From contig JAKSVQ010000001.1 of NCBI GenBank assembly GCA_024407855.1, forward strand, positions 1-64,000: a DNA stretch of 64,000 bases, in the 5' to 3' direction. Positions within the stretch are counted from its first letter, which is position 1. Each line of letters opens with the position of its first letter. Origin of the DNA: Mycoplasmoidaceae bacterium (GTDB taxonomy: Bacteria > Bacillota_I > Bacilli_A > Mycoplasmatales > Mycoplasmoidaceae). Position numbers and translations under genes: made by a program. The notes beneath the pieces are model-generated. The model ran no database searches, was not told where the DNA came from, and worked only from the letters and a program-made list of their open reading frames with translations. Of this stretch, positions 1-64,000 are shown piece by piece.

Positions 1-968
<968 letters not shown>

Positions 969-996
969 CTGGATTCCTCCTTAATTTGTCTATATA

Positions 997-1563
997 TTAT
1001 ATTTTGTTTATGTATTTTTTATCAAACTCTGCAATGTATGGTAAATTTCTACCAATTTCTTTTGCATCTAATCCATAACCTACTAGGAATGGATTACCTT
1101 TTAAGGTAAAACAAGCATAGTCTGGTTTGAATGGGACTTTTCTCATATCTTTTTTATCAACTAATACTAATGTCTTAATTGAACGTGGTTTTTTAGATTT
1201 TAGATACTTAACAAGTACTGAAAGTGTTTTTGCTGAATCAACAACATCTTCGATAATGATTATGTCCTTCCCTTTAATGTCGCACGTTAGATCGGTAACA
1301 ATTTCTGGTTCTGATACTGCGTGTAAATTTCCACGGAATGAGCTTAATGTCATAAATTCGAATGTAACATCAATCTTTAATTGCATTACAAGTCCACTAT
1401 AGAAAGGAATTGCACCTTTTAAAATTCCTAACATAATTGGTGTTTGCTTGCAATGAGCATAATGTGTATTAATTCATGCTGCTGCTTTTGCAATACCAGC
1501 ACTTGTTTCTTTTTTAGAAAATAATATTTTCTTGACATATTTAGGTTTAAATATTTTTTCCAT
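997..1563 (-). CDS. hpt: Hypoxanthine(-guanine) phosphoribosyltransferase
   Basis: Purine salvage enzyme that joins hypoxanthine or guanine to PRPP, giving IMP or GMP. The protein is 188 residues. The PRPP-binding loop IIIIEDVVDSAKTL lies at about residues 100-114, and MLGILKGA near residue 44 matches the substrate-loop region of the family. The start at 1563 includes the normal N-terminal region; starting at the internal Met at 1434 would lose it. One base separates it from the upstream ispF stop, and AGAGG serves as ribosome binding site inside the end of ispF, so the two are probably co-transcribed and coupled. Confidence 0.95.
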
Positions 1564-1564
1564 T

Positions 1565-2023
1565 TTATTTACCTCTCATTAGCACAATTGAATCACATTC
1601 AATGATGTTTGAATTTTGTTCAAATCTTGTAGCTTTGACATTAACATTCTTTGAGTTTAATAACTTTCTCAAACTAGATACTATGTATTTACGCATTGGA
1701 CTAATCATAATCTTGTCACAGATAATTGTTACATCAACATTTCCCAAACTCAATCCTTTTGATTTAGCTAATGTTAAAGCATACTTTAAGATTAGTTTAG
1801 AATCCATATTTTTGCATTTTATGTCTGTGTCAGGAAAAGCAATTCCAATGTCGCCGCCTTGACAAGCCCCTAATATTGCATCAGCAATAGAGTGCAATAC
1901 TAAATCGCCATCAGAAACAGCAACAATCTTGTAATTACTTTTACATACAAAACCACCTAAAACAATCTTTGTTTTAGCTTTAGTTAATTTATGTATGTCT
2001 TTTCCAAATCCTACAAAATCCAT
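1565..2023 (-). CDS. ispF: 2-C-methyl-D-erythritol 2,4-cyclodiphosphate synthase
   Basis: MEP-pathway enzyme that cyclises CDP-methylerythritol 2-phosphate. The N-terminus VGFGKDIHKL supplies the metal ligands of the family (D9, H11). SDGDLVLHSIADAILGA and GDIGIAFPDTD are the other hallmark blocks. The length of 152 residues is normal. An upstream in-frame ATG at 2065 would add 14 Tyr/Asn/Lys-rich residues, but a TATAAT box lies inside that stretch and family members start at this position, so 2023 is preferred. It is first in the ispF-hpt-ftsH cluster. ispD and ispE are also in this window, so the pathway looks functional although dispersed. Confidence 0.93.
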   Translation of the reverse strand: MDFVGFGKDIHKLTKAKTKIVLGGFVCKSNYKIVAVSDGDLVLHSIADAILGACQGGDIGIAFPDTDIKCKNMDSKLILKYALTLAKSKGLSLGNVDVTIICDKIMISPMRKYIVSSLRKLLNSKNVNVKATRFEQNSNIIECDSIVLMRGK

Positions 2024-2088
2024 AATAAATAGATACTTATTATATAAGTATTTATTTTTTAACATAAATAATATAAATTAATAAAAAG

Positions 2089-2110
2089 AAAAATAGGTCA
2101 CCCTATTTTT
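2089..2110. terminator. Bidirectional rho-independent terminator
   Basis: Perfect 9-bp inverted repeat AAAAATAGG / CCTATTTTT with a 4-base loop, flanked by A and T runs. It lies just after the stop of the minus-strand lipoprotein gene and upstream of ispF. Confidence 0.7.
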
Positions 2111-2122
2111 ATTTAGATTAAA

Positions 2123-2893
2123 CTAAAGTTCGTTTGTCATTATATTTGTGTTTTCTAAGTAATAAGATTGCACAATTCTAAGATAACCGCACATTTCTTC
2201 ATTAATTAATTCAATTAAAGTGCCAAGATCAGAATTACAATTGAATTCATGTATCGATATATCAAATGGTGGCATATCATAGATGACTTCCATTGATCAT
2301 AGATTATCACCTTGAAGAGCTGCAGCTGCTTTTTTCTGCTCTTCCTCGTCATATTTTTGTTCTGGTGCTATTTGATAATCCTTAAATATCTTTGGCTCAA
2401 CATATCAAAGATAAGTTGGATCGTCATCGTTGATTTCATCATTGCCAAATTCAACAGCATATTGCAAATTTTTAACTGATACAGTGGTTTTGTTATTTCT
2501 TTGTTGTTCTTCCGCATCAATAAATTGTGTTGTTATGTCAAAGGAGCATCTTGAGGTAGTTACGTCTATGCCATAAAAGTCAATAGTATATATTGCCATT
2601 GTTGTTGTGTTTGAAGATAAATTAATAGGTGCCATATTTCAAACGATATCTTCAACAAACATTAGTGGATTATCATGAGCAGTTGTCAAATAATCTCTAG
2701 TTGCTTCTTCTTCTGATAGCGCCCCACCACGTTGTTTAGTTGTTGGTTTAAAATCCTCTTCTTCACCTTTAAAAACATAAGTTCTTGACAAAATAGGTCC
2801 AGACGGAGTAAAAAGAGTGCAAGAACTTATTATTGGACTTATAGCACTAACCGTGCCTAGTCCTAGTAGCGTTAATATCTTTTTTGTCTTCAT
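2123..2893 (-). CDS. Putative lipoprotein, 256 residues, unknown function
   Basis: Function not recognised. A lysine-rich start, a hydrophobic core and a lipobox ending IISSC (C25) mark a prolipoprotein signal peptide, so the mature protein should sit on the outer face of the membrane. The rest is acidic and soluble-looking with no membrane segment. Two internal TGA codons are read as Trp, and the gene ends at TAG. There is no clear Shine-Dalgarno sequence; a TATAAT lies about 15 bases before ATG. The stretch after the signal, a Glu-rich linker followed by a pattern like DYLTTAHDNPLMFVEDIV, weakly resembles the same region of the lipoproteins at 25847, 36910 and 39067, suggesting one diverged family. 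Confidence 0.8.
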
Positions 2894-2921
2894 ATTTCTT
2901 ATGTGTCAATTATATATAAAT

Positions 2922-2946
2922 AAAAAATGGGTAAGACCCATTTTTT
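2922..2946. terminator. Terminator overlapping the apt stop codon
   Basis: 11-bp inverted repeat AAAAAATGGGT / ACCCATTTTTT with a 3-base loop. It overlaps the stop of apt and separates the secDF-apt unit from the lipoprotein gene downstream on the minus strand. Confidence 0.75.
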
Positions 2947-3484
2947 ATAACTTTAATAAGTAATGAACGTTGATTCCTGCTTTTTGAATTTTTTCTGGTC
3001 CAGTTGGTAAATCAGCAAGACAACCTAAAACAATAAGATGATCAGCTTTTGCTTTTAGTTGTGTCATTAATTGCTTAGTTGCAATAATTGTTCCACCAGT
3101 AGCAACAATATCATCAACTATTAATACATTTGCTCCAGGCTTAATGTCTTCTTTGTGAACTTGAATGCAGTCTTTGCCATATTCAAGTTGAAATTCAACT
3201 TCAGCAGTTGGTCTTGGTAATTTTCCTTTTTTTCTAATTGGAACAAATGGTAATCCAAGCTTTTGTGCTAATGGAACTCCAAATCAGAATCCACGAGATT
3301 CTAGTCCAACAACGATATCAAACTTAATATCTTTTACTGTTTCAGCCATTAGTTCAATAACATCTTTCATTATGAAAGGGTTAGCTAGAATTGGGGTAAT
3401 ATCTTTAAAGCTAATACCTGGTTTTGGGAAATCAGGAATTACTTTAAGTGTTTCTTTAATCAAGTCAATTTTATTTTGTGCCAT
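2945..3484 (-). CDS. apt: Adenine phosphoribosyltransferase
   Basis: Converts adenine plus PRPP to AMP in purine salvage. The protein has 179 residues. The N-terminal IPDFPKPGISFKDITPIL is typical of the family. FDIVVGLESRGF is followed by a TGA-coded Trp, and the PRPP loop VLIVDDIVATGGTI lies at about residues 120-133. The start ATG overlaps the secDF stop as TAATG, so translation is probably coupled. A stem-loop terminator sits on its stop codon. Confidence 0.96.
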
Positions 3485-6400
3485 TATTTATTTTCTCCTT
3501 TTGGTTCTTCTTTTGCTATCGGAATATGTTTTGTAAATTTGTTAATACCTTCAATTCCTTGTTCGTCAATATCATCATAGTTAATGACAACACGCTTACT
3601 GTTTCTAGCAACAATCTTATTCAATATTGCATTTCTGATCTTAGCAAATTGATATAGAAGGAACGCTAATGTTATTGGAGCAATTACCAAAGTTAATAAT
3701 CCTCCAATAATTAGAATGCCTATCAATGATAGTAATCCAAGTGGTGCAGTTAAACCAAACAATAGAATGAATGCGCCATATGCACTTGCAATAGTTCAAA
3801 TATATGTTCAACTGTTTGTTAATGCTACATTGATAATGTATTTGAATTCCATTCTTGTGTATGGATCTTTTCTACTTCATGATCCATTGATTGCACCTAA
3901 AATTCCAATACAGAATATTGTGTTAATAACAACAATTAAAACAAAGCCCATTACAACAAATTGATCAAATTTAACTTGAGTTAATGCAGCAATACCTAAT
4001 GCCATCATTGGTATTCCAAATGCACCAAGTAACATTGGAATTAATGTAATTCAATTAAATCTAATTGCGGCATAAACTGATGAAATAGATACAGCCGCAA
4101 TCACTGCAATCATTGCAAAGTTTAGAACGTCTTGGTTAGTTGAGCCAGTAATTGCTTGAACTAAAATTGTTTTATAAAGTTCAAATCCAGGTTCAGCCAC
4201 AATAATCTTTTGAGCAATAGACATTAAGTTAGGTTCATTAGTATAGAAATATCATCATCCATTTGTAATATCATGACGATATGAAACATATTGTAATCCT
4301 GGTCATCATGTTTGACTAAAGATGTCTCCATCAAACTTAATTGCAAGGCATCCTTCAGTATGGAACATACTTGAGCTTGTAAATCCTAAAACACTAAACA
4401 GCACGATGCAAACAATTAATAAAGCAGCAATAACAGCAGTTGCAATGATTGCTCCTTTACCTGTTGTGTCAAGTTTGTATTTACTCATTGAACTATAGTA
4501 AGGGAAAGTTAAACGTGTCGCATCTAATGTTGATGGAACAGCATTATTGCTTTGTGCTAAAGCTTCATTGGCAATATTTGATGCTTTGCCAAAGAAACTA
4601 AAGCGATTAACCATTATCTGATTATTAAAGAATAATCCATGTAGTAAACCGTTCAATAAGAATTCACTAATGAAGATGGCAAAACCACCAATAATCAATG
4701 CCAATCCTAATGGGTTGAAACTAATTGGTGCAATGTAAGTAAAACATACACCAAAGATTAGTGCAACAATACTAATATCTATTACCGGTAATAATGCACT
4801 TCTAAATGTTTTCTTAATGATGACTTGTGTGTCTTCACGAGAATTTAATCGACGTCTCATTCGTTCACAAATTGCAATTGCTGCAATAAATCCTGCTAGA
4901 GAAACTGTAAACAAGCCAAACAATAATGACATTGTAATTGCAGTTGAACCTATGGTTGCAATCAATGCAGTCATTGACAGCGCAAACATCATACATATTC
5001 AACTCATTATTCCAGTTGTTCGATACAAACAAGCTAAAAGAACAAGTAAAGCAACCAAGAAAATTAAGAAGCCTAAACTTAAAATTCCAATTAAATTACT
5101 ACCACCAAAAATTGATTCATTAAATGTTGGTTCAATATAAGTGAAGTTGTAGTTGTCTTGGAATCTCTTATAAACATCGCCTTCTTTACCCTTGCTAGTG
5201 ATGTTATCAAAGTTGATACTAACAATAGATCCTTTATCAAAACCATAAGTAATTTCATTATTTAAATACTTATTAGCTTCATCTTTTGTTGTTTTGCCAT
5301 ACCAGAAATAGTTAATTTTTGGTGGAGTAGATTCAGTATCATTCTTATAATCATCAGTAATTTCTTTTGGCATGAAAGTATCAATCTTATCGAATGTGAC
5401 AATATCATTGATATACTTTGCTGCAAATGATGAGTTTGTATCAATTGTTCCAGCTTTTTCTGAATCAATATGATTAAAGATATCAGCATTAGTTATTGGA
5501 TGTTCATTATCCATGTATCGCGGAACTTGTTGTAAACGATATCTTATTAAAGAGTCTTCTTTTTTTGAAATATCTTCACCTTTTCAGTCATGGTTAGTAT
5601 ATTGGTCTGCCATGGCAGCATAAGAACTACCTTCATATATGTCAACATATTCAAAGCCAGTTCCTTTTTCATTAATTCATCAATTATTAATATGATAGTT
5701 TGCTTCGTTATATAAACCTTCTATGTTATTAACAATGTATAGACGTGGTTGACCATAAACTTTTTGAATTCGTTCTGGTTTTTCCTCAGTCTTTTCATTG
5801 TCTTTTTTAGCTGTTAGTAAGTTTTCATAAATCTTACTTAATGTAGTTTTGTACTTTTGTTCAAGAGTTGATTCATCAACATAATATAAAACTCCATTTT
5901 CACCAGCTTTGTTAGTGATAACTTTTGTCTTATTTGATTGATCATCAACATTTTTAGGAATGCTAAATACATCACGGAATGGAATGACTGTATATGGTGA
6001 CTCCATTGAGTCATCATAATCAGGCATATATCAACGATATACTAATGTCTTCTCATTAGAGTTAAAACTCTTATCACCAAAGAATGATAAGTATGGGTCA
6101 TTATCAATTTTTTCATCCTCTTCTTCTTTTGTTGAAGGGTGTTTTCGTGTAATCTTTGATAATTCAAAGTTAGCACTTATATAACCATAATATTGAGGTT
6201 CATCACTACCTGGAACAGTTTCTTTTTCTTCAGTTACTTCATATGAAACATCGTATGATTTTTGACCACTATCTTTTAGTCAACGAGAAAACTTTTCTGC
6301 ACATTCTTTAACGATTTGTTCAGCTTCTTCGTGTGTTTGAAGTTGTTTTTTGTTAGCTTCTAAAGATGCGGCTGGGTCAATTTTAACTCTACCAGTTAAT

Positions 6401-6570
6401 GATTTAGTAAATTCAGAACTTTCAGTATAATTTCTAGCTACTTGTCAGATAGCGACACCAGAACCTGCTAATGAACCAGCAGCAAGAATACTAGAAAAGA
6501 CTATCGGTAAAACCGATAACCCTTTTTTCTTGCCTCGAAGCCATATAGATTTCTTATCGTTATCTTGCAT
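3484..6570 (-). CDS. secDF: Fused protein-export membrane protein SecDF
   Basis: RND-type accessory subunit of the Sec translocon that helps pull exported proteins across the membrane. It is 1028 residues after reading several TGA as Trp. A first membrane segment at about 18-40 is followed by a long extracytoplasmic domain of about 440 residues. The SecD-like membrane bundle begins near residue 486. The FIAAIAICERMRRRL stretch corresponds to the SecD block usually written GMAVDANVLIFERIREE, and the following RSALLPVIDISIVALI to its partner. After a second extracytoplasmic loop, a SecF-like bundle ends the protein. Sequence conservation is low, and the acidic residue normally expected in the SecD membrane block is not evident. 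It is upstream of and overlaps apt. Confidence 0.85.
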
Positions 6571-6661
6571 TGTCTTTTAATTATATGAATAATTAAACAT
6601 TTATATTAAATATTTGATATATTTTTTAAATTATAATAATAACTAAATTATTGGAGGCATT

Positions 6662-7951
6662 ATGAATTTAACTAAGCCAAGAGGAACACAGGACTATATT
6701 TATGAATTAGAACCTGGTTTTGATATTGTTTGTGAATCATGCAAAATGATTGCAAGACTAAATGGTTTTTATCAAATAAAAACCCCTACATTCGAATACA
6801 AAGAATTATTTATTCGAACTGTTGGAGATACATCAGATATTGTTAATAAAGAATTTTATGAATTCAAAGATAAAGGTGACCGGGATATGGTTTTGCGACC
6901 AGAATTAACGGCTAGCGTTTGTCGTGCTGTTGTTGAAAACAAACTTTTAAACAGAATGCCACATCCAATTAAATTCTTTTACATTGAACCAATGTATCGT
7001 TATGAAAGACCACAAAGTGGTCGTCTACGTATGTTCCACCAATTTGGTGTTGAATGTATTGCAACCAACTCATACTATGATGATGTTGATATGATTTTAC
7101 TTGCAACATCTATCCTTAATTGCTTTAACATTAAAGACTACATTGTTAAGATTAACAATATTTGTTCGACTGCAACCAGAGCAAAATGAATGGACGCATT
7201 AAGAACATATTTTGCAAAATATAAAGATCAATTAACAGAAGATTCACAAAATCGTTTACAACGCAACCCTTTAAGAATCTTAGATGACAAGATTGATGGT
7301 AAGAAAGACTTTGTCTTAGCTGCGCCTAAGATTGTTCAATTTGCTACGCAAGATGAACTAGATTATTTTAAAAATATTATTAAAGTTCTCGATGAAATGA
7401 AAATTGATTATGTCATTGATGAAACATTAGTTCGTGGATTAGATTATTACTGTAATTTCATCTTCGAAATCGAATCAACATCTGACTTATTAAAAGGACA
7501 ACCAACTTTAGTTGGTGGTGGTCGATACAATACCATGATTAAAGAACTTGGTGGTGAAGATGCAAACTGTGTTGGTTTTGCATTAGGAATTGAAAGATTA
7601 TTAGTTGCTTTAACTGGTAATGTTGCTTTAAAGAAAGCAATAGATGACTACAAACATGTTGATGTTGTCATTGCTAACTTAGCTGATGAAACAAGTTTAA
7701 TCAGTTCTATGATTGCTAAGATGTTAAGAATCGCTGGCTTTAGTTGCACAATAAACCGTAATACAACAAAGTTGGAAAAGCATTTTAAATATGCTGAAAC
7801 ACAAAATGCTAAATATGTAATCATTGTTGGTCCAAAAGACATTAAGAAACAAGTTGTTCTTGTAAAGAATCAATTAACAATGAAACAAGATGAAGTTAAA
7901 GTAGCAAAGCTAGTTGACTACTTCATTAAGAAAAAAGGTAAAGAAGAATAA
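6662..7951 (+). CDS. hisS: Histidine-tRNA ligase
   Basis: Class II aminoacyl-tRNA synthetase that charges tRNA-His. The protein is 429 residues with one TGA (Trp) near residue 176. The N-terminal PRGTQDY, the motif-2 region YRYERPQSGRLRMFHQFG, the histidine-specific LVRGLDYY, and motif 3 with GIERLL are all present. The C-terminal anticodon-binding domain follows. A TTGGAGG ribosome binding site lies a few bases upstream. Its stop overlaps the aspS start as TAATG; hisS-aspS is the usual mollicute pair. Confidence 0.97.
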
Positions 7952-9675
7952 TGAAATTATATTGTGGTAAGGTTAATGAAAAATTCATTAACAAATTTGT
8001 AACCATTAAAGGTTGAGTCAAAAAAATTAGAAAGATGGGTTCCATCACTTTCTTAGATGTAGCTGACCGATATGGTTTAGTTCAAGTAATTGTTGATGAA
8101 ACAATTAAGATTGATGGTTTAACCCGTGAATCTGTTGTTGCAGTTAAAGGTACAGTTGTTGCCAGAAAAACTCCAAATGATAAACTAAAAACTGGAAAGA
8201 TTGAAATCAAATGTTCATCTTTAAAGATTTTATCTTTATCTAAAACAACACCAATGATTGTTGAAGATGTAACTGATGCATTAGAAGATATTCGTTTACA
8301 ACATCGATACCTTGATTTACGTCGTGATACAGTAAGAAATAAAATTATCTTCCGTTCTAAATTCATTAATGAATTAAGAAATTATTTAGTTAAACAAGAC
8401 TTTGTTGATGTTGAAACACCATGTTTGGCAAAACCAACACCTGAAGGTGCAAGAGACTATATCGTTCCAACAAGAAATGCTCCAAACCATTTCTGGGCAT
8501 TACCACAAAGTCCACAAATCTTTAAACAATTATTAATGGTTGCTGGATTCTTAAAATACTTCCAAATTGCTAAATGTTTTAGAGATGAAGATTTAAGAGC
8601 TGATCGTCAACCAGAATTTACACAACTAGACATGGAAATGTCTTTCATTGAAGAAAAAGACATCATGAAAGTTGTTGAAAAAATGTTCAAACACGCTATC
8701 AAAAAAACTTTAAATATTGAAGTTAAAACTCCATTTAAAGTTATGGAATATGACGATTGTATGAACTATTATGGTGTTGATAAACCAGACCTTAGATATG
8801 ATCTAAAATTGTCTGATTTAACACAATATTTTGCTGGAACACAATTCCGTGTTTTCTCCAGTATTTTAGCGGACAAAGGTGTGATTAAAGGTTTTGCAAT
8901 TGATGGCAAAATTCTTGATAAGAATACTTTTGCAACTGTACAAAAATTTGCAACTGATAAAGGCTTGCAAATTGCTTACTTAACATTTAAAGATGGTAAA
9001 AAAGTAGATGGTTCAATTGCTAAAGTAATTGAAGATGAAAAAGCTAATCAAGCTTTTGCAAGTTTTGGTCACAAAACTGGTTCTTTAATTCTTTGTGCTG
9101 GTAAATTAGAAAAGGTTAATGAAACATTAGGTGCTGCAAGAATTGCATGTAATAACATTTATAAATTTGCTAATCCAAATGAATTAGCTTTCACATGAGT
9201 TATTAACTGACCATTATTTGAACTAGATGAAGAAACTGGTAAGTATGCTGCTGCACACCACCCATTTACTTCCCCTGCAAAGAAAAGTCTAAAAGACTTT
9301 GATACAAATAAAGCTAAAGCTCGTGCTCGAGCTTATGATATCGTTCTTAACGGTTATGAAATTGGTGGTGGTTCAATCAGAATCACTAACACTGAAGTTC
9401 AAAAACGAATGTTCAAAGCTATTGGTTTAACTGATGAACAAGCTAAAGCTAAATTTGGTTACTTACTAAATGCATTTGACTATGGTGTTCCACCACATGG
9501 TGGAATTGCAATTGGTCTAGATCGTTTCTTAATGATCTTGACTAAAGCTGATACAATTCGTGATGTTATTGCTTTCCCAAAAAACTCACACGGAATTGAT
9601 CTAATGCTTGATGCACCAAGTGCTGCTAGTGCTGAAGGATTAGACGATTTATTCCTTCAAGTTAAGGAAAAATAA
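7951..9675 (+). CDS. aspS: Aspartate-tRNA ligase
   Basis: Class II synthetase that charges tRNA-Asp. The protein is 574 residues. The N-terminal OB-fold (about 1-105) has TIKGWVKKIRKMG. Motif 2 is FRDEDLRADRQPEFTQLDME. An inserted GAD domain covers roughly 285-400. Motif 3 is GGIAIGLDRFLMIL. TGA codons encode Trp in WVKK and in the WVINWPLFE segment. It is translationally coupled to hisS and is followed by a strong terminator. Confidence 0.97.
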
Positions 9676-9697
9676 TTAATAATTTAAAAATAGAAGA

Positions 9698-9727
9698 TAA
9701 AAGTACCTTTGGTACTTTTATTTTCTT
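9698..9727 (+). terminator. Terminator after aspS
   Basis: 10-bp stem TAAAAGTACC / GGTACTTTTA with loop TTT, followed by a T-rich tract. It ends the hisS-aspS unit. Confidence 0.85.
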
Positions 9728-9783
9728 TATATTGAATAATATGCTAATATATAAATGTATATATATTTTATATATATCTATTT

Positions 9784-12700
9784 ATGAAGAACCTAATTAA
9801 AAACGTTGTTCGCTCATTTACAAAGAATAAAATATCAATCATTGGATTGATATTCTTGTTATTCTTTGGATTAGGTGTCTTCTGTACAATGAACAACACC
9901 ACGACCAATATTCGTAATGAATATACCTCATTAGCACAAGAGGGTCGTTTACACGACTTCACTGCTGCTGAATTATATGATGTTGGTACAGCTGAATTTG
10001 TTGAATCAGATTATGGTATCAGCTATAAAGGTACTGCTGCACCTACATTTACTGCAATTAATGATTTATCAACAGTATCTGCTCCAGTTAGTCAATATTA
10101 CTATGGCACAACATTAGGTGATGTTCCTGATCGAACATACTATGTTCCACTTCCAAGACAACAAATTATTGAACAAGAAGGAACATACTATACATATAGA
10201 ACTTATTCTATCACTTTAGATAAAAACCTATCTACTGGTTTATATCGTGACTATGCTAGTAGCCATGAAGGAACTGGTTTAGTTCAATTTACATACAATA
10301 CTCCTATTGAAGAATATACAACTAGAGATAACATTCCATATAATCAACGATATTTGTATGAAATTGAATGATGATGAGATAACGGAACACCACCAGAGCA
10401 AGAAGAAATGCAATATTTATGTGCTGGTGATGAAAACAATCCAGGAAGTATTTATTCTCATGAATATAGTGGTTTAAGTGCATTCACTGATGAAAAATCA
10501 AATTCAATCTACTCAACAATGATGAGTAGCGATACTCCTTTATATCGTTACATTAACAATACCTATGGTAATGAAGTAGAAGAACGATACTTCAAATCAG
10601 TAAATGTTACTACTGCTGAGGATAACATTTACTATAAAATTATCAATTCTAACCCTGAAGATACAATTGATAAGATGGTTCTATTTAAAGATCCAAATGA
10701 TCGATGTGGTAATCAATTGTTCTCAGTCAATGACTGAACACCATATGAATCATCAATTCAAATCTATGACTTAGATGGTAAAGTTATTGATCCTGGCACA
10801 TCGTTCACTGTTTACAATGGTGCTAACCCCATAACCTTTACTATTCCTTCTTCATTTAATGAATTGGTACAAATGCCTTTATATTATGTTAACTATAGTG
10901 GTAGCACTAATCAAATGAAGAATTGAACTAATGCTGGTGGTGATGCTGCAACATTAGAACAATATATTTATTCACAAATCATTCAAATAAGAATGAAACG
11001 AATGCTTGTTGGTGAATTCTCCGACCAATCATTACAACCAGTTAAACCAATGATTAAAGTAGCAGCTGATGTCACTGAAGACCGTGAACAATACTTTAAT
11101 ACATTATTTGAACGTAATACAAATACTGCTGTAAATGACCAATATGAAAACTATTTGTATTACTGATATTTCTCAAAACAAGAATCAATTACCTTAAGTG
11201 CTAACGGTAATGTTGTCTTTACATGATCTGGTTTAGGTGGTTCTCCATCAACATGTACTATAAGTAACTGAACAACAAGAATTGCAATTGTTAATCCACA
11301 ACACTTAGAAAAAACAAATAAACGTGTTATTGATCCATCAGCATTAAATAACTTTGAACCATACCGACAATGGTATCGATCAGTTTATGATTCATTCCCT
11401 AGTGGTGAAATAAATCAATTAGCTGCTAAGGGTTGATTCAATACTTTATCATCAGATCAATTTGGTTTTTGAATTAATCCTCATACTAAATTAGCTGAAT
11501 GAGTGGAAATGCAATATGAAATCCCATCAACCGGTCAAAAGATAATTATTAAACGTGGTACCGGTGATAATGAATGAAATGGAATTAACCGTAACTATAT
11601 CGCTGACTGTGAAGGTTATGACTTAGTCATATGAGGTTGTGGTTTAACACCAGACTTTATGTATCCAGTTGTTGATATATCTCGTCCAACACCAAACCCA
11701 GCTAAAGAATGTTTAATTTATTCAAATGAAGTTGGTTACAACGGAATTAAATTATCGTTTGTTAACTCACCAGTTGAAGAATATATTGTTGCTAGATTTA
11801 AAGGTAATGTAAGTTCTTCACGTCAACATGAAATTGTTGATGGTATCAATAGTTGAGTTCATGACCCAGAAGCTAAATCAGGAATGATTCTACCTGAAGG
11901 AACAAAGAGTGCATACTTTGCTGATGATACTGACAACTTACTAAACTGCTCTGGTTTTAGAGTTGCTTATATCCCTAACTTAGTTAATGTTATTGAAATT
12001 GTTTCCGTTATCTTATGTACTTTCATGGGAATCTTATGTTTAGTTATTTGTTTTGTAATTATTAAACGATATGTTGAAAACAATAGAGTCAACATTGGTA
12101 TTATGCGTGCTAATGGTATAAAGAAATGAAAAATTGCATTCTCTTTATTCCCATTTGCGTTATTACCAGCACTAGTTGGTGGTATTGCTGCTTACTTTAC
12201 TGGATTATTTTTGCAAGCGCCAATGCTAACATTGTTTAGTAACTATTGAATGCTGCCAACGCCTCTGATAGGATTTAGTTTGGCACCGTTCTTGGTTTGT
12301 ATCTTTGCTCCGTTCTTATTATTTAGTTTAATTTGTTTGATAAGCACATACCTTGTTCTAAGAACAAAGGCTGTTGATTTAATGAAAGCCGGTTCTGAAT
12401 TTAAGGTTAATGCATTCTCACGAATTGCTAAGAAACCTTTTAAACACTTTGGTGTCTTAACAAGATTTAGAGTTGCATTAGCATTTAACTCAATAAGTCG
12501 ATTAATAGTTTTAGGTGCAATGAGTTGTTTAACAATGTCATCACTTGTCTTTGCAATGACAACCTTTGATAAGTTAAATCAATCAAAGAATATTAACTCA
12601 ACGCAATTTGATTACAACTTCAATATTGAATTGACAACACCAACATCAACCGGTGGTCCATATTCAACATATGACTATTCGGATATGCAAAGTGAAGATA

Positions 12701-15018
12701 TGGCAAAAGGTTTTGGTTGAACAAATCCTGGTCAATATTTATTCAATACATATTGAAATACTTCTGATCCTGCAGCATTTGAAAGAAAATGATACACGGC
12801 ACAAGGTGAAGATTCATATTCTCAATTAACTAAACCTTACATGTCTAGTGAATTTATTGGTGGATATAGTGATACTGATACTATCAACACAGTTAAAGAC
12901 ACTATTAATAACAATGGCTTAATTCAATTACCATCTGCAGCTGATGCAACTGGTCAAAATGAAGATTTAACTTATTTGCAAAATAAGATTAACTCTCGAT
13001 TAACTCTTGACTATAACATTGGTATGCCTGGCGTTGCTGCTTCTAACCCTTGAGATATTGCATTAGCATTAATGCCATCAAACTCAAGAAACATTGCAGC
13101 TGAATCATTTAACAAAATTGTTAATGAGGCTGGTAAGAGAGTCCATGAAGCAAACCAAGTGTTTGAACAATACTTGTATGAGAATTATGGGCTTTCGCCT
13201 GAACAATCAACAGGAAGATATTATGAAACAAGTAGACATGAATTAGATTCTGCTATGAATGCAGCACAAGCTGCAGTCGGCAAATGGTGCTATCCACATG
13301 AATATAATGCCGGACTTCTTACTGATAGATGATGCTATATTAACTGGTTCCCTAAATTCTTTACATACAACGAAAATAGTGATACATACACACTTAACTC
13401 TGATCTAAGTGTCATTGGAGATGACATTACACGTTTCAATGTTGGGTTCATTAATTTATTAAGAACTATCTATACTGACTTGGATTTAATGAAAATTGAA
13501 TATCCAATTGTATATGGTTCAGTTCCAATTAACTGAGGCAAAGAAGCAAATGATGATTTACTTCCAGATGAAACATATACATATATAAAAGGTAACATCT
13601 CTAATTTATCAGGTGGTGGATCATATGATTCATCACATGAAATTAAGTTAGAAGGTATTAAGAAAGATTCTCAATACATTTTCTTAACTGATAGTAACGG
13701 TCATGAATTAAATTCAAGACTGTTTGATGATGATTATTTACAATCATTAGGTATTAATGACGAAATTCATCCAGTTATTATTAATGCTTATGCCGCGCAT
13801 AAGTATGGATTACAAACTGGTAATGTCATAACAATCAAAGTTAATAACGAAGTTAACCGTATTGTTAAAGCAATACAAAAGGATACAACAATTACTGAAG
13901 CTAAATTCAAAGTTGTTGCTATTTCAGTTGGTACAACAAATGAAGCATTCTATACAACACAAGATATTGCTAACAAAGTTGTTGGTCTACCTGATGGAAC
14001 TTCATGAAACAAAACACACCGTTACATGATTTGAACTGATTTGATTAATGGTGCTGTTCCTTCATCTTGAGATATTTCAAGTCATATTGCACCAGCTTTA
14101 GCTGACCTATCTGGTATTGATGGATCTAACCCTAACAATATTACAATCCAAAGATTCACAGATGTTAATCATACTTCTTGAGCAAAACAAGATTTAGATG
14201 ATACAACTGTGGCTAAGCTAACTAATGTTCCAGTTCCAAATGGTTTCAACGGTATTTATTCACAAAATAAATATGGTCGACCAATTACATCTGGTTTATC
14301 ACTATATTCATATACTGGTATGTATCTTGGAACATCGGTATATCGTTCGCAAGGTGACTCAAATAAATTTACTGATGTATTGTCATTTGGTACTAACTTA
14401 GCTATAGCTAATATTATGTCTGGTATTAATAATGATAAATATACCGAAGCTAATATTAACTATCTAAATGGTGGTTCATCTCTTACTGACTATAAACATG
14501 TTATCGAAGAGTTCATTAATGAAATCGTTACATATTATGGTGAAACATCAATGATTACAACTATCTGTGGTGCTACCGATGTTGCTGCCAGTGATTTAAT
14601 TTATAACAATTTAATTTCAACATTTAACCTAGCTGAAATAACAATTATGGCAATTATCATTCCAATTACCATTATTATTGTTGCTGTTATTTCTAACTTG
14701 ATTATTGATGATTCAAAGAGGATGGCTGCTATGCTTAAGGCTTTAGGTTACTCCGATGGTAAGAACCTAATGTCAATCTTAGCATTGTTCATTCCAACAA
14801 TTGTTATTGGTTTAGCTTTAGCTATCCCACTATCATTTGGTTTAGCCTTTGGATACCAAGCCATCATCTTTAATACAGCCAACATCTTAGTTGACGTGTC
14901 GCAGAAATGGTGATACTACATCGCAGCAATTGGTGGTATTGGCATCATTCTAATGACAACATATGGAATAGGATATGCATCAATCAAGAGAGATCGACTT
15001 GTCGATAGAATTAAATAG
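9784..15018 (+). CDS. Very large ABC transporter permease, FtsX/MacB type
   Basis: A 1744-residue membrane protein read through many TGA (Trp) codons to a single TAG. A membrane segment at about 18-38 is followed by an extracytoplasmic domain of about 690 residues. A first FtsX-type bundle lies at about 735-915, with RVNIGIMRANGIKKWKIAF as the cytoplasmic coupling segment. A second extracytoplasmic domain of about 690 residues follows. A C-terminal FtsX-type bundle with RMAAMLKALGYSDGKN as coupling segment ends the protein. This is the layout of the large mycoplasma permeases of the MG468/MPN684 kind. The substrate is unknown; the family moves lipids, peptides or lipoproteins or does mechanical work. 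The ATPase gene starts 8 bases downstream. No clear Shine-Dalgarno sequence precedes it. Confidence 0.88.
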
Positions 15019-15026
15019 GAGCAGTT

Positions 15027-16472
15027 ATGACAAATAAGAAAACAAATAAAATATTAACAACTTTGGATGACTTAAAAGACTTGAGTCAAATTCCTGAAGG
15101 TAATAAAAAACGAGTAATGGAGAGAAACGTTGCTGGTTTATCTACATATATGGTTCTATATCGACAAGCATGATCTAACTTTAAAGATATTAAAGAACTA
15201 TATGACCGTGCTGCTCCTGTAACAGATTTAGAAACATACCGTATTAAGAAAGCTATATCTAAACAATTTGCTGCTGCTGAAAATGATATTCTCATTGTTC
15301 GATCTAAACTTTCTAAATACATTAATGCATTATTGTTTGATCACAACTGTGCCGCTGGTGAACACAACAAAATTACTGTTGATGAATTATTTAGAATTGT
15401 TACTGCTTATGAAAATAAGGAATTTAGAGACAATTACTTTCCTAAGAAAAGATTAAATGACTTGAATAAAAACAATTACAACCTAAGAATGTTTGAATTT
15501 GAATTGCATGTTGCAAAGCAAATTCGTGATGGAAAATTTAAGCCATACAAAATTGGTGGCAAATTTAAAACTAAAGAAATGTGTGATAAACAGATTGCTT
15601 CACTTGAAAAGAAAGTTGAATTATGCACAGACCGTAAAAAGAGTTTGGAAGAAACTTTCCGTTTCATGCAATATGCTAAATTAGTCAAGAGGTTTGATAC
15701 TCTTGCTCACAAAACAAATAAGAACACTAAAGTTAATCATATTCATTCTGAATATGTTATTGATTTTGAAAACATTACAAAATACTATTACAACAAATGA
15801 ATGGCCTTTAAAGTATTAAAAGGTTTTGATCTAAAGATTAAACAAGGTGAATTTGTTGTAATCTTAGGTCCATCAGGTTCAGGCAAAACAACATTATTAA
15901 ACATTATGTCTGGTATGGATAAAGCTACATATGGTAAAACCGTTGTTAATGGTAATAACCTAATTAAAATGAATGATAGCCAATTAACTCAATTTAGAAA
16001 AGATAATATTGGCTATATCTTCCAACAATATGGTTTACTACCTAACTTAACAGTTAGAGAAAATGTTGAAATTGGTTGAAACCTTCAATCTGACAAATCT
16101 AAACGTTTAGATATTGATACATTATTAAAAACTGTTGGTATGTTAGAATATTCTGACAAATTCCCACATGAATTATCTGGTGGTCAACAACAACGTGTGT
16201 CTGTAGCACGTAGTATGGCTAAAAACCCAGCAATTGTGTTTGGTGATGAACCAACTGGAGCAGTAGATGAAGAAATGTCAAAACAAATTCTTCAATTGTT
16301 TGTTGATATTAATGAAAAATATAACACGACAGTTATCATCGTTACTCACAACCCAATCTTTGCTGACTTAGCTAGTCGAGTAATAAAAGTAAACTCTGGT
16401 TATATTGCTCAAAACTATGTCAACGAAGAGCGCAAGACAGTTGACCAACTTGATTGATCATCAACTCACTAA
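15027..16472 (+). CDS. ABC transporter ATP-binding protein with long N-terminal extension
   Basis: ATPase partner of the permease just upstream. It is 481 residues: about 235 residues of charged, mostly helical N-terminal extension, then a MacB/LolD-type ABC domain. Walker A GPSGSGKT is at 281-288, the Q-loop is in IGYIFQQYGLLPNLT, the signature is LSGGQQQRVSVARS, Walker B is in AIVFGDEPTGA, and the H-loop is VTHN. AGGAG of the ribosome binding site overlaps the permease stop, so the genes are coupled. The extension has no recognised domain and could dock the large permease or regulate the ATPase. The internal Met at residue 259 lies within the ABC domain and is not the start. Confidence 0.92.
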
Positions 16473-16494
16473 AAAAAGGCCTGTGGCCTTTTTT
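16472..16494. terminator. Bidirectional terminator between ABC ATPase and mutM
   Basis: 10-bp stem AAAAAAGGCC / GGCCTTTTTT with loop TGT. It lies between two convergent genes and touches both stop codons. Confidence 0.88.
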
Positions 16495-17317
16495 ATTTTG
16501 CTTGGCACTTTGGACAATAGCAAGTTCCCCGACCATTAAGCATAATCTTTTTAATTGTTGTTCCGCAAACCTTACACTTTTGCCCTTGTCGTTCATAAAC
16601 CATTAGTTTATTTTGGAAACTACCGGAATGATTTTTGGCAAACTTAAAAGTAAATACTGTTGTTCCTTGACTTTTAATTGATGCTTCCATTATTTTTTTA
16701 CATGAATCAATAATATGTTGACAATCTATTTTGGTTACTTGTTTAGCTGGTCTTTTGGGGTTAATCTTACAAGCAAAACATATTTCTGCTGCATAGATAT
16801 TACCAATACCAGAAATAATAGATTGATCAAGTAAAGTTGTTTTAATTGCTTGAGATTTATTATTAAATTGTTTTAATAAGTAATCAGGAGTTAGTCTTTT
16901 ATCTCAAGGTTCGTATCCTTGACTAGTTATTTCTCGTGATTTTTCAAAACCTTGTTTATCTTTATATATATTGAGCTGACCAAATTTTCTTGAGTCAGTA
17001 TAAACAAGCTTTTTATTTCCTAAAACTATTTCAACACATTGAAAAGGTTCAATTGGGTCCTTTTTATCTAGATAATAGACTTTTCCTTCCATTCTAAGAT
17101 GGATAGTTAAATATTTATCATGACTAAAATTAATATATATCAGTTTACCTAATGTTTTAATATCATTGACTGTTTCATTTAATAAAAAAGATTTAAATGT
17201 TTTACTATTGCAATTTCTGATTACTCTTGCATCAGTAAAATTAACTCCGGTCACTTTGCGACCAATAGCTGGTTTTAATGTATTTACAATTGTTCTAACT
17301 TCAGGAAGCTCAGGCAT
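16493..17317 (-). CDS. mutM: Formamidopyrimidine-DNA glycosylase
   Basis: Base-excision repair enzyme that removes oxidised purines such as 8-oxoguanine and cuts the strand. The protein is 274 residues. MPELPEVRTIV gives the catalytic Pro2 and Glu3. A GKLIYI block carries the conserved Lys. The helix-two-turn-helix IISGIGNIYAAEICF is intact. A C-terminal zinc finger has CKVC and CPKC pairs. Its start overlaps the coaD stop (TAATG), giving a coaD-mutM unit. Confidence 0.95.
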
Positions 17318-17757
17318 TATTTTCTCTTTTTAGCATCTTTTAAATATCTAATTGCTGTAGATGATAAATTAACTAATTCAGCCTTAGGTAGCATTAATAT
17401 AGTTTCAATCTTATGGTCTAGATTGTGATTGGCTTTTGCCATATCCATTTCATATATAGCATCTTTAAAATCTCTAATACTTCTAACTATTACTGAAATG
17501 TTATGTTGCTTTGCAAAATCAACAGTTAAACCTCTATTTCCTGTTACAATAACATTCTTTAAATTAAGTTTAGCAATAGCTTTTTTTGCTTTTGCAATTC
17601 TTACTTTACAACTAACTGTTTGTGGTTTATAATCATTGACAGAAACAACAACATAAAACTTATTAAAGAGTTTACTTGCTCTTTTAATAATATCTAAATG
17701 TCCAGCATGAATTGGATTAAAAGATCCGGGAAACATTGCATTAACTTTTTCTGTCAT
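17317..17757 (-). CDS. coaD: Phosphopantetheine adenylyltransferase
   Basis: Adenylates 4'-phosphopantetheine to dephospho-CoA in coenzyme A synthesis. The protein is 146 residues, slightly shorter than usual. The nucleotidyltransferase signature PGSFNPIHAGH and the C-terminal LSSTAIR block are present, and IVRSIRDFKDAIYEMDMA matches the family's phosphopantetheine-binding stretch. It is translationally coupled to mutM. Its promoter faces that of pduL across a 71-base AT-rich gap. Confidence 0.93.
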   Translation of the reverse strand: MTEKVNAMFPGSFNPIHAGHLDIIKRASKLFNKFYVVVSVNDYKPQTVSCKVRIAKAKKAIAKLNLKNVIVTGNRGLTVDFAKQHNISVIVRSIRDFKDAIYEMDMAKANHNLDHKIETILMLPKAELVNLSSTAIRYLKDAKKRK

Positions 17758-17828
17758 AAGATACCTAATAATATATTTTAATATATTATTAGAATATGTT
17801 AAAATTATTATTAATAGGAGATTAAAAA

Positions 17829-18422
17829 ATGAAAGATTTTATTGTTGAAACTAGTGCAAGACATGTTCATGTTACACAAGAAACATTAGAAAAACTTTGT
17901 GGTGCTGGTTTTAAATTAGAAGTTAAAAAAGAATTATTACAACCAGGCGAATTTTTAAGTGGTACTAAAGTTGATTTAGTTGGACCAGTTAATCCTAAAA
18001 CTGGAAAAAACACTATGTTAAAAGGTGTTTCAATCCTTGGCCCAGTTAGAACTCACAACCAAGTTGAAGTTTCTGCAACTGATGCAAGAGGATTAAAAGT
18101 TCCAGTTGTTATTAGAGAATCAGGACACATTGAAGGTTCTGCTCCAATTACAATTGTTGGACCTGCTGGACAAGTAGAACTTAAAGAAGGTTTAATTGTT
18201 GCTAAACGTCACATTCATATGACACCTGCTGATGCTCAAGAAATGGGCGTTAATAATGGTGACATTGTTAAGGTTGAAGTTAACACAAAAGATCGTAACC
18301 TTATCTTTGGTGATACAGTAGTTAGAGTTAAAGATACTTACAAACTAGCTATGCACATTGATACAGATGAATCAAATGCTGCTAACTGCTCTGGCCAAGT
18401 AATGGGACATATCGTTAAGTAA
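17829..18422 (+). CDS. pduL: PduL-type phosphate acyltransferase
   Basis: Exchanges phosphate and CoA on an acyl group, here most likely acetyl-CoA to acetyl phosphate for ATP formation by acetate kinase. The protein is 197 residues with the duplicated PduL barrel. RHVHV near the N-terminus (H12, H14), KRHIHM (H128, H130) and HIDTDESNAAN (H176) supply the zinc ligands of the family. There is no N-terminal encapsulation peptide and no microcompartment gene nearby, so it should be cytosolic. Most characterised mycoplasmas use the unrelated Pta enzyme instead. A TAGGAG ribosome binding site precedes the start. It is monocistronic with a strong terminator. Confidence 0.93.
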   Translation: MKDFIVETSARHVHVTQETLEKLCGAGFKLEVKKELLQPGEFLSGTKVDLVGPVNPKTGKNTMLKGVSILGPVRTHNQVEVSATDARGLKVPVVIRESGHIEGSAPITIVGPAGQVELKEGLIVAKRHIHMTPADAQEMGVNNGDIVKVEVNTKDRNLIFGDTVVRVKDTYKLAMHIDTDESNAANCSGQVMGHIVK

Positions 18423-18424
18423 GA

Positions 18425-18449
18425 AAAAAGAGGAATTATTCCTCTTTTT
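18425..18449. terminator. Bidirectional terminator between pduL and the DUF1846 gene
   Basis: 11-bp stem AAAAAGAGGAA / TTCCTCTTTTT with loop TTA, just after the pduL stop. The DUF1846 stop codon lies inside the hairpin. Confidence 0.85.
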
Positions 18450-19932
18450 CTTTTTCAATTCTTGAAGTTGATATATATGAACATGCTTGTTCTGTTATAT
18501 TAACTCCAAGTTTTTTAAATACTAATTGTTCAGCTTGCATTAAGATACAACTTGCATGTGCTTCTGTTCCTCTTAATAAAGGTAACTGCTTTAGTGCAAT
18601 AGAAGCGAGTGGGTTAGTTAATGATTGAATTGCCAATGCTATTAAAGCTTCAGATGAATTTAATCTACCACGGTAACCAAATGAATCATGTTTCATTTTC
18701 TTAATTGGATCAAGAACATACGGAGACATTAAGTAAATATCATCTTTTATGTTTCCTAATGTTTTTAACGCATTAATAATTGCAGCAGCCGAAGCAGTTA
18801 AGTCTTTAGACTTTCTACCAGTTACAATAACTCCACGTTTAAGTTCGATAGCAACAGTGTGTGTTTTTGCTTTTTGTTGTTTTTCTAAACAAGGCTTAAC
18901 ACAAACTCTATCTTCAGCCTTAACACCTGAGTCATGCATTAAATACTCAGCTTTAGTTACAATGGCATCATCATATTTTCCCAAAAATACATCTTTTAAT
19001 GCTCCATAATAACGACGAACAATTTCTTTTTTGGCTGCAGTTTGACAAATACGATCATTTTCAATTGCAAAACCAATCATATTTACTCCCATATCTGTTG
19101 GTGAGTAGTATGGACTACGTCCATATAATTGTTCGAAGATTGCCTTTAATAATGGGAAACTAGCAATATCTCTATTGTAATTTGTTGCAGTCTTTCCATA
19201 ATGTTCTAGATGGAATGGGTCAATCATATTACCATCATTTAATTCTAGTGTTGCTGCTTCATAAGCAATATTTACTGGATGCTTAAGTGGTAAGTTTCAA
19301 ATTGGGAATGTTTCATATTTAGCATATCCAGCTTTCTTACCTCTTAAGTGGGCATGATATAGTTGACTTAAACATGTTGCCATTTTTCCTGAGCCAGGTC
19401 CTGGTGCAGTAACAATAACTAGTTTACGGTGCGTTTCAACATATTCGTTTCGACCTAAACCTTCTTTAGATAAAATCTTTGGTAGATCCTTTGGATAACC
19501 TTCAATCTTATAGTGTTTATATACCTTAACATTAAGGTTTCTTAATAACCTCATGAATTCCTTAATGTTTGGTGATTCTTCATACATTGAAATAACAACA
19601 CCACAAATAGGAATACCAATGGTTGAATAAACACCAATTAATCTTTCAACCTCTGCTTGGTATGATAAGTTAGAGTCAACTCTAACTTTGTTATTAATTA
19701 AGTCTTGTGCATTAACTGCAATAATTACTTCAGCATCTTTTTTAAATTGAAGTAATAGTTGCAATTTAGCATCACTATCAAAGCCCGGTAATACTCTAGC
19801 AGCATGCATATCATCAACTAATTTGCCACCAAATTCTAGATAAAGTTTAGAATCAAATTTTCTTACTCTATCTAAAATTGCTTTCTTTTGTATCTTTAAA
19901 TACTTCTTAGTATCGAATCCGACTTTTTTCAT
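18436..19932 (-). CDS. DUF1846 family protein
   Basis: A 498-residue soluble protein that I recognise as the DUF1846 family of Firmicutes; its biochemical role is not established. VGFDTKKYLKIQKKAILDRV at the start, VIVTAPGPGSGKMATCLSQ (a P-loop-like glycine-rich segment) in the middle and TDMGVNMIGFAI are family hallmarks. One TGA encodes Trp after the YETFPI segment. The gene is monocistronic, divergent from the IMPACT gene and convergent with pduL. Confidence 0.85.
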
Positions 19933-19980
19933 AAATCACTTTTATTATAATAATATATATTATTATAATTTTTTGTAAAA

Positions 19981-20565
19981 ATGAAAGTTTTATCTAAAAC
20001 TATTGAATCTGCACAAACCATTAAAAAATCAAAATTCATTTGTTTTGGTTATTTTGTACAAACTAAAGATCAAGTTAAAGATATTATCAACGATATAAAA
20101 AAGAAATATCCTGATGCTAGCCATGTATGCTATGCGTATATTTTAGATGATAAAACTTATTATTTTACTGATGGTGGCGAACCATCTGGAAGTGCGGGCA
20201 AGCCAATATATGGTGCACTACAATCTTATAAACTGAATTACACTTTGTTTATTGTTGTAAGATATTTTGGTGGAATTAAGTTTGGTCCTGGTCCATTACG
20301 ACAAACATTCAAGAACGTTACATTATCAACTCTTAAATTGGCACAAACACAGGATGCTAGAATATCAGATGTAGTTAAAATACAAATACCTTTATCTTTA
20401 ACAAAACAAATTGACAGTTTGTTTAAAAACTCAATATTAGACAAGAAATATAGTCATGATGATGTTATTATCACTATTAAAGGTGATTTTGACAAAATAT
20501 CACTTATATTGAATAAACTAAACATTAAACCTATTTCTGTTGAATTAAAACAAATAGTTAAATAA
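19981..20565 (+). CDS. IMPACT family (YigZ/UPF0029) protein
   Basis: A 194-residue protein of the IMPACT/YigZ family; members bind ribosomes or nucleic acid and influence translation, but the bacterial role is unclear. The core HVCYAYI, FTDGGEPSGSAGKPI and VVRYFGGIKFGPGPL blocks are intact. No Shine-Dalgarno sequence is visible; a TATAAT lies 11 bases before ATG. It is followed by a terminator shared with the convergent kinase gene. Confidence 0.9.
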   Translation: MKVLSKTIESAQTIKKSKFICFGYFVQTKDQVKDIINDIKKKYPDASHVCYAYILDDKTYYFTDGGEPSGSAGKPIYGALQSYKLNYTLFIVVRYFGGIKFGPGPLRQTFKNVTLSTLKLAQTQDARISDVVKIQIPLSLTKQIDSLFKNSILDKKYSHDDVIITIKGDFDKISLILNKLNIKPISVELKQIVK

Positions 20566-20566
20566 A

Positions 20567-20591
20567 AATAATCAAGTTTTACTTGATTATT
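20567..20591. terminator. Bidirectional terminator
   Basis: 11-bp perfect stem AATAATCAAGT / ACTTGATTATT with loop TTT between convergent genes. It overlaps the kinase stop codon. Confidence 0.8.
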
Positions 20592-21301
20592 CCTCTTGAT
20601 CTTAGTTCTTTATCAATAATTTTCATTTCTTGATCAACTGTCTTATTACCAACATCGATTACAACATAAGGTATTCGATAAGCAGCACAAACAGATGTTA
20701 AATATTGAATATATCCTTTATTTAGTAACCTAAAATATGTTTCATTCTTTTTAAAATTCTTAATTTCAACCGATCTATTTCTTTTATAAAGTCTTTCAAG
20801 GAACTTTTCCCAATCTAACTTCAAAATAATATAAAGCTTTGGTGTTCCTACTTCGTAGATAAGTTCATTTACTTGGTCTCTTCATAATTTTTCATAATAT
20901 TCATAAACTGTTGGTTGATCTAACATATTATGAAAAGCAAATAATCTATCTTCAAAGATTGTTCGATCAAATACTTTAACTGAAGGATCTTTTGAATTAT
21001 AGATACAGTTTTTGTATCTAGTAAATCGATTTAACAAAAATTGTAGTTGACAAACTGATTCAGCAATTTGTTCACGTTGATACATCTTGTCTAACAAAAT
21101 ATTCATTAAATCATTAGGATCATTGCTTAATTCATATACTGGTTCAAAACCATAATCTTTTACTATTCGTTCTACGATTGTTGATTTACCAGCAGAAATC
21201 ATTCCACCAACTGCAATACAGTTAGCTTCTTTTTGCTTTTTAAATTTATGTAAAACGCATTTAGTTTTAAATCGTTTATCGTAATCTTTAGGCACTCTCA
21301 T
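20579..21301 (-). CDS. Deoxynucleoside kinase (dAK/dGK type)
   Basis: Phosphorylates deoxyadenosine, deoxyguanosine or deoxycytidine for DNA precursor salvage. The protein is 240 residues. P-loop GGMISAGKST at 32-41 and DRTIFEDRLFA, the family's DRS-like motif, are present. The C-terminal ERLYKRNRSVE resembles the lid region. The start at 21301 is preferred over an in-frame ATG at 21427, which would run into the downstream lipoprotein gene and its promoter. TATAAT sits 7 bases before this ATG with no Shine-Dalgarno sequence, suggesting a leaderless mRNA. Exact substrate preference cannot be read from sequence. Confidence 0.88.
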
Positions 21302-21308
21302 ACTTAAA

Positions 21309-21314
21309 ATTATA
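21309..21314 (-). promoter_or_regulatory. -10 box, leaderless-type promoter
   Basis: TATAAT ends 7 bases before the kinase ATG, which would put the transcription start at or next to the start codon. Confidence 0.5.
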
Positions 21315-21338
21315 ATAATTTTAATTTCTAAGATAAAT

Positions 21339-21363
21339 AAAAAAGAAGCAAAGCTTCTTTTTT
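21339..21363. terminator. Terminator of the 1093-residue lipoprotein gene
   Basis: 11-bp stem AAAAAAGAAGC / GCTTCTTTTTT with loop AAA, downstream of the lipoprotein stop on the minus strand. Confidence 0.85.
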
Positions 21364-21383
21364 TATTGTTATCTAGTTCAATG

Positions 21384-24300
21384 TTAGATAATTTTAATTT
21401 CGTCAACGAATTGATAATATATTGCATCTAGAAGGTATGTGTATCGTTTTTGAGCACCACCAACTAATTCAGAAAGTACATAATCACCAATAAGGTTCTT
21501 AGAATATAAAGTATCTTTTATACTTGATATACCAGCACCTTCTACTGTTCTGCAGGCTTCTAATAAACCTCCAGCTCCATCAAGGAACTCATCAAGCTTT
21601 TGAACATACTCACCAACGCTTTTTGCTTCATCTAATCCTTTAATTAGGGCAGGGTTAATTGCCTCCTTAATTTGTGGAAATAATTGATCAAGCATTTGCA
21701 TTACACCTTCATGAACCGTTCTAGGTTGTCCAATAATTGCACCCTTAGTAAATAAGTGACGAGCGGCTTCTGGACCAAATGGGAAATCGGCAAGTTGTGT
21801 TCTTGGATTAATCTTCTGTAGTGCTTTAAAGAAGTTTGTGAAAGCATTCTTGTATCCTGCTGCCTTTTCACCATATTTTAATTTAAATAATTTTCATAGA
21901 TTTGTACCGTATTTTTGAATAAGGTCCATATCTTTTGACATTCATCTATCTTTTACACCATAGAATAAAGCAAAGAGTCAGTTAGAGTATTGTTTTCTTT
22001 TTCCGTAAAATTCGTCTGGTATAAGGGATTTCATGTCCTTTGCTGCATCAACTATATCAGCTTCAGCTCCAGGAATCTTACCACCTTCACGAAGCTCAGA
22101 CTTAGTGCCAATAGCCACTGAATCATCAAACGGAATATCTTCAATAGCATTGATGTATTTATTATCTTTTGTAGTTAAATCAACTAATTCAATAGATTGT
22201 TTTTGTGCAGTTTGAGCAGCAGCATCAGCATCAGCATTAGCCTTAGTTGATGGAGCAGCTTCAGGGGCCTTAGCAGCTAACACCAAGTTTGCTATATCTA
22301 AGCCAAGACTAATAGCATCAAGTGATGTAGTAGCAATGAAATATTTTCCATTAGGCATAGCCCAATCTTTCATATCTCTTTGATAATCTTCTGGTGAAAT
22401 ACTTAATTGATTGATTTTGTTTCTAAATGGAAGGTAAAATTCTTCATCAACTTGAAGACTACCAAATCAATCCATAGCTTCTTTTATTTTGCTTCAACTT
22501 TCACCACTAGTTGCATCTTTAAATGTGTTATAACCTGCTTCGAAAGCTTCAGTTGTGATTTCATTTTCATCATTTGCTTGAATTAAACCATATTTATCTG
22601 CATATTCTTCCATCTTTCCCTTAAGATTTTTGTATTCTCTAGATGAACGTAATTCTTCACACTTATCATCATAATGATGAGCTAAGTTTAATTTTTTGTC
22701 AATATATAGTCCAAGAACTGCGGATTGACAACCTTGAGACAAAACCGCTGTTGCAAGAATAGCAGCAAGTCATGGTGCCTTAGGTGGAAAAATAATTGAT
22801 AGAGTAATGCATAAAGCATTTAATAGTGTTGTTAGTGAGAAGAAAACACTAGTTAAAGTGATTTCGCTACTAACAGCATCCAAATCATCTTTAAATTTGT
22901 TTTGCGCATATGTGTCAACAAATTTACTTAATGAGTTGTATCTACCGACTAAGAATTCATAAACTTTTTCGCTCGGTACAAAATTATTTGTATCTTCTTT
23001 TTCATATGTAAATGTTGTTTCTTTAGGTGCAGTAGTGTTATTATAAGCAACATGAAGTTGGTTTGATGCAATGTGTTTATCAGCATCAGTAATAATACAA
23101 GTTGAAGTTAATGAACAATTACTAAAGAATTGTTGTAATAATTCATCTTGTGCATTGTCCGCTTGACCTTCTCTATCATCTTTTACGTGAATTACACCAC
23201 CAGTATCAGTAGTATATTCATCAAGACGATGTCAGTCTTCTTCATTAGTTGGACGTTCTCTTTGTTGAGCACTAATCATTAATCCGGCAGAAGCAAGACT
23301 TTGAATATTTAACAAATAAGATTCAGTTCCTTCTTCAGCTTCAAGTCTATCACCTTGGAATAATGCTTCATATGCATTGTCCTTAGTGTCTCATTTAAAA
23401 TCAATATATTTTAAATTTCCTTCAATGATAGTTGGTTTTAAATAAGTGTTTATTAAAACTTCTTTCTCTTTTGCTGGAGTAAGAGGTATACGGTATGAAA
23501 CTACTGAAGTGTTTTGCTCACCCAATATTTCTTTAACAGTTTTTGGTTCATCTTTTCCATCTTCAAAAGAATAAGCAAGGCCTCGACCGTTTGATCCATA
23601 TATGTGAGCAGTTGTAGCTGCTGCTCTTTCTGGATCATCTTCATAACTTTCCTTTACACATTGTCAATCAATATCTAGTGTGTAAACATTAGAGAATTCA
23701 TTTTTTGAAATGTTTTTCAAGATAGGTGTAATTTTATAACCATGCAATAAATGTCTTGAGAATTTTACTTCTTGTTTATCTCGATTACGAACAACTTTAA
23801 AAATTCTGTTCATGAATGGAGAAATGTCTGCATTCTTTGCGTCTTGGTTAAATACCAATGTAACTTCTTCATCAGTATCTGGGTCTTTGTCAGTAACACC
23901 AGCTTCAAGGATGTCTAATCTATTTTGATTTAATTTTGCTTCGCTATCATCAAAAGTAATTGTGTAGTCTTGTAAAAATTGAGATAATTTTGTCGCAGCA
24001 GCCATTAAACCAATGTTTTCATTAACATCAGCAAAACAAATAGCTAGAAGCTTTTTAGCTTCCATCATTGCAGATAGAGGGTCACCATTTTGATATTTCT
24101 CTAATAAACCGATTTCTTTGCCTTCGTCATCACCATGCATAATAACGTTGAATTCATTTTGAGCAATGGTTTTAATTTTTTCAATTTGTTCAGATGAGAA
24201 CTTCAAATTTAACATGTAATCTGCGAATGAACGTTTCATTCCTTCGAACATAACATTGATATCATTCCAGTTTGCCGTTCTAGATCTTTTTAATTTAATA

Positions 24301-24665
24301 CCTTGACTAGCAGCCATTTGAATCAAAGATTCAGTCATGGCTGTATAGCTCATATTATTTGTTTTACGTGCATTTTCAATACTAGCAAAAGATCTAAACA
24401 CTCTTTTTTGAGCTTTAGCAATTTGTTCTGGGGTTTGATCCTTGCAGAAGTGTGATTTGTATTCTGCTCAGTATGTATTTCTCAATGATCGATATTCAGC
24501 TTCATCAATACCATATTCTTTATCATATTGTCCACCTAATGCATTGTATTTGTCTGCTTCAGCTGCATTGTTACAAGATGAAAGAACCAATGGTGTTACT
24601 ATCGAAGAAGCACCAATTAACACCGCAGATAGCGATGTTTTCAATAATTTTCTTTTTGTTAACAT
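21384..24665 (-). CDS. Large putative lipoprotein with internal membrane segments, unknown function
   Basis: A 1093-residue protein, not recognised. The signal peptide ends in a lipobox LVLSSC (C31). The N-terminal half is charged and mostly helical. Two hydrophobic stretches follow at about 601-645 and another at about 772-795, so this is a lipoprotein that may also span the membrane. A low-complexity Ala/Asp stretch follows near residue 800. Several TGA codons encode Trp and the gene ends at TAA. A GGAG ribosome binding site precedes ATG, unlike the neighbouring lipoprotein genes. It forms its own transcription unit with a strong terminator. Confidence 0.82.
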
Positions 24666-24758
24666 AAATTATCTCCTCAACCCTATTATATGTATATAAA
24701 AAGATATTTGAAAAAAAATAATAATTATTAAATTTATTTATAAAATAAATAATTACTA

Positions 24759-25793
24759 TTAAATAATTACATAATTCCAGTGAACAAATGAGTGATCTTC
24801 ACCCTCTTTGTTCTTAAAGAAATTTATTCACTTTGATGGGGTAGTTGCTTCGCCTTTTCTAACGTATATCGTACATTTAGATGGTTCAGCACTAATAATG
24901 CCCTCAAATATGTTAATTCCACTTCATTCTGGTATTTCTTCAAAGTATGATAAATCCAGACTTGTTAGATCGATGTTTTGACTAAAAGCTTGATTCTCAA
25001 TTTCAGTCAATTTTGCACCCATAAGTATTCTCTTAAAAGGTGCTTTAGAAAATGCATTAGCACCAATTTTTGTAAGGTTACATTCCAATGCTGGATTTCC
25101 CAATGTAGAATCAAGTTCCAACGCAACTAAATTATCTGGTATTTTTGACTCTTCACTATTAGTATCATAAAATGCGTTTGCACTGATAAAATCTATGTTT
25201 TTTGGCAGTAAGAAAAGGTCAGAATTTCTAATTTTTTCTTGTGAAACAGCATCATCCTTTCAACCGTCTAAAATGATGTGATTTTCACCATCTTCATGCG
25301 TTAAAAATACATCTTCTGTTGTTGGTGTTGCATTAACAAAATATAGATCATTTATCAACAATTTATAAATTGTTTGTAAATTACGAATTACATTCAAAAC
25401 AAGCGTGAAATGTGTTGATCAAGGTGTATTTTCAGAAAATGGTGTTTTTTCCACTCTAACAATTATTTTTTTAGTGTCCGGATTAATATTTATTTTCCAA
25501 AAATCATCATCGATTGACAAGTTATTACATATTTTTCCTTCACATGTTTGCTGATAAATAACTGGTTCAATAATATCACCTTCATTGATTGTTCCACTTA
25601 TGTTAATTTCATAATCTACATGAGGAAAAAAGTCAGTGGTGTGGTGAGAAAAACCAATGGTTTTATCAGAATCAATCGATGCTTCAAACTTAATTTTAGG
25701 AATGTAAGGATAAGTATTACATGCACTTAAAACAGTACAAAAGCCAAGGGCTGTTGCACTTCCAAATATGCATAAATACTTTCTTATTTTCAT
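24759..25793 (-). CDS. BspA-like leucine-rich-repeat lipoprotein
   Basis: A 344-residue prolipoprotein (lipobox VLSAC, C25). An N-terminal region of about 150 residues, probably beta-rich, is followed by BspA/TpLRR-type repeats such as LTKIGANAFSKAPFKRILM and LTEIENQAFSQNIDLTSLDL. The C-terminus, SKWINFFKNKEG then a final Trp, matches an end-cap pattern that recurs in the neighbouring repeat proteins. Such proteins usually act in adhesion. TATAAT sits exactly 6 bases before ATG and there is no Shine-Dalgarno sequence. Confidence 0.82.
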
Positions 25794-25799
25794 AAATTA

Positions 25800-25805
25800 A
25801 TTATA
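25800..25805 (-). promoter_or_regulatory. -10 box, leaderless-type promoter
   Basis: TATAAT followed by TAATTT and ATG, placing the start codon at the expected transcription start. Confidence 0.55.
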
Positions 25806-25834
25806 TAAATTTGGTTATCAAAACTATTAAATAA

Positions 25835-25840
25835 TATAAT
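25835..25840 (+). promoter_or_regulatory. -10 box, leaderless-type promoter
   Basis: TATAAT followed by AAATCT and ATG of the lipoprotein gene at 25847. It has the same 6-base spacing as the divergent promoter 30 bases away. Confidence 0.55.
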
Positions 25841-25846
25841 AAATCT

Positions 25847-26569
25847 ATGAAGAAAAAAATACCTTTTGGAATTGTAATTGGTCTTTCAACTGCTTTAATG
25901 TCAGTATCTACTTTTTCTTGTGCAAAATATGAATCTTGTTCATATGTTGGTCTTTATGAGGAATATGAGCCTAACTATACCCCATACACTGAATCTACAA
26001 TCATTGCACAAAAAACGCTAGATGCATATATGAGCAATGAAAATCGCAAGCAAATGATTTGCCAAGATTTATTGAATACAATAAACTTTATTTATCGTCC
26101 TTATGAGGCTGAAGTGACTAACTACGAATATTTTGTTCAATTGAATGATTTGGTTGAAAAAACTACAGCAACATCAACTGTATATGTTTTGTCATACTAT
26201 ATGTCCATAAGGGCTTCAGTTAATCATCAAAAACTTTTTGAAATACAAGTGAAAAATCTACCATATTGAACAGCCACTGATCCATTTGAACCAGCAAATG
26301 ATGGTGATGATTTTGATTTATACTTCTGTCCTACTAAATTACATCTTCATAATCATGAACTTGTTTGTGACCCAACATTTTGACTCGATATGGATTTCGA
26401 AGTAATCCAAAATAGGTGAAACATTGATGGTGAACTACTAGATTGGAATGTATGAAATCATAAATGTCTCGACATATGAGAACAAGAAAAATTTATTGAA
26501 GATGATTATGCTGCACCAATGCTTTTTATCTACCCTCATTTTTTCTGCGAAACGGAAATAACAAAATAA
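25847..26569 (+). CDS. Putative lipoprotein, 240 residues, unknown function
   Basis: Not recognised. The signal peptide ends STFSC (C25), a relaxed lipobox. The mature protein is acidic and unusually rich in Trp, Tyr and His in its second half, with many Trp coded by TGA. After the signal, a Glu/Tyr/Pro-rich linker and a segment like KTLDAYMSNENRKQMICQDLL resemble the corresponding part of the lipoproteins at 2123, 36910 and 39067. A 12-bp palindrome at the stop may be the terminator. Confidence 0.78.
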
Positions 26570-26584
26570 TCTAGATTATTTTGT
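26561..26584 (+). terminator. Probable terminator (12-bp palindrome)
   Basis: ACAAAATAATCT / AGATTATTTTGT is perfectly self-complementary and overlaps the stop codon. It is immediately followed by the -10 box of the next gene. The T-tract is weak. Confidence 0.5.
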
Positions 26585-26587
26585 TTA

Positions 26588-26593
26588 TATAAT
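26588..26593 (+). promoter_or_regulatory. -10 box, leaderless-type promoter
   Basis: TATAAT followed by AAAACT and ATG of the LRR lipoprotein gene at 26600, with 6-base spacing. Confidence 0.55.
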
Positions 26594-26599
26594 AAAACT

Positions 26600-28684
26600 A
26601 TGAAATTTGGTAAACTATCAAAGTTTATATTTGGTTGTTTAGCTGCATCACCATTGGTATGCACTCCATTATCTTCATGTAGTCCGCAAATAGCTGATGA
26701 AGTTGTGACAGTTGAAACGAAAAGTTTGGTTACCGCTGACTACAATTTTTCTATAAATTTTGATTTCCATTTAGAAGTCAATCCAACAGTTTACATTCAA
26801 GTAATGAATTTATCTACTCCTGCAATGTGAATTAATGGTAAAGTGATTGATCTTAAAAATAACCATGGTTCAATCAACTTTGGCATTTCTGACTCTATTC
26901 ACGATAACTCATCTTTTTCTTTCAATATCCGTTTTTGATATACAGATAAAAATGGCAAACAACACAACTATACTATTTACAATTTCTTTGTTTATTTCTT
27001 AACAGAAATTGTCCAAGATCTTGATCCAATTGAACTAGATTCTCGTCATAAAGAGAATACTGATAACCACGCTTATGAATTCACAGCAATACTTGATAAT
27101 GCACCAAAATCAAGTACAGCAAGTATATTTATTATCAATGACATTCATCATAAAATAAATTTACTAGATGGTGTTGTGGAAATTGTCCCTTTTGGCAATA
27201 AATACAAAATAACAATTCCTTTAGAATTAGATTTAAGTGTATTCCAACAAAATGTCTTTGCCTTTGATATCGGAATTGAGTTTACTAATTCGTTTGGGGA
27301 AAACCAAAGACAAATATTTTATGGCTGCACTATCAAATTTACTAAAACTGAATTTGATTCAATCCCTGAAGAATATTTCGATATTAGTAAAGAGACTAAT
27401 GGAAATGTTATTTTATATGGATTGAAAGACAGTGTTAGCGAGTTAGAAGCCGGTGCATATAATACTTTGTCTGTCCCTGAGGGCGTCACACATATTGATG
27501 ACTGAGCGTTCACTGATACAACTTGGTTTAATGGAATTAATAAATTAATTATCCCATCATCGGTAAAATCGATTGATAGCAAAGCGTTTGGGGGACTTAC
27601 AAACTTACTTGAAATTGATTTAACTTCTTACGGGGAAGAAGGTCCTGAATGAGCTGATGATGGCATCAAAATATTTGATCATGAAACTCTTCACACTCAA
27701 GGCGGTTATGTTTGGACTGGCCAATGAAATGATCCAAATATCAAAGATTATGTTAGTAGTTGGGGTTTATTGCCTTTATGAAATGGTTTTTACGATGAAA
27801 TAATTTCAAAACCTAATGATTTTACATATGCTAGCACTACCGAACAAAAAATTATTACTGGTTTGAATCCACAACAAGAAGAACGCTGAAAACATATTAA
27901 GGTTATCAAACTACCTGATACAACAATAAAAATTCAAAAAAACGCATTTGAAAAATTTAAGGGCGAAATTCCATATGAAAGTCCTGACTCAACACCAGAA
28001 AATCCAATTTATGAAACTCGTCGTCTTGTTATTAATGAAAAACTAGAAGAGTTCGCTGGTCATGATTTTGAAAATGCCGGTATTTCTGGTCCTATTATTA
28101 TTTCTTCTCAACAAATTACTGAGCTCCCTGTATCAACATTCTCTAATATTACGAATTATGGTTGGCCTGGTCTGATGGACGTTATTACAGAACCATTAGA
28201 TATTAACATATCTCATGCTAACAATCTAGAGCTAATTGAAAAATTTGCTTTCGCATTTTCACCTGTGTCTAATTCAGTACTTACATTACCTGTGGGTGTT
28301 AAGAAAATTGACGACTTTGCTTTCCATCAAAACAAATGTGAAACGATTGTTTTAAACAAATACCTAATGGAAATGGGCTTGTTTGCTTTTGGTGATGCTA
28401 TGTCTGAACCACTAGTCCCACACATATCAATAATAGATTTGGCTTGTTATGACGAAATTATTGATCCTTCAGCAAAACCAAAAACTATGTTACCGCCTTG
28501 ATTTGACAATGCTGACGATGCATTTACTGGAAATTGCAAATCTGTAGGTACAATAATCTTTAGTAACGAAGCATGAACAGAAATTTCTGAAAAAGATGAA
28601 CCAGATGAATGGTTATCTGATTTTAAATCTAATCACGGCATTCCACAAGCTTGAAAAGTTGAGACTGTTACTACGCAACATTAA
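26600..28684 (+). CDS. BspA-like leucine-rich-repeat lipoprotein with N-terminal beta modules
   Basis: A 694-residue prolipoprotein (lipobox PLSSC, C27). Residues about 30-255 look like two tandem beta-sandwich-like modules of about 110 residues. BspA/TpLRR repeats then follow, for example VKSIDSKAFGGLTNLLEIDL, LELIEKFAFAF and VKKIDDFAFHQNKCETIVL. Two end-cap-like segments occur, one in mid-protein (near SSWGLLPLW) and one at the C-terminus (DEWLSDFKSNHGIPQAW). The likely role is surface adhesion. Its stop overlaps the convergent gene by 14 bases. Confidence 0.83.
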
Positions 28685-30278
28685 TGTAGAACACTGATTT
28701 TGGTGACTCAATGGATTTTTGTTTATAAAAGAATTCCATTGCATCTTCATATATCCCAGGTTCTGGTAAAGGTGAAATTAATGTCACCTCCACAGTTATT
28801 GTGTGCATTATCCTATTAATTATTAATTTTCGCGTAGAAGGTATAAAGTGTTTTACTCTTTTATCTTCTACTATTTCAACTCAATATGGGGTAAAGTGAG
28901 CAGTTAAATATTTTTCATCAAATTCTTCATCAATGCATTCATATAAGAATGGACCAATTGTGGCCACACCACCTTCACATGTATATGTTTTGTTATCAGG
29001 CTCTAAAATGCTTGTAATAGGCATTGGAGCAGTAATGATTTTTCACTTTCCTGATGAAATACTAATTCCATTATCTTCTAGAAAGTTTCGTCAATCTTTA
29101 CTTATAGCATTTTGTGAGTCAAGGACAACAACTCCACCTTCATAACTACAGTTTTCAAAAATGTGTCGACCTTTTCATTGTGGTAACTCATCGTCAACTT
29201 TATATTCTGAGAAATCAATGTAATTTAAATTAAAGTTATCAGCAAATGCATAGTCTCGAACATCCTGTACTCCGTCAGGAGAGAATTTTAGTGAAGTAAA
29301 TCCACAAGATGAGAAACAGTTGGCTGGTATTGTTTTTAAATTAAATTTTGGTTCTCATAATTGTAGGTCCATTTTTGCATCAAAAGAGAAACAGCCCTCA
29401 CCCATACTAATTATTCTAAAACTATCAGACCAAGTTTTTAATTCAGAACATTGGAAAAATGCATTCTTACCAAATGATAGGCTCATTCCTTTGATTGGTA
29501 TTTTTATAAATTCAAGGTGTTCACATAATTTAAAGGCTTCATCACCAATCATTGTTGTTGCTGGTGATAAAAACAATTTTCTCACACCGCTTGAAGCAAA
29601 TGTACCATTTGAGATATATGATAATGCCCCACTAAATTGCATGTTTACAGTCTCAATAAGTGAACATTCACAGAACGCAAATTCACCAATGTATGTTAGT
29701 TCTGATCCAAACACTAAATCACTACTTAAGTTTCGGCAGCGATAAAATGCGAATGATCCAATATGTCTGATATACGATGTTCAGTCAGTTGAAAGTTGGC
29801 CATCTTTCAAAACATAAATTTTAGATAGCAATGGAGTATCACAGAATGCAAAATCTGCAATATTCGTTGGCGAATTTTTGAAAATAACTCCCGTCAAAGA
29901 AGAGCAAAATGAAAAACAATTTGTTGGTATTTCACGAATGAAATCATTTAGTTCTATTGTTCCAGAAATACCACTGTTGTTCATAAAACATTTTTCACCA
30001 AGATACACTTTTAGTTTTTGTCCGTTATGATCAACATAATTTGGAATGACAAGATTGTATGCATGGATACTAATACCAGAAATATAAGTGATTGTTCCTT
30101 TTATTCCATCAATCACATAATCATTTTCAGCAAAAGAACCTAAGTTCACACCTTCTCAGTCAGTTCCATCTACCCTTTTTCCTGCTTGTTCTGAACATGA
30201 TACAAAAAGTGGAGACATTGTTAGTGTTGTTGTAAACAATGTTGATGACAATAAGATTGTAAATAATTTTCTTCTCAT
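28671..30278 (-). CDS. BspA-like leucine-rich-repeat lipoprotein
   Basis: A 535-residue prolipoprotein (signal ending PLFVSC, C28). BspA-type repeats run from about 60 to 390, for example LTYIGEFAFCECSLIETVNM, IADFAFCDTPLLSKIYV and TMIGDEAFKLCEHLEFIKI. An end-cap-like segment follows (SKDWRNFLEDNGISI), then about 100 residues without repeats. It starts one base after the stop of the Ig-like lipoprotein gene and is the last gene of a three-gene unit. No terminator is evident, and the 3' end overlaps the convergent gene. Confidence 0.82.
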
Positions 30279-30279
30279 C

Positions 30280-31566
30280 TTACACCCACTCCAAGAAAAA
30301 TTCTATTGTACAGGCTACGTATTCCTTTTTATGTAATTTAGACAAGAATGGATCAATTACCTTGATTGTAAATAGTTCTAATCTTTCATAATTTCAATAA
30401 TCGGCCGTATGCTCTCTATCAGTTAATGTAAAAGTGTAATCCATATCAAATGAATAGTATTGGAAATTATCAAGAGGTCTTATATTCATTTTTGGTTTAA
30501 ATGTTTCACCAATTCCTGGTGTAATAGATAGCATCTCTTCAATTGATGGATCTAACTTTGATGAAGGTTCAATTCTAAAATCATAATCCATATATTCTAG
30601 CTTAGGACGGAAACAGTATATTGACGATAAAGTGCCAGTATATATTCCAGTTTTTGCAAATGCTGGACAATATAAATTGCATGAATAGTCATTTTCAGCC
30701 AATCTTTTTACTGTATGAATATCATTTGGGTCCATTGGATAATACAAAATGTTTGTAATAGCTGAATCATGTTCTCTTGGGTTAAAGAATAAATTGAAGT
30801 TAATGATTAATTTAATTCTTGGATCACATGCAAAAGAAACAATAATTTGGTCAAACACAGCTGTTGGATCGTAAGTTGTGAAGCTAGGGATTTGATCAGT
30901 TCATGTTCCATCATCATATCCATCTCATGATATACCATGCGCAGCATATTTGCCATTGGCTAATTGGAATGATTGATAAGGTAAGGATTGACCACTAATA
31001 ATTGGTTTAAAATCAATAAATGATTTGAATGGGTCTGGTTTTGGAGCAAAATCCATTTCAAATAAATTAATGTGTTCTTTAGTCACATAAGTGAATGTGT
31101 CTAATTTCTCTAATGGCATTGAACAAATATTGTGTTCCAAATCTAAATATCTTACCTCATTGTTATAAAAACCTTGGAAATCATATGTTGGTAAAGGCAA
31201 AATAGATATATCACAAATTGTGTAAACTGATGAATGTGAGGGTGCAGAAGCTCTTACTCTTATATTTTCTAATTCTGGTATAGCTAAGTTTGGTGATGCA
31301 TGCAAAACACCTTGATTATCAATAGTAATCTCTGGGTGTGTATTATCTACTAATTCCCATTTAAGATTATTTGTTCTTCTTCCTGAAGGAAAAACAACAG
31401 CTCTAATTGGAATTGTCTCACCTGGTCTAATTGTGTTTGAATCAGGGAATAATTGAATATTTTGTATATCATCTCCAATAGAACAAGATGTGCAAGAGAC
31501 AATCATTGGTGTCAATGATGATAGACCGAAAATGGTAGAGTTAATAATTTTATGTATTTTCAACAT
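30280..31566 (-). CDS. Lipoprotein with a bacterial Ig-like (BIG2-type) domain
   Basis: A 428-residue prolipoprotein (lipobox MIVSC, C25). Residues about 35-125 fit the BIG2 pattern: NIQLFPDSNTIRPGETIPI, then KWELVDN, ITIDNQGVLHA and VYTICDISI. The remaining 300 residues are beta-rich and not recognised. It is the middle gene of a three-gene unit with 1-base gaps on both sides, so it is probably made with the two LRR proteins. Confidence 0.75.
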
Positions 31567-31567
31567 A

Positions 31568-33838
31568 TTAACTTATCTCCTCTACAGTTCAACCAGTTGG
31601 AAGTCCCATATTTCTAAATAAACTTTGCCACTCTTGTTGATTGTGACCACTATCTTTTTGATAATAAATTGTTCCAGATGAGTTTTCAAGAGCAAGAGAC
31701 TCGCTGCAATATTCCATATGACTAAATTGCTCAAATGAAATCTTTGTCGCATCTATTTGTTTAAGATTCATATTTTTAAATGCTTCTTCATGAATCGAAT
31801 TTAATTTTGCATTTAAAACTAATTTTTTAACTTCAATTCCTTCGAATGCTCTCGTTCCGATATATGTTAGTTCTGATGGTAGGTTAAATGTTCCTTGTCC
31901 ATCATTTGATGATAAAGTAGTTAACAATGAACATCCACTAAAAGCGTAATGCCCAATGTGAGTGATGGTATTTGGTAGAGTAAATAACCCACGTAGGTGG
32001 TTGCAATTTAAGAACGCTTCATCTCCTACTCACGTTAACTCACTAGATAATCTTAATGCTCCAGTTAGGGCATCGTTTTTTCTAAATGCACCATCACCAA
32101 TCTCTTTTACTCCATTTGATAAATTAATTTCTCAATATTTAAAATCTTCTGGTTCTGTTGGAAGAACAAAAACCTCTTTAAATGCGTCAGGAAAAATATA
32201 TTTAATATTTTCTGGGCTTTGAATAATCGAATATTCATTCTTTTTTTCAGCAGCTTCTGAAGTTAAACCCACTCAAACTGTGTTGCTTCTAATTTGATTA
32301 AAATCATCATCCTCAAATGGTTTAGGAGGGGTAGCTGGTTGAAAAATCCAACGAGTGTTGTCCGCAAAATCACCAACTTCTTGATTTAATCCGTCCACGC
32401 CTAGGTTGTCAAATAATTCTTCTCATAGATGTTTACTTGCTACTTGCTGGGCAATAATAATAGAACCAGTTTTGCAAATATTACTAAACGGTTTAGTATT
32501 TCATGAATCACGTTTTCATTTAGTGGGTACTATTGTGGCCCCAAAAGACGCAACATCAATTAATGATAATTTTGTACAACCATTAAATGCACCTTGACCC
32601 ATGGTTGAGTCCGAATCGCATCCTAATATGGCTAAATCAGTCATACCAGAGCAATTTTGAAAACAACTATCTCCAATTCCCTCAATTCCACCACCAATGA
32701 TTAATTGATTAATTCTTGAACATCCATAAAATGCTTTTGACTTAATGTCTTTAATCGTCGCAAGTTCTAATAAACCCTGAATTCCGTTGCATCCTTCAAA
32801 TGCACTGCTTTCAACGGTTTGAACATTTGACATATTAAGAGCAATATGACAATTTGTTATTTTGTTTTTAAAAGCATCAGACTTAATTGTTTCAACTGAA
32901 CTAGGTATTTTCATTTGAGAATATTTATCAATTGATGTCGTTGAATAGAATTCATCAGTAAAACCTAATAATGTTTTTTTCTCTTCATCATCTTCGTCAA
33001 ATTTAAAATATTTTTCTGGCAATATATTAACAATATTTAAACCATATATAACTGGTGCAGTGTTAGGAAGGCTTTGTCTATTAAATAAACAATTTCTTCA
33101 TTCTTGCTCTGAACAATCACCTAGTATTGTATCAGCTGTTTTATTCCCTACGAAAAGCTTTCCAATTCCATAAAAAATATGATTTTCTAATTTTAATCAA
33201 GAAGGGATAGTGGTTAAATCTGTAAAATCTAACTTAGAAATATTTCCACTTTCTTCAAAGGCATATTCATCAACTGATTCTAGTTCCTTAGGGAAAAATA
33301 CTTCTGTGATAAACTCACATTCAGCAAAAGCTCTTTTTCCAATATGACGAATAGATCTTGGAAGTAATAATGGTCCTGTTAGTCCAGAACCAACAAATGC
33401 TGAATCACCAATATTTGCTATATTAATCTTTTCTGATTGTTCTAACTCATATAAGTTTGTATCAGTTAGTCCATGGCAAAAAGCAAACGCACCGTTACCA
33501 ATTGTTGTTAATGCTTCATTAAAAACAATTTTCTTAACATGAGTGCTTATTCCATCAAAAACATAAGGAAATGCAAAGGGAGCGATTGTTGTTACTGTCT
33601 CAGGAATAACTAATGTGTTGTAATCGTAAATGTCACTTTGTCTAACCTTATTGGTAAATCCGTATAAAATAGTTTCATCATCACTTAATAAAAGGTATTT
33701 TCTAGGAATGGGGTTATCAGATTCATTCCTTTCTGCCAATATTGTTGTTGTAATTGTTGCACAAATTGAAACAGACCCAGCAGCTATTACAGCGCAGGGG
33801 AAAAATATCGCCTTATTGAATCTTTTACACTTTTTCAT
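31568..33838 (-). CDS. BspA-like leucine-rich-repeat surface protein, 756 residues
   Basis: The largest LRR protein here. The N-terminus is a signal or anchor segment; the only candidate lipobox, GSVSIC (C26), is atypical, so it may be membrane-anchored rather than lipidated. Three repeat blocks are visible. Examples are LTTIGNGAFAFCHGL, IRHIGKRAFAECEFITEVFF, IEGIGDSCFQNCSGMTDLAI and ITHIGHYAFSGCSLLTTL. Each block ends in a cap-like segment with a Trp and an Asn/Gly-Leu-Pro stretch; the last is WQSLFRNMGLPTGW. It is first in a three-gene unit. A TATTAT box lies 6 bases before ATG and no Shine-Dalgarno sequence is visible. Confidence 0.85.
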
Positions 33839-33863
33839 ATGTAAATAATAATATAATTATATT
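33839..33863. promoter_or_regulatory. Compact divergent leaderless promoter pair
   Basis: Only 25 bases separate two divergent ATG codons. On the plus strand TATAAT (33852-33857) is 6 bases from ATG. On the minus strand TATTAT (33845-33850) is 6 bases from ATG. There is no room for 5' leaders. Confidence 0.55.
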
Positions 33864-34961
33864 ATGATAAAAAAACCTTATAAGATTTTTTTAGGTCTCA
33901 TTTCAGCAAACATTTTGCCGCTGTCTTTTTTGCCCTTAGTTGCGTGCAATAATAATGAAGAAATAATTGAAGATCCAGTAATTTCTTATCCAACAAATGA
34001 TTATTTTGAACAAAAAATCTTACAAGATGGTTCAATGTATGTCATCATCCCAGGTTTTTCTTATAAAGACTCATTAGAAAAAAATAAATTAATAGTTACT
34101 TCTTCTTTCCCTACAAGTCCAGTGAATTTTCAACCAACAATTTACAATTGAGATTCAATAAATAAAACATTTTCTATTGTTTTGTCAACAGCTATTTCTC
34201 CTATAGGAACATTTACTGGAAGCTTAAAATTTTCCTATAATGCAGGACAAATCCAAACAGAAGGTGAACATGATTTTACTATAAAACTAGACACCTATCG
34301 TTCAATTGCGACACCAGAAAATATTGATGATAAACAATACCTCAATCAAACTGGTTGTGCAACTTTCACATTTTATCGATTTGAGTACAACAATTTACCT
34401 GACTTATCTAAATTAACAGTTTCTTCTACTTTTGAACAAGCAGGAACAACATTTACTTATAAAGTCATTAATGCAACTTACTCAACATTTGATTTAGCTT
34501 TATCAGTTAAAGACGCAACACCAGCTCAACTATCAGGAAGACTAATTTTCTCTTATGACGGTGTACAAATCACAGAAGCGCCTGATGTGGAATTTAGTAT
34601 TAATATGCTTCATGCTGCAGAAATCTATATTCCAGATGATGTTAAAGATCGAAGTATTGACCTATTAGTAAATCCTGATGCTATAAGTGTTGCAACATTT
34701 AGAAACTTTAGATACAGCAATATTCTTGATCCTGAAAACATTGAAATTCGTGGTGGTTGAAGCCCAACTATACTAGCCGAAACTGCCCCTCTAATAACTA
34801 TTGCAAATATTAATAAAACATTAAAAACGTTTGATGTAAGAATTGAATTTAATAAATTGAAAAATAAGAGTCGTGTATCCTTTTTTCCATCATTTACTTA
34901 TAATAACGAAGTCGTTCTACAGATTGGTGATGAAGATATCTTTTTAATAACTTTTAGATAA
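33864..34961 (+). CDS. Lipoprotein with three tandem diverged beta-rich modules
   Basis: A 365-residue prolipoprotein (lipobox PLVAC, C28). After the signal the protein falls into three modules of about 105-110 residues sharing the order: FxxFxYxxxxDxxxLxVxS, a Tyr-Asn or Asn-Ala-Thr segment, then GxLxFSYxxxxI. The module pattern resembles the N-terminal part of the LRR protein at 26600. I do not recognise a named domain; an extracellular Ig-like fold is an inference. It is convergent with ispD, with 8 bases of overlap. Confidence 0.78.
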
Positions 34962-35571
34962 TACGACTAGTCCTTAATAAATCTTTTTTATTTGTTATTT
35001 TAAAGTTGTCTTGTTTATTTGAAGAAATAATAAAATTATTCTTCTCTGGTTTTAGGTTTAAATATGTAAATAAATCCCTACCTTTGTGATTAAATTTTTT
35101 TGTATTTTTATATATAAAATATGAAAAAAATTGTGGTGTTTGTATGTTATATTTTCCCAATCTTAAATCGTTGTTATTGGCTGGACCAATATAACATAAT
35201 GTTCCATAGTTTTGTTTAGAGTTAAGAATCCGTAAAATATCTTCCGGTTGGAGATTAATTCTTGCAGCATCATGAACAATGATTCTGTCATGATTTTTAA
35301 TGTTAGAAATTGCTTTTAATCCGTTTTCAAAAGATTTATTGCGGTTGTTTCCGCCAGCTACAATTTTTATTTTTAAATTACTAGTAGAAAGATCATTTAA
35401 ATATTGTTTAGGAACTACTAAAATAATCTGTTTTATTTGTTTAAAAGAATCAAATAATTCTAGGCTATATTTATAAATAGGTTTTTGTTTAATTTTTATA
35501 AAACATTTAGGTGTCTTACAACCTAATCTTTTCCCATCACCAGCTGCTAAAATTATTACATAATTTGCCAT
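34954..35571 (-). CDS. ispD: 2-C-methyl-D-erythritol 4-phosphate cytidylyltransferase
   Basis: MEP-pathway enzyme that joins CTP and methylerythritol 4-phosphate. The protein is 205 residues, slightly short. The nucleotide-binding ILAAGDGKRLG, PKCFIKIKQKPIYKYSLELF and IVHDAARI blocks are typical. The start at 35571 gives MANYVIILAAG, the usual N-terminus; an upstream ATG at 35622 would add 17 residues across an apparent promoter (TATAAA 10 bases before ATG) and is not preferred. Confidence 0.9.
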   Translation of the reverse strand: MANYVIILAAGDGKRLGCKTPKCFIKIKQKPIYKYSLELFDSFKQIKQIILVVPKQYLNDLSTSNLKIKIVAGGNNRNKSFENGLKAISNIKNHDRIIVHDAARINLQPEDILRILNSKQNYGTLCYIGPANNNDLRLGKYNIQTPQFFSYFIYKNTKKFNHKGRDLFTYLNLKPEKNNFIISSNKQDNFKITNKKDLLRTSRII

Positions 35572-35645
35572 ATATAAATATTTTATACTTTTTAGATATT
35601 TTCCTATACAATTAAATAGCATAAATTCTTTTTATGCAAATTAGC

Positions 35646-35682
35646 GTGTGGGAGAGATTTAATCTTTTAGATCGTACCACGT
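35646..35682 (+). promoter_or_regulatory. Structured rplK leader, candidate L1-binding operator
   Basis: A lower stem GUGUGG / CCACGU and an upper stem GAUUUAA / UUAGAUC are separated by an asymmetric internal loop (GAGA against GUA). The position, 29 bases before the rplK start, and this shape fit the known autoregulation of the L11-L1 operon by ribosomal protein L1. The structure is seen; the function is inferred. Confidence 0.5.
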
Positions 35683-35710
35683 AGAGAACAACTTATAGGA
35701 GGTGTTGCTT

Positions 35711-36172
35711 GTGGCTAAGGAAAAAGTTATAACGAGAGTAGCAATTGTCCACTTAATTGGAGGTCAAGCTAAACCAGGAACTACATTAGCTAGTTATGGT
35801 ATTAACATGGCTGAATTTACTAGACAATTCAACGATAAAACTAAAGACAGAATGGGTGAAGTTGTACCAGTACAAATTACTGCTTACAGTGATAAATCAT
35901 TCAAATTTATTATTAAAACTACACCAGTATCTGTTTTATTAAAAAAAGCAGCAAAAGTTGAAAAAGCTGGTCATAACCAACTTACAGACAAAGTTGCAAC
36001 CATTTCTAAAGAAGAAGCAATGAAAATTGCAAAGTACAAAATGCCTGATTTAGCTGTGTATGATGAAGAAGCAGCTTTAAGATGTGTTGCAGGTACTGCA
36101 AAACAAATGGGTATTAAGATTCAAGGTGTTGATCTTTCACCTAATAAAACTGCTAAGGAAGGTAAGAAATAA
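35711..36172 (+). CDS. rplK: 50S ribosomal protein L11
   Basis: A ribosomal protein of the GTPase-associated centre. It is 153 residues with an intact N-terminal domain ([20 protein letters not shown]) and C-terminal rRNA-binding domain ([26 protein letters not shown], quoted here in outline only by its ends). The GTG start at 35711 is chosen because AGGAGG at 35697-35702 sits 8 bases before it; the upstream GTG at 35702 overlaps that site. It is coupled to rplA through TAATG. Confidence 0.95.
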
Positions 36173-36849
36173 TGGCTTTCCATGGTAAAAAATATACTGC
36201 TAACGCTAAGTTAGTAGATCGAACTAAGTTCTATACTGTAAAAGAAGCAGTTGAATTAGCAAAGAAAACATCTACAACTAAGTTTGATGGCGCTATTGAT
36301 ATTGCAATCAAGTTAAATCTTGATACAACAAAAGCAGAACAACAACTTAGAGGTACTATTGCTCTTCCTCATTACTTCGGTAAAAAGATTAGAATTGTTG
36401 CTATTACTGATACAATCAGTGATGCACAAGCTAAAGAATTGGGAATTAAAGTTGGTACAACTGACTTAATTAATGAAATTAAGGGTGGATGAATGGACTT
36501 TGACTTAATTATTACAAGTCCTAAGTTCATGGTTCCACTATCTAAATTAGGTAAAGTATTAGGTCCTAAAGGTTTAATGCCTAACCCTAAATTAGGAACA
36601 GTTACTCCAAACGTATTAGCAGCAGTTAAAGAATTCCAAAAAGGAAAATATAACTACCGTACTGATACATATGGAAACATTCATATGAAGATTGGTAAAG
36701 TTTCAGCTAAAACAGAAGATATCGTTGAAAACATTAATGCTCTATTAGACTTTATTAAGTCAAAACGTCCAACAACAGTTAAAGGTGACTATATTCAAAA
36801 TATATGCATCTCTTCAACAATGGGACCTAGCATTAAAATTGTGAAATAG
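36172..36849 (+). CDS. rplA: 50S ribosomal protein L1
   Basis: A protein of the ribosomal L1 stalk and the likely translational repressor of its own operon. It is 225 residues with one TGA Trp before MDFDLI. LGKVLGPKGLMPNPKLGT is the family signature. It is followed by a strong terminator. In many mycoplasmas pth follows directly; here about 3 kb of lipoprotein genes lie between. Confidence 0.97.
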
Positions 36850-36853
36850 TTAG

Positions 36854-36877
36854 AACAGGGTAAAACCCTGTTTTTTT
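36854..36877 (+). terminator. Terminator of rplK-rplA
   Basis: 8-bp stem AACAGGGT / ACCCTGTT, loop AAA, followed by a T run. Confidence 0.88.
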
Positions 36878-36909
36878 CTTATATATAATCTAAATAAAGG
36901 AAAAATAAC

Positions 36910-37632
36910 ATGAAACTATCTAAGCTAATACCAACAATAGCTTGTACTGGAACAATGTTAACAATTGCTCCTTTTCTTGCTAGCTGCAACCCCATTACTC
37001 CAGTTCCGCCACCAGCTCCATTCGATCCAATTATTGAATGAAAAGCTGGACAAACATTTACATCAACAATTCCACCAAAAGAATTTGAAGGTGAAGAAGG
37101 TGAGTTTGATAGCCCAACAAATTATCTTATTGCCTATGGCCAAGAAATAAAAAACAATTCACTAATCCTTGCAGAAGATTTAGTTAATTCATATGTTAAT
37201 TCAGATATGAAGCAAGGAATGATCACAAAAATAAAGTTGGGCGATCTATCGATTAAACTCGCAAGTTCATTTTTTAGATTTTCCTGTACTCTCTATACAA
37301 CATACAGGTATTCAGAAGAGTTTACAATGACAAATAAATTTATCAGTTTTACAGATGTACCCATAGAATGTTATGTTGATACGGATTCAAATTATGATGT
37401 TGATAAAATTTATTTTGGTGTTGATATAGAAAAATTGTGTGATGATAATGATTGATCTGTGTGCATGCCTGATCCATATACACGAAATGTTTATAAAACA
37501 TACAATATGGAAGTCTTAAAAAAAGCCGAGGAAGAGGATGAATGGACTTTTGAATGATTTGTGGGAACGATGATAGGTTTTGCATCATTTAATTCCGCAT
37601 ACTTTCAAAATGCAACAATTAAAGAAGAATAG
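36910..37632 (+). CDS. Putative lipoprotein, 240 residues, unknown function
   Basis: Not recognised. The lipobox is FLASC (C26), followed by a Pro-rich linker. The segment NYLIAYGQEIKNN and AEDLVNSYVNSDMK resembles the lipoproteins at 2123, 25847 and 39067. It is acidic with TGA-coded Trp, and no membrane segment follows the signal. It has its own TATAAT (36884-36889) and an AAGGA ribosome binding site. It lies in a block of three lipoprotein genes between rplA and pth. Confidence 0.8.
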
Positions 37633-37648
37633 GCGATGCCTATTTTTT
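37628..37648 (+). terminator. Terminator overlapping a stop codon
   Basis: 7-bp stem AATAGGC / GCCTATT, loop GAT, then a T run. The stop codon TAG is in the stem. Confidence 0.78.
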
Positions 37649-37703
37649 CTTATATATCGCTTATATTGTGAAAAAATCAAAAAAACATTAAGTGCATCAG
37701 CAA

Positions 37704-37744
37704 TAAAAATATGAAATAGACAGAACAATAAACCATGTTTTTTA
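37704..37744 (+). repeat. Degenerate copy of the rplA 3' end and terminator
   Basis: ATGAAATAG, then AGAACA, then TAAAC-C-TG and a T run match, with small gaps, the end of rplA and its terminator (about 36834-36877: GTGAAATAG, AGAACAGGG, TAAAACCCTG, T run). By eye about 33 of 42 positions agree. It does not encode anything. It looks like the remnant of a duplication that flanks the lipoprotein gene at 36910. Confidence 0.45.
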
Positions 37745-37761
37745 ATTCAACTTAAAAAATA

Positions 37762-37767
37762 TATAAT
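37762..37767 (+). promoter_or_regulatory. -10 box of lipoprotein gene
   Basis: TATAAT ends 8 bases before the ATG at 37776. No Shine-Dalgarno sequence is visible. Confidence 0.5.
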
Positions 37768-37775
37768 ATATTTAC

Positions 37776-38957
37776 ATGAAAAAGAATTATCTTTTATCTA
37801 CAGTTTTATCTATATCTGCATTAAGTGTGCTGCCTTTAGCTTCATGTGCAGTCGAAGGCACACATTCTCTTTTATCTACATTAAAAAACACTAATGAGAC
37901 AGTTAATATAAAAGTCAGTGCAACTGTTGGCACTGGACATACATTTGAAGGTTCCCCAACAGCTGAAAAAGGTAAAGATTATCGATGTCGATTTGTGTCT
38001 ACAAGATATGAAATAGAGGATGAATTATTCGTACCAGTTCATAAAAGCTTAAAACCTAAAGATTTAGAGATTATTTGCGATGGCGAAAATATCATTTCAT
38101 CTTGTACTCTTCAAAACAACGTTTTAACTATTCCTGCTAATAAATTAACTGACGATATCACTATTAACATTCTAGGAGCAGAAATAGCTGAATGAATGTC
38201 ATGAGATGTTTTAAAAGAGATCTCTGATGACGATGTTGAAGATGGTGGAACGGGTGCTGGAAATATTGTAAAACAATATTTTGAGGTTGGTGATTACAAA
38301 GCATTATATGCTGACCACAAGTTTTATGCTAATGCGACAATTATTGGTTTTAATCAGGTGAAATTCACTTATACAGAAGGGGCTCAAGCAAAAACACATT
38401 TATCACCTTTTAGTTTTGAGATACTTGAACCTAAAGATGAACAAAAATGAGGCAACGGTCGAGGGGGAGATCTTGGACACGAATGCCCAGCATGGGAAGA
38501 AGACGGTTGCACACTATGACAAAATGGTTGAGACATGGGCTATGATCGAAAGTTTGATTTTACACCCCGAATGATAAATATTAATGGTAGCTTTACTAAA
38601 ACTAACGAAAGTCATTATTCATATTTTTATGTATTATGTTTTCATGACATGTTTGGATATAACATCCCGTATGATCAAGACCTAAATGCTGGATCTGTAG
38701 ATATTGATCCTGACAAATTTGGAACTCCAGTGTATTCATATTATCGAACTAATGAATATATTTATTCAAAATCATTGATAGATCGTGCTGCTAGACCACA
38801 AACAAGATGAATAAATAATCAGGTTAGATGAGCTGTACCACCAAGTACTTATGAGGAAGGTATGTATTTTCTAGACAAATCTGACCATACTGAATGCGAC
38901 TATGCCGCATACGCTGAAGAACATCCAAAATTTGTCTGCTGAGCATTTTGTTATTAA
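37776..38957 (+). CDS. Putative lipoprotein, 393 residues
   Basis: The lipobox is PLASC (C24). Residues about 45-140 form a beta-rich module ending in the pattern KDLEIICDGENI, then NNVLTIPANKLTDDITINIL, which resembles extracellular Ig-like modules of mycoplasma surface proteins. The second half is rich in Trp, Tyr, Asp and Gly with several TGA-coded Trp and is not recognised; four Cys lie in the last 140 residues. It is the middle gene of the rplA-pth lipoprotein block, with its own promoter and terminator. Confidence 0.78.
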
Positions 38958-38974
38958 ACAAAATGCTTTTTTTA
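38942..38974 (+). terminator. Terminator overlapping a stop codon
   Basis: 11-bp stem AGCATTTTGTT / AACAAAATGCT, loop ATTA, then a T run. Confidence 0.82.
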
Positions 38975-39007
38975 TTAATAAGTAATATATTTTGTTGAAA
39001 ATATCGC

Positions 39008-39025
39008 TATATATATATATATAAT
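39008..39025 (+). promoter_or_regulatory. (TA)8 tract merging into a -10 box
   Basis: Eight TA units run directly into TATAAT (39020-39025), upstream of the lipoprotein gene at 39067. Slippage in this tract could shift or alter the promoter. The base pattern is seen; the switching role is inferred. Confidence 0.45.
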
Positions 39026-39030
39026 CGCAT

Positions 39031-39050
39031 TGTATTCCTAAAGGGATACA
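39031..39050 (+). promoter_or_regulatory. 5' leader hairpin of lipoprotein mRNA
   Basis: TGTATTCC / GGGATACA form an 8-bp stem (one G-U) with loop TAAA at the predicted transcription start. It may protect the 5' end of the mRNA. Confidence 0.4.
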
Positions 39051-39066
39051 GAAAAGGATTTTATTA

Positions 39067-39807
39067 ATGAAATTATTACATAAATTATTACCAGTAGCAA
39101 CAATCGCGAGTGTTGCTGCTGTTGTAACTCCACTTGTTACGTCATGTGGTAGTACAACTTGTTCATGAGAGAAGGGTCAAGATTACAAACCTATGACTCC
39201 AAAGAAAGAACAACATTATGATACTGAAAAAGATGTAATCGAAGCATATAATGCTGATTTAAAGAGTAATAAGAAAATTTATTCTGACGACTTTGTGTAT
39301 TTTCAATCACAAGGTAAACAAACTTACAGTTATATTGATGGGGAAATGAAGAAAATCACTCATACCGTATCATCTGTAGGTGACATTAAGGAATATGAAA
39401 GCATGATTGGGACCGAGCCAAAATCAATTGGGTTCCCTATTTCTTTAGAAATGACTTTGGATGCAACTATTACTGTTCATGGGGATGGTTATACAGGCAC
39501 ATTGGAATACAAAAATTCTAAAATGACATTGACTAATATTCCTGTTAGATGTGTTGATCGCTCAATAGTTAATGTTGATTTACTAACTGATCATTACATT
39601 TTAAATGATACTTCATGAAAATTGAATATGCCAGAAATCAAGATAGACAAGTCCGGTAAAACTTTATCGCTAGGAACTAATAACATTGACTACACACTCG
39701 AAAGTGCAACAAGCATTAGTGAAGTAATGAGTGTTTTTTCTAATATATTTGTTTTCTTTATCGCATGCGAATCTAATTATTACAGTCAAGCTACTGTTGG
39801 AGAATAA
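39067..39807 (+). CDS. Putative lipoprotein, 246 residues, unknown function
   Basis: The lipobox is PLVTSC (C27). The mature part begins CGSTTCSWEKGQDYKP, then VIEAYNADLKSNKKIYSDDF, similar in layout to the lipoproteins at 2123, 25847 and 36910. The rest is beta-rich with no repeat and no membrane segment. AAAGG upstream is a ribosome binding site. This gene has a real leader with a hairpin and a (TA)8 promoter tract, unlike its neighbours. Confidence 0.8.
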
Positions 39808-39821
39808 GATAACTCAACAAT

Positions 39822-39847
39822 AAAAACACGGCAAACCGTGTTTTTTT
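39822..39847 (+). terminator. Terminator before pth
   Basis: 10-bp stem AAAAACACGG / CCGTGTTTTT, loop CAAA, then T run. Confidence 0.88.
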
Positions 39848-39921
39848 ATTCAAATCTTGGAAAACAAATATAAAAATTAACAAAATAAATTATATTTATT
39901 TTTTATTTTTTTATATTTATA

Positions 39922-39927
39922 TATAAT
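39922..39927 (+). promoter_or_regulatory. -10 box of pth-nrd unit
   Basis: TATAAT ends 10 bases before the pth ATG. The predicted leader is only a few bases and lacks a Shine-Dalgarno sequence. Confidence 0.5.
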
Positions 39928-39937
39928 AGTTTTACAA

Positions 39938-40504
39938 ATGAAACTCGTCGTAGGGCTTGGTAACGTGGGCAAGCCATATTCAAATACCCGTCATAATATT
40001 GGTTTTATAGCTTTAGATGCAATTCTAAATGATTTAAATCTAAAGATAGAAAGCAATAGTTTTGATGGGGATTATGTGGTTGCAACCATCAATAACCAAA
40101 AGGTAATGTTTATTAAACCAACAACATTAATGAACTTATCTGGTAATTGTGTGGGTCCTGTTGCCAAGTTCTACAAGATCAAACCTGAAGACATTATTGT
40201 CATTCATGATGATCTTGACCTAGAACCAGGCAAATTCAGAGTTAGAACCTCTGGCTCAGCTGGTGGCCATAATGGAATCAAAGACATTATTGCTAAACTA
40301 GGTTCCGATAAGTTTGTTAGATTCAAGATTGGTATTGGTCATCCAAAACAAGCCACGGTCATTGACCATGTACTTGGCAAGATAACCAAGCAAGAAGCAC
40401 AAGCTATGCAACAACCAATTGCTAAAGCAGTCGAATTTGTTAAATTATGCTTATGTGCACCAATTAATATCGCAATTAGTAAAGTAAATCAAGGAAGTAA
40501 ATAG
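39938..40504 (+). CDS. pth: Peptidyl-tRNA hydrolase
   Basis: Releases tRNA from stalled peptidyl-tRNA. The protein is 188 residues. VGLGNVGKPYSNTRHNIGF (with the catalytic His), KPTTLMNLSG, HDDLDL and GSAGGHNGIKDI are all present. It is the first gene of a unit with the reductase genes; its stop is one base from the nrdD start. Confidence 0.96.
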   Translation: MKLVVGLGNVGKPYSNTRHNIGFIALDAILNDLNLKIESNSFDGDYVVATINNQKVMFIKPTTLMNLSGNCVGPVAKFYKIKPEDIIVIHDDLDLEPGKFRVRTSGSAGGHNGIKDIIAKLGSDKFVRFKIGIGHPKQATVIDHVLGKITKQEAQAMQQPIAKAVEFVKLCLCAPINIAISKVNQGSK

Positions 40505-40505
40505 T

Positions 40506-42449
40506 ATGAAAGTAATTAAAAGAGATGGACGTGAAGTCAAATTCAATTCAGCAAAGATACATGATGCTATTATTGCTGCTGCTGTAGCAAGTAACATTGC
40601 TTTAGCAGAAGGTGATTTAACTAAAGTATCTGATGAAGTAGTTAACCAAATTGAAAAAGCAGGTAAGGATGCCGTAGAAGTTGAAGAAATTCAAGATATG
40701 GTCGTTGCTACCTTAAGAAAATATGGTCATACACAACTAGCAAAGAAATATCAAGCTTACCGTGTTCAACGTAACAAAGTACGTGAGCGTAGTAGTAGAT
40801 TAATGAATACAATCTACAAGATTGGTATTGAAACCGATAGAGATAATGCTAACGTAGGAAACAACTTCTCAGCAAAACTACTAAGAATTGCTTCTGAATC
40901 TAATAAATGACACATGCTTCTAAAGCATTTGCCAAGAGATATGGCTACTCACCACGAAGTTGGTGACTACTATATCCACGACTTAGACAGTTACAACCTA
41001 ACAACTAACTGTCTACACTTACCTACTAGAAGATTACTAGAAAAAGGTTTTAACACTGGTTATGGAACAATTAACCCACCAACAACTATAGAAACTGCTG
41101 GAGCAATTTTATGTATTGCTTTACAAGCAAGCCAAAACGATATGTTTGGTGGTCAATCTCACCCTAACTTTGATAATGATATAGCTATTACTATACCTAA
41201 CACAAGAAGAAAAGTAATTGCTGACATTAAGGCTTCAGGTGGTAACTGAGAAAACAAAGAAGTTGTAGACAAAATCTTAAGAAGAAGAGTTTGCCAAGCA
41301 ATGCAAGGTGTTGTGTACAACCTTAACACTCTACACTCTCGTGCTGGTAGTCAAGTTCCATTTAGTTCAATTAACATTGGACTACCTGAAAATGAAAATG
41401 CAGCTCTTGTATGTGAATGTTTCCTACAAGAATATGAAAAAGGTTTAGGTTGCGGTGAACAACCAATCTTCCCTAACATTATCTTTAGAGTTAAAGAAGG
41501 TGTTAATAGAAATCCTAAAGATAAATACTTCTATCTATTTAGATTGGCTTGTAAAGTAGCAAGCAAGAGAATGAATCCAACATTCATGAATATTGATGCT
41601 ACATTCAATAAAGAATATTATGATAAAGGTATTATGCCAGCAACAATGGGTTGCCGTACATACCTTCTATCTGATATTAATGGTAAACCATGTGTCGAAG
41701 GACGTGGAAACATAGCTCCTTGTACAATGAACTTACCAAGATTAGCAATTAAAGCTAACAAGAACATTGAAGTATTCTTCAAGTCATTAGATGAAATGTG
41801 TGAAGAAGTAAGACTTCAATTAATGCATCGATATGAAACTTTAAAGAAACTTAAAGTTAAAGATATGCCATTTGTTTGTGGTGAAGGTTTAATTGTTGGA
41901 TCAGAAGGTTTAAAGAAAAATGATTCAATTGAACCAGTATTAAAACATGGTACATGAGGTATTGGTTTCATTGGTCTTGCTGAAACATTAAAACTATTAA
42001 TTGGAAAACACCACGGTGAAAGTAAAGATGCACAAGAATTAGGTTATTCAATTGTTAAACGTATCCGTGAAAACTGTGATAAGTTTAAAAAACAATATAA
42101 ATTAAACTTCGCTTGCTATGCAACACCTGCTGAAGGTTTAAGTGGTAAGTTCTTCCCACTAGATGAAAAAGAATTTGGAAAGATTCCTTGAGTAACAACT
42201 AAAGGATATTACACAAACTCATTCCACGTTCCAGTAGATTATCCAATTAGTGTGGCAGAAAAACTAGAAATTGAAGCACCATACCATGAATTATGTAACG
42301 GTGGACATATCTCTTATGTTGAATTTGATAGCTATCCAACACCAGATGATATCATGAGAGTAGTAATGTATGCTTATTCAAGAACAAACATTAACTATAT
42401 TGGTGTAAACTTCCACATTAGATACTGCTTAGATTGTAAATCAAGATAA
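40506..42449 (+). CDS. nrdD: Anaerobic (class III) ribonucleotide reductase large chain, lacking the glycyl-radical domain
   Basis: Reduces ribonucleotides to deoxyribonucleotides without oxygen. The chain is 647 residues. An ATP-cone (VIKRDGREVKFNSAKIHDAI) is at the N-terminus. The barrel carries C169 in YNLTTNCLHL and the candidate thiyl cysteine C383 in MGCRTYLL. The C-terminus reaches YIGVNFHIRYCLDC, the first cysteine pair (C641, C644) of the family's zinc ribbon, and then stops at TAA after KSR. The second CxxC and the RxxGYL radical segment, normally about 60 more residues, are missing here and lie in a separate gene at 42989. All TGA are Trp, so the end is not a reading artefact. It is followed at once by nrdG. 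Confidence 0.95.
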
Positions 42450-42450
42450 T

Positions 42451-42957
42451 ATGCAAATACGATTAGCAAGTATTCTAGAATCTAATGCTAATGGTCCTGG
42501 CTTAAGAAAAGTATTCTTCAGCCAAGGATGCAGCCATGGATGTCCAGATTGCTTTAATAAGCACACATGGGGCTTCAAAGGCGGCGCATTACTAGATTGT
42601 GATGAAGAAATAGCCAAAACACTTGATGCTTCTTACTTGGCTGGTGTAACCTTTAGTGGTGGTGATCCATTCGATCAACCAGAACCATTTGCTTATATGG
42701 CCAAGAAACTAAAAGAACACAATATTAATATTTGGTCTTACACAGGTTATACCTGAGAACAATTAAGAGAATTATCTAAGACCAATATTCATATCAAAGA
42801 ATTATTAGAGCATATTGATGTGTTGGTTGATGGTCCATTCATAAAAGAATTAATGGATGAGAACATTGAATGACGAGGTTCCAAGAACCAAAGAATCATT
42901 AAAGTACCTGAATCTCTAAAAGAGAATAAGGTAATAATTGATAAAAATTTCAAATAA
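42451..42957 (+). CDS. nrdG: Anaerobic ribonucleotide reductase activating protein (radical SAM)
   Basis: A radical-SAM enzyme that makes the glycyl radical on NrdD. The protein is 168 residues. The iron-sulfur cluster motif CSHGCPDC (C27, C31, C34; Cx3Cx2C) and the SAM-binding FSGGDPFDQ are intact. It sits between the two halves of NrdD, one base after the end of the large chain, so it should be made together with it. Confidence 0.95.
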
Positions 42958-42960
42958 ACA

Positions 42961-42979
42961 TATAATGAAATTATAGGAG
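42961..42979 (+). promoter_or_regulatory. -10 box and ribosome binding site of the glycyl-radical gene
   Basis: TATAAT at 42961-42966 and AGGAG at 42975-42979 lie in the 31-base gap before the ATG at 42989. The ribosome binding site shows independent translation; a promoter here would also allow separate transcription. Confidence 0.5.
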
Positions 42980-42988
42980 TCTTATATT

Positions 42989-43177
42989 ATGGGAAAAGTT
43001 ACATATTTACGTCCAGGTGAAACTAAATGTCCGGTTTGTGGATCAACTCATATTTGTGAAATCAGCCGTATTACTGGCTATCTATCATTTGATGAAAGAT
43101 TCTGTCAATCTAAAGTTGATGAAAGATCTCAAAGAGTCGATCACAACAACGAACACGACGCTAACTACGTAAAATAA
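42989..43177 (+). CDS. Stand-alone glycyl-radical and zinc-knuckle domain of NrdD
   Basis: A 62-residue protein that matches the C-terminal end of class III NrdD. CPVCG (C14, C17) is the second half of the zinc ribbon. ISRITGYL carries the predicted radical Gly30. RF, K, E, R and H then follow at the spacing seen in full-length NrdD proteins (family pattern RxTGYL...RFxxxKxxExxxRVxH). It has its own AGGAG site 9 bases before ATG and a strong terminator. It must pair with the large chain at 40506, which lacks exactly this part. It could be compared with GrcA, the free-standing glycyl-radical protein that repairs pyruvate formate-lyase, but here no full-length NrdD is seen in the window. The identity of the domain is clear; assembly in trans is inferred. 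Confidence 0.9.
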   Translation: MGKVTYLRPGETKCPVCGSTHICEISRITGYLSFDERFCQSKVDERSQRVDHNNEHDANYVK

Positions 43178-43198
43178 AAAGAGGCAATGCCTCTTTTT
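43176..43198. terminator. Bidirectional terminator
   Basis: 10-bp stem AAAAAGAGGC / GCCTCTTTTT, loop AAT. It serves the reductase unit and the convergent membrane-protein gene. Confidence 0.88.
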
Positions 43199-44449
43199 TT
43201 ATTGTTGTAACCAAGGTGGAACAAACACCATTGCAATTACATCTTGAATTTTTTGTTCAAATATACCTTTATTTGTATCATCACATTCAAATATGTATGT
43301 GTTCATAATAGCACCTTCAATTGCATTATAGCTATCTTCAGATACATTTATTGGCATCAATTTTGTAATGTCTTGATCGCCATATTTACCTTCTTGATAT
43401 GCTGAAGCCATTTGGTCAAACAAGCATCCTTCGCCATAGAAATTTGTAACCATTGCATCATCTACTGTTTGTTTTTCCCCAAACATAGTTTCTAATATGC
43501 TTGATACAAATGTTGTAACATTTGTAGATTCAAACAATGGTGTCACATCATCTTCATAGTTTTCAATGATAAAATTCCATGATTCTGCTAAATTGTTCAA
43601 GTCTTGTGCTATTTTTTCTTCAGTTTCTTCACTTTCTTCTTGTTGTGTTTCAAAGAAAATTTGGCTAAAGCCTTTAGTGAATGTTTCGGTAATAGCTTCA
43701 GTGATAGTTATTTCTTGCTCAACTAATTGACCTGTTGTTGGATCAACGTGTGGTATTTTCTTAGTCATTAATGACAAACCAGAGAAAAGCCCATCATAAT
43801 CAACAGCTGTATCCGTTACTGTATAGAAAGAGAATCATCACATCTTGCTTTGTAAAGATGATAGTCCATTATATAAATCCTTAGATAAACCTTTTGTTGC
43901 ACGTGTTGCTCTAGATGTAGTCAAATAATATAGGGAATCTGTAAAGGCAATTGTTGTTGGAACAGTTAGTGCACCTAAACATAGAGCACCACCAAGCATG
44001 TTAATGGCTTTAGCTTTACCGCCTTGTTTAGTGTTAACTTGAACTTTGACAGCTTTTTGTTTTCCGTCTTTGTCTTGTTTTTTAGGTTTTTGCAAACCAA
44101 CAACTCTCTTATATCAAGCGAAATAATTAATTAAAAGAGCTAGTTCATTAATGGCGAATCATAAAATGAAGAATATGGGTGCAAGTACAGATGCAGCCAG
44201 TTTGGTTATGTCGCCACTACCACCCAAAGATTCAAGCAACGGCTTAATAAGTGGTGTTAGTGCACCCGCTATTGCCGTGCCTGCAAACCTTCAAATAACC
44301 ATACCAATGATATAAATTACAAGGTTTCCGCCACCTCAATATAATCCTCTTTTTCATCCAGCTAGTAGCCCAATTAATGGGAATGCTACTACTAGGATGA
44401 TAAAGATGATTGGGGCAACTAATGCTAATTGATCTAATGGATATGTCAT
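43199..44449 (-). CDS. Membrane protein with a CvpA-like N-terminal half, function unknown
   Basis: A 416-residue protein. The first 140 residues hold about four membrane segments, and the start (ALVAPIIFIILVVAFPLIG, then GWKRGLYWGGGN) resembles the N-terminus of CvpA-type membrane proteins. A Lys-rich cytosolic loop follows (KKQDKDGKQKAVKVQ), then another hydrophobic region near 145-175 and an acidic C-terminal half. The CvpA resemblance is weak. AAGGAG is a good ribosome binding site. It is last in the fba-ychF-tdk cluster. Confidence 0.72.
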
Positions 44450-44472
44450 ACTATCTCCTTAATGTTTGCTTA

Positions 44473-45099
44473 TTATATCTTAGCCTTTTTGATTTTAGGA
44501 AAATCATTATAGTTATATTTGCTGGATGGGTGGCAGTGACGGCAGAAAGCGGTATATTCATTTCTATCACCAACCATAATCTGTGCATCCATTGGTCTTG
44601 GCTTATGATGACCAGTAAATGATGCACTAGCACCACAGTTAGTACAAACTGCTTTTAGCTTAGTTACTCTTTCAGCATAAACTAATAGTTTCATCATCGG
44701 AGTAAATGGTCTACCTCATGAATCCATGTCTAGACCAGCAACAATAACAATGTAATCATTATTAGCTAGATAGTTACATACTTCGGGTAGTTCTTCATCG
44801 AAGAATTGTGCTTCATCAATAGCAATTACTTGCAATCCATCTGAAGCCTTATTTACGTGTTCAATAATTTGTCTTGAATTGCTAATTGCTATTGATTCAA
44901 TAATTCTTCCATCACGGCTCTTAGCTCTCATTGGACCTGATCTTGTATCAGTAACAGGAGTAAATAGCAAATATTTAACCTCAGAATATTTCAAAAGACC
45001 TATTCTTCGCAATAGTTCTTCTGATTTACCTGAGAACATAGGTCCACAGATAACTTCTATTCATCCATTTTGTGTTCTAAATGCATTAATCTTTGCCAT
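44473..45099 (-). CDS. tdk: Thymidine kinase
   Basis: Phosphorylates thymidine in DNA precursor salvage. The protein is 208 residues of the TK1 type. P-loop GPMFSGKSEEL, IDEAQFFDEEL and the zinc cysteines CTNC and CRHC are present. The start at 45099 (MAKINAFRTQNGW) includes the residues before the P-loop, with AGGAG upstream. It is in the fba-ychF-tdk cluster. Confidence 0.95.
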
Positions 45100-45108
45100 A
45101 ACTTTCTC

Positions 45109-46206
45109 CTATACATTAAATCTGAAGTAGACTACGTCTCCGTCTTTAATAATGTAATCTTTTCCTTCAACTCTTAATAATCCTTTGCTTTTTACTTCAT
45201 TTTCAGATTTAAGTTGTATTAAGTCTGAGGCAGCCATAACTTCAGCACGAATAAATCCTTTTTGAATGTCACTATGAATTAAACCAGCACACTCTGGCGC
45301 AGTCATACCATTAATAAATGTTCAAGCTTTAACTTCATCTTTACCAAACGTAAAGAAGCTTGATAAGTTAAGTAACTTATATGCTTGAACAATAACTGTT
45401 GATAACCCAGTCTCCTTTAAACCTAAATCTTGCATAAAAGGAATCTTATCTTCATTTGATAACTTAGATATTTCATATTCAATTTGCGCAGAAATTGGAA
45501 CAATAATATCATTTGCTTTGCAACATGCTTTTAGTTGTTGTAAATATTGATTGTTTTCTGGGTGAGCAATACTTGCTTCATCAATATTAGCAATAAATAG
45601 TGTTGGTTTAAAAGTTAAGAAGTTGTCTAATTTAATTTGTTTTAATTCTTCTTCACTAAATGTTAAATCTTTAACTAACTTATTGTCCATTAGTTGTTTT
45701 TGAACTTTAGCATATAGGTTATCTAAGAATTGTGCTTCTTTATCACCAGATACTGCTTTACGATGTACTTTTTCTATTTTCTTATTAACAACATCTAGGT
45801 CAGCAACAATTAGTTCAAGGTTTATAATCTCAACATCCCTCTTAGGATCAACCGAATTATAAACGTGAGTAATATCTTTATTTGCAAAACATCTGACAAC
45901 GTGGCAGATTGCATCTGCTTCACGAATGTTGGCTAGGAATTGATTTCCTAATCCCTCACCCTTACTTGCGCCTTTAACTAGTCCAGCAATATCAACAAAA
46001 CGACAAATGGCTGGTGTTGTCTTATTAGGATTAATCAAAGCGGATAAATCAGATAATCTCTTATCTGGAACTGCAACAATACCTACATTTGGCTCAATGG
46101 TTGCAAATGGGTAGTTGGCTGCTTCAACTTGTGAATTTGTTATTGCATTAAACAATGTTGATTTGCCAACATTGGGTAATCCAACAATACCAACAAATAA
46201 ATTCAT
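45109..46206 (-). CDS. ychF: Ribosome-associated ATPase/GTPase YchF
   Basis: An OBG-family nucleotide-binding protein linked to ribosomes and stress response. The protein is 365 residues. [15 protein letters not shown] is the P-loop and [18 protein letters not shown] contains switch II. The TGS domain at the C-terminus ends [17 protein letters not shown]. One TGA encodes Trp before [10 protein letters not shown]. It lies between fba and tdk with short gaps. Confidence 0.96.
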
Positions 46207-46209
46207 TTT

Positions 46210-47118
46210 CTATGCCTTGTTTTCAGAGCCAAACATTTTAATTTTTTCAAGCACAGTAGCTTTTATTGCTTCTACACCTGGTTTTAAAACTTTTCTTGGG
46301 TCAAAGCCTTTGGCTTTAGTGTCAAGATCTTTTTTAGCTTCAATGTATTCTCTTGTTGCTTTAGAGAAAGCTAATTGACATTCAGTATTTACATTAATCT
46401 TGCAAATACCTAAACTAATAGCTTTCTTAATTTGGTCAGCAGGAATTCCTGTTCCACCATGAAGGACTAAGGGTTTGTTGTGAACAGCTTTAAAAATTTC
46501 TTGTAGCTTTGCAAAGTTTAATCCGGCTCAATTTGCAGGATAAATACCATGAATGTTACCAATGCCTGCAGCTAAACAACAAATTTCAGTTTGAGCTGCC
46601 ATACATGCGCATTCATCAACACTGGCTATCTCACCTTGTGATATTTTTCCGTCTTCTGAACCACCAATACCACCAATTTCAGCCTCTACGGTCGCTCCAT
46701 GTTTTTTGGCTATTCTAATCATTTCCTTAGTTTGATTTATGTTCTCAGCAAACATAAATTTAGATCCATCAAACATAACGGAACTAAATCCAGCATCTAA
46801 TGCTGCAACACATGCTTCAAATGTTCCATGATCCACATGTAATGCTACTGGGACTGTAATATTTTTTGTTTCGAGAACGTTGTTAACCATATCAACTACG
46901 TTCTTTCATCCAAACATATATTTAGCCGCCCCAGCCGAAACACCCAATATAATTGGTGACTTAGCTGCTTGTGCTGCATCTAATACGGCACCAATTCAAT
47001 CCAAATTATTAATGTTAATTGCTGGCACAGCATAATGTCCTTGTGCTGCCTTAGTTAACATATCTTGCATATTGACTAAACGTGATCTAGTCTTTTTAAA
47101 TTTACCAAAAAAACCCAT
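46210..47118 (-). CDS. fba: Fructose-bisphosphate aldolase, class II
   Basis: Glycolytic aldolase that splits fructose 1,6-bisphosphate. The protein is 302 residues. Zinc ligand blocks HVDHG, GIGNIHG and VLHGGTGIP are present. AGGAG precedes ATG. Together with ychF and rpoE nearby this matches the M. genitalium neighbourhood. It suggests at least the lower part of glycolysis is retained alongside arginine use. Confidence 0.95.
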
Positions 47119-47146
47119 ATAAGCTCTCCTACTTATATTTTAATAT

Positions 47147-47176
47147 TATTTTTGTTATTATCAAATAACAAAAATA
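47147..47176. repeat. Inverted repeat between fba and rpoE
   Basis: TATTTTTGTTATT / AATAACAAAAATA, 13-bp perfect stem with a 4-base loop, next to but separate from the rpoE terminator. It may be a second terminator or a promoter-proximal structure for fba. Confidence 0.5.
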
Positions 47177-47177
47177 A

Positions 47178-47198
47178 AAGATGCTTATTCAGCATCTT
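47178..47198 (-). terminator. Terminator of rpoE
   Basis: 8-bp stem AAGATGCT / AGCATCTT that includes the stop codon, followed on the minus strand by a T-rich run. Confidence 0.75.
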
Positions 47199-47658
47199 CT
47201 TCATCTTCTTCTGTTGCGTTTTCTTGATCAGCAGGTGTGTCGTCTTGATCATCATCCACATCGTGCATAAGTTTTTCTTTGTATTCTTTATGCATTGCTT
47301 CAAGATCTTCTTCATCATAGAATGCTTCTTGTTCAAGCATTTCTTTGTCGTTTAGATCAGCTAAACGTTTTGCTTCAGCTTCTTGTTCTTGTTTGAAGTC
47401 ATATAATGCATGACTTAAAGCTGCTTGTTCAGATTCTTTTAAAAATTCTCTAACTTTTCATTCATGATTACCAATGAAAATAAATCTGTGATCTTGTAAC
47501 ATACATGTGTATACATGTCCAACAATCTTTTGTTCTTCTGCATCTAATTTAGCTTTTTTAATTAAATCAGTTCAAAGTTGTTGAAATGTAAATGGTTTGT
47601 TTTTGTATTTAGTTTTAGCTAATTCGTAAGCTAATGTAATTATTTGTTTATTTTCCAT
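47185..47658 (-). CDS. rpoE: DNA-directed RNA polymerase delta subunit
   Basis: An accessory subunit of Firmicute-type RNA polymerase that speeds recycling and sharpens promoter choice. The protein is 157 residues. The N-terminal winged-helix has FTFQQLWTDLI and FIFIGNHEWKVREF. The last 55 residues are an acidic Glu/Asp tail ending EEDEEDAE, the hallmark of delta. It has its own terminator. Confidence 0.93.
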
Positions 47659-47692
47659 AGTGTGTTCCTATCTTTAATAGTATATCAGTTAT

Positions 47693-49882
<2,190 letters not shown>

Positions 49883-49892
<10 letters not shown>

Positions 49893-50689
49893 AGTTTTGT
49901 ATATAACCTCATCCATTGATTGTAATTCAACGCTTCAGCACGAACGTTTTCATCAAAACCAAAATTGATTAATTCTTTTATTAATTCCTGTTTGTCAATA
50001 CCACTAGGAATATTGTTTAACAGTTTTTTTCTTTTAGCCAAAAAGAATGGGCGCATAAATTTATAAAATTCTGGATTATATGGTTCATCACTTTTTTTGT
50101 TAAGTAACACCATTGTCGAATCAACTTTTGGCGGTGGAACAAAATTAGTATTCTTAATATTTAAAACTTTCTGAATATCAAAATAGTAATTAATTACATT
50201 GGTTGCAGCATTGCGGTTAGAGGTTTTTGAATAAACTCATTTGTCAGCAACTTCTTTTTGCACCATGATATAGAGCGTTTTAATTTTTGCAAATCCCAAA
50301 CACTTTAAAACAATTGGTGTAGTGATGGAATATGGAATGTTGGCAATAACAATAATACTATTGTATTTTTGTGTTATAGATTCTAAATCAATTTCTAAAA
50401 AATCATTGTTGATTAGGGTCAAATTTTTATTTTTTCCTAATTTAGATTTTAGGTTCGCATATAGTCTTTTATCTAATTCAACACAAATTAAAGGTTTGTT
50501 AGTTGTAACTAAATAATTGGTAATTGCTCCAAGTCCTGGGCCAATTTCTAAAATGCAATCGTATTGGTTTAAATCTGGAATTCTTTCGCAAATTTCATCA
50601 ATAATTATTTGATTAGATAAAAAGTTTTGCCCCATTTTCTTTGAGGGCAAAAACTTATTATTCTTTAAAAATCGTTTAACTTCTTTCAT
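49883..50689 (-). CDS. ksgA: 16S rRNA dimethyladenosine transferase
   Basis: Dimethylates two adjacent adenines near the 3' end of 16S rRNA. The protein is 268 residues. SAM-binding ILEIGPGLGAIT, the catalytic NIPYSITTPI (NxPY) and FVPPPKVDS are present. The gene does not stop at the TGA at 49889, which is Trp here; it continues two codons to TAA at 49883. Its start overlaps the yidC stop as TAATG. Confidence 0.95.
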
Positions 50690-51852
50690 TACAATTCGAA
50701 ATTTACTAATCTAGCACCAGATTGTTTATCTTTAGTTTTTCTCCTACTAATAAGCACATGCATAATTCATGCTTGTAATACTGTAAATAATGAGTTAAGG
50801 AACCAATATACTCCAACACCGACAGCAGAGAATGCAACGATGACAACCATTACAATCATAAAGATGTTTTGAGTTCTTTGTGTTTTCTTATATTGCTTCT
50901 TTCCTGCTTCAGAAGCTGTGTTGGCCGCCCTATTTCTCTTACGAGCAAACATTTGTGGCATCAACATTGAGAACACTTGACTACCAGCTACCAATAGTAA
51001 GAAGAATATGTATGTTCATCCCATATTAGTAAAGTTGCTGAAGATTTGTGTTAATGGCGAAGCTGCAAAGTTTCAGATATTGAATAATACTGTAACTTTA
51101 ATTGGACGAACAATCGTTACAACCCTATAAATAATTAAGAAAATTGGTAGGGTTAAGAACATTTGTTCAAAAGCAGCAAACGGTTTAACGTTGTTTTTGT
51201 TATACAACGCCATAATCTCTTGTTGCTTCATTTGCTTAGATTGTTGATCTTTGGCGTCCTTATATTTAGCATTAATCTCGGCTATCTCACCTTGAATCTC
51301 GGTCATCTTTTCGTTTTGGAAAGTTGACTTCAATGAAATTGCCATTGTTAATAAACGAATAATTAATAACAACAAGAAGATGATTAGCAAGGCATTCATA
51401 CCGCCTCATCAATCTTTAGTTGCTCACATGAATAGTGTAACTACAGCTGCTGCAGGCCATACGAAGAATGAATAGAACGGGCTGTGCGCACCAAACGCGG
51501 ACACTCATCAAGTAAATGATAAAGTGTTATATTGGTTTGCGTCCGCAGCCATTTGTAAATCAAAACGATAGTCTCCGGTTGTTGCAAACGGGAAACCAAA
51601 CTCTAATCCATAACCAATACTGCCGTTTTGAGCGACTGTTGGTTCGATCATAGTTTGGAAACATCCTCACAAACCCATTAGCATCATAAATAAGAAGATG
51701 GCTATCTTAGTTCATCTCCAAATTTGCTTAAAAACACTTTTTACTTTTGCTTTATTGTTTGATGATTTACTTGCTCAAAATGGGCTACCAGCAGATGTTG
51801 TGGTATCATTGCTTTTAATGTTTGAATATTTTAAAGCAGATTTATTTCCCAT
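50689..51852 (-). CDS. yidC: Membrane protein insertase YidC/Oxa1
   Basis: Inserts proteins into the membrane alone or with Sec. The protein is 387 residues. A membrane segment near 45-65 is followed by an extracytoplasmic stretch, then the five-helix YidC core from about residue 130. [20 protein letters not shown] and [18 protein letters not shown] are typical. A Lys/Arg-rich C-terminal loop is present. Several Trp are TGA. It overlaps rnpA by 11 bases and ksgA by 1. Confidence 0.93.
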
Positions 51853-52192
51853 TTTGATTTCTTGTAATTGATTGAATTAATAGTTCTTTGTTTTGTGAAT
51901 AAGTTTTCTTTAGAAAGGTTGAATTAGGTTTGATTAATAACTTAATTCCACCTTTAAGATTGCTTGTGATTAAGATATTTCTTAATTGTCTTTTAACTTT
52001 ATTTCTTGAAACAGCTAATTTAAACTGTGTTTTGTTGACTAGCAAAGCATAATCTATCTTAGATTTATTTGATTGTTTACCAATTCACAAAGTAAATCCG
52101 GGTAAATTAATTTTTTTGGCAGTTTTTAATATATTAACTATCTCTTTGTTAGTTTTAATGGAGGTTAAAAGAGTTCCTATATTATCTTTCAT
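51842..52192 (-). CDS. rnpA: Ribonuclease P protein component
   Basis: A basic protein that helps the RNase P RNA cut tRNA precursors. The protein is 116 residues. [15 protein letters not shown] is the RNR motif. It overlaps the end of rpmH by 11 bases and the start of yidC by 11. The RNase P RNA gene itself is not in this window. Confidence 0.92.
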
Positions 52193-52328
52193 CAGAAACA
52201 GTTAATCTTTTTCTACCTTTTTGTCTTCTAGCTTTTAAAACTTTTCGACCTTTAGCAGTTTTAGATCTAACTAAAAAACCATGAGTTTTAGCTCTTTTAG
52301 CTTTGTTTGGTTGATATGTTCTTTGCAT
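52182..52328 (-). CDS. rpmH: 50S ribosomal protein L34
   Basis: A 48-residue ribosomal protein: [18 protein letters not shown], then [17 protein letters not shown]. It is the first gene of the rpmH-rnpA-yidC-ksgA-ispE-gltX cluster, divergent from dnaA. AGAGG serves as ribosome binding site. A longer in-frame reading upstream overlaps dnaA and has no family support. Confidence 0.97.
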
Positions 52329-52401
52329 ATTTAGCCTCTCTATATAAAAACTATTTTTATTAATTATAATATATATTAATCTATAATCAAAAAAACTCGT
52401 T
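52329..52401. promoter_or_regulatory. Divergent rpmH / dnaA promoter region
   Basis: A 73-base AT-rich gap. TATAAT at 52382-52387 serves dnaA, 14 bases before its ATG with no Shine-Dalgarno sequence. A TATAAT on the minus strand further left can serve rpmH. No DnaA-box-like sequence is seen here. Confidence 0.55.
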
Positions 52402-53757
52402 ATGGAAGCGGTAGTTTTAGAAAAAATAACTAAAAATTTTAATGAAACTTTAAATTCTTTGAGAGAAAAAAGCAACAACAAAGAATTTTTTGATAAATTT
52501 GTATCATCATTAAAAATTAAAGATGTCAAGGGCAATGTTATAACTTTGTTAGCAAAGAATAACTTCTCAAAACAAGTTATTATTAATGATTTTATTAAAT
52601 CTATCACATCCACTTTTAATTCATACGAAAACACAAACTATGAATTTAATGTTGTTTCAGAAAATGAAAATAAAGTTTTAACAACAAAGATTGAATATAA
52701 ACCAATTGGCAAAGTTGTTGGTGTAAATAAAGAATATACATTCGATAACTTAGTTATCGGACAATTTAATAATTCTGCTTGCTTGGCGGGGAAACAAATT
52801 GTTACTGATCACTTTATTAGTCCGTTATTTATCAGTGCAAATGTTGGTTTAGGAAAAACACACTTACTACATGCGATTGGAAATGAATTTGTTAAAGTGT
52901 ACCCAGATAAATCAGTTAAATATATTTCATCTGATGATTTCAGCCGACAAATTTACAACGCATTAATGTCGGAAGATAAAACATTAATTGAAAAATTAAA
53001 AGATGAATATTTCTCTTACGATTTACTGTTAATTGATGATATCCAAATTTTGTCTGGAAGGACTAAAATAAATGAATTATTGTTTGTAATATTCAATAAT
53101 GCAATTAAAAATAAAAAATACATCGTCTTCACATCAGATAAAAATGTTGATTTATTAATAGGTTTTGAAGACAGAATGAAGTCAAGATTCCATTCAGGTA
53201 TTACTCTAACCATTCAAAAACCTGATATCGAAAATGTTGTAGAAATTATTAATAAAAAAGTTGAGGAATCAAACAAAGTTTATAACTTCTCACCTGATGC
53301 AATTTCATTCATTGCTAGAAGAAATACAAACGATATTAGAAGATTGATTGGCGATATCAACCAAATATTCTTCTATGCATTAAATAATTTGCCAAAATAT
53401 TCAATTGTAGATTTAAACACAGTAAGAAGTGTATTGGCTCCAACCAACCAAGAAGAAATAAGTTTGTTTGGTTATGATATTGACCCAAACATTATCATTG
53501 AACAAGTTTGTAATAGTTATGGTGTTAAGGTTGATATGGTTAAATCTAAATCTAAATTAAAATACCTTATTACACCAAGAAATGTCTGTATGTATGTATT
53601 AAGAAATAAATTTAATATGACATATTCTCAAATTGGTCAACTTTTCTCTGGACGCGACCACTCAACAGTTATGTCTGCAATAGAAAAAGTTGAAAAGGTT
53701 ATTAAATCTGATCCAGATTTAAATATGACAATTGAAAACATCTACAAAAAGATGTAA
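52402..53757 (+). CDS. dnaA: Chromosomal replication initiator DnaA
   Basis: An AAA+ protein that binds DnaA boxes and opens the origin. The protein is 451 residues. Domain I covers about 1-90, followed by a short linker. The AAA domain has Walker [15 protein letters not shown] near 150 and Walker [10 protein letters not shown] near 210. Domain IV has the DNA-binding signature [14 protein letters not shown]. Probable DnaA boxes follow directly downstream. Confidence 0.97.
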
Positions 53758-53861
53758 TGTGGAGAAAATGTGGAAATGTATATTATAAATATAAGATTAA
53801 AAATTGTACTTTTCCACAACCTATAATAATAAATATAAAATAAATAAAAAGAAGTAAAAAT
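53758..53861. other. Probable origin of replication (oriC)
   Basis: A 104-base gap between dnaA and dnaN. Three DnaA-box-like 9-mers occur, each close to TTATCCACA: TGTGGAGAA (53758-53766) and TGTGGAAAT (53769-53777) in one direction, TTTTCCACA (53810-53818) in the other. An A/T-only stretch follows to about 53850, suitable for unwinding. Gene orientation switches around this point. Confidence 0.7.
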
Positions 53862-54980
53862 ATGAAGTTCACAATAAAGAAGAATGTTTTGGTTGATTGT
53901 TTGAAAAATATCAATAGTTTGATTGATAGTAATAATTTGAATCCAAACTTGTCAGCTGTTCACATCAAAACACAAGATAATAAATTAATGTTCATCGCAA
54001 CAAATGGTTCAAGTTCTTATCAACAAACAATTTCAGAGGCTGAAATAAAAACACCTGGAGATATTTTAGTTAAAGCTAAACTACTTTATAACTATATTTC
54101 TAAAATTGATCAACCAACTATCACTATTAACCAAATTGATGAAAGAATTTTACAAATCAATACACCTAAATCATCTTCTGAAATTAATTTAATTGACGAT
54201 TCATCATTCCCAATATTAGATTTTTCATTTGATAATTGAAAAAAAGTAACATTAACTATTGATACTTTGTTAAATATTTCACAAAGAGTTAAACCTTTTG
54301 TATCTGTTTCATACTCATCAACAAACCCATCTGTTAATGGAATTTTATTTAATCCAGTAGATGAAAAACAAATGGAATGTGTTGCATCTGATTCTTTTAG
54401 AATGGGATACTACAAATTTGATTATGAAGGTGATTCAGTTAAATTTGTAATTGAACCAAAAGCTATTGATATGGCTGTTGATATTCTAACTTCAACTAAA
54501 AACAAAACTCTTGATATTTATTTAAGTGATAAAGAATGTATTTTAAATATAAATGAAATTTTAATTAAATTCTCTTTATACAATAAAGAAAAATACCCAA
54601 ACATTATTAATGCAATTCTATCTACACAAAAACACTCATTCACAGTTAAGTTAAATGATTTGTGTAATGCTTTAAATCGTGGATCTGTATTGGTTGCTAA
54701 TGAACAAAGACCAATTGCAAATTTTAAAATTGAGAACAATAAACTAAACATTAAATTTATTTCTAATGAAACTGGAAATAGTTTTGAAGAAATAGATTTA
54801 ATTAACTCAAATATTGATTCTTTTGAATTTAAACTTAACCAAAAATTACTTTTACCATTACTTAATACAATTAAGACAGAAAATGTAACATTTAATTTTA
54901 ATGGTTCTAATTCACATATCATCATTTCTACAGAAAACCCTTATTTCTTAAACTTAATAGTTCCTTGAAGAAGTTTATAG
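53862..54980 (+). CDS. dnaN: DNA polymerase III subunit beta (sliding clamp)
   Basis: The ring-shaped clamp that tethers the polymerase to DNA. The protein is 372 residues with the three-fold repeated fold. MKFTIKKNVLVDCLKNI, then NPSVNGILFNP and ASDSFRMGYYKF are typical. Two TGA are Trp; the true end is TAG after WRSL. The 3' end overlaps the convergent sigma-like gene by 6 bases. Confidence 0.94.
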
Positions 54981-55580
54981 TTTGTAACTTTTTCTCATCA
55001 TTTCTTCCACATCTTTTAACAAATCATCTACAAAATGTCTACTAACATTTAATTTTTTACAAATTTCTGTTACTGATAAACCTAAAGATTTTAAATAAAT
55101 AACCTTCTTAACAAAGTTTGATTTATAGTTTTTTATATAACCACAAGCTTCATCTATTAAATTTTGCAACAATATTTTTCGATCATCACTTATATAAGTA
55201 ACTCTGTTTTTATCTGCGACTGTAACACCACTTTCTATATACCTCTCAAATGAGAAAGATTTATTTAATATTAGCTGTCCATTTGTTATAAATTTCTTAA
55301 CTTCTTTTAATGTAGTAATATAACAGTTACTAATCAAAATTTGATTAAATTTACCCTCATTTTTATATTTTTCTAGAGTTAATTTAACACCTTTTCAAAC
55401 AAATGAAAATATATCTCCTTTTTCAAATGGAACAGAACTAAATTTTTTGTTTATTTTACTAAAAATTAACCTTGTTAAATCAGGTTCAAATTTATTAAAA
55501 AAATAAGTAGCGATTTCAATGTTTTTTGTCTTTTTATATTCTTTTATCATTGCATATTCTTTTGAATTTAATTGATCCAT
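54975..55580 (-). CDS. Putative sigma-70-like alternative sigma factor
   Basis: A 201-residue protein. The N-terminal half (ATYFFNKFEPDLTRLIF, then DIFSFVWKGVKLTLEKY) is laid out like sigma region 2. The C-terminus holds a helix-turn-helix, LSVTEICKKLNVSRHFVDDL, like region 4. Size and layout resemble the mycoplasma alternative sigma factor of the MG428/MPN626 kind, which controls recombination genes in M. genitalium. No clear Shine-Dalgarno sequence. Assignment is by pattern only; an unrelated HTH regulator is possible. Confidence 0.6.
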
Positions 55581-55700
55581 ATTTTCACCATTGATATATG
55601 GATTTTTATAAAGTGAATAAAAAGACTTAAAAATATACTTGATTTTTATTTATATATTTTAAAAAATATATATAATTATGATACTTAAAGAGGATTTTGT

Positions 55701-56039
55701 ATGAATACTGCTTTACTTATTTTGACTATCATATTAGTGGTTGTGGCCATCATTTTGTGTGTTTATCTAATAATCACTTTCAGAAAGATCCACATTGTTT
55801 CTAAAAAACTTGACTATTTAGTTGAGGATTTAACATATAAATCAGAACAATTAACACCAGTTGTTGATTCGATTGTTAAAATTTCAAACTTTATTGATAT
55901 TTTTGATTCAGTGCTAAAACAAAAATCTCAAGACTTAATTAAATATGCTTCTGGAAATAAGGAATCAATTTACAAAGTTGCAAAAGAAGTTAAACAAGCA
56001 GTTAAACAATTAAAAACAAAGAAAACTAGCAAAAAGTAA
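55701..56039 (+). CDS. Small membrane protein, DUF948-like
   Basis: A 112-residue protein with one N-terminal membrane segment (about 4-25) followed by a helical cytosolic tail (KKLDYLVEDLTYKSEQL...) that is Lys-rich at the end. The layout is that of DUF948/YtxG-type proteins, function unknown. GAGG precedes ATG. The stop is one base before secA, so the two are likely expressed together. Confidence 0.7.
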   Translation: MNTALLILTIILVVVAIILCVYLIITFRKIHIVSKKLDYLVEDLTYKSEQLTPVVDSIVKISNFIDIFDSVLKQKSQDLIKYASGNKESIYKVAKEVKQAVKQLKTKKTSKK

Positions 56040-56040
56040 T

Positions 56041-58683
56041 ATGCAAAAACGTTTTAACATTTTCACACCTAGAGGAAGGGAACTACGCGCGGCAACAAAA
56101 CAAGCCAAACTTGTTGAAGCTCTAAAAGAGAAATACCGCAAAATGAGTAACGAAGAATTATCTGCTCGAACTCCATTTTTCTTAAATGAAATTAAAAGAG
56201 GTGTTTCTCTTGATTCATTATTACCTGAAGCTTTAGCTACAGCTAGAGAAGCTATATACCGTGTTCATGGTTTGTATGCATACCCAGTTCAAATTATTGG
56301 TGCAATAGTTATTCATAAAGGTAACTTGGCAGAAATGTATACTGGTGAAGGAAAGACTCTAACCATTATTCTTACTGCATATTTAAATGCATTAAGCAAA
56401 AAAGGTGTTCATATTGTTACGGTTAACGAATATCTTGTTAAACGTGATGCTTTGTTCTGCGCTCAAGCACTTAACCCACTTGGTATAACTGTTGGTTATA
56501 ACGTTGCTGATATGGATAGCAAGACAAAACAACAAATGTTTGCTTGTGATATTACATATACAACCAACTCTGAATTAGGTTTTGACTACCTAAGAGATAA
56601 CATGGTCAAAGAATACTCTGATAAAGTTATTAGAGATCTACATATGGCCATCATCGATGAAGTTGACTCAGTATTAATTGATGAATCTAGAACGCCATTA
56701 ATTATTTCTGGTCAACCAAAGAAGGATGTATCTTTATACATTGATGTTGATCGCTTTGTCAAAACACTAACTAAAGATGATTACAAAATTGATGATGAAA
56801 CAAACACAATTTCATTAACCGATCTAGGTGTTGACAAAACACAAAAATATTTCAAAATTAGAAATCTTTACAATATTGAAAACTCTGATCTTGTTCACAA
56901 GATTAGAAATAGTTTAATGGCAAACTTTGTTTTCCGTTACGGTGTTGAATATATTGTTCGTGATAACAAAATCCTATTAGTAGACCATTTTACTGGTCGT
57001 ATCCTAGAAGGTCGTAGCTACAATGCTGGTTTGCACCAAGCAATTCAAGCTAAAGAAATGGTTAAGATCGACCCTGAAAATGTAATTGTTGCGACAATCA
57101 CATATCAAGCATTCTTCAGACTTTATAAAAAACTATCTGGTGTAACAGGTACAGCTTTGACTGAAGCAGATGAATTTATTAAAATCTATAACATGATTGT
57201 TGTTCCTGTTCCAACAAACAGAAAAGTTATTCGTAAAGATTTAACTGATTATGTGTTTGAAACTAAGACAGCAAAATGAGCACACGTTGCTGCTGAAATT
57301 GAAAGATTGCATACTAAAGGACAACCAGTTCTAGTTGGTACTGCATCTGTTGAAGATTCAGAAGAATTAGCTGCGTTACTTCGTAATAAAGGATTACATT
57401 TTGAATTATTAAACGCAAAGAACCATGCTCGTGAAGCTGAAATTGTTGCACTAGCTGGACAAAGAGGTGCAATTACCATTTCAACTAACATGGCAGGTCG
57501 TGGTACTGACATTAAGTTAGGCCCTGGTGTTAAAGAATTAGGTGGATTGTTTGTAATTGGAACAAACCGACATGAATCAAGACGTGTTGACAACCAATTA
57601 TGTGGTCGTTCTGGCCGTCAAGGCGACCCAGGAATGACAAGATTCTTTATTTCTACTGAAGACCCACTATTTAAACGATTCGGTATTGATAAAGCTGAAA
57701 AGACAGATAAAAAAGTTAAAGATGAAAACTTCTATGACTCTTGATTCTTTAATAGAATGATCAAGGTTATGCAAAAGAAAGTTGAAAGTTTAAACTTTGA
57801 TACAAGAAAGAATTTGACTGACTATGATGTTGTTCTTTCTAACCAACGTGAAGTTGTTTACAAACAACGTGATCAAATTTTAAAGAATGAAAGAAACATT
57901 CCGATTATTAGAAACATGGTTAATACAGTTGCCAAAGATTTGGTTAACTTATTCTTGTCTAAAGAAAATCCCAACTATGTCGATGAAAACAGATTAACAC
58001 AAGCAATAAATGTCCGATTATTAGGATTTGATGCGATTGAACCATCTTTATTTGCTAAACAAAATGTTCAGACCGTGACAGCTTTAGTAACAAGAATAAT
58101 TTGAGGTTCTATTGAAGCAAGAATTGCAAGCTACAATCCAGAACAAATTCAAAAAGTATTAAAGAGTATTATTATTCAAAACTTTGACTCTGAATGAACA
58201 ATTCATCTTGATGTCATGAGTAAAATCCGTGAAGGTGTTACTTTAAGATCACTTGAACAAAAATCACCTCTTAACATTTATGTTGAAGAAGCTGATAAGC
58301 ACTTTAACACTTTAAAAAACAACGTGGCTCATAAGGTTGTAATTTCTATTCACCGTTTATATATTCCAAATATTGCTGCAACAATTAATGATCGTTTACA
58401 TGACAGTAAATTAATTACTGATAAGCATTATGAGGAATTAAAAACTAAATTTGCGAGCGAAGCAAACAAGAATATTCGTATTGACTTTGCTGATTTAATT
58501 CGTCAAAAAGCCAACGCTAATGCCCGTTCTGCTGACCGTCCTGCACCAGCACAATGAACCGCAAAAGAAAATTTATTAAGACAACAAGAAGCTGATAAAA
58601 AAGCAGCTATTGCTGATGCTAAAGCTCGTGGCGATAACCCAACAGTTCGTATTGCTAACGATATTGAAGCAAACAAGAAGTAA
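56041..58683 (+). CDS. secA: Preprotein translocase ATPase SecA
   Basis: The motor that pushes proteins through SecYEG. The protein is 880 residues. Walker A region [12 protein letters not shown] near 97-108, [16 protein letters not shown] near 205-220, and [14 protein letters not shown] and [10 protein letters not shown] in the second motor domain are present. The C-terminal zinc-binding tail found in many bacteria is absent. Several TGA are Trp. The stop overlaps the uvrB start (TAATG). Confidence 0.97.
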
Positions 58684-60677
58684 TGAAAACGCATTCACCT
58701 AAAAAAACGTTTGAATTGACAACAGACATGACGCCTAAAGGCGATCAACAACAAGCAATTAATAAACTTGTTGCCAATTTAAAAAAAGGTGTTAAACATC
58801 AAGTATTACTAGGTGCAACTGGTACAGGTAAAACCTTTACCATTGCTAATGTTATTGCCAAAACACAAAAGAAAACGTTAGTTATTGTTCATAACAAAAC
58901 ACTAGCTGGGCAACTATATTCAGAATTTAAAGAATTATTTAAAAACAACAAAGTTGAATACTATATTTCATACTTTGATTTTTATCAACCCGAAGCATAT
59001 TTGCCTACAACTGATACATATATTGAAAAGTCTTCAAAAGTCAATCAAGAAATTGAAATGTTACGTTTATCGACAATTCAATCACTATCAACTGAAGATA
59101 AAGTAATTGTTATTGCCTCTGTTGCTGCTATTTATCCAGCCGTTGACCCAAAAGTATTTGATAAGTATAGAATTATTTTGAATACAGGATCTAATTACAA
59201 TCTAAAACAATTACAATATGATTTAGTTCGTTTAGCCTACAAAAGAAATGATGTAAATTTAGAGCCAGGTTCATTTAAAGTTAAGGGTGATGTTGTAGAA
59301 ATAATGGAAGGAAGCAATAATCAAGAAAAGATTAGAATTTCTTTCTTTGGTAACGAGATTGAACAAATAGCAAAAATGGATATTAACAATAATATTGTTA
59401 AGGAAATTTGAAAAGCATATGTTATTTATCCAGCTAATGAATATGTTGCCGACACAACAATGTTTGAAAATTCATTAGGTAGAATTGCAAAAGAATTAAA
59501 AGAACGTCAAGCATATTTTAAAAAACACGAAAAATTACTTGAGCACCAACGTATTACTGAAAGAACAAATCGTGATTTAGAAACATTATCACAAACCGGT
59601 TTCTGCCCAGGTATTGAAAATTATGCAATGCATTTGGAATTAAGAAAACCAGGTTCAACACCATATACAATATTTGATTATTTAGGTGACGACTGATTAT
59701 TAGTTGTTGATGAAGCACACATGACTATCCCACAAATCCGTGGAATGTATTTTGGTGATAGAAGCAGAAAACAAACACTAGTAGATTATGGTTTTAGATT
59801 GCCATCAGCCCTCGATAATAGACCGCTTAACTTTGATGAATTTGAAAAGAGAGTGAAACAAGCCATTTACGTTTCTGCCACTCCGGGTGACTATGAGAAA
59901 TGTAAATCCAATAATTTAATTGTTGAACAAATCGTTCGTCCAACAGGATTAGTTGACCCTGAAATTATTATTAAACCAACAACCAACCAAATTGTTACAT
60001 TATGTGAAGAGCTTGATGCACAAATAAAGCGTCATGAGAGAACTATTGTTACTGTTTTAACAATTAAGATGGCTGAAAACCTTACTAAATTTTTGAAAGA
60101 GAAAAAATATAAGGTTGCGTATTTACATAATGAATTAAAAACTTTTGAAAGAGACAAAGTAATTAATGCATTACGTAAAGGAATTTATGATGTTGTTGTT
60201 GGTATTAACCTTCTAAGAGAAGGTTTAGATGTGCCAGAAGTTTCTTGTGCCGTTATATTTGATGCTGACAAACCCGGTATTTTCCGATCTAGAGATGCAT
60301 TGATTCAAACGTTCGGTAGAACAGCTAGAAACAAAAACGCACATGTTGTTTTGTTTGCTGACAATTTAAATGAAGCATTACTTGCTGCAATTAAAGAAAC
60401 AAATCGTCGTCGCAAAATACAATTAGACTTTAACAAAAAACATCATATTATTCCTCAATCAATTGTTAAACCAATACGGGAAGACTTGCATGGTAAATCT
60501 GATGCCAAAACTCTTGAAGCAATCTTTCACAAGAATGCTAAAGTATCAGAAAAGTCTGGCTCACGAGCAATTAAGATATTGAAAAAGAAGATGCAAGAAG
60601 CAGCTAACAACCAAGAATACGAAGTTGCTGCCCACTACCGTGACATGATTATTGAGTTAGAGGGTAAACTTAAATAA
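58683..60677 (+). CDS. uvrB: Excinuclease ABC subunit B
   Basis: The DNA damage verification subunit of nucleotide excision repair. The protein is 664 residues. [16 protein letters not shown] is Walker [17 protein letters not shown] precedes the beta-hairpin region. [28 protein letters not shown] and QTFGRTARN are helicase motifs. A UVR domain ends the protein. It is coupled to secA and followed by a terminator. Confidence 0.97.
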
Positions 60678-60702
60678 AAAGATAGACTTTGTCTATCTTT
60701 TT
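60676..60702 (+). terminator. Terminator after uvrB
   Basis: 12-bp stem AAAAAGATAGAC / GTCTATCTTTTT with loop TTT. Confidence 0.88.
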
Positions 60703-60747
60703 CTTATAAATTAAAATATAATATACAAAATAAGGAAAAGAGGTTTT

Positions 60748-62043
60748 ATGAGAAGAGATATATCCCCAATCCAAGTTTTTAGTGAGATTGGTAGACTTCG
60801 TACAGTTCTAGTTAAAAGACCTGGAGAAGAACTATCACATATTTCGCCATCAAACATGGAAGAATTATTGTTCTCAGCTATCTTAGACTGAAAGAGAGCA
60901 GGAAGAGAACATGATGAATTCACACGAATCTTAAGAGAAAATGGTGTTGAAGTAGTATATCTAGAAGATTTACTAGTTGAAACATGAAGATCAATGAAGA
61001 AAGAAGATAAACTTGACTTCATTCATAGATTCGTTGCTGAATCAGGAGTTACAAACCCATTAATTCAACTAAAAATCTTTAACTTCTTATCTAAAAGAAG
61101 TGTAAGAGGCATGTTTGAAGCCATGATTAAAGGTATTACTAAATTTGATCTTGGTATGAGTTTGGAAAGAGACGTATTGGTAACACAACCAATGCCAAAC
61201 CTATATTTCACAAGAGATAACTTTTCATCTATTGGAGATGGTGTTATTCTTTCTCGAATGAAATATAAAACAAGACAACGTGAAACAATATTCAGTCGTT
61301 TAGTCTTTAAGTTTCACCCAAAATATAAAAACACACCAGTTTACTTTGATAGTCAAAAAATAAAAACAACTATTGAAGGTGGAGACGTGTTTATATATAA
61401 CAACAGAACATTGGTTATTGGTGTTTCAGACAGAACACAAAAAGAATCAGTGTTTGAAGTAGCTAAACGTGTTAAAGCAATTAAAGGCAACACACTAGAA
61501 GCCGTAATCGGTGTTAATGTTCCACATAAGTGAAACCTTATGCACCTTGATACTTGATTAACAATGGTTGACCACAACAAATTCTTATATTCACCAAATA
61601 TTGCCGGAGCTTTGAAGTTCTGAAAGATTGATATGAAGGCAAAGAAATTAAGAATGGTTGAACACAACACAACACTTGAAGATATGTTGGAATCAATCAT
61701 TGGTGTAAGACCTACATTAATTCCAGTAGCAGATAACTACAGCCAAGAAAAAGTGGATATTGAAACACACTTCGACGCAACTAACTTCTTAGTTATTAAA
61801 CCAGGACTAGTAATTGGTTATGACCGAAACGTTAGAACAGTTCAAGCATTAAGAAATGCTGGAGTTGAAGTATTAACATTTGATGGAAACCAATTATCGT
61901 TAGGTATGGGTTCTGCAAGATGTATGTCTATGCCACTTTACCGTGAACCAATTTCGTTCAACGCATTTAGTGGTGCTGCAGCTGCAAGAATTAAAGCGCT
62001 TAGAGCTAAAAAAGAAAAAGATGATCTAGACGATCAACAATAA
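60748..62043 (+). CDS. arcA: Arginine deiminase
   Basis: Hydrolyses arginine to citrulline and ammonia, the first step of the arginine dihydrolase energy pathway. The protein is 431 residues. FTRDNF, IEGGDVF, LMHLDT and [12 protein letters not shown] with catalytic C392 are all present. TGA codons supply the Trp residues (for example in DWKRAG and HKWNLMHLD). GGAAAAGAGG precedes the start. It is first in arcA-argF-arcC. Confidence 0.97.
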
Positions 62044-62064
62044 AACACACAAAGGAAAATATAT

Positions 62065-63093
62065 ATGGCATTTAACTTAAGATCACGTGATCTATTAAAA
62101 GTTAGTGATTTTACTAAAGAAGAACTAACACACTTAATAGATTTAAGTATTGAATTAAAAAAACAAAAACAAACAGGTGTATTACCTCAACAACTAAAAG
62201 GTAAATCAATCTGTATTATGTTCCAAAAAACATCTACGCGAACTAGATGTTCATTTGAAACAGCAGCATTTGAATTAGGAATGGGATGCACATACCTAGA
62301 TTCATCATCAAGCCAATTTGGTAAAAAAGAATCTATTGCTGATACTGCAAGAGTATTATCAAGATTCTATGATGGTATTGAATTCCGTGGATTTGCTCAA
62401 TCTGATGTGGAAGAATTAGCAAAATATGCAACAGTTCCTGTATGAAACGGTCTAACTGATGAATTCCACCCAACACAAATGATTGCTGATATGATGACAG
62501 TCAAAGAATACTTTGGATTCTTAAAAGGAATTAAATTAGTATTCCTTGGTGATGGTCGTTTCAACATGGGTAACTCATTAATGGCTGTTTGTGCAAAACT
62601 AGGATTACACTATGTGTTATGTGGTCCAAAGAAATTCTGACCAAAACCAGAACTTGTTAAAAAATGTAGACAATTCTGCAAGGACTCTGGTGGAACAATC
62701 ACTTTCACAGAAGACAAAATGAAAGCTGTTGAAGGTGCCAATGTTATCTATACAGATATTTGAGTATCAATGGGTGAAGATTTCAAAGTTTGAGATGAAC
62801 GTATTAAACTAATGAGACCATTCCAAGTTGATATGCAAACAATGTTACACGCTGAAAAAACAGCAACACTTGGTCCTATCTTCATGCACTGTTTACCATC
62901 ATACCACGGTTTAGATACTGATGTTGGTAGATTGGTTGCTCAAGAATTTGGAAAGAAATATCCAGAAGTTAAGAGCGGAGAACTAGAAGTTACTGATGAA
63001 GTATTTAATTCTCGTTTCTCATTTGTTTTTGAAGAAGCTGAAAACAGAATGCACTCAATTAAAGCTATCATACTTGCAACAATAGGACAATAG
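62065..63093 (+). CDS. arcB: Ornithine carbamoyltransferase (catabolic)
   Basis: Splits citrulline with phosphate into ornithine and carbamoyl phosphate. The protein is 342 residues. Carbamoyl-phosphate loop KTSTRTR (STRTR at 57-61), DEFHPTQ, and HCLPSYHG are present. It is read through several TGA as Trp. AAAGGA precedes ATG. The position between arcA and arcC supports the catabolic role. Confidence 0.96.
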
Positions 63094-63095
63094 TA

Positions 63096-64000
63096 ATGTC
63101 AACAATCGTTATAGCATTAGGTGGTAACGCTTTAGGCGATACCCCTGCTGAACAAATTATTAAGATTCAAGAACCCGCAAAGATCATTACCAAATTAATT
63201 AAAGAAGGTCATGATGTAATTGTAGGTCATGGAAACGGACCACAAGTTGGTGCCATTTTCAATGCATTTAATATTGCTCACAATATTGATGAAAAGATTC
63301 CTGCTATGCCGTTTGCTGAAGCAGGAGCAATGAGTCAAGGTTATATTGGATTACATATCAACAATGCATTATGTAATGAATTAATTCGTTCCGGTATTAC
63401 CAAGAAAGAAGTAATTTATTTTTTAACACAAACAATAGTTGATAAGAATGATCCTGCATTTAAAAAACCAACTAAACCAGTTGGAGCATTCTATAAAACC
63501 CAAGAAGAGGCTATCCAACACAACCCACTAGGATCAACAATTATTCATGTTCCTAATAAAGGATATCGAAGAGTAGTTCCTAGTCCAAAACCAATTTCCC
63601 TATTAAATTTGGAAGGTGTTCAAGCCGCAGTTAAACAACATAAAGTAGTTATTTGCGGCGGTGGCGGTGGCATTCCAACTATCGTTGAAGATAACCGATA
63701 CAAATTTGTTGATGGTGTTATTGACAAAGATTATGTTGCTGCAATGATTGCAGATCATATCGATGCAGATTATCTAGTAATCTTAACCAATGTTCCTAAT
63801 GCTTTCATTAATTATGGTACTGATAAAGAACAATCTATTAAAGATGTAACTGTAAAGCAAATGCAAAAGTATATTGATACTAAAGAATTTGCTGCAGGAA
63901 GTATGTTACCTAAAGTACAAGCTGCAATGGAATTTGTTGAAAAGGGTAAAAACAGAAAAGCAATTATTGCTTGCTTGTCAGATTTACCAGATGCTATAAA
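63096..64000 (+). CDS. arcC: Carbamate kinase (partial, cut by window end)
   Basis: Makes ATP from carbamoyl phosphate and ADP. About 301 codons are visible. IVIALGGNALG, VGHGNGPQVG, VVICGGGGGIP and ADYLVILTNVPNAF are family blocks. The start lies two bases after the arcB stop. The sequence runs past the right edge with no stop, so only the last residues are missing. Confidence 0.95.
   Translation, partial: MSTIVIALGGNALGDTPAEQIIKIQEPAKIITKLIKEGHDVIVGHGNGPQVGAIFNAFNIAHNIDEKIPAMPFAEAGAMSQGYIGLHINNALCNELIRSGITKKEVIYFLTQTIVDKNDPAFKKPTKPVGAFYKTQEEAIQHNPLGSTIIHVPNKGYRRVVPSPKPISLLNLEGVQAAVKQHKVVICGGGGGIPTIVEDNRYKFVDGVIDKDYVAAMIADHIDADYLVILTNVPNAFINYGTDKEQSIKDVTVKQMQKYIDTKEFAAGSMLPKVQAAMEFVEKGKNRKAIIACLSDLPDAI

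Follow-up and report, generated by a model that had tools for sequence, protein, structure and literature searches.

Introduction

Can the radical glycine of a class III (anaerobic) ribonucleotide reductase (RNR) reside on a chain of its own, apart from the catalytic NrdD chain? The question is raised by a locus of a Mycoplasmoidaceae bacterium, a gut bacterium without a cell wall, in the window, by which we mean the whole 64,000-nucleotide stretch of DNA analysed here. The original prediction held that the glycyl-radical segment of NrdD is a separate gene there, following nrdG in a tight three-gene unit with one terminator, that this is not decay, and that such a split is provisionally new. 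RNR makes DNA precursors, and here a catalytic chain and a separate radical chain seemingly share a metal site.

Results

NrdD family models are divided between two genes

Under code 4 the locus holds three intact genes, coding for NrdD (647 aa), NrdG (168 aa) and a 62-aa small protein, whose coordinates and motifs were confirmed on re-reading (Table 1). The reading frame ahead of nrdD, which from its sequence we take to be pth, adjoins nrdD in Candidatus Hennigella equi too.

Table 1. Features of the split nrdD locus, in positions of the window
Feature	Position	Strand	Remarks
pth (peptidyl-tRNA hydrolase, presumed)	39938..40504	+	1 nt upstream of nrdD
nrdD, truncated large chain	40506..42449	+	TAA stop; ATP-cone (1-90), NRDD barrel (113-645)
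Codons C641-C644, first zinc-ribbon half (CxxC), extreme end of large chain	42426..42437	+
nrdG, radical-SAM activase	42451..42957	+	TIGR02491 above cut-off; starts 1 nt after nrdD
Promoter-like TTGATA-17-TATAAT (11/12), candidate own promoter of small gene	42938..42966	+
AGGAG, ribosome-binding site of small gene	42975..42979	+
Putative small glycyl-radical subunit, 62 aa	42989..43177	+	NRDD positions 519-562; 31 nt after nrdG
Codons C14-C17 (CPVC), second zinc-ribbon half	43028..43039	+
Codon G30, predicted radical glycine, in ISRITGYL	43076..43078	+	aligned with RITGYL of P. copri NrdD
Terminator-like hairpin after small gene	43176..43198	+

The large chain carries an ATP-cone (74 bits) and matches Pfam NRDD over model positions 1-515 (533 bits), not the class I/II barrel PF02867, at E <= 0.001, while NrdG scores 146.9 bits with TIGR02491 (cut-off 126.1). 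C169, C383 and N402, the equivalents of T4 C79, C290 and N311, are present in the nrdD product, and the radical glycine is absent. This product ends HIRYCLDCKSR, three residues past C644, without the C-terminal glycyl-radical domain, and the glycine sits in the 62-aa chain; we therefore regard the enzyme as a two-chain variant and not as an ordinary NrdD member. The small protein scored 31.9 bits against Pfam NRDD (cut-off 26.2, E 7.5e-8) at the C-terminal positions 519-562, and since this score exceeds the Pfam cut-off, the match is not a chance one and bears out the proposed kinship with the end of NrdD. NRDD was its sole Pfam family at E <= 0.001, with no PFL-type glycyl-radical family at that threshold. 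Since NrdD covers NRDD positions 1-515 and the small protein covers 519-562, it is the zinc ribbon that is cut in two; the TIGR02487 model is divided between positions 534 and 535, and both models are partitioned over the two chains with almost no gap or overlap. All four ribbon cysteines are present, C641 and C644 on the large chain and C14 and C17 on the small one. In P. copri NrdD the radical glycine is Gly711, according to the accessible text of PMC11226230.

The predicted tight unit with one terminator stood as regards the spacings of 1 nt and 31 nt and the hairpin, but has to be refined by a promoter-like site just before the small gene. This site (42938-42966) had the top score among the nine such sites in the stretch, a number not above chance (shuffle mean 13.4), and TTAACA-17-TATAAT is found at the equivalent place in Ca. 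Hennigella equi. When 43 loci were thinned to 39, thinning being the sole correction for kinship, TATAAT lay within 60 nt upstream of the small gene in 19 of the 39, against a shuffle mean of 6.95 (sd 2.3), and 0 of 500 shuffles were as high. Eight small genes (L058, L068, L071, L073, L164, L165, L168, L170) have TATAAT <=18 nt from the start codon, the spacing of a leaderless message.

Truncated NrdD and the small gene are inherited together in Mycoplasmoidaceae

The gene order nrdD-nrdG-small gene, which was looked for in relatives, is the same in Ca. Hennigella equi (L001), with a small protein 95% identical and an NrdD 96% identical to those of the window; this species was named on the basis of horse faecal metagenomes and assigned to Mycoplasmoidaceae, as far as the accessible part of PMC8957277 goes. 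Among 95 genomes of the family an NRDD match was obtained in 47, comprising 41 with truncated NrdD, five with full-length NrdD only (G004, G005, G023, G025, G026) and one, G042, entered for the small gene only, where the small gene accompanies a full-length NrdD and truncated NrdD was not found. Searching with a profile of 36 small proteins recovered small genes that the Pfam scan alone had missed: the small gene was found in 41 of 41 genomes with truncated NrdD, plus G042, and in none of the 48 family genomes that have no NRDD match. Together with the partition of the Pfam and TIGR02487 models, this co-occurrence establishes the NrdD glycyl-radical segment as a separate intact gene, as predicted. 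We refer to this division as type 1.

Counted from coordinates in the 41 genomes, the small gene follows nrdG within ~300 nt in 16 and at a distance of 1.2 to 2.6 kb in five; it stands between nrdD and nrdG in two (G021, G022), ahead of nrdD in one (G036) and on another contig in 17, of which some, namely G046, G048, G051, G055 and G062, may have their linkage masked by contig breaks (<3 kb or no contig past nrdD). In G064 the two genes are clearly unlinked, inside contigs of 322 and 176 kb. The sister genome G001 has no NRDD match other than the truncated split copy, and an additional full-length NrdD was found in three of the 41 (G022, G034, G068) and in none of the other 38. PF02867 occurred in two of 42 genomes searched (G021, G022), and 37 of the 41 yielded no further RNR large chain, many of these genomes looking like MAGs that may be incomplete. 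As some genomes do have second RNR chains, the split copy is not always alone.

A protein-database search for the small protein gave 428 clusters at E <= 0.001; those listed (120 of 428) are 54-108 aa long and, if named at all, are called 'hypothetical protein' (NCBI) or 'ribonucleoside-triphosphate reductase' (JGI). A contig scan, sensitive to close relatives only, returned L002 from Eggerthellaceae (matching at residues 2-35) and L003 from an archaeon (residues 7-20), the latter looking like a chance match. An Eggerthellaceae MAG also has an NrdD (L004 1153-3375) with one in-frame TAG after residue 554.

Both chains keep their ribbon cysteines

In an alignment of 40 truncated NrdDs, from the window and 39 genomes (G055 and G068, with partial chains at contig ends, were excluded), C169, C383, N402, C641 and C644 were each kept in 40 of 40, and C14, C17 and G30 were kept across 36 small proteins; thus both ribbon half-sites have survived despite lying on different chains. 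Comparing the window with Ca. Hennigella equi gave a dN/dS of 0.084 for the small gene (3 non-synonymous, 8 synonymous differences), 0.048 for nrdD, 0.069 for nrdG and 0.122 for pth. Type 1 formed one clade (SH-aLRT 99) in a 96-row tree with the tail left out, made by a quick method without bootstrap. The placement of the long rows L152, L153 and L038 and of the outgroup in this tree is unsure, and long branches come together at L153 and L158.

Single-chain NrdDs of the type-1 subtype occur in two IMG/VR contigs, L173 (248 kb) and L175 (103 kb), where CKDCG, TYL or KYL, the second C..C and ISRVTGYLSLDERFG all stand in one frame. The conserved V-T-Y-L of the small protein is the stretch past the first ribbon knuckle, which puts the break in the window three residues past C644; other type-1 large chains have tails of up to ~30 residues at the break point. 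In G021 the small gene is in frame with nrdD and lies 12 nt on, its ribosome site overlapping the nrdD stop. This arrangement resembles a first step of fission, from which the small gene would later have moved past nrdG and away, if we have the direction right.

A second division of NrdD at another point

A class-wide scan of 395 genomes, 220 of them with a match, led to four loci, taken from among the matches listed, in which NrdD ends past the whole ribbon and a gene of 53-67 aa carries FERIRR[IV]TGYL. In this type-2 split, Pfam NRDD is divided between positions 531 and 532. In the family of one type-2 locus 97 of 193 genomes match, and by our own count 76 have ORFs of 52-78 aa at the matching position and 21 longer ones. 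The 17 split loci that were read (L120-L123, L132-L144) all have the order nrdD-small-nrdG, including that of G680, though this genome was earlier listed with a long frame; seven of eight long-frame loci read were single-chain. Among the type-2 protein matches listed (120 of at least 7999 scored), which may include contig-end fragments, there was no named source but one JGI name. In type 2 the large chain closes with a short tail that is new and in many cases has two paired cysteines (NCGC, SCEC, NCNC), similar to the redox tails found in class I/II reductases.

In the NrdD tree type 2 occupies a different region from type 1, and single-chain relatives are nested within it on short branches, so that repeated splitting and re-fusion both seem possible. 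The simplest reading is that of two independent origins at different cut points. One ancient split followed by re-fusions is a less likely alternative, given that the two cut points differ.

Free-standing glycyl-radical domains in bacteria and phages

G633 encodes a 90-aa stand-alone NrdD-type glycyl-radical protein (L124 2524-2796) plus a full-length NrdD (L126), and this protein is a candidate NrdD counterpart of GrcA. A search with it gave 3223 proteins at E <= 0.001, and names among the matches listed (120 of 3223) include Erysipelotrichaceae, Oscillospiraceae, Ruminococcus, Ruminiclostridium and others. A look-alike stands in the phage contig L257.

Type-1 domains occur in viruses as well: the IMG/VR record G787 (43 kb, best read in code 4) encodes a 52-aa type-1 protein (L172 2998-3156) that is 82% identical to the window's, with no other NRDD match in that record. 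A reverse transcriptase lies nearby (PHROGs, E 1e-87), and by reading we recognised a variable/template-like repeat pair and primase- and polymerase-like genes. Scanning viral sequences with the type-2 profile gave 372 matches, of which the best 80 (L179-L258) comprised 74 loci with a short free-standing piece (33-188 aa as called) and no NrdD within the locus, four short ones with NrdD near and two long ones; since the ranking favours free-standing pieces and several are near copies, 74 of 80 is not a rate. When 38 of the longer records among the 74 were searched whole, the only NRDD match lay at the C-terminal end of the model in 38 of 38 (positions 530-562, once 509-562), passing the curated cut-off in 36, though such records may be fragments. 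Among named phages 15 and 11 records matched, several being ordinary NrdD genes.

Some phage loci are organised otherwise. L239 and L244 encode near-identical 188-aa proteins in which an N-terminal NrdD-type radical domain is followed by another stretch. In Eggerthella phage EL753P1 (L259, a named complete genome) nrdD stops behind the ribbon, and the radical domain is a piece of its own (L259 2370-2581), interrupted in the record. Unlike our two types of split, the two-piece nrdD of the viral contig L174 (790-3168) is intron-like, with its break at the radical-cysteine motif.

Discussion

A proposed two-chain reductase

We conclude that the locus very probably encodes a class III RNR of two chains plus an activase, with the radical domain assembling in trans. 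The gene is divided, and the division is conserved and co-inherited; what we infer is that the ribbon is shared, that the radical sits on G30 and that neither chain suffices alone. NrdD would supply the ATP-cone, the barrel, the radical cysteine C383 and half of the zinc ribbon, and the 62-aa protein the other ribbon half and the radical glycine G30. Docking may come about when the two chains jointly complete one Zn(Cys)4 ribbon, which would place the G30 loop beside C383; NrdG would install the small chain's glycyl radical, which would then move to C383 for catalysis, as in ordinary NrdD. Less certainly, the small chain might be replaceable after cleavage by oxygen. A fold was predicted for a single read-through chain, whose tail has modest to low confidence (ten-residue means of 45-70 over 551 to 610, then 43 and 29). 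No confident fold was predicted for the isolated small protein from 36 alignment rows, which is weak evidence because so few rows of a 62-aa protein were available.

Why the gene is split

We are less sure of the reason for the split than of the two-chain assembly. Decay, a frameshift or an assembly error has a negligible probability: another gene lies between the pieces, the small gene has a dN/dS of 0.084 along with a ribosome site and a terminator-like hairpin, and the relatives rule it out, since an intact small gene accompanies truncated NrdD in 41 of 41 family genomes, so the claim that this is not decay is upheld. Very improbable, too, is a spare part beside an intact enzyme, like GrcA beside pyruvate formate-lyase. 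Such a pair does exist in G633, where the 90-aa domain (L124) stands alongside full-length NrdD (L126), and three of the 41 type-1 genomes also have a full-length NrdD, but the adjacent NrdD is without any radical glycine, the only NRDD match in G001 is truncated and full-length NrdD was not found in 38 of 41.

Two other readings are each appreciably possible. By neutral fission, which we put somewhat short of an even chance, a stop and restart in the ribbon linker became fixed in a small-genome bacterium and the chains reassemble without benefit. G021, with its stop overlapping the ribosome site and the small gene in frame, is the simplest such state and fits this reading, and type-2 single chains nest among split ones as if split and fusion interconvert; yet two different cut points, long conservation, co-inheritance even when the genes are apart and phage-borne free domains are unexpected from drift alone. 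Nearly an even chance is what we would give to an extension of the two-chain explanation, in which the small chain is a disposable radical cartridge: oxygen would cut the chain at the glycine, and only the small chain would need replacing. This agrees with the frequent promoter-like -10 of the small gene (TATAAT in 19 of 39 versus 6.95 in shuffles), with its separate contig in 17 of 41 genomes, with splits that differ in cut point and fall in two regions of the tree, with a type-2 large chain that appears to end near the expected place of oxygen cleavage, and with phage records that have the piece and in which NrdD was not found, comparable to the T4 spare part for pyruvate formate-lyase (accessible part of PMC8683613). 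It is less easily squared with the 17 type-2 loci read, where nrdD and nrdG tightly enclose the small gene, or with hosts that are probably gut-dwelling and perhaps seldom meet oxygen, and the TATAAT statistic handles kinship by thinning alone. Replacement after oxygen damage thus fits the recurrent splits, the promoter-like sites and the phage copies and is plausible. Tentatively, and at slightly less than even confidence, we extend the replacement reading to the view that the glycyl-radical domain is an exchangeable in-trans part across gut Bacillota and phages, an obligate subunit in two lineages and a companion of intact NrdD in others, which phages without NrdD would carry to keep the host reductase working during infection.

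Novelty and relation to known systems

The provisional claim of novelty holds as far as the literature covered goes. Neither a split NrdD of cellular origin nor a free-standing NrdD domain came to light in that literature, which left out preprints and most subscription papers, and no such split appears in the accessible parts of PMC11528403, PMC4390871, PMC3019208, PMC12288474 and PMC12338860; the split is not, however, confined to this locus, being clade-wide and joined by a second split and by phage pieces. A large RNR phylogeny dropped sequences of <400 residues (PMC9531940, accessible text), a filter by which the small chain would be hidden. Many small bacterial and phage genes, the NCBI-named ones mostly hypothetical, gain a predicted function. 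Spare parts have been validated for pyruvate formate-lyase alone and suggested as possible for others, as far as the accessible text of PMC8683613 goes, and the genes described here make the idea testable for NrdD. In P. copri NrdD, dATP loosens the glycyl-radical domain (accessible part of PMC11226230); in a natural two-chain system radical installation, docking and allosteric control could be studied apart.

Class III NrdD of P. copri (PDB 8p23) and T4 (1h78) has the same ATP-cone, barrel, radical cysteine and NrdG partner, the four ribbon cysteines and the RITGYL radical loop, but here that loop and half the ribbon form a separate 62-aa chain. GrcA/YfiD and T4 Y06I are free-standing glycyl-radical domains as well, of which a phage version exists (PMC8683613, in its accessible part), and like them the small protein would act in trans; unlike GrcA/YfiD, it is a member of the NrdD family (Pfam NRDD) with a zinc half-site, and it is the only copy in most hosts searched, not a replacement for a damaged one. 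NrdJa/NrdJb of Pseudomonas aeruginosa is likewise an RNR cut into a catalytic and a smaller C-terminal chain, both required in vivo according to the accessible text of PMC4520616, but it is a B12-dependent class II enzyme, in which NrdJb mediates thiol exchange and bears no glycyl radical. Phage nrdD genes with introns or breaks, such as L174, also come in pieces, and the accessible part of PMC3653736 attributes split phage nrdD to introns, inteins or an unknown process; whereas L174 is broken at the radical-cysteine motif, the radical segment described here is a gene of its own and can be unlinked from nrdD.
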